Positions 1 to 64,000 of a stretch of DNA of 64,000 nt are shown one piece after another. The notes beneath the pieces were generated by a model that was given only the letters and a program-made list of their open reading frames with translations, was not told the DNA's origin and searched no databases. Source of the DNA: Desulfobacula sp. (GTDB lineage: Bacteria; Desulfobacterota; Desulfobacteria; Desulfobacterales; Desulfobacteraceae). The stretch's first letter is position 1. Every line of letters starts with the position of its first letter. The DNA is taken from positions 1 through 64,000 of the forward strand of contig JAMPXP010000021.1 of the NCBI GenBank assembly GCA_023701135.1. The letters run 5' to 3'. The position numbers and the translations under genes were made by a program.

Positions 1-126
1 TATTTAAGCTTTCCCACCTATGCCTTAAAAAACCCATAAAATCAGTTGGAGCGCAGCAACTTCCCTGTTTTGTTCAAACAAAATCGAAAAATATCCACCT
101 TGTTCATAATAATCAGAAAATTTATG

Positions 127-1578
127 TCAGGATAAAGAAAAACCCAACAGTATGTGGGCCTGTTTGAAAGCATTCACCAGACTGATGTTAGGTTTATCCC
201 TTTTCGGCGCTTCAAGCCCTCTGTCTTTTAATTCTTCGCCTATTGCGCCATATGCTTTTTGTTCAGTTTCGGCATTTATGGCAATCAACCCCACGGCTTT
301 ATAGATTTTTCGGAGTGCCGGGCCTTCACAGATTGAATACGGGTCATCCTGATAATCAATACCGGCCATGTGGTAGAGCATCTTGATGTGAAAGGCTGAA
401 TAGTCTAATTCAACAGTGTCTTGCCCTTCAATCTGGATATATCGCCTTAAATCTCTTGGCAGGCTTAAATGAAGGGCACCATAGAACCTGCCGCCATGAC
501 TGAATGAGGCATCGTTAAAGACCCGGTGTAGATACTCATATACAAGTTGAAACTCTATCCGCTCAATGCCGATATCCTTTAATAATACCGACTGGTTCAG
601 GAAGGCTTCCGAACTGCTAAAGTCATCGAATGCCCTGGCAATCACGTTCACATCAGTCAGATAATCGTGAAGCATCGTTGTCTCTGTAATTCTGCTGAAA
701 GGTAATACTGGCTGGTGTTTCCACTGTTTCATCTTAGTCATGGTAGATAGGATATGGTGGTAAAATACTGAATTGGTATTGTGATGATACTGGTTGAGGT
801 ATTGGTTATTTGGATCTAATTTAAGAAGATTTACAGTATTAATCCTGATAGTGCCTTTGATGACGTACTGGTACAGGAAAAGAAGTAAAAATCTTATGGT
901 TACTGATACTTCCTTGTTTAATACTACTGTGATTTTACTATTATCTATAAGATCATTATACCGTTCTGTCTGTGCCCGCATTTTGGATATTTTTGGGGTT
1001 TCAGGGTATTGGATTTTATCTTTTTTATCATCTTTGAGTATGATTGGCTCTTTTGGCTTCTCCTCATTGAAAAAGCCACATTCACAAAGCCCCGCATCTT
1101 CAAACCGTTTTATCAGCAATTCTGTTGCCCACATTCGGGTTTGAAATCCAAATTTTTTATCAAAGATAAAAAAACCTATTTTCTGCTGGATGTATCCAAG
1201 ACCAGACAGAGTGTCGATAACAGGTATGAGCCTGTCATATTTCATGAATAAGAGGCCATAACGCTTACCGGATTTGTAATCATTCCTGTTACGGGAATAC
1301 CGGATAGGACGGCTGAAATAGGCTCCTATCCAGAGATTTATCAGGACGGTTTTTATCGCTTCTTTGGTCCTGGCCGGGCTCGACACTTTGATTTTCTGAC
1401 AGATTTCGGAATAGATTTCATCAACCAAAGCCCTGACCCTTTTGGATTTCGAGGCGGAGGCCTCCAGGGGCAGGGCATCGGTAAGCCAGACAGATGAACC
1501 GGCGATGAACGAAAATACTTTTTGGAATACCGGGTTTGACAGGAATATTGATTTGTCGAACAATTTGCCGAAGCCCAT
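127..1578 (-). CDS. Accessory protein with family-A-polymerase-like motifs
   Basis: A 483-residue protein from the accessory region. No close family is recognised with certainty. The C-terminal third contains GGRFYG followed by VELDYSAFHIKMLYHMAGID, which resembles motif A of family A polymerases (D-Y-S-x-x-x-x-x-L). It is followed by RKIYKAVGLIAINA and a downstream YG, resembling the R-x3-K...YG helix of motif B. A motif C (HD) is not visible before the TGA stop. The same frame stays open for another 33 codons after that TGA, to a TAA at 25-27, so the C-terminus may be truncated by a point mutation. The start at 1578 follows AAAGG. Such proteins are usually carried on mobile elements, consistent with the attachment site at 4243. 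A role in element replication is inference. Confidence 0.6.
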   Translation of the reverse strand: MGFGKLFDKSIFLSNPVFQKVFSFIAGSSVWLTDALPLEASASKSKRVRALVDEIYSEICQKIKVSSPARTKEAIKTVLINLWIGAYFSRPIRYSRNRNDYKSGKRYGLLFMKYDRLIPVIDTLSGLGYIQQKIGFFIFDKKFGFQTRMWATELLIKRFEDAGLCECGFFNEEKPKEPIILKDDKKDKIQYPETPKISKMRAQTERYNDLIDNSKITVVLNKEVSVTIRFLLLFLYQYVIKGTIRINTVNLLKLDPNNQYLNQYHHNTNSVFYHHILSTMTKMKQWKHQPVLPFSRITETTMLHDYLTDVNVIARAFDDFSSSEAFLNQSVLLKDIGIERIEFQLVYEYLHRVFNDASFSHGGRFYGALHLSLPRDLRRYIQIEGQDTVELDYSAFHIKMLYHMAGIDYQDDPYSICEGPALRKIYKAVGLIAINAETEQKAYGAIGEELKDRGLEAPKRDKPNISLVNAFKQAHILLGFSLS

Positions 1579-1718
1579 ATTTTTTATACCTTTCGGACTT
1601 GGGCATAAAAAAAGCCCAGTCTCACACGGTCTTTTCCCCCACTCATCTTGGGTTCAAAGAAGTTAATACCCGTGCGAGCTGGACAAGGATGAATTTCTTC
1701 GGTCCAATGCTCTATTTT

Positions 1719-1761
1719 AGGAAACGCAAGTTTCCTTAATCGGACATATTAAGTCTGATTA
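1719..1761. repeat. Two adjacent inverted repeats, possible operator
   Basis: Two palindromes lie back to back upstream of the leftward gene that starts at 1578. The first is AGGAAAC-GCAA-GTTTCCT (perfect 7-bp arms). The second is TAATCGGAC and GTCTGATTA separated by 7 bases (9-bp arms with one mismatch). They sit in the 237-bp gap between two leftward genes, a typical place for a repressor or replication-protein site. The rest of the gap (1579-1718 and 1762-1815) shows nothing else I can name, apart from a small GGGC/GCCC hairpin at about 1603. Confidence 0.4.
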
Positions 1762-1815
1762 GGGTTTTGTCAAGGATGGATATGCAAATCCCCTGCCGTT
1801 ACTGGGTGATAGTTT

Positions 1816-2181
1816 TCAACCCTCCTGTCGCATACGGCTTTTTTGTTTGTCAAAAACCCATCCTTGGGCCTGGCAGATGAGATTAACCTCGCTCGCTGGT
1901 CTGACTTGCCAGTATTCATCGTGCTCGACTTCATACAGGCCTTTAACCTTGATGGTTTTCAATTCCGAATATGGGATAAGCCCCCACTCCGCATTCATTA
2001 AATCACCGTTGAGGCAGGCAAACCCCCAGAATAAATCGCCGCCATCATACTCACAGATGTACCAGTCACAGGACCCGAGAAAGAAATGAGCGTGAATGGT
2101 CTTGTCTGGCAAGGCAATATGTTCTGTCTGATAAAGCCGGGGGATACTGTTAAGTCTGTCTTTTCTGATTTCATTCCACAT
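1816..2181 (-). CDS. DUF2958 domain protein
   Basis: A 121-residue protein that matches the DUF2958 pattern along its whole length: N-terminal IPRLYQTE, then ALPDKTIHAHFFLGSCDWYI, EYDGGDLFWGFACLNGD and AEWGLIPYSELK. DUF2958 proteins have no established function. In my knowledge they occur mainly on plasmids, integrative elements and phages, often near replication and DNA-modification genes. The start at 2181 follows AAAAGGAG. It lies 24 bp downstream of the small gene ending at 2206, in the same orientation, so the two are probably co-transcribed. It supports reading the left end of the window as an integrated element. Confidence 0.85.
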   Translation of the reverse strand: MWNEIRKDRLNSIPRLYQTEHIALPDKTIHAHFFLGSCDWYICEYDGGDLFWGFACLNGDLMNAEWGLIPYSELKTIKVKGLYEVEHDEYWQVRPASEVNLICQAQGWVFDKQKSRMRQEG

Positions 2182-2205
2182 TGTGTTTTCTCCTTTTGTT
2201 AAATG

Positions 2206-2550
2206 TTATGAAATCGCCTTTGATAAAGGCTTTGATTGCCGTTTTAAGGACTGAATGACCTTGGAGGCATCAATGCGTTTCATCGTAGCCAAATCGGTCC
2301 CATATAGCCTGAAACAGACATTGTTCAGGCTTTGGATGCTGATACTGTGCTGACTGGCAAGCAGGCGGATATACCAGAGTTGACGGTCAGTAATCAGGCG
2401 GTCTTTCCAATCAAAAGTATGTTGTTTCCTGCCGGGTGTCGGGAAAGGAAGAATGTTGCCTGAAACAGCCTGTTCTGATGGTTTTTTGCGTTGCTGTGAA
2501 TGCCCTGTAAATCTTTGTAGGGTCCTGGTTTGGGAAATGTGTTGTAGCAT
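2206..2550 (-). CDS. Small accessory protein with helical C-terminal domain
   Basis: A 114-residue protein. The basic, low-complexity N-terminus (about residues 1-45) is followed by a compact helical segment beginning ITDRQLWYIRLLA and ending in ASKVIQSLKRQ. This pattern (a T-x-x-Q-x-x-x-I-x-x-L-A helix, then a short loop and an SxxI..L helix) resembles a ~45-residue module appended to phage and plasmid DNA-metabolism proteins. That resemblance is from memory and weak. The start at 2550 follows ACAGGAG. It is the first gene of a leftward pair with the DUF2958 gene. Function unknown. Confidence 0.6.
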   Translation of the reverse strand: MLQHISQTRTLQRFTGHSQQRKKPSEQAVSGNILPFPTPGRKQHTFDWKDRLITDRQLWYIRLLASQHSISIQSLNNVCFRLYGTDLATMKRIDASKVIQSLKRQSKPLSKAIS

Positions 2551-2952
2551 AGCGATACTCCTGTTTTTGGGTTAAAACAAAAATGGCCGGAAAAACCGGC
2601 CATGGAATTGCGAATAGGATGCCCCCAGGGGGAGGGAAGTTGATCTAGTGGTTCGAATTAAATGGCTTGTCTGGTTTATCTTTCTCCATCGCCGGTTTTT
2701 CTATATCTTAATTTTAATATTCGTAGGCGTGGGGCGATAACCTAACATTCAGCGAAGATGGACACCCATATAGGCAGGTAGCAGAGGGCGATAAATCTGG
2801 ATTTTTAAAACCCTGTGACCTTACTGGGGTTTCAATTCTCTGACTGTCCTTGGCTGGGATTAAAACCGGAAAGGTCTCGCGCAAAAAATATATGGAGGCA
2901 GGATTAAGAAAGGGTGACCATGGTGGGTTTATGGGCCTGGAATAATGGGTGA
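2551..2952. other. 402-bp AT-rich gap, no gene seen
   Basis: The stretch between the accessory gene starting at 2550 and the upstream activating element of the first PEP-CTERM gene. No ORF here has a plausible ribosome site and composition, and no tRNA or clear terminator was recognised. It presumably carries the leftward promoter for the gene starting at 2550. Confidence 0.4.
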
Positions 2953-3000
2953 TATGTAAAAAAGGTAATAATATTTGGGTAAAAAATGTGCTTTGTGAAA
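2953..3000 (+). promoter_or_regulatory. Upstream activating element of PEP-CTERM gene 1
   Basis: A 48-bp block nearly identical to 4521-4569, upstream of the other PEP-CTERM gene. Shared parts are TATGTAAAAAAGGTAATA, then GTAAAAAATGTG, then TTTGTGAAA. GTAAAAAA occurs twice in direct orientation with about two helical turns between. It lies about 80-125 bp upstream of a -24/-12 promoter, the usual position for a sigma-54 enhancer-binding-protein site. In PEP-CTERM/exosortase bacteria that activator is expected to be PrsR, partnered with the kinase PrsK. That assignment is inference; neither gene is in the window. Confidence 0.7.
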
Positions 3001-3075
3001 ATAATGCCATAAATTTTGAATTTCGATTTTTTTGGGATAAGCCTATCAATAAATGGTTTTAAAATTTTTTGTTCG

Positions 3076-3093
3076 TAGGCATAATTATTGCAG
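3076..3093 (+). promoter_or_regulatory. Sigma-54 (-24/-12) promoter, PEP-CTERM gene 1
   Basis: TAGGCATAATTATTGCAG has GG at 3078-3079 and GC at 3090-3091 with exactly 10 bases between, as required by RpoN, and it fits TGGCA-N-TTGC. Transcription would start near 3103, leaving a ~100-base leader before the ATG at 3205. The promoter at 4644-4661 has the same spacing. Confidence 0.7.
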
Positions 3094-3204
3094 ATTTTTA
3101 ACACAGCAAAGTAGAATCTGATATGACAACAGAGACTAAAAGGAGTTAGTTTCAAATGGAAAGGGTAGAATTGGCAAATACAAATTTTAAGGGAGGAAGA
3201 ATCA

Positions 3205-3843
3205 ATGAGAAAAAGGTCTGTAGGGTTCATATTTGCAATTTTAATGTGGAGTACCATTTTATTATCTGAAACGAGCTTTGCAACAAATATAGAATATTAT
3301 ATCGGAGCCGATGATTATGTACAATTATTTATTGATGGGACTCTTAGGGCTTCATATGATAATATCAACCAATCAGGAGGCGACAGCACTGGTTTATTTG
3401 ATTTAACTAATGGATGGCACGATATACAAATAATTTATAAAAACAGATTGGGATCAAATTACCTTGGTTTTTATGAAGGCGACGGTGTCACGACTGCAAC
3501 TCTTGTGCCATTATCATCTTTGCGTTCCTATGACTCAACAGGCAGTTTTATAAACGGGTTAACAGCAGAATATTTCGATTTATCAGGTACTTTCATCAAA
3601 AAAATATATGGAGAGGGACCAATAGAGCATGGCGCTATGTGGGTCAATTCTGATTTGTTAACATACTATCAGGGTGTTTCCCCTGATGTTTGGGCGGGAA
3701 ATTTTAATGGATGGTCTACTTTCGAAGAAAGGCTATCAGGACAAATTTTAGTGGGCTCTGCCCCAGTACCGGAACCTGCCACAATGCTCCTCCTCGGCTT
3801 CGGTCTTCTTGGCATTGCTGGACTGTCCAGGAAAAAGAATTAA
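3205..3843 (+). CDS. PEP-CTERM sorting domain protein with PA14-like region
   Basis: A 212-residue exported protein. It has an N-terminal signal peptide (MRKRSVGFIFAILMWSTILL, cleavage near ATN) and a C-terminal exosortase sorting signal: VPEPATMLLLGFGLLGIAGL, then the basic tail SRKKN. The mature part has a pattern like a PA14/carbohydrate-binding fold (YYIGADDYVQLFIDG, NGWHDIQIIY, then LGFYEG). The start follows GGGAGGAAG. Exosortase-processed proteins go to the cell surface or extracellular matrix; the exosortase gene is not in the window. The gene lies on the element side of the tRNA-Glu fragment yet shares its promoter with the PEP-CTERM gene beyond it. A hairpin terminator follows. Confidence 0.9.
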   Translation: MRKRSVGFIFAILMWSTILLSETSFATNIEYYIGADDYVQLFIDGTLRASYDNINQSGGDSTGLFDLTNGWHDIQIIYKNRLGSNYLGFYEGDGVTTATLVPLSSLRSYDSTGSFINGLTAEYFDLSGTFIKKIYGEGPIEHGAMWVNSDLLTYYQGVSPDVWAGNFNGWSTFEERLSGQILVGSAPVPEPATMLLLGFGLLGIAGLSRKKN

Positions 3844-3867
3844 AATAGAAATCTGAATCAAGATTTA

Positions 3868-3908
3868 AGGGCAGGGATATTGAGTTATGAGTTAGTTCCT
3901 GCCTTTTT
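3868..3908 (+). terminator. Rho-independent terminator
   Basis: GGCAGGGA and TTCCTGCC form a stem around an ~18-base loop and are followed by TTTTTT, 25 bp after the stop of the PEP-CTERM gene. The terminator after the second PEP-CTERM gene has the same GGCAGG core. Confidence 0.8.
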
Positions 3909-3976
3909 TAATGGATTTAAAAACGGATAAAAACAACAGAAACCTTGAACAAGGCTAATGTGTTTTTACAGGTTGT

Positions 3977-4108
3977 GATTACAAAGGCTTTTTTTGTGAC
4001 GCTTTAAAGACAAGGGTCTTGGTATCCTTGTGATAGGATTACATGGTTTAGTGTAAAAAAGTGTGGCACGATTACAAGGACTGTAACGGAATACAGGCAC
4101 CTTGTAAC
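3977..4108. repeat. Clustered GATTACAAGG repeats, putative integrase arm sites
   Basis: Five related short sites occur within about 130 bp. Direct copies are GATTACAAAGG (3977), GATTACATGG (4037) and GATTACAAGGA (4070). Inverted copies are CCTTGTGAT (4026) and CCTTGTAAC (4100). They end about 135 bp from the tRNA-Glu fragment. Spaced direct and inverted sites beside a tRNA-borne core are the layout of tyrosine-recombinase arm-type binding sites. The role is inference. Confidence 0.5.
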
Positions 4109-4155
4109 ACACACTTTCTAATTTTAATCTTTGTGTGTCTGGATGGGGAAATATT

Positions 4156-4206
4156 GACGGCTTTCTCGACGGCTTTTGATGGAAGAAAACGGCTTTTAAC
4201 GGCTCT
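4156..4206. repeat. Four ACGGCTTT direct repeats next to the core site
   Basis: GACGGCTTT (4156), GACGGCTTT (4168), AACGGCTTT (4188) and AACGGCTCT (4198) lie immediately left of the tRNA-Glu fragment, with starts 12, 20 and 10 bp apart. They could bind an integrase or excisionase. Confidence 0.5.
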
Positions 4207-4242
4207 CGATGGTGCTTAAATACAGTGGAATACGCTTCTGGA

Positions 4243-4290
4243 CGCCCTTTCACGGCGACGACAGGGGTTCGAATCCCCTTGGGGACGCCA
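4243..4290 (+). other. tRNA-Glu(UUC) 3' fragment: attachment-site scar
   Basis: Bases 4243-4290 read as the anticodon arm (CGCCCTTTCACGGCG, with TTC as anticodon), the T arm (GGGGTTCGAATCCCC), the 3' acceptor strand and the encoded CCA of tRNA-Glu. The 5' half (acceptor GTCCCC and D arm) is absent; the upstream sequence is unrelated. A displaced 3' tRNA half with its own terminator is what remains at one end of an element integrated into a tRNA gene. The intact tRNA-Glu and integrase are predicted left of the window. It should not be annotated as a functional tRNA. Confidence 0.8.
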
Positions 4291-4304
4291 ATTTCACCCC
4301 GGTG

Positions 4305-4368
4305 AAAAAACCGGAAGAAGTTTTGAGCAGCAAAGACTTGCTCCAGGCTTCTTCCGGTTTTTGTTTTT
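4305..4368 (+). terminator. Strong terminator, originally of tRNA-Glu
   Basis: The stem is CCGGAAGAAG / CTTCTTCCGG with a 27-base loop and is followed by TTTTTGTTTTT. It starts about 20 bp after the CCA of the tRNA fragment, so it is most simply the original terminator of the tRNA transcript left behind after integration. Confidence 0.8.
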
Positions 4369-4423
4369 CGGATTATGAAAGTAGTGTGTTGTGAGTTTTG
4401 AGTTGTGAGAAGTTTTGCCGCTC

Positions 4424-4458
4424 TCAATACTCAATACTCAATACTCAATACTCAATAC
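4424..4458. repeat. Tandem heptamer TCAATAC x5
   Basis: Five perfect head-to-tail copies of TCAATAC lie between the tRNA-derived terminator and the regulatory region of the second PEP-CTERM gene. It is a simple-sequence tract prone to slippage, with no visible role. Confidence 0.85.
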
Positions 4459-4520
4459 TTTCCTGTTTTTTTGTGCCCTGCAGGGGGCATGGGGGTTAGA
4501 GTGCTCTTATTTTTCTTCGC

Positions 4521-4569
4521 TATGTAAAAAAGGTAATAAGAATTGTGTAAAAAATGTGTTTTGTGAAAA
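4521..4569 (+). promoter_or_regulatory. Upstream activating element of PEP-CTERM gene 2
   Basis: The second copy of the block at 2953-3000: TATGTAAAAAAGGTAATA, GTAAAAAATGTG, TTTGTGAAA, with only a few differences in the middle. It lies about 77-125 bp upstream of the -24/-12 promoter at 4644, the same arrangement as for the first PEP-CTERM gene. It is probably the binding site of the same sigma-54 activator. Confidence 0.7.
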
Positions 4570-4643
4570 AAAGTTCCAGGCTCGTTGCTTTTGTTTTTTG
4601 ATGGATATGCTTGCCAATAAAGGATTTTATAATTATTGGGTGC

Positions 4644-4661
4644 AAGGTATGCTTTTTGCTT
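4644..4661 (+). promoter_or_regulatory. Sigma-54 (-24/-12) promoter, PEP-CTERM gene 2
   Basis: AAGGTATGCTTTTTGCTT has GG at 4646-4647 and GC at 4658-4659 with exactly 10 bases between. The start site should fall near 4671, just before the riboswitch, so the aptamer would form the very 5' end of the mRNA. Confidence 0.7.
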
Positions 4662-4671
4662 ATATTCAGGA

Positions 4672-4755
4672 GGAAAGTATAAGGCCAAACCTGCTGTGAA
4701 GCAGGGACGGAAAGCCAACGGGTCTTGCGGGAAGATCGCCGGGTTGCTGAGACTA
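4672..4755 (+). promoter_or_regulatory. GEMM-I (cyclic dinucleotide) riboswitch
   Basis: The conserved blocks of the GEMM-I class occur in order: GGCCAAACC, a hairpin CCTGCTGTGAAGCAGG, GGACGGAAAGCC, AACGGGTCT, then GATCGCCGGGTTGC. Known members bind c-di-GMP, and a subgroup in Deltaproteobacteria such as Geobacter prefers 3',3'-cGAMP. An extra C in GGCCAAACC makes the ligand-specifying position hard to read by eye. No terminator lies between the aptamer and the ATG at 4781, only about 25 bases with AAGGAG at 4768, so control of translation initiation is the likelier mechanism. Confidence 0.85.
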
Positions 4756-4780
4756 CATTTTGATTTGAAGGAGAAAGTAG

Positions 4781-5605
4781 ATGAGGAAATTGTTGTTGGG
4801 TATTCTTATTGGTGTTTTTCTTATTGCTCCATTTTATCTGCAAACCGCTAATGCTACTATTTTATTCCAAGATGGCTTTGAAACAGCTTGGCAAGGTGAC
4901 TATGCTCCAGGTTGGATAAATGCTGCCTATCGCCATGGAGAAGCACCTGTTGGAAAAATGATGCAGCAAACGACTACCAAGTATTCAGGCAATTATGGGT
5001 TGCAGCTTACAGCAGCTTCAACACCAGAATCTTGGATGTGGTGGGCAGCGGTTGAGGTTGAAAATCTTCAATCATCTTCATTGGATAAAAAATACGATCC
5101 ATGGGTTTCAGCGATGTACTATGATGATGGGCAAGCTGGCCGGACAGGCCAAGTTTATGCCGTTCCTGACTGGGTAAATCCTTATATCAATGGTAGTGAA
5201 GATTGGACAGATGTCCAGTTTGGTGCTCGTTTTAACCAACCTACAACTTCGAATTATTATTATGTTGCAACGGGTGAAAATAGCCCTGGTTGGGAGAATA
5301 CAGGAGTTCAACGAACTGTAGGATGGCATGAACTGAAATTTCAATTGAGTTCATCTACTGGTGCTATTGATTTTTATATCGATACAGTTTTAGTCGGCTC
5401 ATCCTATCGGAACGACTATACAAATTTGGGAACGGCAATTGGACTTTACACAATGTTTCAGAATCCACTAAGTAACTGGAGTCAAGCCCTTCCATATACA
5501 ATTTGGGATGATTTTAAAGTGGGTTCATCAGTCCCCGAACCCACCACCATGCTCCTTTTTGGTCTTGGCCTTCTGGGTGTGGCCGGCATCGGCAGAAGGA
5601 AATAA
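4781..5605 (+). CDS. PEP-CTERM sorting domain protein under riboswitch control
   Basis: A 274-residue exported protein. It has a signal peptide (MRKLLLGILIGVFLIAPFYL, cleavage near ANA), a beta-rich mature region beginning ILFQDGFETAWQGDYAPGW and continuing with GWHELKFQLSSSTGAIDFYI, and the C-terminal signal VPEPTTMLLFGLGLLGVAG plus the tail IGRRK. The mature part looks like a concanavalin/lectin-like jelly roll, an inference from pattern only. The start follows AAGGAG. The protein should be sorted by an exosortase to the outer surface or matrix. Its gene has a sigma-54 promoter, an upstream element shared with the other PEP-CTERM gene and a GEMM riboswitch, which ties production to a cyclic dinucleotide signal. 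Confidence 0.9.
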   Translation: MRKLLLGILIGVFLIAPFYLQTANATILFQDGFETAWQGDYAPGWINAAYRHGEAPVGKMMQQTTTKYSGNYGLQLTAASTPESWMWWAAVEVENLQSSSLDKKYDPWVSAMYYDDGQAGRTGQVYAVPDWVNPYINGSEDWTDVQFGARFNQPTTSNYYYVATGENSPGWENTGVQRTVGWHELKFQLSSSTGAIDFYIDTVLVGSSYRNDYTNLGTAIGLYTMFQNPLSNWSQALPYTIWDDFKVGSSVPEPTTMLLFGLGLLGVAGIGRRK

Positions 5606-5630
5606 TAGCAGGCATATTTGAATCAGATGA

Positions 5631-5665
5631 AAAGGCAGGGCTATTGAGTTGGCCCTGCCTTTTTG
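5631..5665 (+). terminator. Rho-independent terminator
   Basis: AAAGGCAGGGC and GCCCTGCCTTTTT form a perfect stem with a short loop, 26 bp after the second PEP-CTERM gene. Confidence 0.85.
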
Positions 5666-5729
5666 AGATTCATAGTTTCAGAAATAGCATCAATAACCGG
5701 CCAACTCTCCAATTTAATTACAAATTCTA

Positions 5730-5758
5730 TTGACACTTCAGGGAGATGGCGTTATTTA
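5730..5758 (+). promoter_or_regulatory. Sigma-70 type promoter
   Basis: TTGACA (5730-5735), a 17-bp spacer and TATTTA (5753-5758) lie about 85 bp upstream of the small coiled-coil gene at 5844. Confidence 0.55.
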
Positions 5759-5843
5759 TAAAGAAGAGCGTGTAATGGATCGCTTTAGATGGAAATCCCA
5801 TCTATGGAGAAAGGGTTAAAAACCATTAGGTTAAGAGGACAAT

Positions 5844-6158
5844 ATGTTGACCGCCACATCCGGCATAAATTCCTTATCTGGATACCAGGTTCAACCGAAT
5901 GTGTCTAATTCGAACCGGTCCGCTTCCAGTCTTGAAACCGCTTCTTCCGTAAAACTCAAAGAATCCGGGGATACGGTAGATATTTCCAGTAAGGCAAAAG
6001 AACTTCAAACCGAATACCAGAGAAGGAATTCGGAATTGGAGCAACGCAAAAACAACGAAGCTCAGCAGCTTGAAAGAAAATATCTTCTGGAAAAAAATGA
6101 GCTTGAACGAGAATTCAGGCTGAAAAAGCAGAGATTAGACATCAATGTTTATGCCTGA
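5844..6158 (+). CDS. Small coiled-coil protein with FlgM-like motif
   Basis: A 104-residue soluble protein with no signal peptide. A Ser/Asn-rich N-terminus is followed by GDTVDISSKAKELQTEY, reminiscent of the V-x-I-S-x-x-A-x-x-L pattern near the N-terminus of FlgM and related small flagella-associated proteins. A highly charged helix (about residues 50-100, ELEQRKNNEAQQLERKYLLE and onward) probably forms a coiled coil. The start is ATG 5844 after AAGAGGAC. It stands alone between a terminator and the convergent histidine kinase gene. A link to flagella is only a hint; no flagellar gene is nearby. Confidence 0.7.
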   Translation: MLTATSGINSLSGYQVQPNVSNSNRSASSLETASSVKLKESGDTVDISSKAKELQTEYQRRNSELEQRKNNEAQQLERKYLLEKNELEREFRLKKQRLDINVYA

Positions 6159-6171
6159 ATGCGCAAGGCTG

Positions 6172-9100
6172 CTAATTCTGCGCAGCCTTATCCAATAGTT
6201 TCCGTACCATCTCAATCATTTCCGATATAATGACCGGTTTCATCAGAAAGCCCTTTATCCCCAGGGCAAAGGCTTTTTCCTTATCCATCCGCGTACTGAA
6301 TCCCGTGCAGAGGACAATCGGAATATCCCCCCGGATGGAAAGAATGGCTGTTGCGAGATCCTCTCCGGTCATATCCTGCATGGTCATATCGGTAATGACC
6401 AGGTCATATCCGGCAGGATCGGCTTGAAAGGCCTTCAGGGCATCCATGCTGCTGATGTGGGCCGTTACCTGGTATCCGAAACGTTCGAGCATTTGTTTTT
6501 CAAGCTGGGCAATGGAAATTTCATCATCCACCAGTAAAATTTTTTCATTGCCGGATTTAAGCGGGGCCGCTTCCTTGATATCGTCAACAGTCGTGTCTGC
6601 CCCTGCCGGCAAAGGCAGATACACTTTCACAAGGGTTCCCTTGTGTACCTCGCTTTGAACCGTGATATTGCCGTTCAAATGTTTTACAATTCCGTATACT
6701 GTGCTGAGGCCCAGGCCGGTTCCTTTTCCCTGTTCCTTGGTGGTAAAATAGGGCTCAAATATCCTGTCCATGATGGCAGGCTCGATTCCGCAGCCTGTGT
6801 CTGCGACAGAGAGCAAGGCATATTGGCCCGGAAGAAGAAATGTGTCATCCGGAGCGTCTTCAGCCGTCAGGAAGGTTTCCTCAAGGGTTACGGATATTTT
6901 TCCCCTGGTTTTTTCCACGGCATGATACGCGTTGGTGATCAGGTTCATGGCGATCTGATGCAGATCCGACGGGTCTGCCAGGACCATGCCGCAGTCGGCT
7001 GAAATAGAATGGGAGATCGGGATATCCGCAGGAATGGTGGATCTCACCATTTTTAAAGTTTCTTTGAGTATCGGCTGGAGACTTACCGGTATGGTTTTTC
7101 GATCGGATTGACGGCTGAAGGAGAGAATCTGTCTGACCAGTTCGCCTGCCCGTTTGCCGGCCGTCAGAATTTCTCTGGCATTGGCATGGGCCGGGCTGTT
7201 TTTGGGAAGATCTTCCAGGAGCAGTTCCGAATTGCCGATGATGGGAAATAAAAGGTTGTTGAAATCATGGGCAATACCGCCGGCAAGGGTTCCGATGGCC
7301 TCCATTTTCTGGGCCTGGCGAAGTTTGTCCTCGGTTCTGATGTCTTCGGTAATATCCCGCTTAACGGCCACGAAATTAATGATCTGCCCCTTATCATCCG
7401 TTACAGGAGAGATGGAAGCGACTTCAATATAAAGGCTTCCGTCTTTTTTCAGGTTGGTCAGGCGGCCCTGCCAGGTGTCTCCCGCCAGGATGGTCTGCCA
7501 CAATTGATGATAGAAGGCAGGGTCCTGCTCTCCGCTTTTAAGGATATTCGGATTTTGTCCCACGGCTTCTTCGGCTGTGAATCCGGAGATTCGCTCAAAG
7601 GCCGGGTTTACATATTGTATGGCACCTTCGGTGTCCGTGATGACAACGCTCTCGCCGATATGCTCGATGGCGGATAAAAGCCGGCGCAGCCCCTTTATGG
7701 TCTGTTTTTGTTCCGTAATGTCCAGGGCGGTAAAGGTAACGCCCTGGGACAGATCGGTCCGGTCAATGGGGGTGGAGCTGAGGAGCACATCAATGATGGT
7801 TCCGTCCTTTCGTTTAAAAGGGGTTTCTACGGTTCCGGTTCCTTTTTGACGAATTTGTTCGTATTTTTCCTTACCCACCCGGGTATAATCCTCATCTCCG
7901 GGATAGAGCATTCTTGAGCTCTGCCCAAGCAATTCCGCTTCCGCATATCCAGTTATTTCGCAGAGCCGGGGATTGACCTGTTTCAGAATACGGTCGACCA
8001 CCACTCCGATGCCAATGGGAGCTGCCCTGAAGATACTTCTCAGGTGCTGCTCACGCCTGAAAACAGCCTCTCTCATCCGGTATTCATCCGTGACATCCCG
8101 GAATACCAGAACCACACCGGTGACAACACCGTTGCCGTCCTTTATGGGAGCGGCCGAATCGGCAATCTGGTATTCGCCGCCGTTTTTTGACAACAGGATG
8201 GTATGGTTGGCAAGACCCATAATCCTGCCGTCCTTTAACACTCGTTCGACCGGATTATTCGCTTGTTTCCGGGTTTCTGCATTGATAATAGGGAAAACAT
8301 CCGCCAGGGGTTTTCCCAGGGCTTCCTCTTGTTTCCATTCGGTAAGGCTTTCGGCCACGGGATTCATCAGCTCCACAAGACCCTGTGCATCGGTGGAGAT
8401 GACGGCATCCCCGATGGCTTTCAATGTGGTGCTGTGGCGCTCCAGGCTTGTGCGCAGGGCCGTCTCTGAATGGTAAAGGCGCTGGAAATAAAGCTGTTTT
8501 TCCCGTTGCCGGACAACCAGGCCCGCAACCCCGATCAGAATCGCTAAACCGGCAATGAGCGAAAGCAGCAAAAAGGACCGGAAACGCCATTCGGCAAAGG
8601 CCTCATTAATATCGATTTTGGACACCATACACCAGGGGGAATCGGGTATGGGCAGGATGACGGCCGCCACTTCGACCCCTTCATAATCCCTGCCCTGAAC
8701 ATAGCCATCTTTGCCCTGAAGGGCCATGACGGCCGGGACATCCGTCCGGGTCAGGGGGATGCTCAGTCTGAGGGCGGCATCGGGCCGGCGGCGAAGATTG
8801 TTGAGAAAAAGGGCTTGGTCGTTGTCTTTCCGGATGAGGAGGGTTTCCCCGGTTTTATCGGCCGTGGGCCAGGACTGGATCAAGGGATAGAGGAAGCTTT
8901 CCGGGTTATTGATGAACACAAGGGCGGCCATGGGTGAGTCCGGATCTTGCCGGGACCCGGAGAAAAGAGGGCAGATGACCGAGATATGCGGGGGTTGCTC
9001 AGAAGATTCCCTGTGCAGGTCCACAAACACAGGGGTCTTTCTCTCAAAGGCAAGGGCCAGGGCCTGCAGACAGCCCCCATGAACCTCACCGGCCGGGGAA

Positions 9101-9498
9101 AGGCTTAATCGTTTTCTGCCGTCCGGCGCCGTCAGAAGGATATCGACATAATCATGCTGATCTGCTATATTCTGAAAGACCAGTTTGAGTTTTTTTTCAT
9201 TTTTTTCGTTCGGATCAGCCATGAAGCTCAAAATATCGGCGATAAGGAGGGGATTTGCCAGCAGCGCGGCATCTTCCAGTTGATCCTTCCGCCAGTCAAT
9301 GATCTGGTTTGCCTTGAGTTGGGCAATGGCCGTGAGGTTTTTTTCAACTTCCCTTTGCATGGCTTTTTCCTGGGCTTGATAGAACCATGCACCAAGGCTT
9401 AAGAGAGCGGAAAGGATGAACAAAAATAGGATTTTTGAGTGGGTTTTGAAAAAAGCGGTTGGCTTTCCAGTATCGGAAATATCAGGATTATGTTTCAT
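6172..9498 (-). CDS. PAS-containing hybrid sensor histidine kinase
   Basis: An 1108-residue membrane sensor. TM1 is at about 22-40, a ~265-residue periplasmic sensor region follows, and TM2 is at about 308-329. Three PAS domains (about 350-470, 483-597 and 607-720) lead to a HisKA domain with the phospho-acceptor His744 in GGIAHDFNNLL. The HATPase domain (about 835-962) has N-box residues near 852-856, DTGCGI and GTGLGLSTVYG. A C-terminal receiver (about 985-1100) has phospho-acceptor Asp1037 in YDLVITDMT. The HDFNNLL box is typical of hybrid kinases in Desulfobacterota. The gene converges with the 5844 gene and diverges from the ABC exporter at 9696. No partner regulator or signal can be named. 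Confidence 0.93.
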   Translation of the reverse strand: MKHNPDISDTGKPTAFFKTHSKILFLFILSALLSLGAWFYQAQEKAMQREVEKNLTAIAQLKANQIIDWRKDQLEDAALLANPLLIADILSFMADPNEKNEKKLKLVFQNIADQHDYVDILLTAPDGRKRLSLSPAGEVHGGCLQALALAFERKTPVFVDLHRESSEQPPHISVICPLFSGSRQDPDSPMAALVFINNPESFLYPLIQSWPTADKTGETLLIRKDNDQALFLNNLRRRPDAALRLSIPLTRTDVPAVMALQGKDGYVQGRDYEGVEVAAVILPIPDSPWCMVSKIDINEAFAEWRFRSFLLLSLIAGLAILIGVAGLVVRQREKQLYFQRLYHSETALRTSLERHSTTLKAIGDAVISTDAQGLVELMNPVAESLTEWKQEEALGKPLADVFPIINAETRKQANNPVERVLKDGRIMGLANHTILLSKNGGEYQIADSAAPIKDGNGVVTGVVLVFRDVTDEYRMREAVFRREQHLRSIFRAAPIGIGVVVDRILKQVNPRLCEITGYAEAELLGQSSRMLYPGDEDYTRVGKEKYEQIRQKGTGTVETPFKRKDGTIIDVLLSSTPIDRTDLSQGVTFTALDITEQKQTIKGLRRLLSAIEHIGESVVITDTEGAIQYVNPAFERISGFTAEEAVGQNPNILKSGEQDPAFYHQLWQTILAGDTWQGRLTNLKKDGSLYIEVASISPVTDDKGQIINFVAVKRDITEDIRTEDKLRQAQKMEAIGTLAGGIAHDFNNLLFPIIGNSELLLEDLPKNSPAHANAREILTAGKRAGELVRQILSFSRQSDRKTIPVSLQPILKETLKMVRSTIPADIPISHSISADCGMVLADPSDLHQIAMNLITNAYHAVEKTRGKISVTLEETFLTAEDAPDDTFLLPGQYALLSVADTGCGIEPAIMDRIFEPYFTTKEQGKGTGLGLSTVYGIVKHLNGNITVQSEVHKGTLVKVYLPLPAGADTTVDDIKEAAPLKSGNEKILLVDDEISIAQLEKQMLERFGYQVTAHISSMDALKAFQADPAGYDLVITDMTMQDMTGEDLATAILSIRGDIPIVLCTGFSTRMDKEKAFALGIKGFLMKPVIISEMIEMVRKLLDKAAQN

Positions 9499-9695
9499 TT
9501 TTTCCTGTTCGAAAAAAACGGTCTTGCGAAATATTTTGCTGAGTACGCTTTATTGCACGAAATTTATGGTCCAGTTTATGGAAAGCCTGCCCCATTGTCA
9601 AGCATTTTGGCGCTTGTAAATATTTTAATATCATCATACAGTGGGGCGCGAAAGATCATGGTATCCATGATGACAAAAAAAGAACAGGTGTATTT

Positions 9696-10436
9696 GTGAT
9701 AAACGGCAACCCCAATATGATTGAAGTTCGAAACCTGGAAAAGCATTATAACGGCTACACGGCCGTGGACGGGATTTCCCTGGCCATTGCCAGGGGAAGC
9801 TGTTTCGGTCTTCTGGGGCCCAACGGCGCCGGAAAGACCACCACATTGGAAATGATGGAGAATATCATTCCCCCGGATGCCGGTGTCATTCTTTATAAGG
9901 GCGGGGAGCGGGACAGGACCTTTAACCAGGAAATCGGCATCCAGTTCCAGCATACGGAACTTCTGGCCTTTCTCACCGTGGAGGAAACCCTGAAAACCTT
10001 TGCGGCCTTTTATCAGAAACATCTGCCCGTGGAAGAGGTCCTCACCCTCTGCATGCTGGACAATATCCGGAAAAACATGAACCATAAAATTTCCGGGGGC
10101 CAACGCCAGAGGCTTCTCCTGGGCCTTGCACTCTTGAACGACCCCGAGCTTCTGTTTCTGGACGAGCCGTCCACAGGCCTTGATCCCCAGGCCAGAAAGC
10201 ATATCTGGGAAATTATCCTGGACATCAATAAAAAAGGGAAAACCATTATCCTCACCACCCATTATATGGAAGAAGCGGAAAATTTATGCGATACCATTGC
10301 CATCATGGACAAGGGCCGCATCATTGAGCAGGGCTCGCCGAAAAGCCTGATCGAAACCCATTGCCAAGAGGAAGGTTGCCCCAAAAACCTTGAATCCGTA
10401 TTTTTAAAACTGACCGGCAAGTATTTGAGGGAATAA
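9696..10436 (+). CDS. ABC-2 type exporter ATP-binding protein
   Basis: A 246-residue ATPase with Walker A (GLLGPNGAGKTTTLEMM), Q-loop (QFQHTELLAF), signature ISGGQRQRLLLGLALL, Walker B (ELLFLDEPSTGLDP) and H-loop (ILTTHYMEEAE). It is the DrrA/CcmA-like type that pairs with ABC-2 permeases, and the permease follows 4 bp downstream. The GTG at 9696 has a weak AGG upstream; ATG 9717 (MIEVRNLEKHYNG) is an alternative start. The substrate is unknown; drug, lipid or polysaccharide export are all possible. Confidence 0.92.
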   Translation: MINGNPNMIEVRNLEKHYNGYTAVDGISLAIARGSCFGLLGPNGAGKTTTLEMMENIIPPDAGVILYKGGERDRTFNQEIGIQFQHTELLAFLTVEETLKTFAAFYQKHLPVEEVLTLCMLDNIRKNMNHKISGGQRQRLLLGLALLNDPELLFLDEPSTGLDPQARKHIWEIILDINKKGKTIILTTHYMEEAENLCDTIAIMDKGRIIEQGSPKSLIETHCQEEGCPKNLESVFLKLTGKYLRE

Positions 10437-10440
10437 TCCA

Positions 10441-11493
10441 TTGAGTTTCAAAAGAATATGGGCCCTTTTTAAGGCCAGGAATTATGAATTTTTCCGGGAC
10501 AGGGCCGGATTCGGATGGAATATCCTGTTCCCTTTTCTGATTGTGGCCGGGTTTGGCGTGATTTTCAGTTCCGACTCGGGATCAGACTATAAACTCGGGA
10601 TTTTTCCCGTAAAAGAAAATCAAGCGGGTTTGGAGATCCTGGACCTTCCGGGCAGGCTCAAAACCTATCAGCACATCAAGATCGTGCCCTTTGAAACCCG
10701 GGATGAGGCCCTGGACAAACTGACCCACCACAAAATAGACCTTCTCCTGGAAAATGCAGGCCCGGAACTGAAATACTGGGTCAATGATTCCTCCCCCAAG
10801 GGATATGTCCTGGAAAAAATGGTCCGGGAATCCATGGTCCCTGAAGAATGGTTTGCTTCAAAAGTGATCCGTCAGGAAGTCCGGGGGGACCGGATCCGTT
10901 ATATTGACTGGCTTTTCCCCGGGATTCTCGGGATGAATATCATGTTTTCCGCCCTGTTCGGCGTGGGCTATGTCATTGTCCGGTACCGCCGCATAGGGGT
11001 CTTGAAGCGCCTTAAGGCAACCCCGGTCACGGCCTTTGAATACCTGACGGCCCAACTGGTGTCACGGGTTCTGATCATGCTGATCAGTTCATCCGTGGTC
11101 TGGCTGGGCTGTGATCTCCTTTTTTCCTTCAGGATGCATGGGTCCTATCTGGATGCCCTGGCGGTCTTTTTTTCAGGGACCCTCTGCCTGGTCTCCCTGG
11201 GGCTGGTCCTGGCCTGCCGGGGAACCAATGAGGAACTGACCAACGGCATCATTAATTTTATCTCCTGGCCCATGATGTTTTTATCGGAAGTCTGGTTTTC
11301 CATTGAAGGGACATCGGATTTTGTTAAGACAGCCGCCAAACTATTGCCGCTGACCCATTTTCTGAATGCCGCAAGAAAGATCATCAATGACGGGGCCACC
11401 CTTTCCGATGTATCCTTTGAAGTCGCCATCCTCCTGATCATGAGTTTTGTCTTTCTGACCATTGGTTCCGTCCTGTTTTCCTGGACCAAATAA
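10441..11493 (+). CDS. ABC-2 type transporter permease
   Basis: A 350-residue permease starting with TTG (10441) after GAGGG. It has one N-terminal TM (WNILFPFLIVAGFGVIF), an extracytoplasmic domain of about 130 residues, and then five further hydrophobic segments from about residue 158 to the end, matching the ABC-2 membrane family with a long loop after TM1. It forms a two-gene unit with the upstream ATPase; a homodimeric permease with two ATPases would be expected. No terminator is obvious before der. Confidence 0.9.
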   Translation: MSFKRIWALFKARNYEFFRDRAGFGWNILFPFLIVAGFGVIFSSDSGSDYKLGIFPVKENQAGLEILDLPGRLKTYQHIKIVPFETRDEALDKLTHHKIDLLLENAGPELKYWVNDSSPKGYVLEKMVRESMVPEEWFASKVIRQEVRGDRIRYIDWLFPGILGMNIMFSALFGVGYVIVRYRRIGVLKRLKATPVTAFEYLTAQLVSRVLIMLISSSVVWLGCDLLFSFRMHGSYLDALAVFFSGTLCLVSLGLVLACRGTNEELTNGIINFISWPMMFLSEVWFSIEGTSDFVKTAAKLLPLTHFLNAARKIINDGATLSDVSFEVAILLIMSFVFLTIGSVLFSWTK

Positions 11494-11585
11494 GGCAGGC
11501 CTGACCCCATCTTAACTATTTATAAATAATTCAATATATTGTATAAGACAGGCAAGATGATGTTTACCTATTTGGAGATTGATGT

Positions 11586-13034
11586 ATGAAACCCGTTGTA
11601 GCCCTTCTGGGCCGGCCCAATGTCGGCAAATCCACCCTGTTCAACAGGATCACCCGTTCAAGACAGGCCCTGGTGGATGATTTTCCCGGTGTGACACGGG
11701 ACCGGCACTATGCCGACGCCCAGTGGAATGATATTGAATTCACGGTCATTGACACGGGCGGGTTTCTAAGCTCGGATGATGATTATTTCGCTTCCCGGAT
11801 CAAGGACCAGTTGACCCTGGCGGCCAATGAGGCCGATGTCCTCATTTTTATCCTGGACGGCCGGACCGGGCTGTCTCCCTATGACCTTGAGCTGGCGGAT
11901 TTTCTCCGGCGGATGTCCAAGCCCGTGTTCTATCTGATCAATAAAATTGAAAGTTATAGCCAGCACAACGGCCTTACCGAATTCTATTCCCTGGGCATTG
12001 ATCAGTTTTACGAGATTTCCGCAGAACACGGGATCGGCGTGGGGGATTTTCTGGATGACCTGGTTTCCATCCTGCCCCGGTATGAACCGGAAGACGAGGA
12101 AGAGGATTCCCGGATCAGGATCGCCATTGTGGGCCGGCCCAACGTGGGCAAATCCTCCCTGGCCAACCGGCTCTTCGGGGAAACGCGCCTGGTGGTCGAT
12201 GAAAAGGCCGGAACCACCCGGGATGCCATTGAGCTTGAAATCGAGCATAAGGGCAAAAAATTTGTCCTGGTGGATACGGCCGGCATCCGGCGAAAGGGCA
12301 AGGTCACGGAAAAAATCGAAAAATTTTCCATTTTAAAATCCCTGCAAAGCCTGGATGACTGTGATGTGGCCCTGATCCTCATCGATGCCGACGAAGGCAT
12401 CACCGACCAGGACATCACCATTGCCGGATATGCCGAAGACAGGGGATGCGGCGCCCTTTTCCTCTTGAATAAATGGGATCTCCTGGACGAAGAACGCAAA
12501 GACGTCAAACACTATATGGAAGAACTGCGGTTTAAATCCAAATTTTTATCCTTTGCCCCGGCCATCACCATTTCCGCCCTGACGGGCCAGCGGTGCCACA
12601 AGATCCTGGACGAGGTGGTCAGCATTCATGAGGAATATTGCCACAGGATCAATACCGGGCTTTTGAACCGGATCATTGAGGATGCGGTTCGCCGGACCGA
12701 GCCCTCCATGCACAAGGGACGCCGCCTGAAATTTTTCTATTCCACCCAGGTGTCCACAAAACCCCCGACCTTTGTCTGTTTCGTCAATTCCCCGGATGGC
12801 GTTCATTTTTCCTATAAACGCTATCTGGTCAATCAGTTGCGGGACATGATTCCCCTGAAAAAAACGCCGATTAAACTGTATTTCAGGGAAAAAACCGGGA
12901 AAATGGAATTTTCCGGCGGATCAAAGGAAGATGAAAGAATTTTCCAGAAAAAGAAGCGGCATATCCGGAAAAAAGGGAAGGAAAGAAAAGAACACAGCAA
13001 GAAAAAAAGAGAACGGGACCAGGGGATGAATTAG
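11586..13034 (+). CDS. der: Ribosome assembly GTPase Der (EngA)
   Basis: A 482-residue tandem GTPase required for 50S subunit maturation. The first G domain has GRPNVGKSTLFN, DTGGF and NKIE. The second (from about 177) has GRPNVGKSSLANRLFG, DTAGIRRKGKV and NKWD. A C-terminal KH-like domain follows (FFYSTQVSTKPPTFVCFVN). A basic, Lys/Arg-rich tail extends it beyond the usual ~440-460 residues. The ATG at 11586 follows TTGGAG. The rarA gene begins 4 bp after the stop, so the two are probably co-transcribed. Confidence 0.97.
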   Translation: MKPVVALLGRPNVGKSTLFNRITRSRQALVDDFPGVTRDRHYADAQWNDIEFTVIDTGGFLSSDDDYFASRIKDQLTLAANEADVLIFILDGRTGLSPYDLELADFLRRMSKPVFYLINKIESYSQHNGLTEFYSLGIDQFYEISAEHGIGVGDFLDDLVSILPRYEPEDEEEDSRIRIAIVGRPNVGKSSLANRLFGETRLVVDEKAGTTRDAIELEIEHKGKKFVLVDTAGIRRKGKVTEKIEKFSILKSLQSLDDCDVALILIDADEGITDQDITIAGYAEDRGCGALFLLNKWDLLDEERKDVKHYMEELRFKSKFLSFAPAITISALTGQRCHKILDEVVSIHEEYCHRINTGLLNRIIEDAVRRTEPSMHKGRRLKFFYSTQVSTKPPTFVCFVNSPDGVHFSYKRYLVNQLRDMIPLKKTPIKLYFREKTGKMEFSGGSKEDERIFQKKKRHIRKKGKERKEHSKKKRERDQGMN

Positions 13035-13038
13035 GCCT

Positions 13039-14361
13039 ATGGATCTTTTTGACTCCGGCCAAGGCCGGAACAGTTCTTTTTTCCGGCCCCTGGCCGACCG
13101 GATGAGACCTGAAACCCTGGATGAATTTGTGGGCCAGGACCATCTGACGGCCAAAGGAAGTCTTTTGCGCAAGGCCATCGAAGATGACCGGGTGTTCTCT
13201 CTGTTGCTCTGGGGTCCGCCCGGATGCGGCAAGACCACTCTGGCCGGGATCATTGCCCGGGCCACCAAGGCGGAATTTGTGGAGATTTCCGCAGTCCTGT
13301 CCGGGGTCAAGGATATCCGGGACATCATTGCCCAGGCCAGGGAAAGACGGACCCTGTATAAAGGCCGCACCCTTTTATTTGTGGATGAAATCCACCGGTT
13401 TAACAAGGCCCAGCAGGATGCCTTTCTCCACCATGTGGAAAACGGCCTCATCGTGCTTGTGGGCGCCACCACGGAAAATCCTTCCTTTGAAGTGATCCCG
13501 GCCCTGGTTTCCCGGTGCCGGGTCTTTACCCTGAAGAGCCTTGATCCGGAAAGCATCCACAGTATCCTGAAACGGGCCCTGACCGATTCCCAAAAGGGCC
13601 TGGGCCTTGGAGCCGACACCCTGACCGAGGAGGCCCTGGCCCATATCGCCGGGGTCTGCGGCGGGGATGCCCGGATTGCCCTGGCCAATCTTGAGACCGT
13701 GGTTCTCCATTTTAACGGGAAAACCGGGATTACGGTTCAGGACGTGGAAGAGGCCGTCGAAAAAAAATCCCTTTTGTATGACAAGGCCGGAGAAGAACAT
13801 TATAATCTCATTTCCGCCTTTATCAAAAGCCTCAGGGGCAGTGACCCCGATGCGGCGATCTACTGGCTGGAGCGCATGCTCTCGGCCGGGGATGATCCCT
13901 ATTATACGCTCAGAAGAATGGTGCGGTTTGCCACGGAAGATATCGGCATGGCCGATCCCGGCGCCCTGACCATGGCCCTGAATGCGTCGGAAGCCTATCG
14001 CCTGCTGGGGCCGCCCGAAGGGGAGGATGCCCTTTTCCAGGCCGCCGTATACCTGGCCACGGCGCCCAAGAGCAATTCCGTTTACATGGCCCATAAAGAG
14101 GTGAGAAAAAAAGTTCAGGAAACCGGCTATGCCCCGGTCCCCCTTCATATCCGCAATGCCCCGACCCGGCTCATGAAAGATCTGAAATACGGGGAAGGCT
14201 ACCAATACGCCCATGACCATCCGGATGCCTTTGTACCCCAGTCCTATCTGCCGGACAAGCTGGAGGGCGACCGGTTTTATGTCCCCAGTGACCGGGGCTA
14301 TGAGAAAATCGTCAAACAACGGCTGGATGCCTGGATCAGGTTAAAAAAGGAAAAATCGTAA
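13039..14361 (+). CDS. rarA: Replication-associated recombination protein A
   Basis: A 440-residue AAA+ ATPase of the RarA/MgsA/WRNIP1 family that acts at stalled replication forks. It has an N-terminal RPLADRMRPETLDEFVGQ, Walker A (GPPGCGKTTLAG), Walker B (LLFVDEIHRFNKAQQDAF), sensor 1 (GATTENPSFE) and the C-terminal tetramerisation region (EDIGMADPGALTMALNA, then YLATAPKSNSVY). Its length is typical. It immediately follows der and converges with the kinase/protease fusion gene that ends at 14369. Confidence 0.95.
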   Translation: MDLFDSGQGRNSSFFRPLADRMRPETLDEFVGQDHLTAKGSLLRKAIEDDRVFSLLLWGPPGCGKTTLAGIIARATKAEFVEISAVLSGVKDIRDIIAQARERRTLYKGRTLLFVDEIHRFNKAQQDAFLHHVENGLIVLVGATTENPSFEVIPALVSRCRVFTLKSLDPESIHSILKRALTDSQKGLGLGADTLTEEALAHIAGVCGGDARIALANLETVVLHFNGKTGITVQDVEEAVEKKSLLYDKAGEEHYNLISAFIKSLRGSDPDAAIYWLERMLSAGDDPYYTLRRMVRFATEDIGMADPGALTMALNASEAYRLLGPPEGEDALFQAAVYLATAPKSNSVYMAHKEVRKKVQETGYAPVPLHIRNAPTRLMKDLKYGEGYQYAHDHPDAFVPQSYLPDKLEGDRFYVPSDRGYEKIVKQRLDAWIRLKKEKS

Positions 14362-14368
14362 CCCCGGC

Positions 14369-17300
14369 TCAGTTCCGGGCCTTTCTCAATTCCGCGAGTC
14401 TTCCCAGGGAAAGAGAATATTCATTCCAGTTGTCCAGATAGGTGCCCAGGGCTTCCCTGTAATGATGGGCGGCTCGTTCAGGATGCTTTTCCCCTTCGGC
14501 CCATAATCCCAGGGCCGTATGAAGGGTGACCAGCTTTTCCGGTTTTTTCTCGGCCAGCCGGGTCAGGAGATCCTCGCCGGTATTTTCAAGAAGATGTTTG
14601 ATGACGGCCCGGTAAAAAGGATCCCGGATGCTTTTGTAAAAGCTGTTGAGGTATTCGACGGCAGCCTGTCTCTCTCCGGCCAGGGCCAGAATTTCCCCCT
14701 TGAGGAGTCCCAGGCTCAGCCCCAGCCCTGTTTCACGGGAAGACCAGTCGAAATATCGTTCAACCAGGTCAACCACTTCCCGGCGGTTTCCTTTCCCGGC
14801 ATGATAAAAGGCCGCTTTTCCCAGCAGGGTCAGGTTTTCAGGTGAAAGCGCCATGAGTTTTTCCAGGATTTCGACGTTTTCCTCATGGCTGGGGGTGCCC
14901 GATTCAAATTGGTCGATGAGAGCGGCAATGGTCTCCTTGATCCCGGCAGCCTCTTTTCTGTATTCTTTTGCCCTTTGAATAAAGGCGTCCATGTCCTTTT
15001 GCCGGGCCTTTTTTTCTTTACCGCCTTTGCCGGAATTTTCCCTGATCCGGTTCAGCCGTGAAAAAGAAAGAAAATAGACCCAGTCATTGATATCCGACGT
15101 CAGGATGGACTGTTCAAACACTTCCCGGGCATGGTCAACCTCATTGGCCTTTTCCGATATGAGTCCCTCCATAAAGAGGCGCCAGCTTTTTTCCGACAGG
15201 TTTTCGTAATCGATAAGGCCTTTTTCCATTCTTTTTTTGTCTTTCAGCACACGGGCAAGATAGCCTAAATATTCATCCGCATCATACCAGTCCATGTCAA
15301 AAAGATTGCGGGTCAGGGCATCGGGTTGATCCTTGCCCGAGAGCCAGGCCATAATATAGAGCATCAGTCTGGACGTATGGTTTTCCGGCTCCATGGAACA
15401 CAGCCGTTTGAAATAAGAAGCGCTTTGATCAAAATCCGTTGTACAAAATTTCAGCATGGCCGAAGCAAAGAGCAAAATAGGGTCATTGCTGGTTTTTAGC
15501 ATGGTTTCCGACAGCTCCTCAGCCTTTTTAAATTCGTTTTCAAGGGCCAGGTTGGTGATTTCTTCAAGCTTTGAGGGCAGGGAGAAATCAAGAACCCCGT
15601 CCCATTGGGGCTGGCCCGCTTTAATGAGGTCAATGAATTTTGCAGGCCTTGAAATGGGCAGGATCAGGCCAAAATCCGACAAAGGAGTGGAACCGGTGAA
15701 ATTTCCGGAATTCTGATCCGTGACCACACCCGATGCAATGCCGATGACCCGTCCATTTGAGCTGACGGCCGGTCCCCCACTGTTTCCCTTATATATGGAG
15801 GAATCCACCTGGATGATATCCCTTGAGGTTCTCCGGACATGGCCCCGGGTAATGCTGGTATTGATCCTGTCATACTGGGTCTGGTTTCCCAGGGGAAAGC
15901 CCAGGATGACCACCGGGGAAAGCCGTTTGATGTCTTCGGCCTTCAGCCGGGTTTCAAGGGGAAGGGGCCTCAGGCCGGGAGGCGGGTTATCGATTTTCAG
16001 GACTGCAAAATCATTGAGAAAAGGGGACCGGATCATTTCAGAAGGGCCGGCCAAGGTCCTGGGGACACCGGCGATTCTTAAATTTCCGGGCCCGCCGGTG
16101 CTGTAGGCAGAAGACAGATCATACAGATCGTTCAATTCCGGGCTGTCCTGAAAGGCGGGCAGGCGATTAAAGGCCCTGGCCCCTTCAAACCATAAAAACA
16201 TCCGGAAATCAAAGGTGATATTTTTTGTATACTGGCTGTAATGGTCATAGGCCTTGAACAGCGACCCGTCATCCAGCCAGGGGCAGGCCACATGGCGGTT
16301 GGTGATAAGGTATCCCGCCTTGTCCACCAGAAAGGCCGTGCCTTCCACCTTGTTCCTGAAAATAACCCTTCCCTGTTCGGACAACCGGTATTCCACCAGG
16401 ACAAAGGCCACGGAACCGGCATGGGATTCAACAAATTCCGACAGAACGGTTTCCGCCTGCCGGGTTTCGGATTTCAGGTAAATCCATGAAACGCCGGCCG
16501 CGGCAATCATGGCAATAATGATGAAAATCAGAAGAAAGATGACTTTTTTCATCCATTTGAGATCGTTGATGATCCGGTGCTTTTTTCGCTGAACCAGGGG
16601 CCTTGCATCGGAATAGGGCAGGCGGTCGAGAATCCGGGCCAGGGCAAAAACGATTTTTCCCATGGTCTGGGGCCTCAGATCCGGGTCATCGGCCAGCATG
16701 ACCTTGATGAGAACGGCCAGTTCCGGTTCAATGCCCCTGGATTCGGCTGCTTTCAGGGAGAATTCTTTTAAGTCGGGATCCTGGGTCATGATTTCCAGGA
16801 ATACCTTGCCCAGGGACCAGATGCTGCTTCGAAAATCAATGGCCCGTTTATGGATGATGTCCGGGTGGCATTCCAGGAGTTTTTCCAGCATGGGGCCGTG
16901 GTGGGTGGCCCTGGCATTGAGGAATCTTGAAAGCTTGTAATTGATTTTAACGTTAAGGTCATCCTTCCCGCCGGCCGGGATCAGGATGTCTTCAAGCACC
17001 AGATAGGGCATGAAATGGTCGTATTTGTGGAGCAGGTCCAGGGCTGAGGCAATATTGTAAAACAGCTTGACCAGGCTTCTCTGGTCATGGAACCGTCCGG
17101 ACATGAAGATGGAGCCCCAGTCCTCGGCCTCCACCCATTCGCTGACCCGGTACCAGTGGCCGTCATTGCTTTTTTTGACGGCATAATGGGCCACAAAATG
17201 ATCCGGCGGCAGTTTTTTCAGGGCTTCCAGTTCATCTAAAAGCCTTTGGGCCACTGTGTCATCCACGCCCGAGGCATCGGTAAAGAGCCTGATGGTGACA

Positions 17301-17479
17301 GGGGCCGATTCATCGTCTTTGACGGCCTTGGCCACCAGGGAGGAATAACCCTCATGAATGATGTCCAGGATCTTGTAATCGTCAATATATTTCAATCCTT
17401 CTGCCGGATGCCCCCCGCAGGCCGGGCACAGGCTTATTTTTTCAGAAAGAATCTGACCGCAGGACGGACATTTTTTCAT
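14369..17479 (-). CDS. Zinc ribbon-pseudokinase-TM-trypsin-TPR fusion protein
   Basis: A 1036-residue protein. Residues 1-22 form a zinc ribbon (CPSCG and CPACG). Residues ~33-285 have the outline of a Ser/Thr kinase, but the VAIK lysine is replaced (VTIRLF), the HRD loop reads PYLVLEDI and no DFG is seen, so it is probably a pseudokinase. A TM helix at about 312-335 is followed by a trypsin-like protease domain with an intact-looking triad: His396 in TNRHVAC, Asp490 in NDFAVLKID and Ser567 in GNSGGP. The rest (about 630-1036) is helical TPR-like repeats. Expected topology is a cytoplasmic pseudokinase and periplasmic protease/TPR region. The start at 17479 is assigned from the zinc-ribbon beginning. 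Function unknown; signal-controlled envelope proteolysis is an inference. Confidence 0.85.
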   Translation of the reverse strand: MKKCPSCGQILSEKISLCPACGGHPAEGLKYIDDYKILDIIHEGYSSLVAKAVKDDESAPVTIRLFTDASGVDDTVAQRLLDELEALKKLPPDHFVAHYAVKKSNDGHWYRVSEWVEAEDWGSIFMSGRFHDQRSLVKLFYNIASALDLLHKYDHFMPYLVLEDILIPAGGKDDLNVKINYKLSRFLNARATHHGPMLEKLLECHPDIIHKRAIDFRSSIWSLGKVFLEIMTQDPDLKEFSLKAAESRGIEPELAVLIKVMLADDPDLRPQTMGKIVFALARILDRLPYSDARPLVQRKKHRIINDLKWMKKVIFLLIFIIIAMIAAAGVSWIYLKSETRQAETVLSEFVESHAGSVAFVLVEYRLSEQGRVIFRNKVEGTAFLVDKAGYLITNRHVACPWLDDGSLFKAYDHYSQYTKNITFDFRMFLWFEGARAFNRLPAFQDSPELNDLYDLSSAYSTGGPGNLRIAGVPRTLAGPSEMIRSPFLNDFAVLKIDNPPPGLRPLPLETRLKAEDIKRLSPVVILGFPLGNQTQYDRINTSITRGHVRRTSRDIIQVDSSIYKGNSGGPAVSSNGRVIGIASGVVTDQNSGNFTGSTPLSDFGLILPISRPAKFIDLIKAGQPQWDGVLDFSLPSKLEEITNLALENEFKKAEELSETMLKTSNDPILLFASAMLKFCTTDFDQSASYFKRLCSMEPENHTSRLMLYIMAWLSGKDQPDALTRNLFDMDWYDADEYLGYLARVLKDKKRMEKGLIDYENLSEKSWRLFMEGLISEKANEVDHAREVFEQSILTSDINDWVYFLSFSRLNRIRENSGKGGKEKKARQKDMDAFIQRAKEYRKEAAGIKETIAALIDQFESGTPSHEENVEILEKLMALSPENLTLLGKAAFYHAGKGNRREVVDLVERYFDWSSRETGLGLSLGLLKGEILALAGERQAAVEYLNSFYKSIRDPFYRAVIKHLLENTGEDLLTRLAEKKPEKLVTLHTALGLWAEGEKHPERAAHHYREALGTYLDNWNEYSLSLGRLAELRKARN

Positions 17480-17632
17480 GAACGATACTCTTTATTGATT
17501 TTATGTCTGCATGAAGATGAGCCGCAGACCGTTGTCATTTATTACCGGATGAGCGATGGTTTGACAATAGGGAATCGCCGGAAAATTGTCAAGAAAATGC
17601 CTGTGATCCGTTTATGGCCCTTTTGTTTGGGG

Positions 17633-17662
17633 TTGACAAAGGCGAGGGCCCTGGCCTAAAAA
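17633..17662 (+). promoter_or_regulatory. Possible sigma-70 promoter
   Basis: TTGACA (17633-17638), an 18-bp spacer and TAAAAA lie 40 bp upstream of the lipoprotein gene at 17703, in the divergent gap with the pseudokinase/protease gene. Confidence 0.45.
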
Positions 17663-17702
17663 TAAGTAAAGAAGTCCAATTCCAGGGAATAGAGGGGGAA
17701 TC

Positions 17703-18692
17703 ATGCCGCGCATATGGATCATTGCCTGTATTTTTCTGATCACGGGCTGTGCAGTCCGGTCCGGCCCAGGGGTCCTGACCACCATGGGTTCCAAGATCAA
17801 GGGGGAATATTATCTGCAAGAAGGGAAATATGATCGGGGCGTGGCGGAATTCCGGGAGCGGGTAGTCCAAAACCCTTCCGATGCATCGGCCCATTATTAT
17901 CTCGGGCGCTTCTACCTGATCCAAAAACACACGGCTCCTGCCGTGGAGCAGTTGTCCCGGGCGGTTTCCCTTGCTCCGGACCAGGCAGACCACCATTTCT
18001 GGCTGGGGATGGCCTATGCCGAAGCCAAAAGCCCAATGGAGGAAAGGGATTCCTATATCAGGGCCCTGTCCGTGGACAAACACCATTGGCAGGCCCTTCT
18101 TTTTCTTTCCCATAACCGGATGAAGGCCCGTGAATATGAACCTGCCCTGAACGGGTACACCCGGCTGCTGGAAAAGGTCCCGGACAATCCCCAGGCCCTG
18201 TACAACCGGGCCCTGATCCTTCGCACCCTGGGGCGCACTGCCGAGGCCAATGGGGCCTGGAAGGCCTATCTTGACCATTACCCTTCCGGTGCCTTTGCCC
18301 GGCAGGCCGCCGATTTTCTCAATGAGGGCCGGGATTTCACCTATCAAAATTATCGGATCGGCAAACGCATCCTGACCCTGGAACAGATACAGTTTGATCC
18401 GGAAATCCTGGCCGTTCAAAAGGAGTCCTTGCCCGTTCTGACCCTTCTGGGACGATTCCTCGCGGAAAACCCCAAAACCGTCCTCCATGTGGTGGTTTAT
18501 GAGAAAAATGAGCCGGGTCTGTCCGAGAGAAAGGCAAAAGCCGTGAAAAAAACCTTGCTTTCAACCCATCCCATGCTCCCTTCAGGCCAGGTAAGGGTTT
18601 CCTGGTTCGGTACAGCCGGCCAGGTCAAGGTCAATGACCGGATCATCCCAACCGATCACCTGATTCATTTTTTCACCCAGGATACCCCATGA
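17703..18692 (+). CDS. TPR lipoprotein with OmpA-like C-terminal region
   Basis: A 329-residue predicted lipoprotein (MPRIWIIACIFLITGCAV; lipobox ITGC). About five TPR-like repeats (KGEYYLQEGKYDRGVAEF, AHYYLGRFYLIQKHTAPAVE, HHFWLGMAYAEAKSPMEE and so on) are followed by a C-terminal segment, ILAVQKESLPVLTLLGRFLA then LSERKAKAVKKTLL, resembling an OmpA-like peptidoglycan-binding fold. Its architecture is paralogous to the membrane-anchored protein at 19356: both have DYHFWLG/DHHFWLG TPRs and end in a VRVSWF segment. It lies 89 bp upstream of the ECF sigma gene. It may be the outer-membrane partner of that signalling system (inference). Confidence 0.8.
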   Translation: MPRIWIIACIFLITGCAVRSGPGVLTTMGSKIKGEYYLQEGKYDRGVAEFRERVVQNPSDASAHYYLGRFYLIQKHTAPAVEQLSRAVSLAPDQADHHFWLGMAYAEAKSPMEERDSYIRALSVDKHHWQALLFLSHNRMKAREYEPALNGYTRLLEKVPDNPQALYNRALILRTLGRTAEANGAWKAYLDHYPSGAFARQAADFLNEGRDFTYQNYRIGKRILTLEQIQFDPEILAVQKESLPVLTLLGRFLAENPKTVLHVVVYEKNEPGLSERKAKAVKKTLLSTHPMLPSGQVRVSWFGTAGQVKVNDRIIPTDHLIHFFTQDTP

Positions 18693-18724
18693 TCCCGGAA
18701 AATTTGTAGCGTTGTATTTTTTTT

Positions 18725-18753
18725 TGTGACCCTTTCGGGTCCCCGTTCGTATA
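18725..18753 (+). promoter_or_regulatory. ECF-type promoter of the sigma factor operon
   Basis: TGTGACC (18725-18731), a 16-bp spacer and CGTATA (18748-18753) lie just upstream of the ECF sigma gene. ECF factors often read a -35 with an AAC/GACC core and a -10 beginning CGT, and usually autoregulate. Recognition by the adjacent factor is an inference. Confidence 0.5.
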
Positions 18754-18781
18754 TCCCATTAAAACGAGGATAAGCTTCCTC

Positions 18782-19369
18782 ATGGACAAAACCGGAGCTT
18801 CCATGGAAGATGGCGTGACAGATGATCAACGGGTAGAGGAAGCCCTTCACGGGGATGTGGACGCCTTTGGATGCCTGATTAAAAAATATGAACGGCCCAT
18901 CTTCAACCTCATGGCCCGCACCGCGGGCGGTTTGGAAGAGGCTGCGGATTTAAGCCAGGAGGCCTTTTTAAAAGCCTATGAAAAGCTCCACACCTATCAT
19001 GGCAGCAACCAATTTTTCTCCTGGCTCTATGCCGTCTCCTTGAACCTTGCCAGGGATTTCTTGCGAAAGAAAAAAAGAGGGGCCGGGATCTTCCGGGAAT
19101 CGGACGGCCCGGATCAGTTCCGGGAACCCCGGGTGCCGGATGCGTTGCAGGGGGATCAGGAGGAAGACATGGAACATATTTACAAAGCCCTGGGAACCCT
19201 TCCCCTGGAGTACCGGGAAGCCTTGATCCTCCGGTACCGGCAGGACCTGCCCGTGAAAGAGGTGGCCGTTGGCCTCGGCATATCGGTCAGCGGGGCCAAG
19301 ATGCGGATACACCGGGGACTGGAACAACTCAGGGATAAATTAAGGAAAGAGAGCGATGAATCCATCTAA
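18782..19369 (+). CDS. ECF-family RNA polymerase sigma factor
   Basis: A 195-residue sigma-70 family factor with region 2 (about 25-100: DAFGCLIKKYERPIFNLMAR, then DLSQEAFLKAYEKL and FFSWLYAVSLNLARDFLRKK) and region 4 (about 130-190: LGTLPLEYREALILRYRQDL, then VKEVAVGLGISVSGAKMRIH). ATG 18782 follows GAGGATAAG; ATG 18803 with GGAG upstream is an alternative start. The 3' end overlaps the next gene by 14 bp, the usual arrangement of sigma and anti-sigma genes. An ECF-type promoter precedes it. Confidence 0.95.
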   Translation: MDKTGASMEDGVTDDQRVEEALHGDVDAFGCLIKKYERPIFNLMARTAGGLEEAADLSQEAFLKAYEKLHTYHGSNQFFSWLYAVSLNLARDFLRKKKRGAGIFRESDGPDQFREPRVPDALQGDQEEDMEHIYKALGTLPLEYREALILRYRQDLPVKEVAVGLGISVSGAKMRIHRGLEQLRDKLRKESDESI

Positions 19370-20504
19370 AACCCATAAGCTTCCGCCGGACCGGCAAGCG
19401 GTGGACGCCCCGGATGAAAGGCTCCTCCAGGGGATCCGGTCCCTGCCGGACATTCCTGCGCCGGCGGACCTGGCAACACGGATCATGGGGCAATTAAGGC
19501 CCAGACAGCCCAACCGGACCCAACGGGTCCTGCGCTTTTTGTCCCGGCCCCGGACCCTCACCTTTACCCCGGTAAAATGGGCCCCGGCCCTGGTATGCCT
19601 TTTGATTCTCACGGTCGGTCTTTGGGTCGGCCGGGAGACCTCTCCTCCCTGGAATCCCCTGCTCCAGGAGGCGGAATTCAATTATGTCACGGGCCGTAAT
19701 TTTCTGGCCCGGAACAACCCGGACCAGGCCCTTTTCCACCTCCGGCGCGCCGTTGAGCAGGTTCCGGACAAAGCAGATTACCATTTCTGGCTGGGCGTGG
19801 CCTACTGGGCCGGCCAGGACCCCCGGAACGAAGAAACCAGTTACCAAAAGGCCCTGCAACTGGACCCGGAATTTGTTCCGGCCCATCTCTACCTCGGCCA
19901 TCATTATCTGGAACAGGGGGACTGGCAGAGGGCTCTGGACCGGTACCACAGGGTCCTGGCCAGGGTGCCGGACCAGAAGGAAGCCCTTTTTAACGCTGCC
20001 CTGGCCCTTCAGCACCTGGGCCGAGTCCGGGAGGAAAACCGGATGTGGACCGCCTATCTTCAGCATAATTCCTCCGGAACCCTGGCCCTTCAAGCCCTGA
20101 ATCATCTGACGGCCAACGGCGACCTGGGGTTTCAGTCCGTAACCCTGGGCGACCGGCTCAGGGTGGCCCCCCGCATCGGGTTTGAAAAAGACCCTGCACA
20201 GCTCACCCCGGCTTCCCTGGCGGTTTTGTCGGACATCGGCCGGGACCTGGCCATGACAGACGGCTATATCCTGCACATTGTCGTGTATGTGCAAAATGAC
20301 AGGGCCCTGGCTGAACAGAGGGCCAAAACCATTAAAAAACAGATTCTGGACCTGAATCCGGGGCTCTCGCCCCACAGGGTCAGGGTAAGCTGGTTCGATC
20401 TGGGATCCACCATCCAGGTCAAGGACCAGACCCTTACCCTGCCGGCCGATGTCCGGATATTCACCCAGAAACAACCAGACCATCCCAAGGAGGAAATATT
20501 ATGA
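19356..20504 (+). CDS. Putative anti-sigma factor with TPR and OmpA-like region
   Basis: A 382-residue single-pass membrane protein. The cytoplasmic N-terminus (about 1-70; LLQGIRSLPDIPAPADLATR) has the length and LP-x-I-x-x-P-x-x-L pattern of the sigma-binding segment in anti-sigma factors. TM is at about 74-92 (WAPALVCLLILTVGLWVG). The periplasmic part holds TPR-like repeats (about 105-245) and a C-terminal OmpA-like segment (ALAEQRAKTIKKQIL). It overlaps the sigma gene by 14 bp and the next gene by 4 bp (ATGA). The periplasmic part is paralogous to the lipoprotein at 17703. The anti-sigma role is inferred from position and topology; no zinc-binding H-x3-C-x2-C is seen. Confidence 0.8.
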   Translation: MNPSKTHKLPPDRQAVDAPDERLLQGIRSLPDIPAPADLATRIMGQLRPRQPNRTQRVLRFLSRPRTLTFTPVKWAPALVCLLILTVGLWVGRETSPPWNPLLQEAEFNYVTGRNFLARNNPDQALFHLRRAVEQVPDKADYHFWLGVAYWAGQDPRNEETSYQKALQLDPEFVPAHLYLGHHYLEQGDWQRALDRYHRVLARVPDQKEALFNAALALQHLGRVREENRMWTAYLQHNSSGTLALQALNHLTANGDLGFQSVTLGDRLRVAPRIGFEKDPAQLTPASLAVLSDIGRDLAMTDGYILHIVVYVQNDRALAEQRAKTIKKQILDLNPGLSPHRVRVSWFDLGSTIQVKDQTLTLPADVRIFTQKQPDHPKEEIL

Positions 20505-21286
20505 AGACCCGTCGATTCAAATTTTACCAGGCCCTAGGCCTTTTCCTGATGATCACCTTTTCCGCCGTCACTGCCCTGGCAGACACGGAAGTGGACGGGG
20601 AAGCCCCGGCCTTTAATAATCCTGCCGAAGCCCAGCGCATTGAGCAGCTCTCAGCCCTGACGGCTCAGGAGCCCGATGCCGACGCCCTGGCAGCCGTGGA
20701 CGCCGCAGAACAGAAGGCGGAAGAGGCGGACGCCCTTAAAGCGGCTTATGATGCCTTGTCTGCCGACCCTTCGGCCACAGAAGAAGCCATAGAAGCGGCC
20801 CAGACCGCCTATGAAAACGCTCTTGCCGATTATGAAGCAGCCCAGGCCCTGGCCGATGAACGACTGGCCGCCTTTGCCGGGGTATCACCCGAAGAAATCC
20901 AGGCCATGCGGGAAGAAGGCCTGGGATGGGGCCAGATCGCCCATGAACTGGGCATCCATCCCGGCGCCTTGGGGCTGGGCCACACCAAGGGCGTCTTGAA
21001 CCGGACCCGCACCGCCGCCATGGAAAATGAGGGCTCGGGCCTGGAAGCGGCCACGGCCAGGGATCTCAAAACCGGCTGGTCCAAGGGCACCGGCAGCTCA
21101 GCCTCAGGCTCCCAGGGCCAGGGCAAAGGAAAATCCAGTGAGAGCTCCGGCCAGGGCAATTCCGGCGGGAACAGCGGAGGGAACGGAGGCGGCAATAGCG
21201 GCGGCAACGGTGGAGGCAACGGTGGAGGCAAAGGCGGCGGTAACGGAGGCGGCAACGGAGGCGGCAACGGAGGCGGCAAAAAATAA
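20501..21286 (+). CDS. Secreted Ala-rich coiled-coil protein with Gly/Asn tail
   Basis: A 261-residue exported protein with a signal peptide (cleavage near ALA-DT). An Ala/Glu-rich helical region (about 45-130) precedes a small motif, EGLGWGQIAHELGIHPGALG, recognisable from other secreted proteins of unknown function. The low-complexity tail, from about residue 195, consists of Gly/Ser/Asn with repeating GGNGGGN units and ends GGGKK. RBS AAGGAGG lies inside the upstream gene, with a 4-bp ATGA overlap. It is the third gene of the sigma operon and could be its output or a ligand for the TPR sensors. Function unknown. The repeat tract (about 21160-21285) may vary in length between strains. Confidence 0.85.
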   Translation: MKTRRFKFYQALGLFLMITFSAVTALADTEVDGEAPAFNNPAEAQRIEQLSALTAQEPDADALAAVDAAEQKAEEADALKAAYDALSADPSATEEAIEAAQTAYENALADYEAAQALADERLAAFAGVSPEEIQAMREEGLGWGQIAHELGIHPGALGLGHTKGVLNRTRTAAMENEGSGLEAATARDLKTGWSKGTGSSASGSQGQGKGKSSESSGQGNSGGNSGGNGGGNSGGNGGGNGGGKGGGNGGGNGGGNGGGKK

Positions 21287-21363
21287 ATTCAGGACTGGAT
21301 AATCTTCCCTGTTTTTGGCATAATGCCCCGTGCATGTAAAAACCTGAAACAGGGATGGATTCC

Positions 21364-22239
21364 ATGGACCTCAGCAGCGCCGGCCTGATGGCGCCGTTCA
21401 TATACGGCCTGGCCGGAATATCCTCGGCTTATCTGATACTGACGCTTTTTTTGACCTACCTGGTCCAGGAGATCCCCAGAAACCCGATCCAGGATCCGCC
21501 GGACTGGGGCAGGGTGACCGACACCCGCATCCCGGCCGTTGACGGCGGCTCCCTGGAAGTCTGGCGCATTGAGCCGGACGGGCCGTCCAAGGGCATCGTG
21601 GTCTTTGCCCACGGCTGGGGCCGGAACCGCGACCGGATGGTGAACAGGGCCCGGCAGTTTGCCGCATGGGGATTTACCGCTGTGATTCACAGCGCCAGGG
21701 ACCACGGCAATTCCAGCCCCAAAAAATTCATGAATGCCGTCAAATTTGCCGAAGATATCGAAGCAGTCCTGGACTGGGTCAAGGCCCCGGTCCTTTTATA
21801 CGGCCATTCGGCCGGGTCTGCCGGGGCCATCATTGCAGCGTCCCGAAACCCTGAGAAGGTCCGCCTGCTGTTTCTGGAAGCCTCCTATGCCCACACCAAA
21901 GAAGCCCTCCTGAGCCTGTACTGCTGGGTCAACCCCTTTTTTGGAAAATTCTTCGGCCCTATGATCATTTTCTGGATGGGCCTTTTTTACCGGGGAGCCC
22001 TTGAAACCTACAGCCCGGCCCGGCTGGCCCAGAGCATTCCCATGCCAGTCATGATGATCCACGGCGAAAAAGACCGCCGCTTCCCCCTTTCCTTTGCCCT
22101 GAAGCTCAAACAGAGCTTTCCCCACGAGCGGACGGCCTTCTATCTTGCAGAGGGCGCGGGCCACAGCGATTCCAGCCAAACCCAGGGCTATGGCCCGGCC
22201 GTGAAAGCCTTTATTGATGATTACCTGGACAGCCCGTAA
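21364..22239 (+). CDS. Membrane-anchored alpha/beta hydrolase
   Basis: A 291-residue hydrolase with an N-terminal hydrophobic helix (about 8-33) and an alpha/beta fold with oxyanion region VVFAHGWGRNRDRM, nucleophile Ser in YGHSAGSAGA, likely acid in HGEKDRRFP and His in GAGHSDSSQ. The start at 21364 is preferred over ATG 21355 because AGGG lies right against 21355 but 9 bp from 21364. It is probably an esterase, lipase or peptidase of unknown substrate facing the periplasm. It follows the Gly-rich gene by about 75 bp. Confidence 0.88.
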   Translation: MDLSSAGLMAPFIYGLAGISSAYLILTLFLTYLVQEIPRNPIQDPPDWGRVTDTRIPAVDGGSLEVWRIEPDGPSKGIVVFAHGWGRNRDRMVNRARQFAAWGFTAVIHSARDHGNSSPKKFMNAVKFAEDIEAVLDWVKAPVLLYGHSAGSAGAIIAASRNPEKVRLLFLEASYAHTKEALLSLYCWVNPFFGKFFGPMIIFWMGLFYRGALETYSPARLAQSIPMPVMMIHGEKDRRFPLSFALKLKQSFPHERTAFYLAEGAGHSDSSQTQGYGPAVKAFIDDYLDSP

Positions 22240-22319
22240 ATTCTTCCAAGGGTTCAGCTCCATTAACAGGGCAGGGGAAATCATGTCATGCCAATACGGT
22301 AATATAATTCTGATCCGGC

Positions 22320-23345
22320 TTATTTAGCTGATTGTACCCTTTTAATCATATTCTCAACATCGGCGGATGTATTCACCGTTACCAGGTGAACATCAGGATG
22401 CTTGTTTGTGAAAACCCTGAATATTTCATCGGAAAAGGCCTGACCGATTTGAGTGACGCCTTTAAAATCCAATATGACCTCGGTAAATCGGTCAAATCCC
22501 GATATCAGTCTCTTTGCCTGGGATCTTGAAAGCAGGGACTCCCCTTCGTGTTGCATCAGCTCAACAGGAATCCGGGTTTTATGGAAACTCGGATCTTTAT
22601 CCGGGTCTGCATATTCGTCAAAGATGGCTTTGAGTGACGTGGCCGAATCCTTTTTGATTTCCATATGGACGGTCGTTCCCGGAAGATCATTTCTTTCATC
22701 AAACAAGAATCCGTTTTCATTTCCGAGCCCGACGAAACGGAGCTGATGCGAAGAAATCATGAAAGAGTCAAATACCCGGGAGGTAAAGAAGATCCCTTCT
22801 CCGGAGTGGTTTTCAGGGTCGGATGTGAATTTGCCCTTTGCCAGTTCTAAAATGGCCTGCTTTGGATGTTCCAGACCCAGGGCGGTTTTTATTTTTTCAA
22901 AAATACCGATTCCGCTATCAGACACCCGTAATTTGATATTTAAATAATCGGCAGCCAACTGAACGTCCAAGGTGTCTGATTCTGAATGATCAATGACATT
23001 GTTGACCATTTCCGTGTAGCCGTATTGGCAGATTTCTCTTACATTGCTTTTCGTATCTTTCAACAGGGGAGCCACATCCCTTGACCACAGGATGTCTTCC
23101 TCTAAATGGGCATTTTCATACTGCCAATTGTAAACGGTTTCAACCAACCGGTAATGGGGCGACCGGTTTGATCCGAGTTTTTCAATGATTTTATCTTCAA
23201 CCAGTTCATTGATATATTTATAGACTGTGGGCTTTGTAATTTGAAAATGGCTGCAGGTCATTGAGGTCAAGGTGTCCGGATTGCCGGAGACATGATGAAT
23301 CATGAAAGTTTTTATCATGTCGATCACTTCTTTTGTGAACTTCAT
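22320..23345 (-). CDS. HTH-GHKL ATPase-STAS-like (DUF4325) protein
   Basis: A 341-residue three-part protein. It has an N-terminal winged-helix-like domain (about 1-70; ITKPTVYKYINELVEDKIIE), a GHKL/anti-sigma-type ATP-binding domain (about 95-230; EMVNNVIDHSES as N-box, SDSGIGIF as G1) and a C-terminal STAS-like DUF4325 domain (about 255-338; VILDFKGVTQIGQAFSDEIF). It reads like a kinase plus STAS partner of the RsbW/RsbV type fused to a DNA-binding domain. In my knowledge DUF4325 genes occur in accessory regions, often beside restriction or defence genes. It is transcribed away from the TIR gene. ATG 23345 follows CAGGAAAG. Function unknown. Confidence 0.85.
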   Translation of the reverse strand: MKFTKEVIDMIKTFMIHHVSGNPDTLTSMTCSHFQITKPTVYKYINELVEDKIIEKLGSNRSPHYRLVETVYNWQYENAHLEEDILWSRDVAPLLKDTKSNVREICQYGYTEMVNNVIDHSESDTLDVQLAADYLNIKLRVSDSGIGIFEKIKTALGLEHPKQAILELAKGKFTSDPENHSGEGIFFTSRVFDSFMISSHQLRFVGLGNENGFLFDERNDLPGTTVHMEIKKDSATSLKAIFDEYADPDKDPSFHKTRIPVELMQHEGESLLSRSQAKRLISGFDRFTEVILDFKGVTQIGQAFSDEIFRVFTNKHPDVHLVTVNTSADVENMIKRVQSAK

Positions 23346-23477
23346 ATCGCTTTCCTGATTTTTATTATAAGAATAAATATTGTAATTTATAATTTATGAT
23401 AAATATTAAGTTGCAATTTATAAAATGTAAAGTAAAAATGAACAGCAGATAGCAGGTCCATCATTTTCCCAGGACAG

Positions 23478-23615
23478 ATGATCGTAGATACCGTGACCCC
23501 TTCCGCCTCCCAAGTCAAGGAGCTGCGGCAACAAACGGAAAAACTAATGGCTTTTAATCTTTGCGATAATTTTTTCTACGAGGACGGACAATCCGACAGA
23601 GATTTTCCATATTGA
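23478..23615 (+). CDS. Possible 45-codon gene or gene remnant
   Basis: An ATG at 23478 with AGGA close upstream opens a 45-residue frame beginning MIVDTVTPSASQVKELRQ and ending FYEDGQSDRDFPY. The composition looks protein-like, with a predicted helix in the middle, and the frame is open for a further 12 codons upstream without a better start, so it may be the tail of a decayed gene. The rest of the 391-bp gap (23346-23736) is AT-rich and presumably holds the divergent promoters of the DUF4325 and TIR genes. Confidence 0.25.
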   Translation: MIVDTVTPSASQVKELRQQTEKLMAFNLCDNFFYEDGQSDRDFPY

Positions 23616-23736
23616 TTATTTTTTTTAACTCCTTTACAGAAATTTGGAATATTGCTACGGAATGCATGAGCTGGATTTTTTATTAATAACGATATATGGA
23701 CAATCGGCAACCTACTTGATAGCCCCGTGGTGAAGA

Positions 23737-24705
23737 ATGGACACACTTGAACGAAAGAAAGTTACGGTAATTACAAAGTATGCCTTGGAATCCTTCTCTG
23801 AGGGAGATTGGTACACTCTTGGACAGATAACTGGAAAACTCAAAGTCATTAACGATCACCCCCGATTATTGCGGTCAATGGGTTTCGGTGATGATGATTA
23901 TGAATACTGCGTTGCTGAAGTCCTCGACACAATTTTCGCACAAGATAGTAGTCTGATTTCTAACGTTATCGACCACTTTGATATCGATCTATGGTATCAA
24001 CAAAAGGATCTGGAAAAATATCGCCGGGTATTCCTCGATTCTACGATTTCGTCTGCAGACTTTTGGACTGACGGCTATCTCAAATTATTTGTCAGTCATT
24101 TATCTTCGAACAAGGTAAGAATGTCGGCTATGAAAGCCAGTTTGGCAAAGTGGGGAATTTCGGCGTTCATTGCTCATGAAGATATAGAGCCTTCAAGGAA
24201 ATGGATGGATGAGGTCGAAACTGGTTTAGAAACAATGGAGGTGATGGTTGCGGTTGTAGAACCAGGATTTAGAGACTCAGAATGGTGCGATCAAGAGGTG
24301 GGATTCGCTCTTGGAAGGAAAATTGATATAATCCCTCTCCGTGCAGGCTTAGATCCCTATGGTTTCTTTGGAAAGTTTCAGGGGATACAGATAAAAGGTA
24401 AATATCCTGAAGATGTTTCGAACGAAATAACTCAATTGCTACTTAAGAAACCAAAACATCGGAGTCGGCTTTTGCAAAGTATGAGTAAGGCCTTTACTAT
24501 GCTTCAGTCCGAACAGAAGATCAAGATGATCGAAGTGCTTGATTCTTGGTCTGTTACCACAGATGAACAGATAAAAGTTTTGTTGGAGGCAAGTTCGTTG
24601 TCGGAATACGAACGTCATCAACTCAAGAATCTGATAGCTCGTGTGGAAGCATTTAAGGTAACAGTTCAGACTGAAGTTCCGCCTGATGATGACATCCCGT
24701 TCTAA
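23737..24705 (+). CDS. TIR domain protein
   Basis: A 322-residue protein with a central TIR domain (about 114-240): LKLFVSHLSSNKVRMSAMK, ISAFIAHEDIEPSRKW and SEWCDQEVGFALGRKIDIIP. Glu187 in WCDQE is in the position of the NAD-cleaving glutamate of catalytic TIR domains. An N-terminal helical domain of about 110 residues and a charged helical C-terminus flank it. Bacterial TIR proteins of this kind act in anti-phage abortive defence by NAD+ depletion or signalling. The gene's lower GC content and its place beside the DUF4325 gene suggest horizontal acquisition. The start follows GTGGTGAAG. No obvious cognate partner gene is adjacent. Confidence 0.85.
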   Translation: MDTLERKKVTVITKYALESFSEGDWYTLGQITGKLKVINDHPRLLRSMGFGDDDYEYCVAEVLDTIFAQDSSLISNVIDHFDIDLWYQQKDLEKYRRVFLDSTISSADFWTDGYLKLFVSHLSSNKVRMSAMKASLAKWGISAFIAHEDIEPSRKWMDEVETGLETMEVMVAVVEPGFRDSEWCDQEVGFALGRKIDIIPLRAGLDPYGFFGKFQGIQIKGKYPEDVSNEITQLLLKKPKHRSRLLQSMSKAFTMLQSEQKIKMIEVLDSWSVTTDEQIKVLLEASSLSEYERHQLKNLIARVEAFKVTVQTEVPPDDDIPF

Positions 24706-24990
24706 TATTAGTGGGCGACCATATGCCGCTCAGACGCCACTCCGCTGCACCGGAGAGTGCAATGTTAAAATTTAATTGTATTTCCTTTATAATAATTGAA
24801 CCTGCCTGTGGGAAAGATTTTAACTTTCGGATATTAAGTTTCCTGTTACAGCCCGTCGAGTCCGGTTCTATAAATTTTGAAAATACACCCATCGTCATTT
24901 AGATATAAAGCATCTGCCGGGCCTTGATCCGCAGATGCGGAGAGGTGGCCGGTCGATTGAAGTCCCCGCTTAGAAAACCCAAATCATTGC

Positions 24991-25019
24991 TTGACAGTTT
25001 CCGGGAAAAATTTTATTGC
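24991..25019 (+). promoter_or_regulatory. Promoter of the thiamine transport operon
   Basis: TTGACA (24991-24996) followed after 17 bp by TATTGC (25014-25019) lies just upstream of the TPP riboswitch. The -35 is perfect and the -10 weak. In the preceding part of this 487-bp gap I see only an 8-bp inverted repeat (GCATCTGC/GCAGATGC, 24910-24938) without a T-run. Confidence 0.5.
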
Positions 25020-25034
25020 CATAAAAGGAAAAAG

Positions 25035-25122
25035 ATTTGTGCGGGAGCATGGAAGCATGCTGAGAGGGGCCTGACCCGACCGTTCATCACCTGATCCGGA
25101 TCATACCGGCGGAGGGAACGAA
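25035..25122 (+). promoter_or_regulatory. TPP riboswitch (THI element)
   Basis: Conserved blocks occur in order: GGGAGC, the hairpin GCATGGAAGCATGC, CTGAGAGGGGC, ACCCGACCG, CCTGATCCGGATCATACC and GGCGGAGGGAACG. These are the pyrimidine- and pyrophosphate-sensing arms of the thiamine pyrophosphate aptamer. It precedes thiBPQ and a strong terminator, so high TPP should stop transcription before the transport genes. Confidence 0.95.
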
Positions 25123-25132
25123 TTGACCTTTG

Positions 25133-25176
25133 ACCATTCTCTGATCCTCAGGCGCTTTATCAGGGAATGGTTTTTT
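25133..25176 (+). terminator. Riboswitch-controlled terminator
   Basis: ACCATTCTCTGAT and ATCAGGGAATGGT pair over 13 bp (one G-U) around an 13-base loop and are followed by a T-run. It sits between the TPP aptamer and the thiB ribosome site (GGGAGAG, 25180). Confidence 0.85.
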
Positions 25177-25192
25177 ATTGGGAGAGAAAAAG

Positions 25193-26236
25193 ATGAAAAT
25201 TCATTATGGATTAATCGGGTTGTTCATTGTTTTCGGGTTTTGGGCCTGTTCCGGGGAAAAGGAGGAGTTGCCGTCCGTCACCCTCATGACCCATGACAGT
25301 TTCAGCATCAGCAATGAGGTGGCCCAGAAATTCGAAGCAGCCGTGGGGGCAAAGCTGGTGGTTCTCAAATCCGGGGATGCCGGAGAGGCTTTAAACAAGG
25401 CCATCCTGTCCAAGAACAATCCCCTGGCCGATATTTTTTTCGGCGTGGACAATACCTTTTTAAGCCGGGCCCTGGAAGCGGGCCTCTTTGTTCCCTATGC
25501 GCCAAAGGGGCTTGAGGCCGTTGACGGGGCTCTGAAACGGGACCCTGAAAACCGCCTCATTCCTGTGGATTTCGGGGATGTGTGTCTGAATTACGATATC
25601 CAATGGTTTGCGGAAAGGGGAATGGCGCCGCCGGCCGGGCTGGAGGACCTGGTCAAGCCGGAATACAGAGGCCTGACCGTTGTCCAGAACCCGGCCACCT
25701 CGTCTCCGGGGCTGGCCTTTCTTTTGACCACCATTGCCCGGTTTGGAGAAGACGGCTATATGGATTACTGGAAAAAGCTGAAGGCCAATGAGGTGCTGGT
25801 GACCAGCGGGTGGAAGGAAGCCTATTGGGGCCAGTTTACGGCGGCATCCGAAGGGGAGAGGCCCATTGTGGTGAGCTATGCCTCAAGCCCGGCGGCCGAG
25901 GTCTTTTTTTCCAAGACACCGCCCCAGGAAGCGCCCACGGGCACGGTGACCACAAGCGGGTCCGCCTTCCGGCAGATCGAATTTGCAGGGATTTTAAAGG
26001 GGGCCGCCCATCCGGACCTTGCCGAAAAGGCCATGGATTTTCTTTTGTCCAAGTCCTTTCAGGAGGATATCCCCTTGCAGATGTTCGTGTTCCCGGCCTT
26101 GCCCGGTGCAGAACTGCCCGAAGTCTTTAAAAAATATGCCCGGATAACGGCGGAGCCGGCCCTTCTGGATTCAGGCCTCATGGATCGAAAAAGGGAGGAC
26201 TGGATCAGGGAATGGACCGAGGCCATGCTTCAATGA
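25193..26236 (+). CDS. thiB: Thiamine-binding lipoprotein of ABC transporter
   Basis: A 347-residue substrate-binding lipoprotein of the ThiB/TbpA family. It has a signal peptide with lipobox GFWAC, then VTLMTHDSFSISNEVAQKFE typical of ThiB, GDAGEALNKAILSKNNPLAD and FGDVCLNYD. The ATG at 25193 is chosen because GGGAGAG precedes it; an in-frame TTG at 25178 lies in the terminator T-run. It is the first gene of thiBPQ under the TPP riboswitch and overlaps thiP by 4 bp. It captures thiamine or its phosphates in the periplasm. Confidence 0.95.
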   Translation: MKIHYGLIGLFIVFGFWACSGEKEELPSVTLMTHDSFSISNEVAQKFEAAVGAKLVVLKSGDAGEALNKAILSKNNPLADIFFGVDNTFLSRALEAGLFVPYAPKGLEAVDGALKRDPENRLIPVDFGDVCLNYDIQWFAERGMAPPAGLEDLVKPEYRGLTVVQNPATSSPGLAFLLTTIARFGEDGYMDYWKKLKANEVLVTSGWKEAYWGQFTAASEGERPIVVSYASSPAAEVFFSKTPPQEAPTGTVTTSGSAFRQIEFAGILKGAAHPDLAEKAMDFLLSKSFQEDIPLQMFVFPALPGAELPEVFKKYARITAEPALLDSGLMDRKREDWIREWTEAMLQ

Positions 26237-27882
26237 AACAAAGGCTGTATCTTCATCCCTATGCCCTGGCCGGACTGGTTCCGGCCGGGTTTTTCCTTGT
26301 TTTTTACGTTTATCCCCTGGCCGGGATCGGGGTCAGAAGCTTTTTTAAAAACGGGCAGGTGAACCTGTTTTTCCTGGACCAGGTGTTTCAGTCCCCCCGG
26401 ATGCTGGGGATCATCTGGTTTACCTTCTGGCAGGCCGGGCTTTCGACTCTTCTGACCCTGGCCGCCGCCTTTCCCTGCGCCTTTGTCCTGTCCCGGTATG
26501 CCTTCAGGGGCAAGGGGCTTCTCCAGCTTTTGGCCTCCATTCCCTTTGTCCTTCCGGCCGTGGTGACGGCTGCGGCCCTCCAGGCCTGTTTCGGGAAGGA
26601 CGGGGGGATGTTCGGGGTCCGCATGGAGCATCCCCTGGCCCTGATTCTTTTGGCCCATGTGTTTTATAATTTTTCAGTCATGCTCAGGATCATGACCGGG
26701 TTCTGGTCCTCCCTCCAGGGCAGGGTCCGGGAAGCGGCCATGATGCTGGGGGCTTCGTCCTTCCGGGTCTTTTCAACCATTACCCTGCCCCTGCTGAGGC
26801 CTGCGGTCCTGGCGGCCTCCACCCTGGTCTTCATGTTCTGTTTTTCCAGCTTCGGCATCATCCTGATATTGGGAGGGCCTTCCTTTTCCACCCTTGAGGC
26901 GGAGATTTACCGCCAGGCGGCCCATTTGTTCAATCTTCCCCTGGCGTCCTTCCTGTCCCTGGTGCAGATCCTGTTCACCTTTTCCCTCATGTGGGTCTAT
27001 ACCTCCTTTACCCGGAGGGCGGCCCGGTTCATGCCCAAGGCCCAGCAGGCCGAGCTGAAAAAACCGGTGCGGGTCTGGGAAAAGCTCATGGTGGCCGGGG
27101 TGGCGGTGTTTGTGGTGGGCTTATGCACGGCGCCGCTGGCGGCCCTGGTGGTCAAATCCTGCATTTATGAAGGACGTTTTTCCCCGGCCTTTTATACCGC
27201 CTTGTTTCAAAATGTGTCCGGGTCCATATTCTATATCCCGCCGGTTCATGCCGTCCAATATTCTCTCATCTTTGCCCTGATTTCCCTTTTGATAGCCCTG
27301 GTGACCGGGACCTGTGCGGCCCTGTTCATCCGGTTCTGTGACCAGCGGTTCACCTCGGCCTGGGCCTCCTTTTTTGATCCTCTGTTCATGCTGCCCTTGT
27401 CCACGTCCGCGGTGACCCTGGGCTTCGGCATGATCATCACCCTGGACCGGCCACCTTTAAACCTGAGAACCTCATTTTTCCTCATCCCCATTGCCCATGC
27501 CCTGGTGGGCTTTCCCTTTGTGGTGAGATCCATTCTCCCGGCCCTGCGGTCCATTCCCCAATCCCTGACCGATGCGGCCGCCGTGCTGGGGGCCTCGCCC
27601 TTAAAAATAGCCTTCACCATAGACCTTCCCCTCATCGCCAAATCCCTTGCGGCCGGGGCCATCTTTGCCTTTACCGTCAGCCTGGGGGAATTCGGGGCCA
27701 CCCTTTTTACGGCCCGGCCGGAAACCCCCACCCTTCCCGTGGCCATTTACCGGTTCCTGGGCCAGCCCGGCGCCATGAACCATGGCCAGGCCATGGCCAT
27801 GTCCGTGATCCTGATGCTGGTCACGGCCCTGGGCTTTGTGGGCATTGAAAATTTCAGAAAACAAAATCCGGAGGGATTCTGA
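26233..27882 (+). CDS. thiP: Thiamine ABC transporter permease
   Basis: A 549-residue permease with two fused inner-membrane domains, about 12 hydrophobic segments, each with an EAA-like loop: REAAMMLGASSFRVFSTITL in the first half and TDAAAVLGASPLKIAFTIDL in the second. This duplicated layout is the ThiP/FbpB type. The start at 26233 (ATGA overlapping the thiB stop) is preferred over ATG 26212. It overlaps thiQ by 1 bp (TGATG). It imports thiamine together with ThiB and ThiQ. Confidence 0.95.
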   Translation: MKQRLYLHPYALAGLVPAGFFLVFYVYPLAGIGVRSFFKNGQVNLFFLDQVFQSPRMLGIIWFTFWQAGLSTLLTLAAAFPCAFVLSRYAFRGKGLLQLLASIPFVLPAVVTAAALQACFGKDGGMFGVRMEHPLALILLAHVFYNFSVMLRIMTGFWSSLQGRVREAAMMLGASSFRVFSTITLPLLRPAVLAASTLVFMFCFSSFGIILILGGPSFSTLEAEIYRQAAHLFNLPLASFLSLVQILFTFSLMWVYTSFTRRAARFMPKAQQAELKKPVRVWEKLMVAGVAVFVVGLCTAPLAALVVKSCIYEGRFSPAFYTALFQNVSGSIFYIPPVHAVQYSLIFALISLLIALVTGTCAALFIRFCDQRFTSAWASFFDPLFMLPLSTSAVTLGFGMIITLDRPPLNLRTSFFLIPIAHALVGFPFVVRSILPALRSIPQSLTDAAAVLGASPLKIAFTIDLPLIAKSLAAGAIFAFTVSLGEFGATLFTARPETPTLPVAIYRFLGQPGAMNHGQAMAMSVILMLVTALGFVGIENFRKQNPEGF

Positions 27883-28598
27883 TGGAAAACGAGCTGGTTC
27901 TGGATCAGGTCGGGAAGATCTTTGATGACGGCAGCCTGGTCCTGCGGCATATCGATTTGAGACTGGCCCAGGGGACAAAGCTCTCCGTGCTGGGGCCCTC
28001 GGGCTCCGGGAAGACCACCTTGCTGAGACTCATTGCCGGTCTGGAAACCCCGGATTCGGGAAATATTTTTTTTGACGGGCAACGGATCAATGACCTGCCT
28101 CCCCATCAGCGGCGCTTCGGCATGATGTTCCAGGAATTTGCCCTTTTCCCCCATATGAATGTCCATGACAATATCGGCTATGGCTTGAGGATGAAGGGGT
28201 TTTCCAGGGACCGGATCCAGGTAAGGGTGAAGGAGATGCTGGCCCTGACCGGGCTGTCCGGTTTTGAAAAGCGCCAGGTGGATGCCCTTTCCGGCGGGGA
28301 GCGCCAGCGGGTGGCCCTGGCCAGGGCCTTGGCCCCGGAGCCCCGGCTCCTGATGCTGGACGAACCCTTGAGTTCCCTGGACCGGGTCCTGAGAAAGCGG
28401 CTTCTGGCGGAACTGACCGCCATCCTGTCCAGGCTGAACATCACCACCCTCTTTGTCACCCATGACCATGAGGAAGCCTTTGCCGCGGGAAGCCGGGTCA
28501 TCATCATGAACCAGGGCAGCATCGAACAGGCCGGAAGGCCCGATGAACTGGTCCAATCCCCGAAAAACCAGTGGGTCAGGGAATTCCTGGGGCTTTGA
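27882..28598 (+). CDS. thiQ: Thiamine ABC transporter ATP-binding protein
   Basis: A 238-residue ATPase with Walker A (LGPSGSGKTTLLRLIAGL), Q-loop (MMFQEFALFPHMNV), signature (LSGGERQRVALARALA), Walker B (LLMLDEPLSSLD) and H-loop (LFVTHDHEEAF). It is the last gene of the thiBPQ operon and converges with the thiolase-like gene ending at 28671. It lacks a long C-terminal regulatory domain, as is usual for ThiQ. No terminator with a T-run is visible in the 72-bp gap. Confidence 0.93.
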   Translation: MENELVLDQVGKIFDDGSLVLRHIDLRLAQGTKLSVLGPSGSGKTTLLRLIAGLETPDSGNIFFDGQRINDLPPHQRRFGMMFQEFALFPHMNVHDNIGYGLRMKGFSRDRIQVRVKEMLALTGLSGFEKRQVDALSGGERQRVALARALAPEPRLLMLDEPLSSLDRVLRKRLLAELTAILSRLNITTLFVTHDHEEAFAAGSRVIIMNQGSIEQAGRPDELVQSPKNQWVREFLGL

Positions 28599-28670
28599 CC
28601 CAGGCCCCTCTGCGCTTGCCGGGCAGGGTTCCCAGGCGGTTTCGCCGGATTCAGGGCCCGGCCGAACCCG

Positions 28671-30161
28671 CTATTCCGGCTCAGCCAAATTGACCTGGGC
28701 GGCCTGGTCGAATCTCAATTTCACCCTTTCCCCCACCCGGCTTTTCTGCATCAGATATTTGAACGTATCCGGGTCACGCCGGGTTTGGGCGATGAACCGG
28801 TGGTTGTCCTTGGTTTTTCCATAGATCAGGCCATAGGAAGGGGTCTGGTCCGGGGAAAAGATCACCGTATAGGTTTCGATGAGTCCCGGTCCGCTCACCT
28901 CTTCCCTGATTTTTTCCGGGGCTTCCCCGGCCAGGGGGGATTTTTGATCCTGAATATGATCTTGGCCGATGTCCCGGGTTTTGGGTTCAGATCCGTAAAT
29001 CCCGGCCGCATGCTTGTGCATGAACCAGCCCAGGGCCGTGACAAGGCCCTTTGAATATGCTCCCTGGGTTATTTTTTCCGCCAGGGTGGCCACGGCATGG
29101 AGGCTGTAATTGTTGCCCGGCCCGCCGAAAAAACCGAGGCCGCCGGTGAGGGTGAGGGGTCTTGGGTCATCCTCCTGGATGCCGATCATCTTTTTGGCCA
29201 TGGAAACGGCACAGGGAAAGCAGGAATAAAGATCAAAGCAGTCCAGGTCTTCCAGGCGGACGGCGGCCCGATCCAGGGCCTTTTCAACGGCAGCCCCCAG
29301 GGGAGGGCTTGAGGTGAAATCGGATTTTTCGATCATGAAGCGCTGGCGGTCCTGGGCATAGCCGCCGCCGAGAAAATAAACCCGTTGCCGGTTCTTTTCC
29401 GAACAGGCCCTGGCCGCGGCTTCCGACATGAGGAGGACGGCGGCGCCCTGGTCCACGGTGACAAAGGAATTCATGAATTTGGTATAGGGAAAGGCCACGG
29501 GCCGGTTGGACGGTCCGGGTGTGATGATCTCTTCCGGTGTTTTCGGGCTTCGGGTCCAGGCAAAGGGGTGCCTTGAAGCGGTTTGGCTGAAGGCAGACCA
29601 CATCCGGCCGATTTTCATGAGATAGGCGTTGAGATCCATGCCGGAAGCGGCCCAGAGGGCGGTTTCAAACAGCGGAAACCCCTGCATGGGGTGTTCCATG
29701 CCGTGTTGGTTTTCCAAAGGCGTGGACCCAATGCGGTCATCTCCGGGGTAATCGGCGGGGATGCCCCGGAACAGGGCGCTTTCGACGGGTTCCGGGTCCG
29801 GTCCCCGCTGGACATAGGTTTCGGCTCCGGCAATGAGGACGGAATCCAGTTCATTCCTGGCAATCATGCCCGCCGCCAGATTGATGAGGGTCTGGGGGGA
29901 GTTGCCGCCGATGCCGGACACCTGGGTGAATCTCGGCACAGCCCCCAGGGCCTGGGCAAGCTGTTTGGCAGGGTCCGGATAGTGGCGGCTCAGGGTCCTG
30001 ACCACCATGACCCCGTCCAGGCGGGACGGAAGGCAACCCGCCGTCCGGGCGGCTTGCCGGGAGGCTTCCTGCATGAGCCCCAGGGGGTCCTGGGGTTCCC
30101 GGTTCAGATCTTTGGGCTGGAGGACCTGGCCCCAGCCTGCAACAACAACATTCGGTTCCAT
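28671..30161 (-). CDS. Thiolase-like acetyltransferase with C-terminal OB-like domain
   Basis: A 496-residue thiolase-superfamily protein of the acetyl-CoA acetyltransferase/SCP2-thiolase-like type. It has an N-terminal VVVAGWGQVLQPKD, QVSGIGGNSPQTLINLAAGM at the place of the nucleophile loop, AGAETY and GGLGFFGGPGNNYSLHAVAT. The usual Cys of CGSG is not visible: GIGGNSP occupies that position. The last ~90 residues (IETYTVIFSPDQTPSYGLIY and onward, ending in a beta-rich segment) look like a DUF35-type OB fold. Such proteins often take part in acyl-CoA metabolism with unknown substrates. The start at 30161 follows AAAGGATAG. It probably shares a leftward operon with the NRDE gene 30 bp upstream. 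Confidence 0.8.
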   Translation of the reverse strand: MEPNVVVAGWGQVLQPKDLNREPQDPLGLMQEASRQAARTAGCLPSRLDGVMVVRTLSRHYPDPAKQLAQALGAVPRFTQVSGIGGNSPQTLINLAAGMIARNELDSVLIAGAETYVQRGPDPEPVESALFRGIPADYPGDDRIGSTPLENQHGMEHPMQGFPLFETALWAASGMDLNAYLMKIGRMWSAFSQTASRHPFAWTRSPKTPEEIITPGPSNRPVAFPYTKFMNSFVTVDQGAAVLLMSEAAARACSEKNRQRVYFLGGGYAQDRQRFMIEKSDFTSSPPLGAAVEKALDRAAVRLEDLDCFDLYSCFPCAVSMAKKMIGIQEDDPRPLTLTGGLGFFGGPGNNYSLHAVATLAEKITQGAYSKGLVTALGWFMHKHAAGIYGSEPKTRDIGQDHIQDQKSPLAGEAPEKIREEVSGPGLIETYTVIFSPDQTPSYGLIYGKTKDNHRFIAQTRRDPDTFKYLMQKSRVGERVKLRFDQAAQVNLAEPE

Positions 30162-30191
30162 ATGATACGCTATCCTTTTTCAGGTCCGGTG

Positions 30192-30953
30192 TCAGCCGGG
30201 GATGAGGAAATGACGGTCTTTGGGCTCCGGTCCGTTGCCGGCGGAATAGGTCCTTTCCGTGATATTGATATTGTATTTTTGATCCACAAGCATGGCAATG
30301 GAGGACCTTGTGCCATAGGTGGGGCTCTCGATAAACAGGGGGGACAGAATCCTTTCCCATTCCAGGCCGACGCCGGTGTCGGGAAGGCTTGGGTCGCCGG
30401 GAACAGTCGAATCCTTCAGGATGGAAAAAAGCTGATCCGGTGTGATGGGGCCTTGGATGATTTTTTCCAGGGCTTTTTTCCCGGACTCCACCTTGGGCCA
30501 GGGCGTGTTGAGAAACCGGTTGGAAAGCCCGTGGATGCCGGGGCCGATTTCTTCAATCTTGCAGGTCAGATTGGTGAACCAGAAGAGCCGGTCCGGATTT
30601 CCCAAAATCAGGTTAAATCCGTTGTAGGAGTTGGCTTTGGGTGCAAAATCCCGGATAAAACGCTCCGGGGAAGCGTTTGAATTCAGAAAATCCAGGATGA
30701 TTTCCCCCCGGGAAGGGGCCTTTGGCTTTAAGGCGGCCGGGTTCCGGTAATTGGTAAGGGCGGCAAAGGTCCCGTTTTTGCCGATGCCGAACCAGGTGCC
30801 GCCCTGCTCCAGGTCTTTTCCGGCAAGGATGCCGGGCGGGTCTTCCCAGAAATGCATGGCATCCGTGGGCCGCCGGTAAAACTCATCCCGGTTGGCCCCA
30901 AGGATCAGGGGAAATTCTTTTGATATTTTATATCCAAACAGGATTAAGCACAT
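30192..30953 (-). CDS. NRDE (TANGO2-like) family protein
   Basis: A 253-residue protein opening MCLILFGYKI with GANRDEFYRRPTDAMHFW, the defining NRDE motif of the TANGO2 family, followed by LAGKDLEQGGTWFGIGKNG and ALTNYRNP. Cys2 could serve as an N-terminal nucleophile after Met removal, as in Ntn hydrolases (inference). TANGO2 relatives have been linked to heme and lipid handling, but the bacterial role is unsettled. ATG 30953 follows CAAGGAC. It diverges from the thiolase at 31057. Confidence 0.92.
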   Translation of the reverse strand: MCLILFGYKISKEFPLILGANRDEFYRRPTDAMHFWEDPPGILAGKDLEQGGTWFGIGKNGTFAALTNYRNPAALKPKAPSRGEIILDFLNSNASPERFIRDFAPKANSYNGFNLILGNPDRLFWFTNLTCKIEEIGPGIHGLSNRFLNTPWPKVESGKKALEKIIQGPITPDQLFSILKDSTVPGDPSLPDTGVGLEWERILSPLFIESPTYGTRSSIAMLVDQKYNINITERTYSAGNGPEPKDRHFLIPG

Positions 30954-31056
30954 GGATAAGTCCTTGTTTTTTGTCCGGCGCTTTGTTATTAATTTTATCT
31001 TATAGTTAAAATGTAACTGTTAATAATGAAAAAATCAATATGGATGGAGGCTTTAA

Positions 31057-32343
31057 ATGAAAAACGTAGTGATTGTCAGTGGCGTCAGAACGGCTGTGGG
31101 TTCCTTTGGCGGTGTCTTAAAAGATGTTCCGGTGGTTGAGCTGGGAACCTATGTCATGAAAGACGTGTTGAAACGGGCCGGTTTGAAACCGGCGGTGGAT
31201 GACTCCCAGACCGAATTCTCGCCAGATACTTTAAAAGACCAGGGCATGATCGACCTCGAGAAAAAAGGATATGATTACGATGGGTCCCTGACCCCGGTAT
31301 TTGTGGATGAGGTCATCATGGGAAATGTGCTCCAGGCGGGGCAGGGGCAGAATACGGCCCGCCAGGCCATGATCGGGGCAGGCATTTCCCGGCAGAGCGC
31401 CGCCTTTACCGTCAACAAAATCTGCGGGTCGGGCCTGAAAGCTATTGCCCTGGGCGCCCAGGCCATCATGGCGGGCCAGGCCGAGGTCATTATTGCCGGG
31501 GGCCAGGAAAGCATGAGCAACGCCCCCATGGCCCTGACCAAGGCCAGATGGGGACACCGGATGGAATTGACCGGCGTCGGCCCGGTGCATGACCTCATGG
31601 TCTTTGACGGGCTGTATGAGATTTTCTACGGCTACCACATGGGCCTGACGGCTGAAAACATTGTTGAAAAATACGGAATCACCCGGGAGGAACAGGATCA
31701 ACTGTCCCTGCTCAGCCATAACAGGGCCTTTGCCGCCGTCAACGACGGAACCTTTGCCAAGGAAATCATTCCCGTGGTCATCAAATCCCGGAAAGGGGAT
31801 ATCATTGTGGACAAAGACGAGCGGCCCATGCAGACCAGCATGGAAAAACTCGGCAAACTGGCCCCGGCCTTTAAAAAAGGCGGCAGCGTGACCGCCGGCA
31901 ATGCCTCGGGCATCAATGATGCGGCAGCCGCGGTTCTTCTCATGTCTGAGGAACGGGCAGACAGCCTGGGCCTTGAAAAATTGGCAAAAATCAAGGCCTT
32001 TGCCTCCGGCGGCCTTGATCCGGCCTATATGGGCCTGGGACCTGTCCCGGCCATCCGGAAGGCGCTGAAACAGACCGGTATGGGCATCGGCGACATTGAT
32101 CTCATCGAATTGAACGAAGCCTTTGCGGCCCAGGCCATCGGCTGCATGAGGGAATTGAAGATAGATGTGGATAAACCCAATGAACTGGGCTCCGGGATTT
32201 CCATCGGCCATCCCATCGGCTGCACCGGGGCAAGGCAGATGGTGACCGCCATTCACCAGATGAAAAGAAAAGGCTATGCCACGGGTCTGATCTCCATGTG
32301 TATCGGCGGCGGCATGGGAATGGCAATGATCATCGAAAGATAA
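31057..32343 (+). CDS. Acetyl-CoA C-acetyltransferase (thiolase)
   Basis: A 428-residue thiolase catalysing reversible condensation or cleavage of acetoacetyl-CoA or similar 3-ketoacyl-CoA. It opens VVIVSGVRTAVGSFGG and has nucleophile Cys in NKICGSGLKAI, His in GHPIGCTGARQ and second Cys in SMCIGGGMGMA. It is about 35 residues longer than the usual ~393 because of an insertion at about 47-83, between LKRAGLKP and FVDEVIMGNVLQAGQGQN, that contains KGYDYDG. RBS ATGGAGG. A 51-residue membrane protein gene follows at 32443. Confidence 0.95.
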   Translation: MKNVVIVSGVRTAVGSFGGVLKDVPVVELGTYVMKDVLKRAGLKPAVDDSQTEFSPDTLKDQGMIDLEKKGYDYDGSLTPVFVDEVIMGNVLQAGQGQNTARQAMIGAGISRQSAAFTVNKICGSGLKAIALGAQAIMAGQAEVIIAGGQESMSNAPMALTKARWGHRMELTGVGPVHDLMVFDGLYEIFYGYHMGLTAENIVEKYGITREEQDQLSLLSHNRAFAAVNDGTFAKEIIPVVIKSRKGDIIVDKDERPMQTSMEKLGKLAPAFKKGGSVTAGNASGINDAAAAVLLMSEERADSLGLEKLAKIKAFASGGLDPAYMGLGPVPAIRKALKQTGMGIGDIDLIELNEAFAAQAIGCMRELKIDVDKPNELGSGISIGHPIGCTGARQMVTAIHQMKRKGYATGLISMCIGGGMGMAMIIER

Positions 32344-32442
32344 GTTTTTCTCCTTTACTTGGGTGCATGAAAATGATATGAAAACTATATTTTTTACAGG
32401 TGTTAAACATTTGAAATAAAATGCATAAAGGGGTGTTGTATC

Positions 32443-32598
32443 ATGGATATTCCCAGGAAATTAGGCATACTGATTTACACGGCGGTTCCGGCCATTGTCG
32501 GCGGCGGAATCACCTATCATTTTTTTGGCAGTTTTGTTCAGGTTATTATATTTGAAGCGCTTCTTGCTCTGGCGGCCCTGGGTTTGATCAGAAACTAA
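32443..32598 (+). CDS. 51-residue membrane protein
   Basis: A small ORF of 51 codons starting at ATG 32443 behind AAAGGGG. It begins MDIPRKLGILIYTAVPAIVG and has two hydrophobic segments (about 8-21 and 29-47) before a basic end (LIRN). The composition and ribosome site suggest a real small inner-membrane protein. It lies about 100 bp after the thiolase and just before a hairpin, so it may be the last gene of that transcript. Function unknown. Confidence 0.6.
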   Translation: MDIPRKLGILIYTAVPAIVGGGITYHFFGSFVQVIIFEALLALAALGLIRN

Positions 32599-32620
32599 AA
32601 AAAGATGATTGTCTGATATC

Positions 32621-32672
32621 TGTAAAGCCGTATTGTGCTGGTTTTTCAGCATGGTACGGCTTTACATGGTTT
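32621..32672 (+). terminator. Hairpin terminator
   Basis: TGTAAAGCCGTA and TACGGCTTTACA pair over 12 bp around a loop that contains a smaller TGCTG/CAGCA hairpin. The following T-run (TGGTTTTG) is modest. Confidence 0.6.
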
Positions 32673-32714
32673 TGTCCTTTTCATTTCCCAGGCCTTGAAT
32701 CGAGTGGTGAACCC

Positions 32715-33806
32715 GTGGAGCAGCATATTTCCCCAAAAGCGGTCTTTGTTTTTTTTATTGCCCTGTTCTGCATTGCCATTTTCCTTGCAGGCAAGCTCAT
32801 GGCCCCTTTTTTTGCCGTTATCATCCTGGGGGTGGTGTCCACGGGGATTTTTAATCCGGTTTTCAGGCTTTTTTCAAGGAAATTACCGGCTAAAACCGCA
32901 TCGGTCCTGACCTGCGTCCTGATTTTTTTTGTTATCTTCATTCCGGTGGTCTTTTTTTTAGGGGTTCTTTCCAAAGAAGCCTTTGATCTTTATGCCATGG
33001 CAAGGGATGCCGTATTTTCAGATCAGTTAAAAAACCTTCTGGAAAATACCGATATTCTGGAGCGGTTCAATGAATTCCTGATCGGCGCCGGGATTCAAAT
33101 CAACATTACCTGGGATGAGCTTATCCGGCCCATCTCGGAACTGGGAAAGGTGGTGGGGTTTTCCCTGTTTGAGCAGGCCAGATTTATTACCTCCAATGTG
33201 TTCGGCCTGGTGGTATATTTCTGCCTGATGATGATCGTGGTATTTTATATGTTCCTGGATGGGGAAAAATTCATCAAATATCTGTATGACCTGTCTCCTC
33301 TGCCCGATGAGCATGATGCCCAGCTTTTTGAAAAATTTATGGGCATGTCCGGTGCGGTCCTCATCGGCAACGGGATTTGCGGGTTGATCCAGGGCGTGGC
33401 AGGCGGTTTGCTGTTTTGGGGGTTGGCCTTGAATTCCCCCTTCCTCTGGGGGGTGATCATGGGGTTCCTGGCCTTTCTGCCCATTGTTGGAATCGGTGCG
33501 GTTCTGGTTCCCACGGCCGTCATCCTGATGCTGAAACAAAAGGTGATGACCGGGCTTTTTGTTCTTGTGTGTTATACCGTCCTCTCCTGGGGGATCGAGT
33601 ATATGCTCAAGCCCAAAATCGTAGGAGACCGGGTCAGCATGCACCCTTTGATCGTATTTTTTGCCATCATCGGCGGGCTGAAAGCCTATGGTATCCTCGG
33701 GATCATTTACGGTCCCCTGATTGCCACCTTTTTTTTAACCCTTGCCGATATATATTTTTCAAGCTTTCAGATTATGGTTGAGCCCGGAAAAAACAATAAA
33801 GCGTAA
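32715..33806 (+). CDS. AI-2E family transporter (PerM-like)
   Basis: A 363-residue membrane protein of the AI-2E/UPF0118 family. It has two N-terminal TM pairs (about 8-75), a soluble stretch, then TM segments from about 150 on, including the FLAFLPIVGIGAVLVPTAVI motif and a C-terminal GILGIIYGPLIATFFLTLA. Members export various small molecules or act as Na+/H+ antiporters; AI-2 export is shown only for a few. The start is GTG 32715 (MEQHISPKAV). It lies 33 bp upstream of gyrA. Confidence 0.9.
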   Translation: MEQHISPKAVFVFFIALFCIAIFLAGKLMAPFFAVIILGVVSTGIFNPVFRLFSRKLPAKTASVLTCVLIFFVIFIPVVFFLGVLSKEAFDLYAMARDAVFSDQLKNLLENTDILERFNEFLIGAGIQINITWDELIRPISELGKVVGFSLFEQARFITSNVFGLVVYFCLMMIVVFYMFLDGEKFIKYLYDLSPLPDEHDAQLFEKFMGMSGAVLIGNGICGLIQGVAGGLLFWGLALNSPFLWGVIMGFLAFLPIVGIGAVLVPTAVILMLKQKVMTGLFVLVCYTVLSWGIEYMLKPKIVGDRVSMHPLIVFFAIIGGLKAYGILGIIYGPLIATFFLTLADIYFSSFQIMVEPGKNNKA

Positions 33807-33839
33807 GACTAATACAGTAATATAATTGGAGCACGAACC

Positions 33840-36350
33840 TTGACAGAGAATAAAGATACCAATGTGACCAGTATTGAGAAGGAGATGAAACAATCCTATC
33901 TCGAATATGCCATGAGCGTTATTATCGGAAGGGCCCTGCCCGATGTCCGGGACGGGCTGAAACCGGTTCACAGGCGTTCCCTCTATGCCATGCAGCAGGT
34001 CCGCAACGACTGGAACAAGCCCTATAAAAAATCCGCCCGCATCGTCGGTGATGTCATGGGTAAATATCATCCCCACGGGGATTCGGCCATCTATGACACC
34101 ATTGTCCGCATGGCCCAGGATTTTTCTTTAAGATATCCCCTGGTGGACGGCCAGGGAAATTTCGGGTCCGTGGACGGGGACTCTCCGGCCGCCATGAGGT
34201 ATACGGAGATCCGGATGCGCAAGATCGCCCACCAGATGCTGGCAGATCTTGAAAAGGAAACCGTTGACTTTGTTCCCAATTATGATGAAACCCTTGAAGA
34301 ACCATCGGTCCTGCCCACAAGATTTCCCGCCCTGCTGGTGAACGGATCTTCCGGCATTGCCGTGGGCATGACCACCAATATTCCGCCCCACAACGTCCGG
34401 GAGGTGGTCACGGCCCTTATCCATCTCATCGATAATCCGTCCATGGAGATCAGGGATCTCATGGAATTTATTCCGGGCCCTGATTTTCCAACCTATGGCC
34501 ATATCTATGGAACCAAGGGAATCCATGAGGCTTACAGCACCGGACGGGGCATTATTACCCTCCGGGCCAAGGTGGAAGTGGAGGAAAATAAAAAGACCGG
34601 CCAGGAAAGCATTGTGGTGACGGAACTGCCTTACCAGGTCAACAAGGCAAAGGTGGTTGAAAAAATCGCCGAACTCATGCGGGACAAGGTCATTACCGGG
34701 GCTTCCTTTGTCAGGGACGAATCGGACCGGGACGGCATGCGCATGGTCGTCGGGCTGAAAAAGGACCAGATGGCCGAGGTGGTGATCAACCAGCTCTATA
34801 AACATACCAATCTCCAGACCAGTTTCGGCATCATTTTCCTGGCCGTGGTCAATAACCGGCCCCAACTGCTGACCCTTAAAGAGATCCTGAATCATTTTAT
34901 CAGCCACCGCAGAACCGTAATTGTCCGCCGGACCCGGTTTGACCTGAAAAGAGCCGAGGAAAAGGCCCATATCCTGGAAGGATTAAAAATCGCCCTGGAC
35001 CACCTGGATGAAGTGGTGGCCCTGATCCGGGCGGCCCGTTCCCCGGAAGAAGCCAAGAACGGCCTCATGTCCACATTTGAGCTGACGGCCATCCAGGCCC
35101 AGGCCATCCTGGATATGCGGCTTCAGCGGTTGACCGGGCTTGAAAGGGAAAAGATCATCAGTGAATACGAGGCCATCTTAAAAGATATTGAATGGTTTAA
35201 AAAGATTCTTTCCAGTGATGAGGTGGTCCGGGGACTGATCAAGGATGAACTCAAGGAACTGGATGAGGAATTCGGGGATGCAAGGCGGACCGAGATCGTC
35301 GAAAGCTCGGCCGAAATCAGTATCGAAGACCTGATTACCGAAGAAGATATGGTGGTGACCGTGAGCCGAAGCGGCTATATCAAGCGGAATCCGGTGACCC
35401 TTTATGTCAGCCAGCATCGGGGCGGCAAGGGCAAAACCGCCATGGGAACCAAAACCGATGATTTTGTGGAACATCTGTTTGTCGCCTCCACCCATGCCAC
35501 CTTTCTTTTCATCACCAATTTCGGCAAGGTCTACCAGTCCAAGGTATATGAATTGCCCATGGCCGGCCGCTCCAGCTTGGGGAAGGCCATTGTGAATCTG
35601 TTGAATTTTGATGAAGGGGAAAAGCTGGCCACGGTCCTGACCGTGGATGAATTTGTGGAAAATAAATATGTGGTCATGGCCACCAAACTGGGAAGAGTCA
35701 AGAAAACCGATCTGATGGATTATTCCCGGCCCAGATCCGGCGGGCTCATCGGGGTGAAACTGGCCGAAGGGGATGAATTGATTGCTGCCCGCATCACGGA
35801 CGGAAACATGGATGTTTTCCTAGGGTCCGACGGCGGCAAAGTCATCCGGTTCCATGAGGAGGATGTCCGTGATACGGCGCGGAGTTCCATGGGGGTCCGT
35901 GGTATGCGGATTGATCCCGGGGCAAAGGTGGTGGGGATGGAAGTGCTGGGGTCGCAAAACACCCTTCTGACCGTTACTGAAAACGGATTCGGAAAGCGAT
36001 CTCTCACCGAGGAATACAGATCCCAGACCCGGGGAGGGAAAGGGGTCTTTTCCATCAAAACCTCCAAGCGCAACGGTAAAATGGTTTCCCTGCTCCTGGT
36101 GGACGACAATGATGAACTCATGATGGTGACGGACAAGGGAAAACTGATTCGAACGTCCATCCAGGGCATCAATGTCATCAGCAGAAATACCCAGGGTGTA
36201 AGGCTTATCAACCTGTCTGCCGGAGAAACCCTCATCGGCATTGCAAGGCTTCCTGAAGAGGAAGAAGGGCAGGGCGAAGACATCCTTGATCCGGAAGATT
36301 TTCCGGAAAACGAGGAGGATATTGACACGGAAGACGACATCGAATCATAA
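33840..36350 (+). CDS. gyrA: DNA gyrase subunit A
   Basis: An 836-residue type II topoisomerase subunit. It starts at TTG 33840 after TTGGAG and opens [19 protein letters not shown]. The catalytic Tyr is in [10 protein letters not shown]. The quinolone-determining segment reads [17 protein letters not shown], with Ser and Asp at the usual resistance positions, i.e. wild type. The C-terminal pinwheel carries the GyrA box as QHRGGKG, which argues for GyrA over ParC, plus degenerate blades such as QTRGGKG. It ends in an acidic tail. gyrB is not adjacent. radC overlaps the 3' end. Confidence 0.97.
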
Positions 36351-37047
36351 GGGAGAAGGCCACAGAAAAAGGCTTCGGGACCGGTTCCTGAAAAGTGGAC
36401 TCCAGGGGTTTTCAGATTATGAGGTCATAGAACTCCTGCTTTCCCTGAATACTCCCCGAAAGGACTGCAAGGAAAGCGCAAAACTGCTGCTGGACCGGTT
36501 TAAAACCCTTCCCGCAGTTCTGGAGGCAAGCCATGGGGCTCTCTGTGACATTGCAGGGGTGGGCCCGGCCAACAGCCTCGGTATCAAACTCATCAAAGAG
36601 GCGGCCGACCGGTATCTGGAGACAAGGATCATCTCACGGGATGTGGTTCAGAACCAGAGAGATCTCCTGGAATATTTGAACCAGACCATGGGCCATAAAA
36701 CAAAGGAAGTCTTTGCCGGGATTTTTCTGGATGCCAAGAACCGGGTCCTGACATCTGAAATTCTTTTTACCGGGACCCTGACCTCCAGTTCCGTATATCC
36801 GAGGGAGGTCATTATTAGTGCACTGCAGCACAATGCAGCCGCAATAATTGTGGCCCATAATCACCCTTCCGGGGATGCAACGCCCTCAAAAAGTGATATG
36901 GAGATCACAAAAAAATTGTTTTTCGCCTTAAAATATGTTGGAATCATTTTACACGAACATATGATCATCAGCAGCAACGGTTTTTTCAGTTTTGCCGCCC
37001 AGGGGTTGATTTCACAATTTAACACGGAATTTGAAGAGAGCAGATGA
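36322..37047 (+). CDS. radC: RadC-family JAMM protein
   Basis: A 241-residue protein with an N-terminal helix-hairpin-helix region ([20 protein letters not shown], then [20 protein letters not shown]) and a C-terminal JAMM metalloprotease-like domain with [16 protein letters not shown]. The best start is TTG 36322 inside gyrA, because a perfect GAGGAGG sits 5 bp upstream. This gives a 29-bp overlap with gyrA and suggests translational coupling. RadC's role is unresolved; the old DNA-repair assignment is not supported biochemically. It overlaps the next gene by 4 bp. Confidence 0.93.
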
Positions 37048-37334
37048 ATAGCCAAGACGAAATCAAAGACTGCTTCGGCAACCTTGAAAAAGTATTTCCC
37101 ATGACAGACCAGGGCCTCCGGCAAACCCCGGACGATTGTTTTTATTATTGCCCGGTCAAGACCAAATGCCTGCAAAAGGCCATGGCCACAAAAGACGGGA
37201 TACAGGTGGAAGAAGAACTCATTGAAAGAAGCGTCAGCTCCGGTGTGATGAATTTTTTTGAACGCTGGTCCCGGAAGAAACAGGTGCATCGAAAATCAAA
37301 ACAGAATTTTGGAGGAACCCATGAAATCCGTTAA
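37044..37334 (+). CDS. Small Cys-containing conserved protein
   Basis: A 96-residue protein starting with an ATGA overlap with radC. It contains DDCFYYCPVKTKCLQKAMAT, a cluster of three cysteines that could bind metal, and a basic C-terminus. I recall similar short proteins with CFYYCPVKxxCL in Desulfobacterota but no function. It overlaps pgk by 14 bp, so it is part of a tight gyrA-radC-pgk run. Confidence 0.75.
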   Translation: MNSQDEIKDCFGNLEKVFPMTDQGLRQTPDDCFYYCPVKTKCLQKAMATKDGIQVEEELIERSVSSGVMNFFERWSRKKQVHRKSKQNFGGTHEIR

Positions 37335-38496
37335 AGATATCCGAGTCACATCCAAAAGAGTTTTTGTCCGGGTGGATTATAATGTGCCCCTGGATGACCG
37401 GTTGAATATTACCGATGATAACCGGATACAAGAGACCCTGGGTCTGATCCGGTACCTGATGGAAAACAAGGCAAAAATTATTCTGGCCTCTCATCTCGGA
37501 AGACCCAAGGGCAAACGGGATATGGCATACAGCCTTGCTCCGGTGGTCAAACGGTTATCGGAACTCCTGAACAAAGAAATTCTGTTTGCAGCCGATTGTA
37601 TCGGTGATGCGGTTACGGAACAGGTCAGCCGTTTGAAAGAAGGCGAGATTCTGCTCCTTGAGAATCTCAGATTTCACCCGGAAGAAGAGAAGAATGCCGA
37701 TGAATTTGCAAAGGCCCTGGCCGGGCTTTGTGATGTTTATATCAACGAAGCCTTTGCCGTTTCCCACCGGGACCAGGCCTCGGTGACCGGGATTCCGAAA
37801 TTTGTCCGGGAATCCGGTGCCGGTTTTCTGCTTGAAAAAGAAATAAAGTCCTATTATGATTCCGTTGAAAAGCCGAAAAGACCCCTTGTGGCGGTCATTG
37901 GCGGAGCAAAGGTATCTTCCAAACTGGCCGCCCTGGAAAACATGCTGGGATGTGTTGACACGCTTATCATCGGCGGCGCCATGGCCAATACCTTTTTAAA
38001 AAGCCGGGGCGTTGACACCAAAGGGTCCATGATTGAAGAAAACCTTTTGGAAACCGCAGGCAAGATTTTGCAGAAGGCAACGGAAAAGGGGGTGGATCTT
38101 CTTTTGCCCGATGACCTGATCTGCGCGGAAAAATTCGACAAGGATGCAAAATCCAAGACGGTTTCCATCCATGATATCCCGGACGGCTGGACAGCCCTGG
38201 ATATCGGACCCAAAACCGCTGTACGATATGCAAAAGCCATTGAAGGTGCCGGCACCATTGTTTGGAACGGTCCCATGGGGGTTTTTGAAATGGACCCGTT
38301 CATGGCCGGAACAAAGGCCGTTGCAGAGGCCATTGCCGCATCCAAAGCTTTTTCCGTAGTCGGCGGGGGAGATACGGGGCTGGCAGCCAAAAAATGCCGT
38401 ATCGAGGATAAGGTCAGTTATATTTCAACCGGAGGGGGAGCCTTTCTGCACATGATGGAAGGAAAGATTCTGCCCGGGGTTGCCGCCTTGAACTAA
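37321..38496 (+). CDS. pgk: Phosphoglycerate kinase
   Basis: A 391-residue glycolytic/gluconeogenic enzyme interconverting 1,3-bisphosphoglycerate and 3-phosphoglycerate with ADP/ATP. It has VFVRVDYNVPLDD, LASHLGRPKG, LLENLRFHPEEE, VAVIGGAKVSSKLAALENM, VWNGPMGVFE and the nucleotide loop GGGDTGLA. The start is ATG 37321, with GGAGGAACCC upstream, inside the end of the small Cys-containing gene. The enolase gene in this window (50908) is not linked to it. Confidence 0.97.
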   Translation: MKSVKDIRVTSKRVFVRVDYNVPLDDRLNITDDNRIQETLGLIRYLMENKAKIILASHLGRPKGKRDMAYSLAPVVKRLSELLNKEILFAADCIGDAVTEQVSRLKEGEILLLENLRFHPEEEKNADEFAKALAGLCDVYINEAFAVSHRDQASVTGIPKFVRESGAGFLLEKEIKSYYDSVEKPKRPLVAVIGGAKVSSKLAALENMLGCVDTLIIGGAMANTFLKSRGVDTKGSMIEENLLETAGKILQKATEKGVDLLLPDDLICAEKFDKDAKSKTVSIHDIPDGWTALDIGPKTAVRYAKAIEGAGTIVWNGPMGVFEMDPFMAGTKAVAEAIAASKAFSVVGGGDTGLAAKKCRIEDKVSYISTGGGAFLHMMEGKILPGVAALN

Positions 38497-38516
38497 ACCA
38501 TACAAAGGGGAAAAAA

Positions 38517-39575
38517 GTGATATCCTGCAAACACAGGGATTGTCTGAGTCGGGAGGAAAAGCTTCGAAGATCCTATTATGAAGTGCTGCGTGATGAGCTG
38601 GACCAGTTCGCTCTGGAATATTCTCTGGTGGAATCCTATCACAATTTTTTGAGGATAAAAACACCCTATCCCTTTGTGGAACTCAGGGAACTCAAACCCA
38701 GGGCCAGGATTCCAACCGTTGAATCCGATGCCCAGAATTCATTTCTCATTATTTTTACCGAAGATTTTATCGAGAAAAAACATAAAAAATATATCCGTTA
38801 TTTTGACGCCAATAAAACGACAAAAAATAATTTATTAAGGCATAAATCCTTTCCGGATGTGGAGAATTTTAACCGGGACCTGAAATTTTTTGAAAGCCGC
38901 AATTTTTTTTCATTGTTAAAATCCCTGCTTCCCATCGATTATGCCCTGTTGATTCAGAAAAGGCATAATACCATGGCAAGGTATGCCCTGACCCATTTCC
39001 ATGTCAGAATCGACTGGCCCATTGCCGAAGCGGCCGAGGATCTGGCAAGAGATTTGAGATATATTTCCAAGGATCTCTATGAAAAAGGGGATGAATATGC
39101 CGAGGATTTCCAGAAGAAATTTTTTGAATATTACGGGATTCCCGTCCTGGCCGGGGGAAGAAGAACAGCCGCCGGTGTGGCGGCCCGCTATTTCAGCGGT
39201 TTCCCCGGAATTGCAACGGTCTATGTGTCTTCCAGCGAATCCAGGGCCCTTTTAAAGATTGATGAAAGGGGCATATCCAAATCCGTCCTGATCAAACTCG
39301 AGGAAAACGACATTAAAAAGATGGTGGATATTGCCGGGATTACCATGAACAGTTTTTCAAAAAATTATGTCATCGACCGGCAGAGAAAAAATTACATCTG
39401 TATTTTCCATGTCAAATATGACCATACCTTTCATGCCCTGCCGTCGGAAGGGGGCAGGCTCAGGGAATTAAAACCGGATACCAACTGGCTGACGGTATCG
39501 GAGGAGCAGATCCTGCCGAAACCCTCCGTCATCAGCCATCCCCCCATCCCATACAAGATGGTGTATTCATCCTAG
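38517..39575 (+). CDS. Conserved protein of unknown function
   Basis: A 352-residue soluble protein starting at GTG 38517 behind AAAGGGG, 20 bp after pgk, so probably in the same transcript. No signal peptide or TM helix is visible. Features are CKHRDCLS at the N-terminus, a basic middle region (RYFDANKTTKNNLLRHK) and a C-terminal part with IPVLAGGRRTAAGVAARYF. I do not recognise a family. Its 3' end overlaps that of the convergent GNAT gene by 9 bp. Confidence 0.75.
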   Translation: MISCKHRDCLSREEKLRRSYYEVLRDELDQFALEYSLVESYHNFLRIKTPYPFVELRELKPRARIPTVESDAQNSFLIIFTEDFIEKKHKKYIRYFDANKTTKNNLLRHKSFPDVENFNRDLKFFESRNFFSLLKSLLPIDYALLIQKRHNTMARYALTHFHVRIDWPIAEAAEDLARDLRYISKDLYEKGDEYAEDFQKKFFEYYGIPVLAGGRRTAAGVAARYFSGFPGIATVYVSSSESRALLKIDERGISKSVLIKLEENDIKKMVDIAGITMNSFSKNYVIDRQRKNYICIFHVKYDHTFHALPSEGGRLRELKPDTNWLTVSEEQILPKPSVISHPPIPYKMVYSS

Positions 39576-40025
39576 TTTTTTAAGCATGGCAATTTCATTG
39601 CAGTTGGGGAAACTGACACAACCGATGCAGTCCGACCAGACCTTGATGGGAAGCTGATTTTTATCAATAACGGAAAATCCAAAGGGTTCGAAAAAGGTCG
39701 GCCGGTAGGTCAAGGTGAACAAATCCGTTATCTTAAAATAAACCGCCTCCTGTATGGTTCTCTCCGTCAGTATCTTCCCGATGCCCTGGCCTGTGAATTC
39801 CGGATCAACGGCCAGGGAGCGTATTTCAGCAAGGTTTTCCCAGCAGAACTGCAAGGCGCAGCATCCCACCACCTTTCTTTTTTGAGGGTCTTCATATACC
39901 CAGAAATCCCTTAAATGGTCGTAGAGTTTGCTCAGGGGCCGGGCCAGGAGTTCTCCCTTTATATTATAGAACTGTAACAGGGCGTGGATGGATGTTACAT
40001 CATCAAGTACTGCTTTTCGTATCAT
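39567..40025 (-). CDS. GNAT N-acetyltransferase, ArgA-like
   Basis: A 152-residue acetyltransferase. The opening IRKAVLDDVTSIHALLQFYN, the acetyl-CoA-binding region IRSLAVDPEFTGQGIGKILT and LTYRPTFFEPFGFSVIDKNQ match the short stand-alone N-acetylglutamate synthases (ArgA/NAGS-type) of deltaproteobacteria. The CIGCVSFPNCNE end has the Cys cluster seen in that group (recalled, not computed). It could supply the first step of arginine synthesis. ATG 40025 follows AAAAGGAC. No arg gene is adjacent. Confidence 0.8.
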   Translation of the reverse strand: MIRKAVLDDVTSIHALLQFYNIKGELLARPLSKLYDHLRDFWVYEDPQKRKVVGCCALQFCWENLAEIRSLAVDPEFTGQGIGKILTERTIQEAVYFKITDLFTLTYRPTFFEPFGFSVIDKNQLPIKVWSDCIGCVSFPNCNEIAMLKKLG

Positions 40026-40076
40026 GGATTGTCCTTTTTATCATCGGCGATATTAGAAGGCTTTGGGGGTTCGCCA

Positions 40077-41750
40077 TCAAATGGTGATAAAGCTGCTGAC
40101 GGCCTTATGGAATTCTTTGTCGGTAAAGGGTTTATGAAGGATTTTATTAATGCCTGATTTTTTTAAAACCGTGTCATTAACCTTGATATCCCCCTCTTCT
40201 TTTTCAACAAAATCACTTTGGGTGGTGATCATGAGAATGGGCATCTCCTGCCTTGAAAATTTTTTCCGTATCTCGCGGGTCAGTTCAAGGCCGCTGATAT
40301 TGGGCATGTTCAGGTCGGTAATCACCAGGTCCGGTTTTTTTTGAAGGATTTGAGGGATGGCCTCTTCGGGACGGTCAAAGGTAATGGGTGCAAAGCCCAT
40401 GGACATGAGTTTGTTTTGATAGAGTTTGAGCATCATTTTTGAATCGTCCACCACAAAAATCCGGGCTGCCGTGATCTCAGGCCCTGTTTTTTGGGACGCT
40501 TCTTTTTCAATGCTTTCTGCAAATTCCTTTTGTCCGATGATTCCCATTTGTTTTAAAAAGGCTTTTCTTGTTGAAGGATCCGCCTTTCCGGCAACATGAG
40601 CTTTGGCGATTTTAAGGAAAGAGACTTCTTCGGCAAGGAAATTAAAAATATTACCGGCTTCCGAATCGATTAAAGCAGCCACAGCATTCATAGAATCTTC
40701 TGATTCCTCTCTGACAATATTTTTCAGCCCTGCCACCAGAGCCTTGGAGAGATTTCGGTCAATGGCTCTCGCCGCACTCATCCGGACGGATTCAACGGGG
40801 TCCTGCAGGCCCTGAACCAGACTGATGGCGGTTTTGGGGGATGGAATCCGTTCCATGGCTTCATAGGCAGCCTGCCGTATATTGGGATCTCCCGGCTGGG
40901 TATGGACAATATCAAGGATAGGACTTATGGCGGCGGGGTCTCCGATATACCCGAGGGTGGTGATGAGGTGGATCAGATAATCCGCCTCGGCATTTTTGAA
41001 GGCCCGGGTCAGAATGGGCGTGGCCTTGCTGCCGAGTTTCATGAGCTGATCAATGGCCGTATCCCTGACATTGGTGATGGGAGAGCTTAGAAGAGTCGTT
41101 AGTTTATCAAGGGCATACAGGTCCTGAATGTCTGCGAGGGCTTCAATGGCCAATTTATTGGTTTCCTCATCCTCACCAATGAAGCAGATCAACCGGTCTG
41201 CCGCATCATTGCCGCCCTGTTCCGCGATGGCAAAAATAGCGGTCTGCCGGACAGTCCTATCCTGCAGGGAGGCCATTTGGGAAAAAATGGGTAAGGATTC
41301 GGGAAGCCTTAATTTCCCAAGGGCAGTAATGGCGGCGGCAAGGATATCAGGGTCCTTATCTTCAGCGATTATTTTTTCCAAGGCCGGGGCCGTGTCTGTT
41401 AACATCAGTTCTCCGGCGGCTTTTAAAAACAGAAGCCTGGCCTTTTTTGTATTGCCTGTAATATATTGGATCACCAGGTCCGTATTCCCATAGGCCTTAT
41501 CCAGAATGAGTTCATAAAGGGAATCCTGGACGTTGGGGTTGGATATGTCAATCCGGGTTAAGTATTCAAGCAGGGGGAATACGATTTTTTCAGGCCCCTT
41601 GGCAAGTTCGGTCAGGGCTTTTCGCTGGAGAACGGCATCCACATCCGCATCCGAGGCAAATTGAAGCAAGGCCTTGGCCTTGACGATATCCTCTTCCTTT
41701 AAACAGAAAATCAGTTCATCGATAAATTCTTTAGCGTTAATACCGCCCAT
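40077..41750 (-). CDS. HEAT-repeat protein with C-terminal receiver domain
   Basis: A 557-residue protein, last gene of the chemosensory operon. About residues 40-400 form HEAT/PBS-lyase-like helical repeats (IIAEDKDPDILAAAITALGK, SLQDRTVRQTAIFAIAEQGG and others). The C-terminal receiver (about 430-555) has AARIFVVDDSKMMLKLYQ, phospho-acceptor Asp in LVITDLNMPNISG, and a lysine in ILHKPF. The start ATG 41750 (MGGINAKEF, after AAGGGA) is preferred over an upstream ATG that would overlap cheR. It may be the phosphorylated output of CheA, with HEAT repeats docking a target. That is inference; no CheY is present. Confidence 0.85.
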   Translation of the reverse strand: MGGINAKEFIDELIFCLKEEDIVKAKALLQFASDADVDAVLQRKALTELAKGPEKIVFPLLEYLTRIDISNPNVQDSLYELILDKAYGNTDLVIQYITGNTKKARLLFLKAAGELMLTDTAPALEKIIAEDKDPDILAAAITALGKLRLPESLPIFSQMASLQDRTVRQTAIFAIAEQGGNDAADRLICFIGEDEETNKLAIEALADIQDLYALDKLTTLLSSPITNVRDTAIDQLMKLGSKATPILTRAFKNAEADYLIHLITTLGYIGDPAAISPILDIVHTQPGDPNIRQAAYEAMERIPSPKTAISLVQGLQDPVESVRMSAARAIDRNLSKALVAGLKNIVREESEDSMNAVAALIDSEAGNIFNFLAEEVSFLKIAKAHVAGKADPSTRKAFLKQMGIIGQKEFAESIEKEASQKTGPEITAARIFVVDDSKMMLKLYQNKLMSMGFAPITFDRPEEAIPQILQKKPDLVITDLNMPNISGLELTREIRKKFSRQEMPILMITTQSDFVEKEEGDIKVNDTVLKKSGINKILHKPFTDKEFHKAVSSFITI

Positions 41751-41760
41751 GGTTTCCCTT

Positions 41761-42633
41761 TTAATTTTTAAATTGATAAAAAACCGAGTTGAGATATTTT
41801 TGAGAGGTAAAAAGATCGGTATCATTGGCAAGGGATTCCGTTGATCCGATCAAAAGGTATCCGTCCGGTTCAAGAACCTTTGAGATATTCTGGTATATTC
41901 TTTTGCGGTCTTCGGTTGTAAAATAGATCATCACATTTCTGCAAAGAATGATATCAAATTTTCCAAGCCCGACAAAGGGTTTCATCAGGTTCATTTTTTT
42001 AAACTGGGCCATGGCCCTGACTTCGTCTTTGATTTTGAAGCGATCTTCTTTTGGTTCGAAATATCGGTTCAATCGTCTTGGATCAAGTCCCCGGGCAACC
42101 TCGAATTTATTGTACAAACCGTAGCTGGCATAGGCAATGGCCGCATCTGATATATCCGTTCCAAAAAGATGAATATTATATTTGTCCATGGTTACCCCCA
42201 TCTCAAGAAGGGTCATGGCAATGCTGTAAATTTCCTGGCCCGTGGAATTGGCGGCACTCCACAGCCGGATAACGGGCTTGAGGGAAGAAGGTCGTTGTGT
42301 CCGTTTGTCAATCAGGTCCGGAATAATTTTATGCTGCAACAATTCAAAAGGGGATTTATCTCTGAAAAAATAGGTTTCATTGGTGGAAATGGCATCAATA
42401 ATTTGGTTTTCAATTTCTTTTTTAAAATCCATTTTTGCCTTGTAGAGCAGCTCTGCATAGGTAGAGGCATTATATTTGGCCAGCAGAGGGTTGAGCCGGG
42501 TTTCGAGGAGATATTCCTTGCCGGTATCCAAGGCTATCCCGGAGATATCGAGAATATATTTTGAAAAGGTTTTAAATTCTTCCGGGGTTACGGTAATTTT
42601 TGCCATAGATGTAGTTGATAATAAATTTGACAT
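41761..42633 (-). CDS. cheR: Chemotaxis protein methyltransferase CheR
   Basis: A 290-residue SAM-dependent methyltransferase that methylates glutamates of chemoreceptors. It has an N-terminal helical domain (FKTFSKYILDISGIALDTGK, then TNETYFFRDKSPFELL) and a catalytic domain with LWSAANSTGQEIYSIAMTLL and FDIILCRNVMIYFT. It has AANSTGQE where many CheRs have AGCSTGEE. It begins 4 bp after the cheB stop with no clear ribosome site, so translation is probably coupled. It is in the order cheA-cheW-cheB-cheR-HEAT/REC. Confidence 0.95.
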   Translation of the reverse strand: MSNLLSTTSMAKITVTPEEFKTFSKYILDISGIALDTGKEYLLETRLNPLLAKYNASTYAELLYKAKMDFKKEIENQIIDAISTNETYFFRDKSPFELLQHKIIPDLIDKRTQRPSSLKPVIRLWSAANSTGQEIYSIAMTLLEMGVTMDKYNIHLFGTDISDAAIAYASYGLYNKFEVARGLDPRRLNRYFEPKEDRFKIKDEVRAMAQFKKMNLMKPFVGLGKFDIILCRNVMIYFTTEDRKRIYQNISKVLEPDGYLLIGSTESLANDTDLFTSQKYLNSVFYQFKN

Positions 42634-42637
42634 GTTA

Positions 42638-43729
42638 TCAGATTACTGTTTTCATGATTTCTTCAGCAATCTTTTCCAATGGGGCCACAACATCTGCAAT
42701 GCCTGATTCGATAGGTTCCTTGGGCATTCCGTATACCGTGCAGGTCTCTTCATTCTGAGCGATGACAAAGCTTCCGTTATGTTTCATCTGCACTAGTCCT
42801 TTTGAGCCGTCAGAGCCCATCCCCGTCATGATGACGCCGGTTGCCCGACCCACATAATACTGGGCAATGGATCGGAACAGGTAGTCCACCGAAGGTTTGC
42901 AGGAATTTTCCGGAGGATCATCGGTAATTTTAATTTTCCGGGTAATGCCGTCGGCAGCGGCAATGATTTTCATCTGCTTTCCGCCCGGCGCGATATAGAT
43001 CTTCCCGGCTTCAATGATATCACCTTCTTCCGCTTCCTTGACGTGGAGGGCGGATTTATTGTTCAAGCTGTTGGCAAGGGAAGCGGTAAACAATGGGGGC
43101 ATATGCTGCACAATCAATACAGGGGCTTTAAGATTGCCCGGAAGCATGGGGATCATCCGGGTCAGGGCATTGGGACCGCCCGTTGAAATCCCGATTCCCA
43201 CGATTTCCGATTTGGACCGGATGACCGGTTTCTGGGGAACGGGTATGGGCTGCCGGGGTTTGTCCGTGATGGGTCCGGCAACTTTAGGCTGAATTTTTTC
43301 ATGGATTTTAAATTTTGTTTCTTTCTGCCTTTTTAGGGCATTAACAATGGGTAAGATGGCAGCCCTTACTTTTTCCATGTTTTCAGCCATTTTGCCCTGA
43401 TCCGGTTTGGGAACAAAATCAAAAGCACCCAGTTCCAGGGCTTTAATCGTCATTTCACTACCGTGCTGGGTCAGGGTGGACAGCATGATGACAACCGGGG
43501 CATAGGATTTGTCTTTCAGGGCTTGAAGGACCTCGATGCCGTTTAACTCCGGCATTTCAATATCAAGGGTGATAAAATCAGGTTTCAGCGAATCGATTTT
43601 GGATAAAGCGATTTTCCCGTTGTTGGCGGTTCCCACAACTTCAACAAAGGGGATTTCCTTTAAAACATCGCCCACTATCTTTCGATAGACAATGGTATCA
43701 TCGATAACAACTGCTCTGAGTTTGTCCAT
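42638..43729 (-). CDS. cheB: Chemotaxis response regulator methylesterase CheB
   Basis: A 363-residue protein with a receiver (about 1-125; phospho-acceptor Asp in PDFITLDIEMPELNG) and a methylesterase domain (about 165-360) with the triad Ser in GISTGGPNAL, His in VQHMPPLF and Asp in MTGMGSDGSKG. It removes methyl groups added by CheR when phosphorylated by CheA. The ATG at 43729 overlaps the cheW stop (TAATG). Confidence 0.96.
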   Translation of the reverse strand: MDKLRAVVIDDTIVYRKIVGDVLKEIPFVEVVGTANNGKIALSKIDSLKPDFITLDIEMPELNGIEVLQALKDKSYAPVVIMLSTLTQHGSEMTIKALELGAFDFVPKPDQGKMAENMEKVRAAILPIVNALKRQKETKFKIHEKIQPKVAGPITDKPRQPIPVPQKPVIRSKSEIVGIGISTGGPNALTRMIPMLPGNLKAPVLIVQHMPPLFTASLANSLNNKSALHVKEAEEGDIIEAGKIYIAPGGKQMKIIAAADGITRKIKITDDPPENSCKPSVDYLFRSIAQYYVGRATGVIMTGMGSDGSKGLVQMKHNGSFVIAQNEETCTVYGMPKEPIESGIADVVAPLEKIAEEIMKTVI

Positions 43730-44178
43730 TATTCCTTTAAAACCTCGTCAATATCCAGAATTCCGATCAACTGTTTCTCGGTTTTCAGCACCCCCTTGAA
43801 AAATTTGCCTTTGGCGCCGCCGATATTGGAAGGGGATGGCTCTATGCTGTCTTTCCTGGCCGAGACCACATCGCTGATGGCATCAATCAATAGGCCAATA
43901 TGCTCGTCCTCTGAATTAACAATAATATTTCTGCTGTCTTTGCTCCTGTTGACAGGCGCGAGGCCCAGCTTTTTTCCAAGATCAATGATGGTGACGATCC
44001 GGCCCCTCAAGTTTAAGATCCCTTCAATATAGTCAGGGGCCTGGGGAACTTTGGTGATTTCAAAATGTTTATTGATTTCCTGGATATTGAGGATGTTGAT
44101 GCCGCAAAGGGCTCCCCCAACAAAAAACGTGGAGAATTCCAATTCATCTGAAAAAGTCTCTGGGATATCGTTGGCCAT
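43729..44178 (-). CDS. cheW: Chemotaxis adaptor CheW
   Basis: A 149-residue single-domain CheW: FSTFFVGGALCGINILNIQE, IEGILNLRGRIVTIIDLGKK, then HIGLLIDAISDVV and a C-terminal ILDIDEVLKE. It couples receptors to CheA. ATG 44178 follows AAGGAGAAAAAG. It lies about 30 bp downstream of cheA. Confidence 0.96.
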   Translation of the reverse strand: MANDIPETFSDELEFSTFFVGGALCGINILNIQEINKHFEITKVPQAPDYIEGILNLRGRIVTIIDLGKKLGLAPVNRSKDSRNIIVNSEDEHIGLLIDAISDVVSARKDSIEPSPSNIGGAKGKFFKGVLKTEKQLIGILDIDEVLKE

Positions 44179-44208
44179 CTTTTTCTCCTTGCATTAAACA
44201 AAATTTGG

Positions 44209-47200
44209 TTATTTGCTCAGGCTCAATCTCTGGCGGACCACTTTCATAAGTTTTTCCCTGTCAAGTTTGATCTCATATTCATCAATCCCGACCCGTTTAC
44301 CCTTTTCAATATGGGCCTCGCTGGCCAGGGAAGTGAGCGCAATAACAGTGAGATGAGCGTATTTCGGGTCGTTCTTAATCCGTTTGGTCAATTCAAACCC
44401 GTCCATATTGGGCATTTCAAGGTCAGTGACCACAATATCAATTTCATCGGCCCGTTTGTTTAAGAGTTCCCAGGCGACGAGCCCGTCTTCAGCCTCAATA
44501 ACCTTAAATCCATCCTCTTCCATAAAGGTTTTGACCTGATTCCTGAAAAAAGCGGAATCCTCGGCAAATAAGATTATTTTTTCTCCGGATGTGGCCATTT
44601 CAGCCGCTGCTTTTGCTTCCTCCTTAAACCAGCCGGGATTCAGGATTTTCACCATCTCAAAAATATCCACCAGAAGGGTGGTGTGCTGGTTAATGATCAT
44701 TGAACCTGAGATGGCCGGTTGCTTGAGGGTGCTCTCATCAATATCAAGGTTTATTTCCAGGGCGTCAATGGGCGGCATGACCATCAGGCCCAGCTCTCTG
44801 TCTTTGATCTTGAATACAATGACTTCTTGCTGATCCCTAGGGGCAAGGGGCTGGAAATTTGCCACCTGTGACAGCTCATAGAGCGGCAGTGCCCCGCCTC
44901 TGTATTGAACGACTTTACTGTTGCCGATCTGTTCGATGTTCGATGTTTGAACCCGTTCTATCCTCTCGACAAGATTGAGGGGTGCGGCAAAGTATTCGGA
45001 TTCGGAATTTTTAAATGTCAGTAAGGCAGCCTTGTCTTTGGCTGCCGCCGCTGCCTCTTCCGCTGCCCTGGCCATCTGCCCGGCTTCGGACACGGCGGAT
45101 AGTTCGGCCATCTGGGCAAGGTTTGAAATATCAAGAATCAAGGCGACCTTTCCATCCCCCATAATGGTGGCACCGGCATAGGCTGAACATTTTTTCAAAT
45201 GCCTGCCCACAGGTTTTACAACGATTTCCTCTGAATCCAATAATTTGTCCACCACCAGTCCGTATTTGAAGGCCCCTGCTGAAACAACGGCAATATTGAT
45301 GGCGCTTGCTGAATGATAGCGCCGGTCTTCAGTCTTTCTCTGGGGGAAATCGGCATCACCGTCCTGGGTGTCCAGGATCACGCCCTCTTCAGTGATAATG
45401 TGATGCTTGGACCTTCTGTCGGCAAGGTTTTGTCTTCGCTCAGGCAATTCTTCGCTGACGGCCGGAACGGTGTAGGTTTTTTCAATGCCGAGCATCTCGG
45501 CAAGGTTAAGCAAGGGGAGAAGTTCACCTCTGAGCCTTACCACTGCTGCATCTCCGACCTTTTCAATTTTTTCTTTGACCTGGGCTGCCGGGATTCTGAG
45601 CAGCTCGTTTAAATTGACCTGGGGAACGGCATATCTTTCATTACCCACCGACGTGATCTGGCTTGGGATAATGGCAAGGGTCAGGGGTAGCTTGATCTGA
45701 ATATCGGTACCTTCTCCGGGCACGGAATCCAGCTCAATGATACCGCCAAGATTGCTGATATTCGTTACCACCACATCCATGCCGACACCCCGGCCCGAAA
45801 CATCGGTAACCTCTTTGGCCGTTGAAAAACCAGGCAGGAAAATGAGTTCCATCTTCTGCTTGTCGGACATCTCAGAAACCTGCTGCTCGGAGATCAGATT
45901 TTTGTCAACTGCGGAATTGGCAATTTTATTCGGGTGAAGCCCTCTTCCGTCATCGGAAATTACAATATTCACCTGCCCTGCTTCATGGAAGGCTTTTAGG
46001 ATGATTTTTCCCGTGGGCTGTTTTCCCATCTGTTCTCTTTCCATGGGGCTTTCGATCCCATGGTCTACGGAGTTCCGGATCAGATGGGTCAACGGATCAT
46101 TGATGGATTCCAGGATGGTTTTATCCAATTCGACATCTTTGCCTTCAATGATCAGATCAATGGTTTTCCCGAGCTGATGGGACAGATCCCGGACCACACG
46201 GCTGAATTTATTCAAAATATTGGCGATGGGCTGCATTCTTGTCCGCATGATGGCTTCCTGGAGTTCGGAGGTAATCATATCGATTCTCTGGCTGGATAAT
46301 TCGGTTGCCTTCTGATTTGAGGAATTGATGCCCTGAAGCAATTGATTACGACTTAAAACAAGCTCTCCGGCAAGGTTCATCAGGGTATCCAGAAGGCCCA
46401 CATTCACCCTGAGTGAGGATTGGGGTTTGGCTGCGGCATTCATTTCTTTTTCCGCAGAGGACTGGGTCTCTTCCTCATTCTCCTCGGTTTTTTTAATTTC
46501 TTTTGCGGCAGATATGGCAGATTGCTTTTGGTTTTCAACTGGTGCCGGTTTTATCGTTTTGCTTATTTGCTGTTCAGTTGAGGTCGGTTTGGGTGCTCTT
46601 ATGGGTTTCATGACACTGGGTTCGCCGTCTGGATTTTTAACGGTGGCAGACACAATCATCTGGTCTGAAACGGCATGGATGTATTGCTTTTTAATGTCAA
46701 ATAAAGTTTCCGTCATGTCATATTCTATAATGGAGGCGAACAGAACCTGGAACGGTATCCTGGCGGGAACGCTGTCATCATAGAGTGTTCCCACGGAATC
46801 AAAATCAATCCTGGAGTCGATGATGATTCCTGTTTTCTGCAAGCTGTTCAAGACTTCGATGGGATTTTTATCTTTTCTCTGGATATCATGAATCAAATCG
46901 TACTCCACCAGAAAAAGATTTTTTCCTTCTGATTTATATTGCTCCATTTCAAAGAGGGATACCTGGGGAAAGATCCTTCCGTCCGGAAGGACAATGTCCA
47001 CAATTTTGGAAACCATTTCTTTTTTTTCTTCAGGAACCGATGCCTTTGTGATATTTTCAAGGGCGGTGATATGGTGGGAAACATCCACCTCATTGCTGGT
47101 CTCGATATTCTTTAACAGAGTTTCAAGTTGATCAAACCCTTTTAACAAAACACTGATCCGTGTCGAATCCGGAATCAATTCTCTGTTTCGGATGAGGCCT

Positions 47201-47421
47201 AGAACATTTTCCAGATGGTGGGACAGGTCTTTTATGGTGGTCAACCCCATGAACCCGGCCCCGCCCTTAATCGAATGGGCAGCCCGGAAAACATTATTCA
47301 CAAGATCCAGGTCTATGTTTTCACCCGCTTCCTCAATGGTCAAAAGATCGCTTTCAATATCTCCTAAATGATCGAGTGATTCTTCGATATACATTTGTAG
47401 GGTTTCGTCATCTTGAAACAT
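44209..47421 (-). CDS. cheA: Hybrid CheA kinase with two CheW-like domains and receiver
   Basis: A 1070-residue histidine kinase, well beyond a usual CheA (~650-700). The P1 Hpt domain has His49 in FRAAHSIKGGAGFMG. A variable middle part is followed by P3 dimerisation and the kinase domain (LIRNSVDHGIESP, ISDDGRGLHPN, GRGVGMDVV). The first CheW-like domain (from about 615; LRGELLPLLNLAEML) is split by a charged insert around NLADRRSKHH. A second CheW-like domain (about 820-930; YRGGALPLYELSQV) and a C-terminal receiver (about 945-1065; Asp in IDIVVTDLEMPNMDG) complete it. ATG 47421 (MFQDDETLQ) follows CAGGAG. The protein heads a five-gene chemosensory operon lacking receptor, CheY and CheD genes. 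Confidence 0.94.
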   Translation of the reverse strand: MFQDDETLQMYIEESLDHLGDIESDLLTIEEAGENIDLDLVNNVFRAAHSIKGGAGFMGLTTIKDLSHHLENVLGLIRNRELIPDSTRISVLLKGFDQLETLLKNIETSNEVDVSHHITALENITKASVPEEKKEMVSKIVDIVLPDGRIFPQVSLFEMEQYKSEGKNLFLVEYDLIHDIQRKDKNPIEVLNSLQKTGIIIDSRIDFDSVGTLYDDSVPARIPFQVLFASIIEYDMTETLFDIKKQYIHAVSDQMIVSATVKNPDGEPSVMKPIRAPKPTSTEQQISKTIKPAPVENQKQSAISAAKEIKKTEENEEETQSSAEKEMNAAAKPQSSLRVNVGLLDTLMNLAGELVLSRNQLLQGINSSNQKATELSSQRIDMITSELQEAIMRTRMQPIANILNKFSRVVRDLSHQLGKTIDLIIEGKDVELDKTILESINDPLTHLIRNSVDHGIESPMEREQMGKQPTGKIILKAFHEAGQVNIVISDDGRGLHPNKIANSAVDKNLISEQQVSEMSDKQKMELIFLPGFSTAKEVTDVSGRGVGMDVVVTNISNLGGIIELDSVPGEGTDIQIKLPLTLAIIPSQITSVGNERYAVPQVNLNELLRIPAAQVKEKIEKVGDAAVVRLRGELLPLLNLAEMLGIEKTYTVPAVSEELPERRQNLADRRSKHHIITEEGVILDTQDGDADFPQRKTEDRRYHSASAINIAVVSAGAFKYGLVVDKLLDSEEIVVKPVGRHLKKCSAYAGATIMGDGKVALILDISNLAQMAELSAVSEAGQMARAAEEAAAAAKDKAALLTFKNSESEYFAAPLNLVERIERVQTSNIEQIGNSKVVQYRGGALPLYELSQVANFQPLAPRDQQEVIVFKIKDRELGLMVMPPIDALEINLDIDESTLKQPAISGSMIINQHTTLLVDIFEMVKILNPGWFKEEAKAAAEMATSGEKIILFAEDSAFFRNQVKTFMEEDGFKVIEAEDGLVAWELLNKRADEIDIVVTDLEMPNMDGFELTKRIKNDPKYAHLTVIALTSLASEAHIEKGKRVGIDEYEIKLDREKLMKVVRQRLSLSK

Positions 47422-47548
47422 ATCAAATCTCCTGAATGGGTTGTAACACTGAAATGGTAATAAACGGTCCAATACCTCTTATTGCAGCAATTTACAGAAG
47501 ATATCATAAAAAGTCAAACCCGGAATGCTGAAATATAAGGGCAATTCA

Positions 47549-48784
47549 TTAAATTTTTCGCACAATATCATTGACCCGGCAATCTGCTTCAATCTTGATC
47601 AATACGATGGTATTGGGTTTCGCATCGGAAATGGGATGATGTTGAATATCAGTAAGTTCCATGATTTTAAACGGTTTAGGGTTTTGCCGGGGGGACAGAA
47701 TTTCAATGAAATCCCCAAGACTGATCCTGTTTCGGATTTCTACGATATAGGTTTGAGGGGCATCAATCCCGATAATTTTTCCGACGAAACCGTGGATTTC
47801 CCCTTTATGCCGGTTATCGTAGTTTTGAAGGGTTTCGCCGGGTTTGTCAAAATAGAACCCGGTACAATATTCCCGGTGAAACACCCGGTAGAGTTCGGAA
47901 AACCATTCCGGGTCCGTTTTGTAGGTTTCCGGATCGCTGATATATCGGTCAATGGCATTTCGATAGGTCTTGACAACGGATGCAAGATAGTTGATTCCCT
48001 TCATGCGGCCTTCAATTTTGAGGGAGGTGATGCCGGCCCGGATCAGTTCGGGAATATGTTCAATCATGCACAGGTCTTTTGAATTGAAGATATAGGTACC
48101 TCTCTCGTCTTCAAGAACCGGGTGGTATTGATCCGGCCGCAATTCCTCCACAACGGCATATTTCCAGCGACAGGGATGGCTGCAAAGCCCCCGGTTGCTG
48201 TCCCGGCCGCTTAGAAAACTGCTTAAAAGGCAGCGGCCGGAATAGGAAATGCACATGGCGCCGTGAACAAAGACTTCTGTTTCCATGGGGGAATGCCCGG
48301 CAATTTCCCGGATTTCGGATAGGGATAATTCCCTGGCCAGGTTGACGCGTTTAACGCCTAAGCGATGCCAGAATTCTACGGCATTGATATTGGTGGTATT
48401 GGCCTGGGTACTGAGGTGAACAGGGATATGGGGAATGATGTCCTTTGCCAGGAGTAAGATTCCGGGGTCGGAGATAATGATGGCATCCGGGCCGATCTTT
48501 CCTGTTTGTGATAAAAAGGCCCTGATTTTTTCCTGCTCGTGATTCCGTGAATAGATATTGCAGGCAAGGTACACTTTAACCTTCTGCCGATGGGCGAACG
48601 CAACAGCATTGATAAGTTCTGCCTCGGAAAAATTGCCTGAAAAATTTCTCAGGCTGAAGTCATTTCCAGCCAGATAGACTGCATCTGCGCCATAGTGAAC
48701 TGCGATTTCAAGTTTTTCAAAATTCCCCGCCGGCGCAAGCAGTTCAGGCTTAATCAAGGCTTTTTCAGAAGTGTTCTGTATCAT
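47549..48784 (-). CDS. U32 family peptidase
   Basis: A 411-residue U32 (collagenase-like/YhbU-RlhA) family protein: PELLAPAGNFEKLEIAVHYG, GADAVYLAG, FVHGAMCISYSGRCLLSSFL (the U32 signature with a Cys), RGLCSHPCRWKY and SLKIEGRMKG. Relatives include RNA hydroxylation and ubiquinone hydroxylation enzymes as well as putative peptidases, so protease activity is not certain. The conserved cysteines could hold an Fe-S cluster. The start ATG 48784 lies only 2 bases after the 3' CCA of tRNA-Arg, with no ribosome site. Confidence 0.9.
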   Translation of the reverse strand: MIQNTSEKALIKPELLAPAGNFEKLEIAVHYGADAVYLAGNDFSLRNFSGNFSEAELINAVAFAHRQKVKVYLACNIYSRNHEQEKIRAFLSQTGKIGPDAIIISDPGILLLAKDIIPHIPVHLSTQANTTNINAVEFWHRLGVKRVNLARELSLSEIREIAGHSPMETEVFVHGAMCISYSGRCLLSSFLSGRDSNRGLCSHPCRWKYAVVEELRPDQYHPVLEDERGTYIFNSKDLCMIEHIPELIRAGITSLKIEGRMKGINYLASVVKTYRNAIDRYISDPETYKTDPEWFSELYRVFHREYCTGFYFDKPGETLQNYDNRHKGEIHGFVGKIIGIDAPQTYIVEIRNRISLGDFIEILSPRQNPKPFKIMELTDIQHHPISDAKPNTIVLIKIEADCRVNDIVRKI

Positions 48785-48786
48785 AA

Positions 48787-48861
48787 TGGTGCCCCCGGCA
48801 AGAATCGAACTTGCGCACAAGGATTAGGAATCCTATGCTCTATCCACTGAGCTACGGGGGC
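48787..48861 (-). tRNA. tRNA-Arg (CCU)
   Basis: The reverse strand reads as a full cloverleaf: acceptor GCCCCCG/CGGGGGC, D arm GCTCAGTGGATAGAGC, anticodon arm AGGAT-TCCTA-ATCCT giving anticodon CCT, T arm GCAAGTTCGATTCTTGC, discriminator A and an encoded CCA. It reads AGG codons. The U32 gene follows 2 bases downstream on the same strand. Confidence 0.95.
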
Positions 48862-48866
48862 AAAGA

Positions 48867-50699
48867 CTATTGAATGATTAAATTCTGCCCCGGAAAAATC
48901 TTGCTTTTTTTGCTCAGATGATTCAAGGCAAGGAGCCTGTCCACAGAGATCTTATGTTTTTTTGCAATGGAAAGCGGGCTGTCACCATTTTTAACCTTGT
49001 ACCGGGTCACGGTTTCTTTAGGCGGTGAGATCTGTTTCCCGGATGCGATGGTCAGATTCTGGCCCACAGTTAAGGTCGTTCCGGATAATTTATTCTCAGC
49101 CATGATGCTTTTTGTGGTGGTATTGAATTTTTCAGCAATGGCGAACAGGTTGTCTCCCCGCTGGACCGTGTATTTTTGAACCGTTTTTGTTTTTTCAAGT
49201 TTTCCAGGCCGGGCTGCCGTTTTCGGAGTGCCCTGATCATCAGATGCATCCGGAATCTTTAATTTTCTGCCGGCAGTAAGTTTCCGCGCCTTCCCCAGAT
49301 TATTGGCGTCCATTATGGCCTCCGGGGTGGTCTTATATTTTTCTGCAATACTGAATAGGGTTTCCCGTTTTCCCACTCGATGTGTGATATAAGAAGTCTG
49401 AGGCAAAGGAGAAGAGGTTGATTTAATGGAATCTGCTTTGGACAGAAACAGCTCGGCTTTTTCTTCGGGCACCCTCAATTGGTAGGTTTCATCCGGCAGC
49501 ATGGCATATCTGAGTTCCGGGTTAAGATCCTGCAATACAGCCGCATCCACCCCTATTTCATCGGCGATATCACTGAGCCGGACCTGGTTTGTTATTTCAC
49601 AGGTTCTATAGGGAATGGGAGACAAGGGTTGTTCTATGCTGATATTGTATTTTTCGAGATTATTGATGATATGAAGGGTTGCCAGAAATCTGGGGACATA
49701 TCTGGCGGTTTCCCGGGGAAGTTTTTGATAAAGATCCCAGAAATTATCCAGGTAGTTGATCTTTTGGGTCCGGATGGTGCCGAGGACTCTTCCTTCACCG
49801 CAATTATAGGCGGCAAGGGCCGTGGTCCAGTCCCCGAACAGGCCGTGAAGCTCTTTTAGGTAATTGATGGCGGCAAGGGTTGCTTTTTCCGGGTCCATGC
49901 GTTCATCAATATAATGATCGCGGTTTAATCCGAATTTATATCCGGTGGAAGGAATAAACTGCCATAATCCAAGCGCTCTCGCAGAGGAAAGGGCTCTCAA
50001 TTTAAACCCGCTTTCAATGAGGGGGAGCCAGGAGATTTCTTCCGGAAGGCCTGCTTTTTTTAATTCGGAAATAATATAGGGCCTGTACCGGTGGGACCGT
50101 TCAAGGGCCTGGATAAAAAAGTTTCGTTCCGGCCCGGTCAAGCTGTTGATTTCATCCTGGACAAAATTGTTCATGATGAGGGGGATTTCATTGTGGGGCC
50201 CGTTTGCTACGGTTTGACGGGAGGCATAAATTTCAAGAATCCGCTTGGAAATCAGAAACCGGACATCTTCTTTCTGCTGATAAAATTCAGGATAGGTTTC
50301 CGTTTCGATTTCCATAATGGATGCATACGCATCATCAAGATTGCTTAAAGCGTCCTCGATTTTGCCCTCTTCCCACATTTCCTGGGCTGAATTGCAAAGC
50401 TCCAGGGCCTCGTCGATTTTTTGCTGGGCAAAAAGATCTGAATCCCCGTTTTCCTGATCTGATGGATTTTCAGATTCAGATAGGTCTGTTTTTTCATAAT
50501 CATCAAAACCGGAACGGGTTGAAGATCTGCTTCCGTTAATTTTTTTTGAATCCTGCTCAGAAGATTCAAGGCCGTTGTGCGAGCCAGAAAGGCCCTGGGT
50601 GTTTATGAATTGTTCCGAGGTCGTGGCGCGAAATGATTGCTGGCAACCTGCAAAGATCCAAAAACATACTGAGATGATGGCAAGTTTTGATTTTAACAT
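48867..50699 (-). CDS. mltD: MltD-like lytic transglycosylase with LysM repeats
   Basis: A 610-residue lipoprotein (lipobox IFAGC) that cleaves peptidoglycan glycan strands. An acidic linker is followed by an SLT domain (about 180-320) with catalytic Glu in ISWLPLIESGFKLRALS, then GLWQFIPSTGYKFGL and ALAAYNCGEGRV. After a linker come three LysM domains at the C-terminus (from about 435, 505 and 560; for example YTVQRGDNLFAIAEKFNTTT). ATG 50699 follows AAGGAGAG. It is upstream of and in the same direction as tRNA-Arg and the U32 gene. Confidence 0.94.
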   Translation of the reverse strand: MLKSKLAIISVCFWIFAGCQQSFRATTSEQFINTQGLSGSHNGLESSEQDSKKINGSRSSTRSGFDDYEKTDLSESENPSDQENGDSDLFAQQKIDEALELCNSAQEMWEEGKIEDALSNLDDAYASIMEIETETYPEFYQQKEDVRFLISKRILEIYASRQTVANGPHNEIPLIMNNFVQDEINSLTGPERNFFIQALERSHRYRPYIISELKKAGLPEEISWLPLIESGFKLRALSSARALGLWQFIPSTGYKFGLNRDHYIDERMDPEKATLAAINYLKELHGLFGDWTTALAAYNCGEGRVLGTIRTQKINYLDNFWDLYQKLPRETARYVPRFLATLHIINNLEKYNISIEQPLSPIPYRTCEITNQVRLSDIADEIGVDAAVLQDLNPELRYAMLPDETYQLRVPEEKAELFLSKADSIKSTSSPLPQTSYITHRVGKRETLFSIAEKYKTTPEAIMDANNLGKARKLTAGRKLKIPDASDDQGTPKTAARPGKLEKTKTVQKYTVQRGDNLFAIAEKFNTTTKSIMAENKLSGTTLTVGQNLTIASGKQISPPKETVTRYKVKNGDSPLSIAKKHKISVDRLLALNHLSKKSKIFPGQNLIIQ

Positions 50700-50883
50700 T
50701 TCTCTCCTTGATCCTTATGGGTTTAGTGTTTTGAAGGTTTTATTAGTAAATTAGGTAGGCCTTGTCAAGTATATATGTTGCAGGTGTATAAATAGTCAGG
50801 GAATATTCTTAAATTCTCCTTGAATGTGAGGGCGGATATTGCTATTAGTTGGATGGCAAAATCATGTGATTTATACATTATGA

Positions 50884-52179
<1,296 letters not shown>

Positions 52180-52189
52180 TGGACGATGA

Positions 52190-53860
<1,671 letters not shown>

Positions 53861-53863
53861 ATC

Positions 53864-53907
53864 ATGAGAAGGAGCGCAAAAATTTTCATTTTTGCGCTCC
53901 TTCTCAT
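53864..53907 (+). repeat. Perfect 19-bp hairpin over a start codon
   Basis: ATGAGAAGGAGCGCAAAAA and its exact reverse complement flank the 6-base loop TTTTCA. The left arm begins with the ATG of the protease gene and contains the only GGAG-like sequence nearby. The right arm encodes part of the signal peptide. No T-run follows, so it does not look like an ordinary pyrG terminator. Confidence 0.9.
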
Positions 53908-54649
53908 TGTATCGTGTTCATCAGCAACGGCCGATGAAACCGATGCAGCCGAAGACAACCGGCTCTCAAATCTGATTAAAAAAATCAAACCTTCCATTGT
54001 GGCCGTTGGCACCTATTATTTTAATGATGTTCCCAAGGCCGCCTATCTGGGAACGGGTTTTATCATTGACAACGGGAAAAGACTTGTGACCAATTATCAT
54101 GTCGTCCAGCCCATCCTGGAAAAAAAGAAAACCGCTTATCTGAGAATATTCCACGTGAATTTTCCCGACACCGGGATCAAGGCGGGGATTTTGGCCGTGG
54201 ATGAATTTCATGACCTTGCCATCCTGGAACATGAATCAGAGCCGCTGCCTTCGCTGACGCTCGGGGAGTCCACTTTGGTGAGAGAAGGGCATGGGGTTAT
54301 TTTTACAGGCTATCCCGTCGGGCTGGTCTTCGGACTGAACCCCACGACCCATAGCGGAATCGTTTCAGGCATCGCCCCCCTTATCAAGCCCAGCCCCAGC
54401 GCAAGAATCATTGACGGGGACCTGATCCGGCATCTGAACAAGCCCTATGATATCCTCCAAATAGATGCCTCCGCCCTGCCGGGGAACAGCGGAAGCCCGG
54501 TCATCCTAAGAAGCTCGGGCCAGGTGGTCGGTGTCATCAATATGGTATTTGTAAAGGGTAAAAAAGAGCACGCCCTGTCCGAGCCCACCGGCATCACCTA
54601 TGCCATTCCCTCGGATTTTATCAAGGCCCTGAAAAAATCAATCCCATGA
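53864..54649 (+). CDS. Exported trypsin-like serine protease
   Basis: A 261-residue S1/DegP-like protease domain protein without a PDZ domain. It has a signal peptide (about 1-24; IFIFALLLIVSCSSATAD, where SCSS could be a lipobox), His in LVTNYHVVQP, Asp in VDEFHDLAILEHE and Ser in LPGNSGSPVI. It acts in the periplasm, on substrates unknown. There is no ribosome site before ATG 53864; the pyrG stop is 3 bp upstream, so reinitiation is likely. The first 44 bases form a perfect hairpin. The 3' end overlaps the opposite-strand 55-codon gene by 29 bp. Confidence 0.9.
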   Translation: MRRSAKIFIFALLLIVSCSSATADETDAAEDNRLSNLIKKIKPSIVAVGTYYFNDVPKAAYLGTGFIIDNGKRLVTNYHVVQPILEKKKTAYLRIFHVNFPDTGIKAGILAVDEFHDLAILEHESEPLPSLTLGESTLVREGHGVIFTGYPVGLVFGLNPTTHSGIVSGIAPLIKPSPSARIIDGDLIRHLNKPYDILQIDASALPGNSGSPVILRSSGQVVGVINMVFVKGKKEHALSEPTGITYAIPSDFIKALKKSIP

Positions 54650-54788
54650 TCACGGTAACAATCAGCGCGATGACGATCCATGCCCCTACCCATAAGGGAG
54701 ATCGGGATTGTTCCGGGATGATACCGCATTTCGGGCACTTTTCTGTTAAGGATTCTAATTTTTCAGCACAATTCGGGCAGATTTTCAT
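54621..54788 (-). CDS. 55-residue zinc-ribbon membrane protein
   Basis: A small reverse-strand gene encoding 55 residues: a zinc ribbon (CPNC at 4-7 and CPKCG at 18-22) followed by one TM helix (about 33-52, LWVGAWIVIALIVTVIMGLI). The start ATG 54788 follows CCGGAG. It lies 12 bp downstream of the M20 peptidase stop on the same strand, so it is probably co-transcribed. Its end overlaps the protease gene on the other strand. The zinc ribbon-TM layout is common in small bacterial membrane proteins of unknown role. Confidence 0.75.
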   Translation of the reverse strand: MKICPNCAEKLESLTEKCPKCGIIPEQSRSPLWVGAWIVIALIVTVIMGLIFSGP

Positions 54789-54800
54789 GGCCGGCTCCGG

Positions 54801-56204
54801 TTAAGGGTTCGCAATGATCAAAGACAGGGCCTGGGTCAGTTTTTTAACATAGGGGAGATGCAGGAATTCATTGGGACCATGGGCATTGGACTGAGGCCCC
54901 AGAACCCCTGTGACCAGAAATTTGGCTTCGGGGAATGTTTCACACAGAAGATTCATAAAGGGGATGGACCCGCCCTCACCGGTAAAACAGGGAGTGTTGC
55001 CGAAACAGAGTAAAGCGGCCTTGCTGATCCGGGTTTCGAGCTCACTGCCCGTGCCCGGCATATCCCATCCCTTGGCCTGCTTTAAAACATTGAAAGTCAC
55101 ATGGGCGCCATAGGGCGGGTCCTTTTCCAGCAAGGTTTTGACCCGTTCCGCAGCCAGCCCTGTGTCCACTCCGGGTGGAGTCCGGATGGACAGCAAGAGT
55201 TTTGTGGATTCCCGGATGACGTTGGCCGCCTTGTCCAGGGGCGGGAATCCTTCTGCACCGGTGCAGGACAGGGTGGGTTTCCAGGTGCCTGCAATGATGA
55301 GGTCGACTGGGTCAAGGCCTGTGGGGAAAGCCCCTTCAACCAGGGGGAGGTTGGATATCAGGCTGTTACCCAGAAGCGCTGCCGTTGTTTGAATCTGGGC
55401 CAGTCTTTTTTCAGGGATGGGGCCATGAAGTTCTTCCACCAAAATTTCCCCAGTTTTTGAATCTTCAATCCGGTCCATCAACTGCCGTATAATCCTGAAG
55501 CTGGAGGCGACCATCCCGGAAGCGCCGGAATGGATGCTTTGGCTTAATATTTTTGCTTCCAGTTCACCCACAATAGTGCCCCGTAGAGATGTGGTGATCC
55601 ACATCCGCTCATAGTCGCCGCAGCCCGAGTCAAGACATACCCCCAGAGTTGGTGTACCGATTTTGTCCCGGAGGGCTTCAAGATAATAATCCAAATCCCG
55701 GCTGCCGCTTTCTTCGCAGGTTTCAATGAGGATGACGCATCTGCCGTGGGGAATCTTATGGACTTGAAGGGCTTTGACGGCGAGGGCGGCAGCGAAGACG
55801 GCATATCCGTCATCAGCGCTACCCCGGCCGTAAAGCCGGTTGTTTTCAGTGACCGGCTGCCAGGGTCCCTTATTATCATCCCAGCCCTGGGCCGGGGGCT
55901 GTTTGTCCAGATGTCCGTATAAAAGGAGAATCTCTTTATTTGCAGGCCCGGTCGCCTCAATTTCAACCAGAAGAACAGGGGTTCGGTCTTCAGGGGATAG
56001 GATCTGAATCCCGGAGTTTTCAAGGGCCAGATTTTTCAGCCAGGTTTCCGCCAGCCTCAGGGTGTCCATTAACAACCCCGATGATTTCCAGTCCGGTGCA
56101 AAAAAGGGGGATACGGCAGGAATGGCAATATAGTCCTTTAATGCCGGCATGGCGGATTTGTCCCAGGTTTTTTCGATGAATGCCTTTATTGAATTGATAT
56201 TCAC
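54801..56204 (-). CDS. M20 family metallopeptidase (dipeptidase-like)
   Basis: A 467-residue zinc peptidase of the M20 family (carnosinase/ArgE/DapE relatives). It has ILLLYGHLDKQPPAQGWDD (metal His and adjacent Asp), LYGRGSADDGYAVFAAALA (bridging Asp), CEESGSRDLDYYL (general-base Glu and metal Glu), then CLDSGCGDYERMW, and a dimerisation domain in the middle. It is the type annotated as M20 dipeptidase. The start is GTG 56204 behind AAAGGG. It probably hydrolyses dipeptides or N-acyl amino acids in the cytoplasm. Confidence 0.92.
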   Translation of the reverse strand: MNINSIKAFIEKTWDKSAMPALKDYIAIPAVSPFFAPDWKSSGLLMDTLRLAETWLKNLALENSGIQILSPEDRTPVLLVEIEATGPANKEILLLYGHLDKQPPAQGWDDNKGPWQPVTENNRLYGRGSADDGYAVFAAALAVKALQVHKIPHGRCVILIETCEESGSRDLDYYLEALRDKIGTPTLGVCLDSGCGDYERMWITTSLRGTIVGELEAKILSQSIHSGASGMVASSFRIIRQLMDRIEDSKTGEILVEELHGPIPEKRLAQIQTTAALLGNSLISNLPLVEGAFPTGLDPVDLIIAGTWKPTLSCTGAEGFPPLDKAANVIRESTKLLLSIRTPPGVDTGLAAERVKTLLEKDPPYGAHVTFNVLKQAKGWDMPGTGSELETRISKAALLCFGNTPCFTGEGGSIPFMNLLCETFPEAKFLVTGVLGPQSNAHGPNEFLHLPYVKKLTQALSLIIANP

Positions 56205-56320
56205 AATAATACCCTTTATACATGATCAAATGGTGATATGAGACAGGGTTAAAACCTACAGGAAAATAAAGGCGCTTACAAGAAAATAGATGCTTGTGCC
56301 CTAAAAACAGGATGGCTCAG

Positions 56321-56962
56321 ATGGAATCCCAAATCACAATTGAGTGCCAAAAGATCAGGCTCGAGGGCAGGCTGAACCGGAATTCTTCACAAAAGGCGGT
56401 GATCGTCTGCCATCCCCATCCCCTCTATGGCGGAGACATGGACAATCCCGTGGTAATGACCATTGCCCGGGCTTTTTTTGAAAAAGGATTCACAGCTTTG
56501 AGATTTAATTTCCGGGGAACGGGGAAGAGCACGGGGGCCTTTGACAATGGAACGGGCGAGCAGGAGGACATCCGGTCCGCCATGGATTATATGGCGGATC
56601 AGGGATTTTTGGATATCACCCTGGCCGGATATTCCTTTGGTGCAAGAATGAATGCTGTGCTTGTTTCCCAGGGGTGCAGGATAGAAGACCATATCATGGT
56701 GTCTCCGCCTGCTGCGTTCATGAGTTTTGACGATATTGGAAAAATGCCGCACACGGGATTGATCGTAACCGGCAGGAATGATGACATAGCCCCGCCGGAA
56801 CTGCTTGCGAGGCATATTAAAAGGTGGGGCATACATCCCCGGTTTGATATTCTGGACCATTGCGATCATTTTTATTCAGGCTGTCTTCAACAGCTCGAAA
56901 CCCGGTTGACGGATTATCTTTCCGTAAAAGAAAGGGAAGGGCGGCCTGAAAATGGGGCATAA
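56321..56962 (+). CDS. Alpha/beta hydrolase
   Basis: A 213-residue small hydrolase of the type with VIVCHPHPLYGGDMDNPVVM (oxyanion region), LRFNFRGTGKSTG, nucleophile Ser in LAGYSFGARM, Asp in TGRNDDIAPP and His in DHCDHFYSG. It resembles the dienelactone hydrolase-like serine hydrolases often found in Proteobacteria. Start is uncertain between ATG 56312 and ATG 56321; AGG is better spaced for 56321. Its 3' end overlaps the convergent acyltransferase gene by 49 bp. Confidence 0.88.
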   Translation: MESQITIECQKIRLEGRLNRNSSQKAVIVCHPHPLYGGDMDNPVVMTIARAFFEKGFTALRFNFRGTGKSTGAFDNGTGEQEDIRSAMDYMADQGFLDITLAGYSFGARMNAVLVSQGCRIEDHIMVSPPAAFMSFDDIGKMPHTGLIVTGRNDDIAPPELLARHIKRWGIHPRFDILDHCDHFYSGCLQQLETRLTDYLSVKEREGRPENGA

Positions 56963-57498
56963 ACGGCCCGGATAGCGTCCATATCGGCTCCCATATCTCC
57001 CGTGGGATGAAATACGGGACCAATGCCTATGGTTTTGTGTTGATAATCAATAAACCCGCATACAATAGGGACCTTTGCTTCACGGGCAATATGATAAAAT
57101 CCTGTTTTCCAAGGGCCTGTATTTCTCCTTGCTCCGGAAGGGGCGATGGTGATGACGAGTCTTTCCGAATTTTCAAAGGCTTTGGTCATGAAGGAGACCA
57201 CATTGTTTTTTTCAGACCTGTTCACAGGGATACCGCCAAGCCGTTTCAATATGCCCTTGAAAGGCCATCTGAACATGGAATCTTTCCCCATCCAATAAAC
57301 CGGTAATCTCAGTTTAAAAACAATCAATAGAAAAAATATAAAATCCCAGTTGGATGTATGGGGTGCTGCGATCAGGACATATCGATGGATGTCGGGAGCT
57401 CTGCCTTGGGTTTTCCATCCAAAAAGAAAAAGCAGAACAACGGCGCCTATGTAAAAAATGGGCTGAAGAATAATATGGTTCAAGAGAATGGGTGTCAT
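56914..57498 (-). CDS. PlsC-like 1-acylglycerol-3-phosphate acyltransferase
   Basis: A 194-residue membrane-associated acyltransferase with an N-terminal hydrophobic helix, the HX4D motif as HTSNWD (about 47-52), KDSMFRWPFKGILKRLGGIP, and APSGARR in place of the usual PEGTR. It belongs to the PlsC/LPLAT superfamily and would acylate lysophosphatidate or a similar lipid. The changed EGTR block suggests a subfamily with a different acceptor. ATG 57498. Confidence 0.88.
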   Translation of the reverse strand: MTPILLNHIILQPIFYIGAVVLLFLFGWKTQGRAPDIHRYVLIAAPHTSNWDFIFFLLIVFKLRLPVYWMGKDSMFRWPFKGILKRLGGIPVNRSEKNNVVSFMTKAFENSERLVITIAPSGARRNTGPWKTGFYHIAREAKVPIVCGFIDYQHKTIGIGPVFHPTGDMGADMDAIRAVYAPFSGRPSLSFTER

Positions 57499-57749
57499 GT
57501 CACCTGCCGGATAACGGTTAAAAAAACAAGCCCATTAGAATCCGGACAAAACCAAAGATCAAGCTGCCGGGCACTGTTTTACACTATTAATACAGAGAAG
57601 GCGGCAAAAGCGTTATGATTGGTTTGTCAAGGTTTTATTTTCATCCGCCTTTTTCAAATCAATTCTGTAAAAATTAAAATAAGGCAAATTTGAGTTATTG
57701 ACTTACAAAATAAATTAGAATCAGGATGTTTGCCTTCGATAGTTATAGG
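57499..57749. other. Divergent intergenic region, left part
   Basis: Left part of the 427-bp gap between the acyltransferase and the MIO-enzyme cluster. No small gene or RNA is recognised. It is AT-rich and contains an isolated TTGACT at 57698 without a convincing -10. Confidence 0.4.
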
Positions 57750-57790
57750 AAATTAAAATTATTCCTTATAAAATTAAAATTATTCCTTGA
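57750..57790 (+). repeat. 21-bp-period direct repeat, candidate Lrp operator
   Basis: AAATTAAAATTATTCCTT occurs at 57750 and again at 57771, exactly two helical turns apart. The second copy runs into TTGACA (57787-57792). It sits about 140-175 bp upstream of the MIO-enzyme ATG. AT-rich, helically phased repeats suit Lrp/AsnC regulators, and one is encoded in this cluster. The link is inference. A second possible -35 (TTGACA, 57862) lies nearer the gene, with ribosome site AAGGAGGAG at 57911. Confidence 0.5.
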
Positions 57791-57925
57791 CAAAGAAGGG
57801 GGGATTTGGTTAGGTTTTGATGAAAATAGAAAATGTTCATGCTGCGTCTTTTTTATCTGAGTTGACATCGTCTGTTTTTAAATGCTGCAATTTATAAAAC
57901 CTAAATTTCATAAGGAGGAGAAACC

Positions 57926-59560
57926 ATGCCGATCAAAGGGAAAACCCTGACTCTGGACGGATATACATTAACCATTGAAGAATTGATGAAGGCAGGGAAT
58001 GATCTGTCCATCAAAGTCAAGGTGGCGGATAAAAACTGGCCCAAGATCCGCGAGTGCAGAGCACTGGTTGATAAATGGGCCAATGAAGAACGCTGTATTT
58101 ATGGTGTCAATACAAGCTGTGGCGGTCTGGTGGACTATCTTTTGCCCAGAGAAAGGGATAATGATTTTCAGAAAAATCTGGTCCGGGCCATCACCACCCA
58201 GGTGGGAAAGCCATTTGAGGATTCAATGGTTCGAAAATTCATGATTGCAAGAGCCAATTCTCTGTGTCGTGGTTTTTCCGGAATCAAGGAAAAGAACCTG
58301 AAAATTTACCTGGATATGATCAATAAGCATGTCTTCCCGGTTGTCCCGAGAAAAGGCTCCCTTGGCACTAGCGGTGATTTAGGCCCCCTTGGCTGCATCG
58401 CCAGCGTTGCCTTTGGTGAATGGAAAGCCGTTTATAAAGGGAAGGTCATGCCGGGAAAAGAAGCAATGGCTGCTGCCGGTGTTGAGCTCATGCATTTGAA
58501 TGCCAAGGAAGGTCTTTCCCTGATCAATGGAACCTCCGGAATGGTGGGTCTTGCCTGTACGGTTATCTCGGAAGCGACGAATACATTGAAAAATTCCGAT
58601 ATTATCGCTGCCTTTGCCATTGAAACCCTCATGGGAAGATTTAATCCCTTTGATCCCATCGTACATGAACAAAAATACCACCCCGGCCAATATGCCACTG
58701 CATTGAATTTAACAAAGCTTCTTAAGGGAAGCGGATTGGCCATTGATGAGATAGAACTTTCTTTAAAACTTCAGTCAACCCTCAAGGAGCACAAAGGGGT
58801 GTCTGTGGCGCATATTCCGGTTGAAGATGCTTACTCTATCCGGTGCACGCCTCAGTTTGTAGGACCTACAAAAGAAGCGGTAAACCATGCCCGTGAAGTT
58901 CTTTTAAGAGAACTCAATTCCAGCAATGATAATCCGCTGATTTTTACCGAACTGGATACATTCTTTCACAATGGCCATTTCCATGGTCAGCCCATCTCTT
59001 TTGCCATGGATTGCCTGGGAATCGCCATGGTTAACCTTGGTGTTGTCAGCGACAGGCGCATTGACCGGTTCATGGATGAGCATCACAGTACCGGGCTTCC
59101 CCCCTTCCTGTGCAAAGAAGACACCGGGGTCCGCATGGGGCTCATGGGCGGCCAGTTCATGACCACCTCCCTTGTGGCAGAGAACAGAACCCTTGCCGTA
59201 CCTGCTTCAATTCAGTCCATCACCTCAACGGCAGATTTTCAGGATATTGTCAGCTTTGGCCTGATTGCCGGAAGAAAAGCCCGCAAAATTGTTGAAAATA
59301 CAAATCATATTCTTTCTTTTGAATTGCTTTGCGCAGCCCAGGCCGCAGACATCCGAGGGCCTGAAAAACTGAGCCCGGCCGGCAAGATCATGTACAAGGC
59401 TGTTCGTGAAACCCTTGAGTACATGTCTTATGACAAGGTGTATATTGATGACCTGGAAGAACTCAAAAAGAGAATTGAGTCCGGTGAGTTCGTGGAAAAG
59501 GTGGAAAAAGAAGTTGGGGAGCTTCTGATCGTTCATGAAAAGAATAAAGACTTAAAATAA
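57926..59560 (+). CDS. MIO-dependent ammonia-lyase/aminomutase
   Basis: A 544-residue member of the HAL/PAL/aminomutase family, which uses an MIO cofactor made from three of its own residues. The tripeptide is Thr148-Ser149-Gly150 (GSLGTSGDLGPLG) where HAL usually has Ala-Ser-Gly. The catalytic Tyr59 is in CIYGVNTSCGG. Other family blocks are NGTSGM, HEQKYHPGQY, DAYSIRCTPQFVGP, NSSNDNPLIF, FHGQPISFA and VSDRRIDRFMDE. ADFQDIVSFG replaces the HAL-type NQEDHVSM, arguing against histidine as substrate. With a beta-transaminase-like gene 19 bp downstream and a BKACE gene, an alpha-to-beta aminomutase is the likelier role (inference). RBS AAGGAGGAG. Confidence 0.9.
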   Translation: MPIKGKTLTLDGYTLTIEELMKAGNDLSIKVKVADKNWPKIRECRALVDKWANEERCIYGVNTSCGGLVDYLLPRERDNDFQKNLVRAITTQVGKPFEDSMVRKFMIARANSLCRGFSGIKEKNLKIYLDMINKHVFPVVPRKGSLGTSGDLGPLGCIASVAFGEWKAVYKGKVMPGKEAMAAAGVELMHLNAKEGLSLINGTSGMVGLACTVISEATNTLKNSDIIAAFAIETLMGRFNPFDPIVHEQKYHPGQYATALNLTKLLKGSGLAIDEIELSLKLQSTLKEHKGVSVAHIPVEDAYSIRCTPQFVGPTKEAVNHAREVLLRELNSSNDNPLIFTELDTFFHNGHFHGQPISFAMDCLGIAMVNLGVVSDRRIDRFMDEHHSTGLPPFLCKEDTGVRMGLMGGQFMTTSLVAENRTLAVPASIQSITSTADFQDIVSFGLIAGRKARKIVENTNHILSFELLCAAQAADIRGPEKLSPAGKIMYKAVRETLEYMSYDKVYIDDLEELKKRIESGEFVEKVEKEVGELLIVHEKNKDLK

Positions 59561-59579
59561 GACTTAAGGATAAGACACC

Positions 59580-60935
59580 ATGCCTAAAGAAAAATTAGGA
59601 ATTGAAGAGCAGATTGAAAAGAAGATAGCAGAGGCTTACCGGGAAAAATTCCCGGTTTCAAAAAAGCATCATGAAGAGCTGATCAATTATATTCCCGGTG
59701 GTGCGACCCGAAGTTTATCTTATTTCAGACCCTTTCCCATTCACATCGACCATGGTGAGGGAGCCTTTGTCTTTACGCCTGAAGGCCACAAGCTTCTGGA
59801 TATCACCAATGCCTATGGCGCCATTGTCCATGGGCATGGTGACCCGGATGTGGTAAAAGCTGTTCAGGCCGGGATTGCAAAAGGGTCCCAGTATTCCAGC
59901 CCGACCCAGGGCCAGTACAAGCTTGCCAAGCTTTTGTGTGAAAGGGTTCCGGGGTTTGACCGGGTGAGGTTCCTGAACTCCGGGACCGAAGCCACCCTGT
60001 TTGCCATGAGAACGGCCAGGGCATTTACCGGAAAAGACAAGATATTGAAAATGGTGGGCGGCTACCACGGCACCCATGACAGCGTGGCCGCCTCCACCAA
60101 GAAGAACGTCATCACGGCCGGTATTCCCAGGGGCATGACCCAGGATATGCTGGAAGTGAGCTTTAATGATTTTGATGCGTTGGAAAAAAAGGTCAGGGAA
60201 AATGCCTCTGAACTTGCCGCCGTTATTATGGAGCCTTTTTTGGGGGCCGGCGGGGTGGTGCTTCCGAAAGAAGGATATCTGGAACATGTACGCAAAGTCA
60301 CCCAGGACCATAAGGTTCTCCTGATTTTTGATGAAATTTTTTCTTACCGGGTGGATACGGGCGGATGCCAGAAGCTCTGGAACGTGACCCCGGATCTGAC
60401 AACGGTGGGCAAGGTGGTGGGTGGAGGGCTTCCCATCGGTGTCTTCGGCGGTAAAAAAGAAATCATGAACATCTATTGCCATGAAAATACCGACAGGCCG
60501 CTGTATCATTCCGGGACCTTTAACGGCTATGAAACCGTGATGCAGGCCGGTTACGCAGCCCTGTCCAAGTATGATGAAAATGCCGTGGCCTATATCAACG
60601 GCCTTGGGGCAAGGCTCCAGGAAGGGCTCTTGAAAAGTATTAGGACCAATGGATTGAGGATACAGTCCAATCGGATCGGGTCCCTTCTGAACCTTCATTT
60701 TTATAATGAGCCCATCACCACGGCAGAACAGGTTCTGAAGTCGGAAGAAAAACTCCATGCCCTGATGCATCTGTCCCTTTTAAACAAGGGGGTTTTTAGC
60801 ATCCCCAGGGGACTGTTCATCCTGTCGACGGCCATGACCAACAAGGAAATTGATTTTCTCTTGGATAAAATAGATGAAACCTTAAAAGAATTGTTGCCAT
60901 TAATTAAAGAAAATTATAACCATTTACTCTTGTAA
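59580..60935 (+). CDS. Class III PLP aminotransferase (beta-amino-acid type)
   Basis: A 451-residue fold-type I PLP enzyme related to glutamate-1-semialdehyde aminomutase. It has IPGGATRSLSYFRPFPIHID, FLNSGTEATLFAMRTARAFT, GGYHGTHDS, the PLP Asp251 in LLIFDEIFSYR and Schiff-base Lys278 in TTVGKVVGGGLPIG. The PGGxTRS...FPI segment near residue 40 resembles, from memory, the carboxylate-binding segment of bacterial beta-phenylalanine aminotransferases. There is no heme-synthesis context; instead it sits between the MIO enzyme and BKACE genes, which favours transamination of a beta-amino acid to a beta-keto acid. RBS AAGGATAAG. Confidence 0.88.
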   Translation: MPKEKLGIEEQIEKKIAEAYREKFPVSKKHHEELINYIPGGATRSLSYFRPFPIHIDHGEGAFVFTPEGHKLLDITNAYGAIVHGHGDPDVVKAVQAGIAKGSQYSSPTQGQYKLAKLLCERVPGFDRVRFLNSGTEATLFAMRTARAFTGKDKILKMVGGYHGTHDSVAASTKKNVITAGIPRGMTQDMLEVSFNDFDALEKKVRENASELAAVIMEPFLGAGGVVLPKEGYLEHVRKVTQDHKVLLIFDEIFSYRVDTGGCQKLWNVTPDLTTVGKVVGGGLPIGVFGGKKEIMNIYCHENTDRPLYHSGTFNGYETVMQAGYAALSKYDENAVAYINGLGARLQEGLLKSIRTNGLRIQSNRIGSLLNLHFYNEPITTAEQVLKSEEKLHALMHLSLLNKGVFSIPRGLFILSTAMTNKEIDFLLDKIDETLKELLPLIKENYNHLLL

Positions 60936-60972
60936 TGAGGTTTGATTAATGTATTTCAAAAAGAGAAAATAA

Positions 60973-61455
60973 ATGGTTCTAGACAAAATTGACAAACAGA
61001 TTTTAAATACGCTTCAGGAGAATGGCAAAACAACCAATTCCAAACTGTCCAAAATTGTAGGGATTTCAGCCCCTGCAACCCTTGAAAGGGTTAAAAGGCT
61101 TGAGCTTGCAGGGGTGATTTCCCACTTTACGGCGGTACTGGACCCGGAAAAGATCGGGTTTTCCATCATGGCCATGGTCAGTATCAGTTTAAGTTTGAGC
61201 AGCCTGTCATCGGTGGCCGCCATCAAACAACGGTTTGTTGCCCTGGATGAGGTGGTGGAATGCTACCAGATTGCAGGGGCCAATGATTTTGTGCTCAAGG
61301 TCATTGCAAAGGATATCAAAGCCTATGGGGAGTTCATGAACAAAAAGCTCACCCAGATAGAAGGGATTCAAATCATTAAATCCTCCTTTGTGATTGACAA
61401 TGTCAAGGAAAAGAAAATGTTCATCCTTGACTTGGATGAGGAATACGGAGTCTAG
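60973..61455 (+). CDS. Lrp/AsnC family transcriptional regulator
   Basis: A 160-residue regulator with an N-terminal HTH (LDKIDKQILNTLQENGKTTN, then SKIVGISAPATLERVKRLEL) and a C-terminal RAM/effector domain (about 65-150; FVALDEVVECYQIAGANDFV, then LTQIEGIQIIKSSFVI). Lrp-type proteins bind amino acids or related acids and usually regulate adjacent catabolic genes. Its place inside the cluster suggests it senses the pathway substrate. The phased repeats at 57750 are a candidate operator. The ribosome site is weak (AAAGAGA). Confidence 0.94.
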   Translation: MVLDKIDKQILNTLQENGKTTNSKLSKIVGISAPATLERVKRLELAGVISHFTAVLDPEKIGFSIMAMVSISLSLSSLSSVAAIKQRFVALDEVVECYQIAGANDFVLKVIAKDIKAYGEFMNKKLTQIEGIQIIKSSFVIDNVKEKKMFILDLDEEYGV

Positions 61456-61489
61456 AAAATATTAATTTTTTCAACAGGAGAAGCAACCA

Positions 61490-62425
61490 ATGGATAATAA
61501 AATAATTATAACAGCCGCCATTACAGGGTCTGTTCATATCCCCACCATGAGTGATTACCTCCCCATAACCCCAGATCAGATTGTGGAGGATGCGGTCAAG
61601 GCCCATGAGGCCGGCGCCGCCATTGCCCATATCCACGTGAGAAATCCTGAAAACGGTCTACCTGTATCGGACCCGGCGCTTTTCATGGAGGTCTGCAGCA
61701 AGATCAAGAAGAGATGCAATATGATCCTTCTTCCCACCACCGGCGGCGGCATGAACCAGACCACGGAAGAGAAACTCATCCCCATCAAAAAGCTTCGCCC
61801 CGAAATGTGTTCCTTTGACCCTGCGCCCTTTAATTTCGGTATCTTTCAGATTGCCGGCCGGTTCAAGGAATATAAATACGCCTGGGAAAAGGACTATCTT
61901 GAACTCTGCAAGAATGTGACCTTCAGGCCGACGTTTAACGACGACCTCATCTATGGAAAGGCCTTTCTTGAAATTGACACCAAGCCGGAACTGGAAATCT
62001 ATGAGCTGGGCCACATTTCCTATGTGAAATGGCTGTTGGAAGAAAATATGCTGAAAGCACCGGTTCATCTCCAGTTTGTATTCGGCCCCATGGTGGGATG
62101 GATGGTGCCGTCGGTCAAACACCTGGTATTGATCTACGACGAGGCAAAGGAAGTCCTGGGGGAAGGCAATTTTACCTGGTCCGTGGCTGCCGGCGGCCGG
62201 TTCCAGATCCCCATCACCAGTACGGCCATGGCCATGGGCGCGCAGAATATCAGGGTCGGGCTTGAGGATTCCGTATACGCCGGCAAGGGTATCATGGCAA
62301 AGGCCAGCGCCGACCAGGTCAACATGGTCAAACGCATCGCCAGGGAAATGAGCCTTGAACCGGCGACATCCGACGAAGCAAGACAGATTCTCAAGCTTAA
62401 AGGAATCGATAAGGTAGCGTTCTGA
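61490..62425 (+). CDS. Beta-keto acid cleavage enzyme (BKACE, DUF849)
   Basis: A 311-residue zinc enzyme of the BKACE family, whose founding member Kce cleaves 3-keto-5-aminohexanoate in lysine fermentation. The family reaction is a beta-keto acid plus acetyl-CoA giving acetoacetate plus a shorter acyl-CoA. It has IIITAAITGSVHIP, zinc ligands His47 and His49 in AHIHVRNPE, TTGGGM, and the Arg255/Glu259/Asp260 set in NIRVGLEDSVYAGKG. It is longer than Kce (~275) through a middle insert around EYKYAWEKDYLELC, so the substrate pocket probably differs. RBS CAGGAGAAG. It supplies the chain-cleaving step of the proposed amino acid pathway. Confidence 0.93.
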   Translation: MDNKIIITAAITGSVHIPTMSDYLPITPDQIVEDAVKAHEAGAAIAHIHVRNPENGLPVSDPALFMEVCSKIKKRCNMILLPTTGGGMNQTTEEKLIPIKKLRPEMCSFDPAPFNFGIFQIAGRFKEYKYAWEKDYLELCKNVTFRPTFNDDLIYGKAFLEIDTKPELEIYELGHISYVKWLLEENMLKAPVHLQFVFGPMVGWMVPSVKHLVLIYDEAKEVLGEGNFTWSVAAGGRFQIPITSTAMAMGAQNIRVGLEDSVYAGKGIMAKASADQVNMVKRIAREMSLEPATSDEARQILKLKGIDKVAF

Positions 62426-62510
62426 TTTTTTGAAAACCCTGTTTACAATGTGGGCGTTTTTTAAGAAACGGACGCGGTTTGACAGAATAATGAAAAAAAG
62501 GAGGGCATCG

Positions 62511-64000
62511 TTGAATTATTCAGGTTACGCTTCAATTCATGCTCGGCATATTCCTGACAAGGTCTGCCTGATCGAAAGAACCCCGGCAACGGGGGCAAGG
62601 CGATCCTTTACCTGGAGGGAATTTAATGACGAGATCAACAGAACGGCGAATTATCTATCAAAGGAACTGGGGGTCAGGCATGGGGATTTTGTCATGCACC
62701 TTCAGAAAGATTCTCTGGAATGGCTGATCACCTATTTTGCCATCATCCGCCTGGGTGCAGTCGTTGTTCCATTGAATTTTCGTTTTGAGACCTCTGATGT
62801 CCTCTATGCCGCCGAAGTTTGCAAGCCGGATGTTTTTATTCTCGGATCTGAATTTTTAGGGGTTGTTCAGCCGGGACAAAAAGATCTTGGGACCATTAAA
62901 AAATATATCTGTATCGGTAAAGATGTTCCAAAAGACATGATTGATTTCAAAACGGTCCAGGCATATCCGGATACATCAGATGCCCTGGTGGACGTTGACA
63001 GGGATCATGACCTTGCCATGATGTTCACTTCGGGAACAACCGGAAAACCAAAGCCCGTCCTCCATACCCATTATTCCATCAATAATACGGCCATTGGCAA
63101 TGGAATGACCTATTTTGTCCAGAAGGATGATAATTATTTATTCTTTTTACCTTTATATCACAGCGGCACCATGTTTTTATGGGCTCCTTTCTATGCCACC
63201 GGTGCGACTGGGACCATCATCAGGGATTTCCGCGACCCCAAATGGATTATTGAAGCCGTTGCTGAAGAAAAATGTACGGACGTGCTCTTTGTGGTTCCCA
63301 TCGGCATTGCTGTTTTAAATGCCATTGCCAAGGGGGATCTGAAACTGGAGAACTATGATCTTTCTTCGTGGAAATATATGGAGATCGGAGCCCAGCCCGT
63401 ACCCTTTGATATCATGAAGCTCCTGGTGGAAAAATTGCCCTGCGCCGTATCCAATATCTATGGTATCACCGAGGGCGGCGGGGGCGGTTTGTTTAATCTG
63501 TATCCCGAGGATGTTCTCTCAAGACCCGGTTCCATCGGCAAACCCACCTTCGGGGTTGAGGCCAAAATTGTCGGGCCCACAGGGGAAGAGCTTCCCGATG
63601 GTCACGTGGGAGAGCTCATCTTCCGGACGCCCCGGATGATGCGGGAGTATTATTCAAACCCAGAAAAAACAAAAGAAACCATAAAAAAGGGTTGGCTTTA
63701 CACCGGAGATTTACTAAAGAAGGACAAAGACGGGTATTTTTATATCGTTGACCGGATGAAGGATATGGTCACCAGCGGGGGTGAGAATATTTTCCCGGTT
63801 GAGATTGAAGATGCATTGATGGATCATCCCGACATTGATGATGTGGCCTGCATCGGATATCCGGATGACCGGTTGGTGGAAATTGTCCTTGCCGTTGTCC
63901 AGACAAAAGAAGGAAAAGAGTTGACGGAAGAAGAGGTGATTGAGTTTGCAAAATCCAAACTTTCTCTTTACAAGGTCCCGCGCAAGGTCATCTTTGACCG
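62511..64000 (+). CDS. AMP-dependent acyl-CoA synthetase (3' truncated by window)
   Basis: At least 496 residues of an ANL-superfamily ligase; no stop codon occurs before the window end. It has the P-loop MFTSGTTGKPKPVLHTHYS, FLPLYHSGTMFLWAPF, ISNIYG-type NIYGITEGGGGG, LYTGDLLKKDKDGYFYIVDR and KDMVTSGGENIFPVEIEDAL. It activates a carboxylic acid to its CoA thioester through an acyl-AMP. The start TTG 62511 is chosen because AGGAGGG lies 5 bp upstream; ATG 62490 in frame lacks a ribosome site. As the last visible gene of the cluster it could activate acetoacetate released by BKACE or an acid substrate or product; the sequence does not decide. Confidence 0.93.
   Translation, partial: MNYSGYASIHARHIPDKVCLIERTPATGARRSFTWREFNDEINRTANYLSKELGVRHGDFVMHLQKDSLEWLITYFAIIRLGAVVVPLNFRFETSDVLYAAEVCKPDVFILGSEFLGVVQPGQKDLGTIKKYICIGKDVPKDMIDFKTVQAYPDTSDALVDVDRDHDLAMMFTSGTTGKPKPVLHTHYSINNTAIGNGMTYFVQKDDNYLFFLPLYHSGTMFLWAPFYATGATGTIIRDFRDPKWIIEAVAEEKCTDVLFVVPIGIAVLNAIAKGDLKLENYDLSSWKYMEIGAQPVPFDIMKLLVEKLPCAVSNIYGITEGGGGGLFNLYPEDVLSRPGSIGKPTFGVEAKIVGPTGEELPDGHVGELIFRTPRMMREYYSNPEKTKETIKKGWLYTGDLLKKDKDGYFYIVDRMKDMVTSGGENIFPVEIEDALMDHPDIDDVACIGYPDDRLVEIVLAVVQTKEGKELTEEEVIEFAKSKLSLYKVPRKVIFD

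Follow-up and report, generated by a model that had tools for sequence, protein, structure and literature searches.

A Desulfobacula gene cluster predicted to take phenylalanine through beta-phenylalanine and benzoylacetate to benzoyl-CoA

Overview

The five-gene cluster that closes the analysed Desulfobacula sp. window (the whole stretch of 64,000 nucleotides of contig JAMPXP010000021.1) is probably a catabolic phenylalanine operon, with L-phenylalanine predicted to pass via (S)-beta-phenylalanine and benzoylacetate to benzoyl-CoA and acetoacetate. In the scheme, the MIO enzyme would convert L-phenylalanine to (S)-beta-phenylalanine, some cinnamate escaping as a by-product; the class III aminotransferase would then make benzoylacetate (3-oxo-3-phenylpropanoate), from which the BKACE and acetyl-CoA would yield benzoyl-CoA and acetoacetate. 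Benzoyl-CoA would feed into the class II benzoyl-CoA pathway. The operon is probably regulated by the Lrp protein; phenylalanine or similar aryl acids may be brought in by the TRAP system, and aryl acids may be activated on a side branch by the ligase.

The original prediction, which had combined an aminomutase, a beta-transaminase and a BKACE with an acyl-CoA ligase, remains the best fit to the gene order, nearest relatives and context as far as the first three activities go, but the ligase probably lies outside the core. To this we add phenylalanine as the most likely substrate and benzoyl-CoA as the most likely acyl-CoA product.

Organization of the locus

The open reading frame list and Pfam place the five same-strand genes where they had been described and in the same order:

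57926-59560, + strand: MIO-family enzyme, 544 aa (PF00221, 525 bits, over cut-off)
59580-60935, + strand: class III aminotransferase, 451 aa (PF00202, 184 bits, over cut-off)
60973-61455, + strand: Lrp/AsnC regulator, 160 aa (PF01037, 66 bits, over cut-off; PF13412)
61490-62425, + strand: DUF849/BKACE protein, 311 aa (PF05853, 284 bits, over cut-off)
62511 to the window end at 64000, closing at contig position 64091, + strand: acyl-CoA ligase (PF00501, 249.5 bits, over cut-off; PF13193)
Contig 64271-67198, downstream of the ligase and beyond the window: TRAP transporter DctP/Q/M genes

The program called the ligase start at TTG 62430. The likely start is TTG 62511, with GGAGGG ahead of it at 62500, which gives a protein of 526 aa, equal in length to two relatives. 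Promoter-like and terminator-like sites at the locus were within about 2 standard deviations of shuffled sequence.

Enzyme assignments

The top NCBIfam model for the MIO enzyme was TIGR04475, the (S)-beta-phenylalanine-forming phenylalanine aminomutase, at 663.5 bits. This is under the cut-off of 800, and the enzyme is therefore treated as related to the family and not filed as a member. It also scored below the cut-off for phenylalanine ammonia-lyase TIGR01226 (257.4 against 519 bits), with which lyase activity of the AdmH/EncP group is still compatible. Its nearest solved relative is AdmH/PaPAM (3unv, 470 bits), followed at a gap of about 93 bits by a structure at 377. The MIO tripeptide is Thr-Ser-Gly as in PaPAM, whose 3unv chain does not list these residues, and T148 is kept in 35/36 orthologs. 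The PaPAM pocket and catalytic residues Y78, L104, V108, Y320, R323 and F428 match Y59, L85, I89, Y303, R306 and F411; I89 is a conservative change, and the other five are kept in all 36 orthologs.

Two other readings of the gene were rejected. The match to HutH TIGR01225 reaches 461.5 bits, below the cut-off of 539, and a separate HutH is encoded at contig position 95.1 kb (694 bits). For tyrosine 2,3-aminomutase (TIGR03832) the score is 455.1 of the 501 bits needed, and the position of SgTAM His93 holds I89 in the window enzyme, I or V in 36/36 orthologs and V108 in PaPAM. In a tree of 40 rows, with Desulfobacteraceae-type rows of at least 80% omitted past ten and the gammaproteobacterial L124 too short to include, the window clade forms a separate, supported sister group to the clade with Serratia MSU97/SWAT-3 proteins. 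By sequence, the enzyme groups beside AdmH-type phenylalanine aminomutases, apart from the histidine and tyrosine enzymes, and we propose that it is an L-phenylalanine 2,3-aminomutase forming (S)-beta-phenylalanine.

A role of the aminotransferase solely as glutamate-1-semialdehyde aminomutase, named beforehand as an argument against the route, is unlikely because the genome has a separate hemL at C3:251164 (642.7 bits against TIGR00713, cut-off 527.3), the window gene scoring 345.5 bits. The nearest solved relative is 6k8h (279 bits), with GSAM nearly equal at 269. The 6k8h transaminase accepts beta-phenylalanine as well as several aromatic and aliphatic beta-amino acids. R44 aligns with its proposed substrate-carboxylate arginine R36 and K278 with its catalytic lysine K282, both kept in 39/39 orthologs. 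The protein is thus proposed as an (S)-beta-phenylalanine transaminase yielding benzoylacetate.

The zinc and Arg/Glu/Asp residues read earlier in the DUF849 protein are all there: H47, H49, R255, E259 and D260, the metal-binding and catalytic residues, are kept in 35/35 distinct orthologs. The nearest BKACE model is the 3,5-dioxohexanoate:acetyl-CoA enzyme NF053538, whose cut-off of 430 is missed at 334.6 bits. DPAP replaces the NMGS/NMGT of four solved relatives. The proposed reaction is benzoylacetate plus acetyl-CoA to benzoyl-CoA plus acetoacetate. AlphaFold models of the BKACE (pLDDT 55) and of the aminotransferase (pLDDT 58) were too low in confidence for a fold search.

Conservation in relatives

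The gene order, for which a survey had been suggested and whose absence in relatives would have spoken against the route, is kept in Desulfobacteraceae relatives, the carriers being marine sulfate reducers. Among 44 loci, which overlap with the genomes given G handles below, nine were set aside since the contig ended at the MIO gene (6) or the aminotransferase gene (3), and BKACE follows in 34 of the 35 long enough to show it. As the order recurs in relatives with mostly short gaps, chance is an unlikely source. The Lrp/AsnC gene was not found in 3/35 loci extending beyond the aminotransferase, so the regulator appears accessory. At 1e-120 a phylum search returned the window genome alone among 395 sampled genomes; at 1e-125 a class search matched 41 of 389 sampled genomes, all within family f1.

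In some Desulfotignum a TAG codon lies between the MIO and aminotransferase genes in a 996-codon frame. The codon was judged incidental, other Desulfotignum loci having differing frames or extra stops.

Two gammaproteobacterial loci, L091 and L124, carry MIO, acyl-CoA synthetase, thiolase-like and aminotransferase genes consecutively, and neither four-gene row includes a hydratase or hydroxyacyl-CoA dehydrogenase. A ligase plus a thiolase-like gene in place of BKACE fits a beta-keto acid as intermediate.

Association with benzoyl-CoA genes

Across 86 family genomes at the strict cut-off, 37 have both the cluster and the ring-cleavage gene bamA of the benzoyl-CoA pathway, 13 the cluster only, 2 bamA only and 34 neither (Fisher p = 9.5e-11, kinship among genomes ignored). 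By genus the counts are 9, 1, 0 and 4 (p = 0.005), and the cluster occurs in just 2 of 19 genomes of genus g8, which are also the sole two with bamA. Of the 13/50 cluster genomes lacking bamA at this cut-off, 7 have a match under the family cut-off (G014, G015, G021, G315, G365, G385 and G391; the weakest, G015, at E 1.7e-27) and 6 have none. Counting the partial matches as present gives 44, 6, 2 and 34 (Fisher 1.9e-15, kinship again ignored); they are weak evidence because 4/14 control genomes also match bamA at the partial-match threshold of 1e-26. Two cluster genomes with no bamA match at all, G020 and G313, are 96-100% complete. Cluster presence was scored on short MIO pieces in G003, G010, G019 and G021, and the count takes in contig-edge MIO pieces (G004, G023) and BKACE plus ligase without MIO (G363).

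Benzoyl-CoA genes lie near the cluster in only 3/44 loci by raw count, many loci being on short contigs:

G030: oah and had
G390: BamB and a BamC-like gene
G237: BamC-, BamE- and BamF-like genes

In the window genome, BamB, Had and Oah genes are found on contig C42.

The ligase, the transporter and alternative routes

The ligase is present in 29/44 loci. It is probably no core step because no copy of it occurs in the G030 cluster and because its ortholog in G008 is 73.6% identical to a G044 ligase that adjoins a similar TRAP system. An acetoacetyl-CoA ligase reading is no longer favored, as the likeness to the G044 ligase ties the enzyme to the TRAP/aryl-acid module. We propose an aryl-acid ligase of an uptake module, acting on phenylacetate, cinnamate or benzoate. 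The position of the G044 ligase fits D. multivorans FadD4, a published phenylacetyl-CoA ligase candidate. In 4 of the 29 ligase-bearing loci a different, only distantly related TRAP type occupies the TRAP position.

The window TRAP proteins are 68-77% identical to those of G008, a genome very like that of Desulfobacula toluolica Tol2, with its cluster at about 2.12 Mb. The G008 TRAP genes that follow this cluster agree with a published system supposedly importing phenylalanine/phenylacetate. The Tol2 "AtoAD" is published as raised with phenylalanine/phenylacetate and is a possible acetoacetate activator; two G008 CoA-transferase genes matched no NCBIfam family at 1e-20, and TIGR02429 gave only 49 of 128.5 bits.

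A branched variant, overlapping with the preferred route and in our estimate somewhat unlikely, would have the MIO enzyme make ample cinnamate along with beta-phenylalanine, so that ligase and beta-oxidation on one arm and aminotransferase and BKACE on the other meet at benzoyl-CoA. It would explain the ligase and the cinnamate that Tol2 reportedly forms, and fits the thermal bifunctionality named in the title of a work on the (S)-PAM enzyme group. However, proteomics links the protein that is probably the ligase's ortholog in D. multivorans to phenylacetate/phenylpyruvate and not to cinnamate, and no hydratase or dehydrogenase gene was recognized within the Desulfobacteraceae clusters read.

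The (S)-PAM group includes enzymes with both mutase and lyase activity, and the window enzyme may therefore be a pure lyase. The main rival, which we regard as unlikely, is the resulting ammonia-lyase route, as for Tol2. In it, cinnamate would be activated with CoA and beta-oxidized to benzoyl-CoA, or would reach it by way of phenylacetate, with the aminotransferase and BKACE on a side path. The ligase could activate cinnamate, and cinnamate breakdown by beta-oxidation is proposed for D. multivorans. This route leaves no job for the aminotransferase and BKACE, though they are near-constant companions of the MIO gene, and it sits poorly with a G030 cluster that has no ligase and with gammaproteobacterial rows that pair a ligase with a thiolase-like gene but have neither of the other two beta-oxidation enzymes sought there. 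Moreover, the step from phenylglyoxylate to benzoyl-CoA in D. multivorans has been published as "unclear at present".

It is quite improbable that the three steps act on another substrate, such as tyrosine (leading to 4-hydroxybenzoyl-CoA), a different aromatic amino acid or an aromatic beta-amino acid taken up from outside: the pockets are deduced from sequence and the 6k8h transaminase has a broad substrate range, but the invariant I/V at the SgTAM His93 position, the transporter's similarity to a phenylalanine/phenylacetate system and the 0/86 family genomes over the cut-off of TIGR03195 (4-hydroxybenzoyl-CoA reductase beta; weaker matches in 35 of them, and a variant reductase could escape the model) argue against it.

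Implications

Benzoyl-CoA is the hub of anaerobic aromatic breakdown and phenylalanine is common in buried protein; the phenylalanine route to benzoyl-CoA via beta-phenylalanine would be a three-enzyme answer to the breakdown of one into the other. We lean slightly towards the wider view that this is a new anaerobic phenylalanine route, which would reach benzoyl-CoA without requiring radicals, cobalamin, oxygen or ATP and would replace the lyase reading in Desulfobacula, gammaproteobacterial relatives sharing the front end but having a ligase-thiolase finish. To our knowledge, MIO aminomutases have so far been known from biosynthesis, so that one with a catabolic role would be without precedent, as would a BKACE acting on an aryl beta-keto acid, a new substrate class for these enzymes. 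Desulfobacteraceae are described as main organic-carbon oxidizers among the sulfate reducers of marine sediments (PMC11887813).

Comparison with known systems

The proposed order of aminomutase, ketone formation and BKACE-type cleavage resembles the fermentation of lysine with Kce. In lysine fermentation, an aminomutase acts first, the beta-amine is oxidized to a ketone, and Kce cleaves this with acetyl-CoA to give acetoacetate. In the proposed route the SAM/B12 mutases would give way to an MIO enzyme and the dehydrogenase to a PLP transaminase, and the acyl product would be aromatic; the window BKACE is also far under the Kce model (NF052387, 207.4 bits against a cut-off of 382).

AdmH/PaPAM of andrimid biosynthesis, the closest solved relative of the MIO enzyme and the one with matching pocket residues, is biosynthetic, whereas the window enzyme falls in its own supported sister clade and within an apparently catabolic operon. 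The beta-phenylalanine transaminases (6k8h StoTA, 2yku and 4ao9) share the fold class and the GG-x-T-R arginine with the window aminotransferase, 6k8h having the best PDB score, but the window gene differs in sharing a conserved operon with a gene that resembles phenylalanine aminomutases.

In 2013 Woehlbrand reportedly described, with 13C labelling, a phenylalanine ammonia-lyase route in D. toluolica Tol2 that leads to cinnamate and then phenylacetate. That lyase is probably the ortholog of the window MIO gene, which is 88% identical to the one in G008, and it qualifies the earlier statement that no pathway with this exact gene set had been characterized. The two schemes share this probable ortholog and probably the TRAP system, but the route proposed here runs via beta-phenylalanine and benzoylacetate and uses the adjoining aminotransferase and BKACE.

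The Pad route of denitrifiers, from phenylacetate through phenylglyoxylate to benzoyl-CoA as outlined in section 9 of PMC5109826, has the same end point. In contrast to it, the proposed route would involve no alpha-oxidation and no phenylglyoxylate, the side chain being cut once, at the beta-keto acid.

Gene cluster and its distribution

The five plus-strand genes with short gaps described in the original prediction, encoding an MIO enzyme, a class III aminotransferase, an Lrp/AsnC regulator, a BKACE (DUF849) protein and an acyl-CoA ligase, are present, and their families were confirmed by Pfam. The ligase gene runs beyond the window end and stops at contig position 64091. Its start is probably TTG 62511, which is preceded by GGAGGG and yields a protein of 526 aa, the same length as in two relatives. 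The contig continues with:

64271-67198, + strand, downstream of the ligase: the TRAP transporter genes DctP, DctQ (assigned from its position and size) and DctM
beyond DctM, opposite strand: response regulator

Elsewhere in the window (14369-17479, minus strand), a 1036 aa protein combines Ser/Thr protein-kinase-like and trypsin-like protease domains with a weak TPR match.

The original prediction depended on conservation of this gene order, which does recur in relatives. A genome-collection scan gave 74 loci, 44 of them with an MIO protein at least 75% identical, and BKACE follows in 34 of the 35 whose contigs extend past the aminotransferase. The sole exception, in a Halieaceae MAG (L086), has a PaaK-like ligase (197 bits, cut-off 700) in place of BKACE:

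L086:531-5393: MIO, aminotransferase and Lrp (64-78% identical), then the PaaK-like ligase

Genes for a NirDL-like siroheme decarboxylase and a radical-SAM protein lie further along the same contig (L086:9618-11319). The cluster ligase is present in 29 loci, followed by the window's TRAP type (n = 22), a distantly related TRAP (n = 4) or the contig end (n = 3). Carriers include Desulfobacula, Desulfotignum, Desulfospira joergensenii and other Desulfobacteraceae; 41 of 389 genomes sampled at class level matched, every one within the window's family, and the 395 sampled at phylum level gave no match besides the window genome. In two Desulfotignum loci (L073 and L087) the aminotransferase gene follows the MIO stop in frame (TAG, within a 996-codon frame in matching genomes), which is probably incidental, as the junction in further Desulfotignum loci is out of frame or has additional stops.

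Enzyme assignments

The best model for the MIO protein was TIGR04475, which describes aminomutases forming (S)-beta-phenylalanine (663.5 bits, cut-off 800). Lower scores came from the models for histidine ammonia-lyase (483 and 461.5), tyrosine aminomutase (455) and phenylalanine ammonia-lyase (257), and none of these family models was matched over its cut-off. A separate HutH in the window genome scores 694 bits (cut-off 539). The nearest solved protein is the phenylalanine aminomutase AdmH (PaPAM, 3unv; 470 bits), followed by entries of the tyrosine aminomutase SgTAM (at most 377). Y59 and L85 align with PaPAM Y78 and L104, and I89 with PaPAM V108 and SgTAM H93, the latter being the residue that binds the tyrosine hydroxyl. 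Among 36 distinct orthologs, the first two positions are invariant and the third is Ile (n = 31) or Val (n = 5). A 40-row tree recovered one clade (99/97) holding the Desulfobacteraceae proteins together with those of the Halieaceae MAG and of a single gammaproteobacterial MAG. Its sister clade (99/99) contains actinobacterial proteins along with ones from a RIFCSP gammaproteobacterium, Serratia marcescens MSU97 and Vibrionales SWAT-3; HutH-like proteins lie far from both. The AdmH-like group is described as (S)-selective in PMC6413883.

The aminotransferase is GSAM-like yet falls below the HemL cut-off (345.5 bits versus 527.3), and another gene of the window genome scores 642.7; a role only as glutamate-1-semialdehyde aminomutase, one of the outcomes that would have undone the original prediction, is thus unlikely. 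Its top solved match is 6k8h (279 bits), a Sphaerobacter transaminase acting on beta-phenylalanine and further beta-amino acids, by a small margin over GSAMs (at most 269), and the beta-transaminases 6iz9, 2yku and 4ao9 match at about 250 bits. R44 and K278 align with R36, the proposed substrate-carboxylate Arg, and the catalytic Lys K282 of 6k8h and are kept in all 39 orthologs, and R44 lies opposite Ser in both GSAM alignments compared.

Over its full length the BKACE protein belongs to PF05853; among specific models it is closest to the 3,5-dioxohexanoate enzyme (334.6 bits, below the cut-off of 430), with Kce at only 207. NMGS or NMGT in 3lot, 3e02, 3e49 and 8rio is replaced by DPAP in cluster proteins (residues 110-113, window 61817-61828), with D110 in 34 of 35 and W204 invariant. 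Judged from the alignment, DPAP and W204 may be the fingerprint of a new BKACE specificity or substrate class.

Association with benzoyl-CoA genes

Co-occurrence of the cluster with the ring-cleaving hydrolase Oah/BamA (TIGR03200) was assessed in 86 family genomes. With bamA over the family cut-off, 37 genomes have both, 13 the cluster only, 2 bamA only and 34 neither (Fisher p 9.5e-11, ignoring shared ancestry); adding seven partial matches (E <=1e-26) gives 44/6/2/34 (p 1.9e-15, likewise ignoring ancestry). The strict table is safer because 4 of 14 control genomes also reach the looser threshold, and none passes the cut-off. Counted by genus (n = 14), the table is 9/1/0/4 (p 0.005), and within one genus (g8) the cluster occurs in 2 of 19 genomes, exactly the two with bamA over cut-off. 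Two genomes carrying the cluster without any bamA match (G020 and G313) are 96-100% complete, which counts against strict dependence; completeness is 81-83% for the two with bamA only (G022 and G304).

Physical linkage was found in 3 of 44 loci, a raw count in which many loci lie on short contigs:

G030, single strand, one run: BKACE, aminotransferase, DMT-like transporter gene, MIO, TRAP system, oah (476 bits, cut-off 464), SDR, had (482 bits, cut-off 339)
G390, about 5 kb upstream of the cluster, other strand: BamB (1286 bits to 4z3w, next match 234) and a BamC-like gene
G237, upstream of the cluster, same strand: BamC-like (75%), BamE-like (62%) and BamF-like (46%) genes

The BamC-, BamE- and BamF-like names in G237 denote likeness to genes adjoining BamB on contig C42 of the window genome; the C42 locus holds had, oah and BamB. 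Directly after BKACE, G030 carries type I restriction-modification genes (L051:7638-11368), one for a specificity subunit and one for a fused N6-methylase whose N terminus is HsdR-like.

Proposed pathway

The predicted logic of aminomutase, beta-transaminase and beta-keto acid cleavage remains the best explanation, now with a specific scheme whose every catalytic step is putative. The MIO enzyme would convert L-Phe to (S)-beta-Phe, the aminotransferase would convert this to benzoylacetate, and BKACE would cleave benzoylacetate with acetyl-CoA to benzoyl-CoA and acetoacetate. On paper the scheme is stereochemically consistent, because the (S)-selectivity of the AdmH-like group is shared by known beta-phenylalanine transaminases.

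The main rival is that the MIO enzyme is a phenylalanine ammonia-lyase. Desulfobacula toluolica Tol2 reportedly (Woehlbrand 2013) deaminates phenylalanine to cinnamate by such an enzyme and forms phenylacetate. Enzymes of the AdmH-like group can be both aminomutase and ammonia-lyase, according to PMC6413883, and a branch yielding both products is quite possible. Two gammaproteobacterial MAG contigs argue against a lyase:

L091:315-6377 and L124:1-4898: MIO, acyl-CoA synthetase, thiolase-like, class III aminotransferase, in this order
L091:6545-7804: FAD-dependent oxidoreductase (PF01266), after the aminotransferase
from L124:8359, about 3.5 kb past the four-gene set, with other genes between: TRAP system (DctP, DctQ)

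Their MIO proteins are 65-68% identical to the window's (the L124 copy is truncated), and their aminotransferases 32-33%, with Arg and Lys retained. The synthetases score 711 and 699 bits with PRK12582 (cut-off 777), and the thiolase-like proteins 170 and 175 with TIGR01930 (cut-off 240.55). Were the MIO enzyme a lyase, the four-gene set would be without the hydratase and dehydrogenase required ahead of the thiolase, whereas a mutase and a transaminase would already have provided the keto group. Here the same front end is joined to a different cleavage module, and although it comprises two MAG contigs with models under cut-off, this gene set is the best single argument for the aminomutase.

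Comparison with known systems

Searches of an open-access library, which does not extend to subscription papers, found no paper that linked an aminomutase to the cleavage of a beta-keto acid, placed beta-phenylalanine in an anaerobic setting together with benzoyl-CoA and an aminotransferase, connected benzoylacetate to benzoyl-CoA and phenylalanine, or treated phenylalanine and ammonia-lyase in Desulfobacula.

The TRAP genes directly after the cluster in genome G008 are 79.7 (P), 74.7 (Q) and 90.2% (M) identical to those at 2.78 Mb in genome G044, and the TRAP proteins of G008 and the window share 68-77% identity. The G044 identities make it very probable that G008 is Tol2 and that its cluster transporter is DctM9Q9P9, a system published as a supposed importer of phenylalanine/phenylacetate (PMC5109826). 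The G008 cluster ligase is 73.6% identical to the ligase adjoining the G044 TRAP genes, which by position fits Dmul_C24830 (FadD4) of D. multivorans, a phenylacetyl-CoA ligase candidate in PMC5109826. G044 gave no MIO ortholog at 1e-120 (best 38% identity). CoA-transferase genes adjoin an indolepyruvate oxidoreductase in G008 (L166:6951-11430), as atoAD adjoin iorA2B2 in Tol2 (PMC5109826). These G008 genes are apparently the published AtoAD-IorAB of Tol2 raised with phenylalanine and phenylacetate; for the two transferase proteins, no NCBIfam family was matched at 1e-20. The phenylalanine ammonia-lyase reported for Tol2 (Woehlbrand 2013) is probably the ortholog of the cluster MIO gene.
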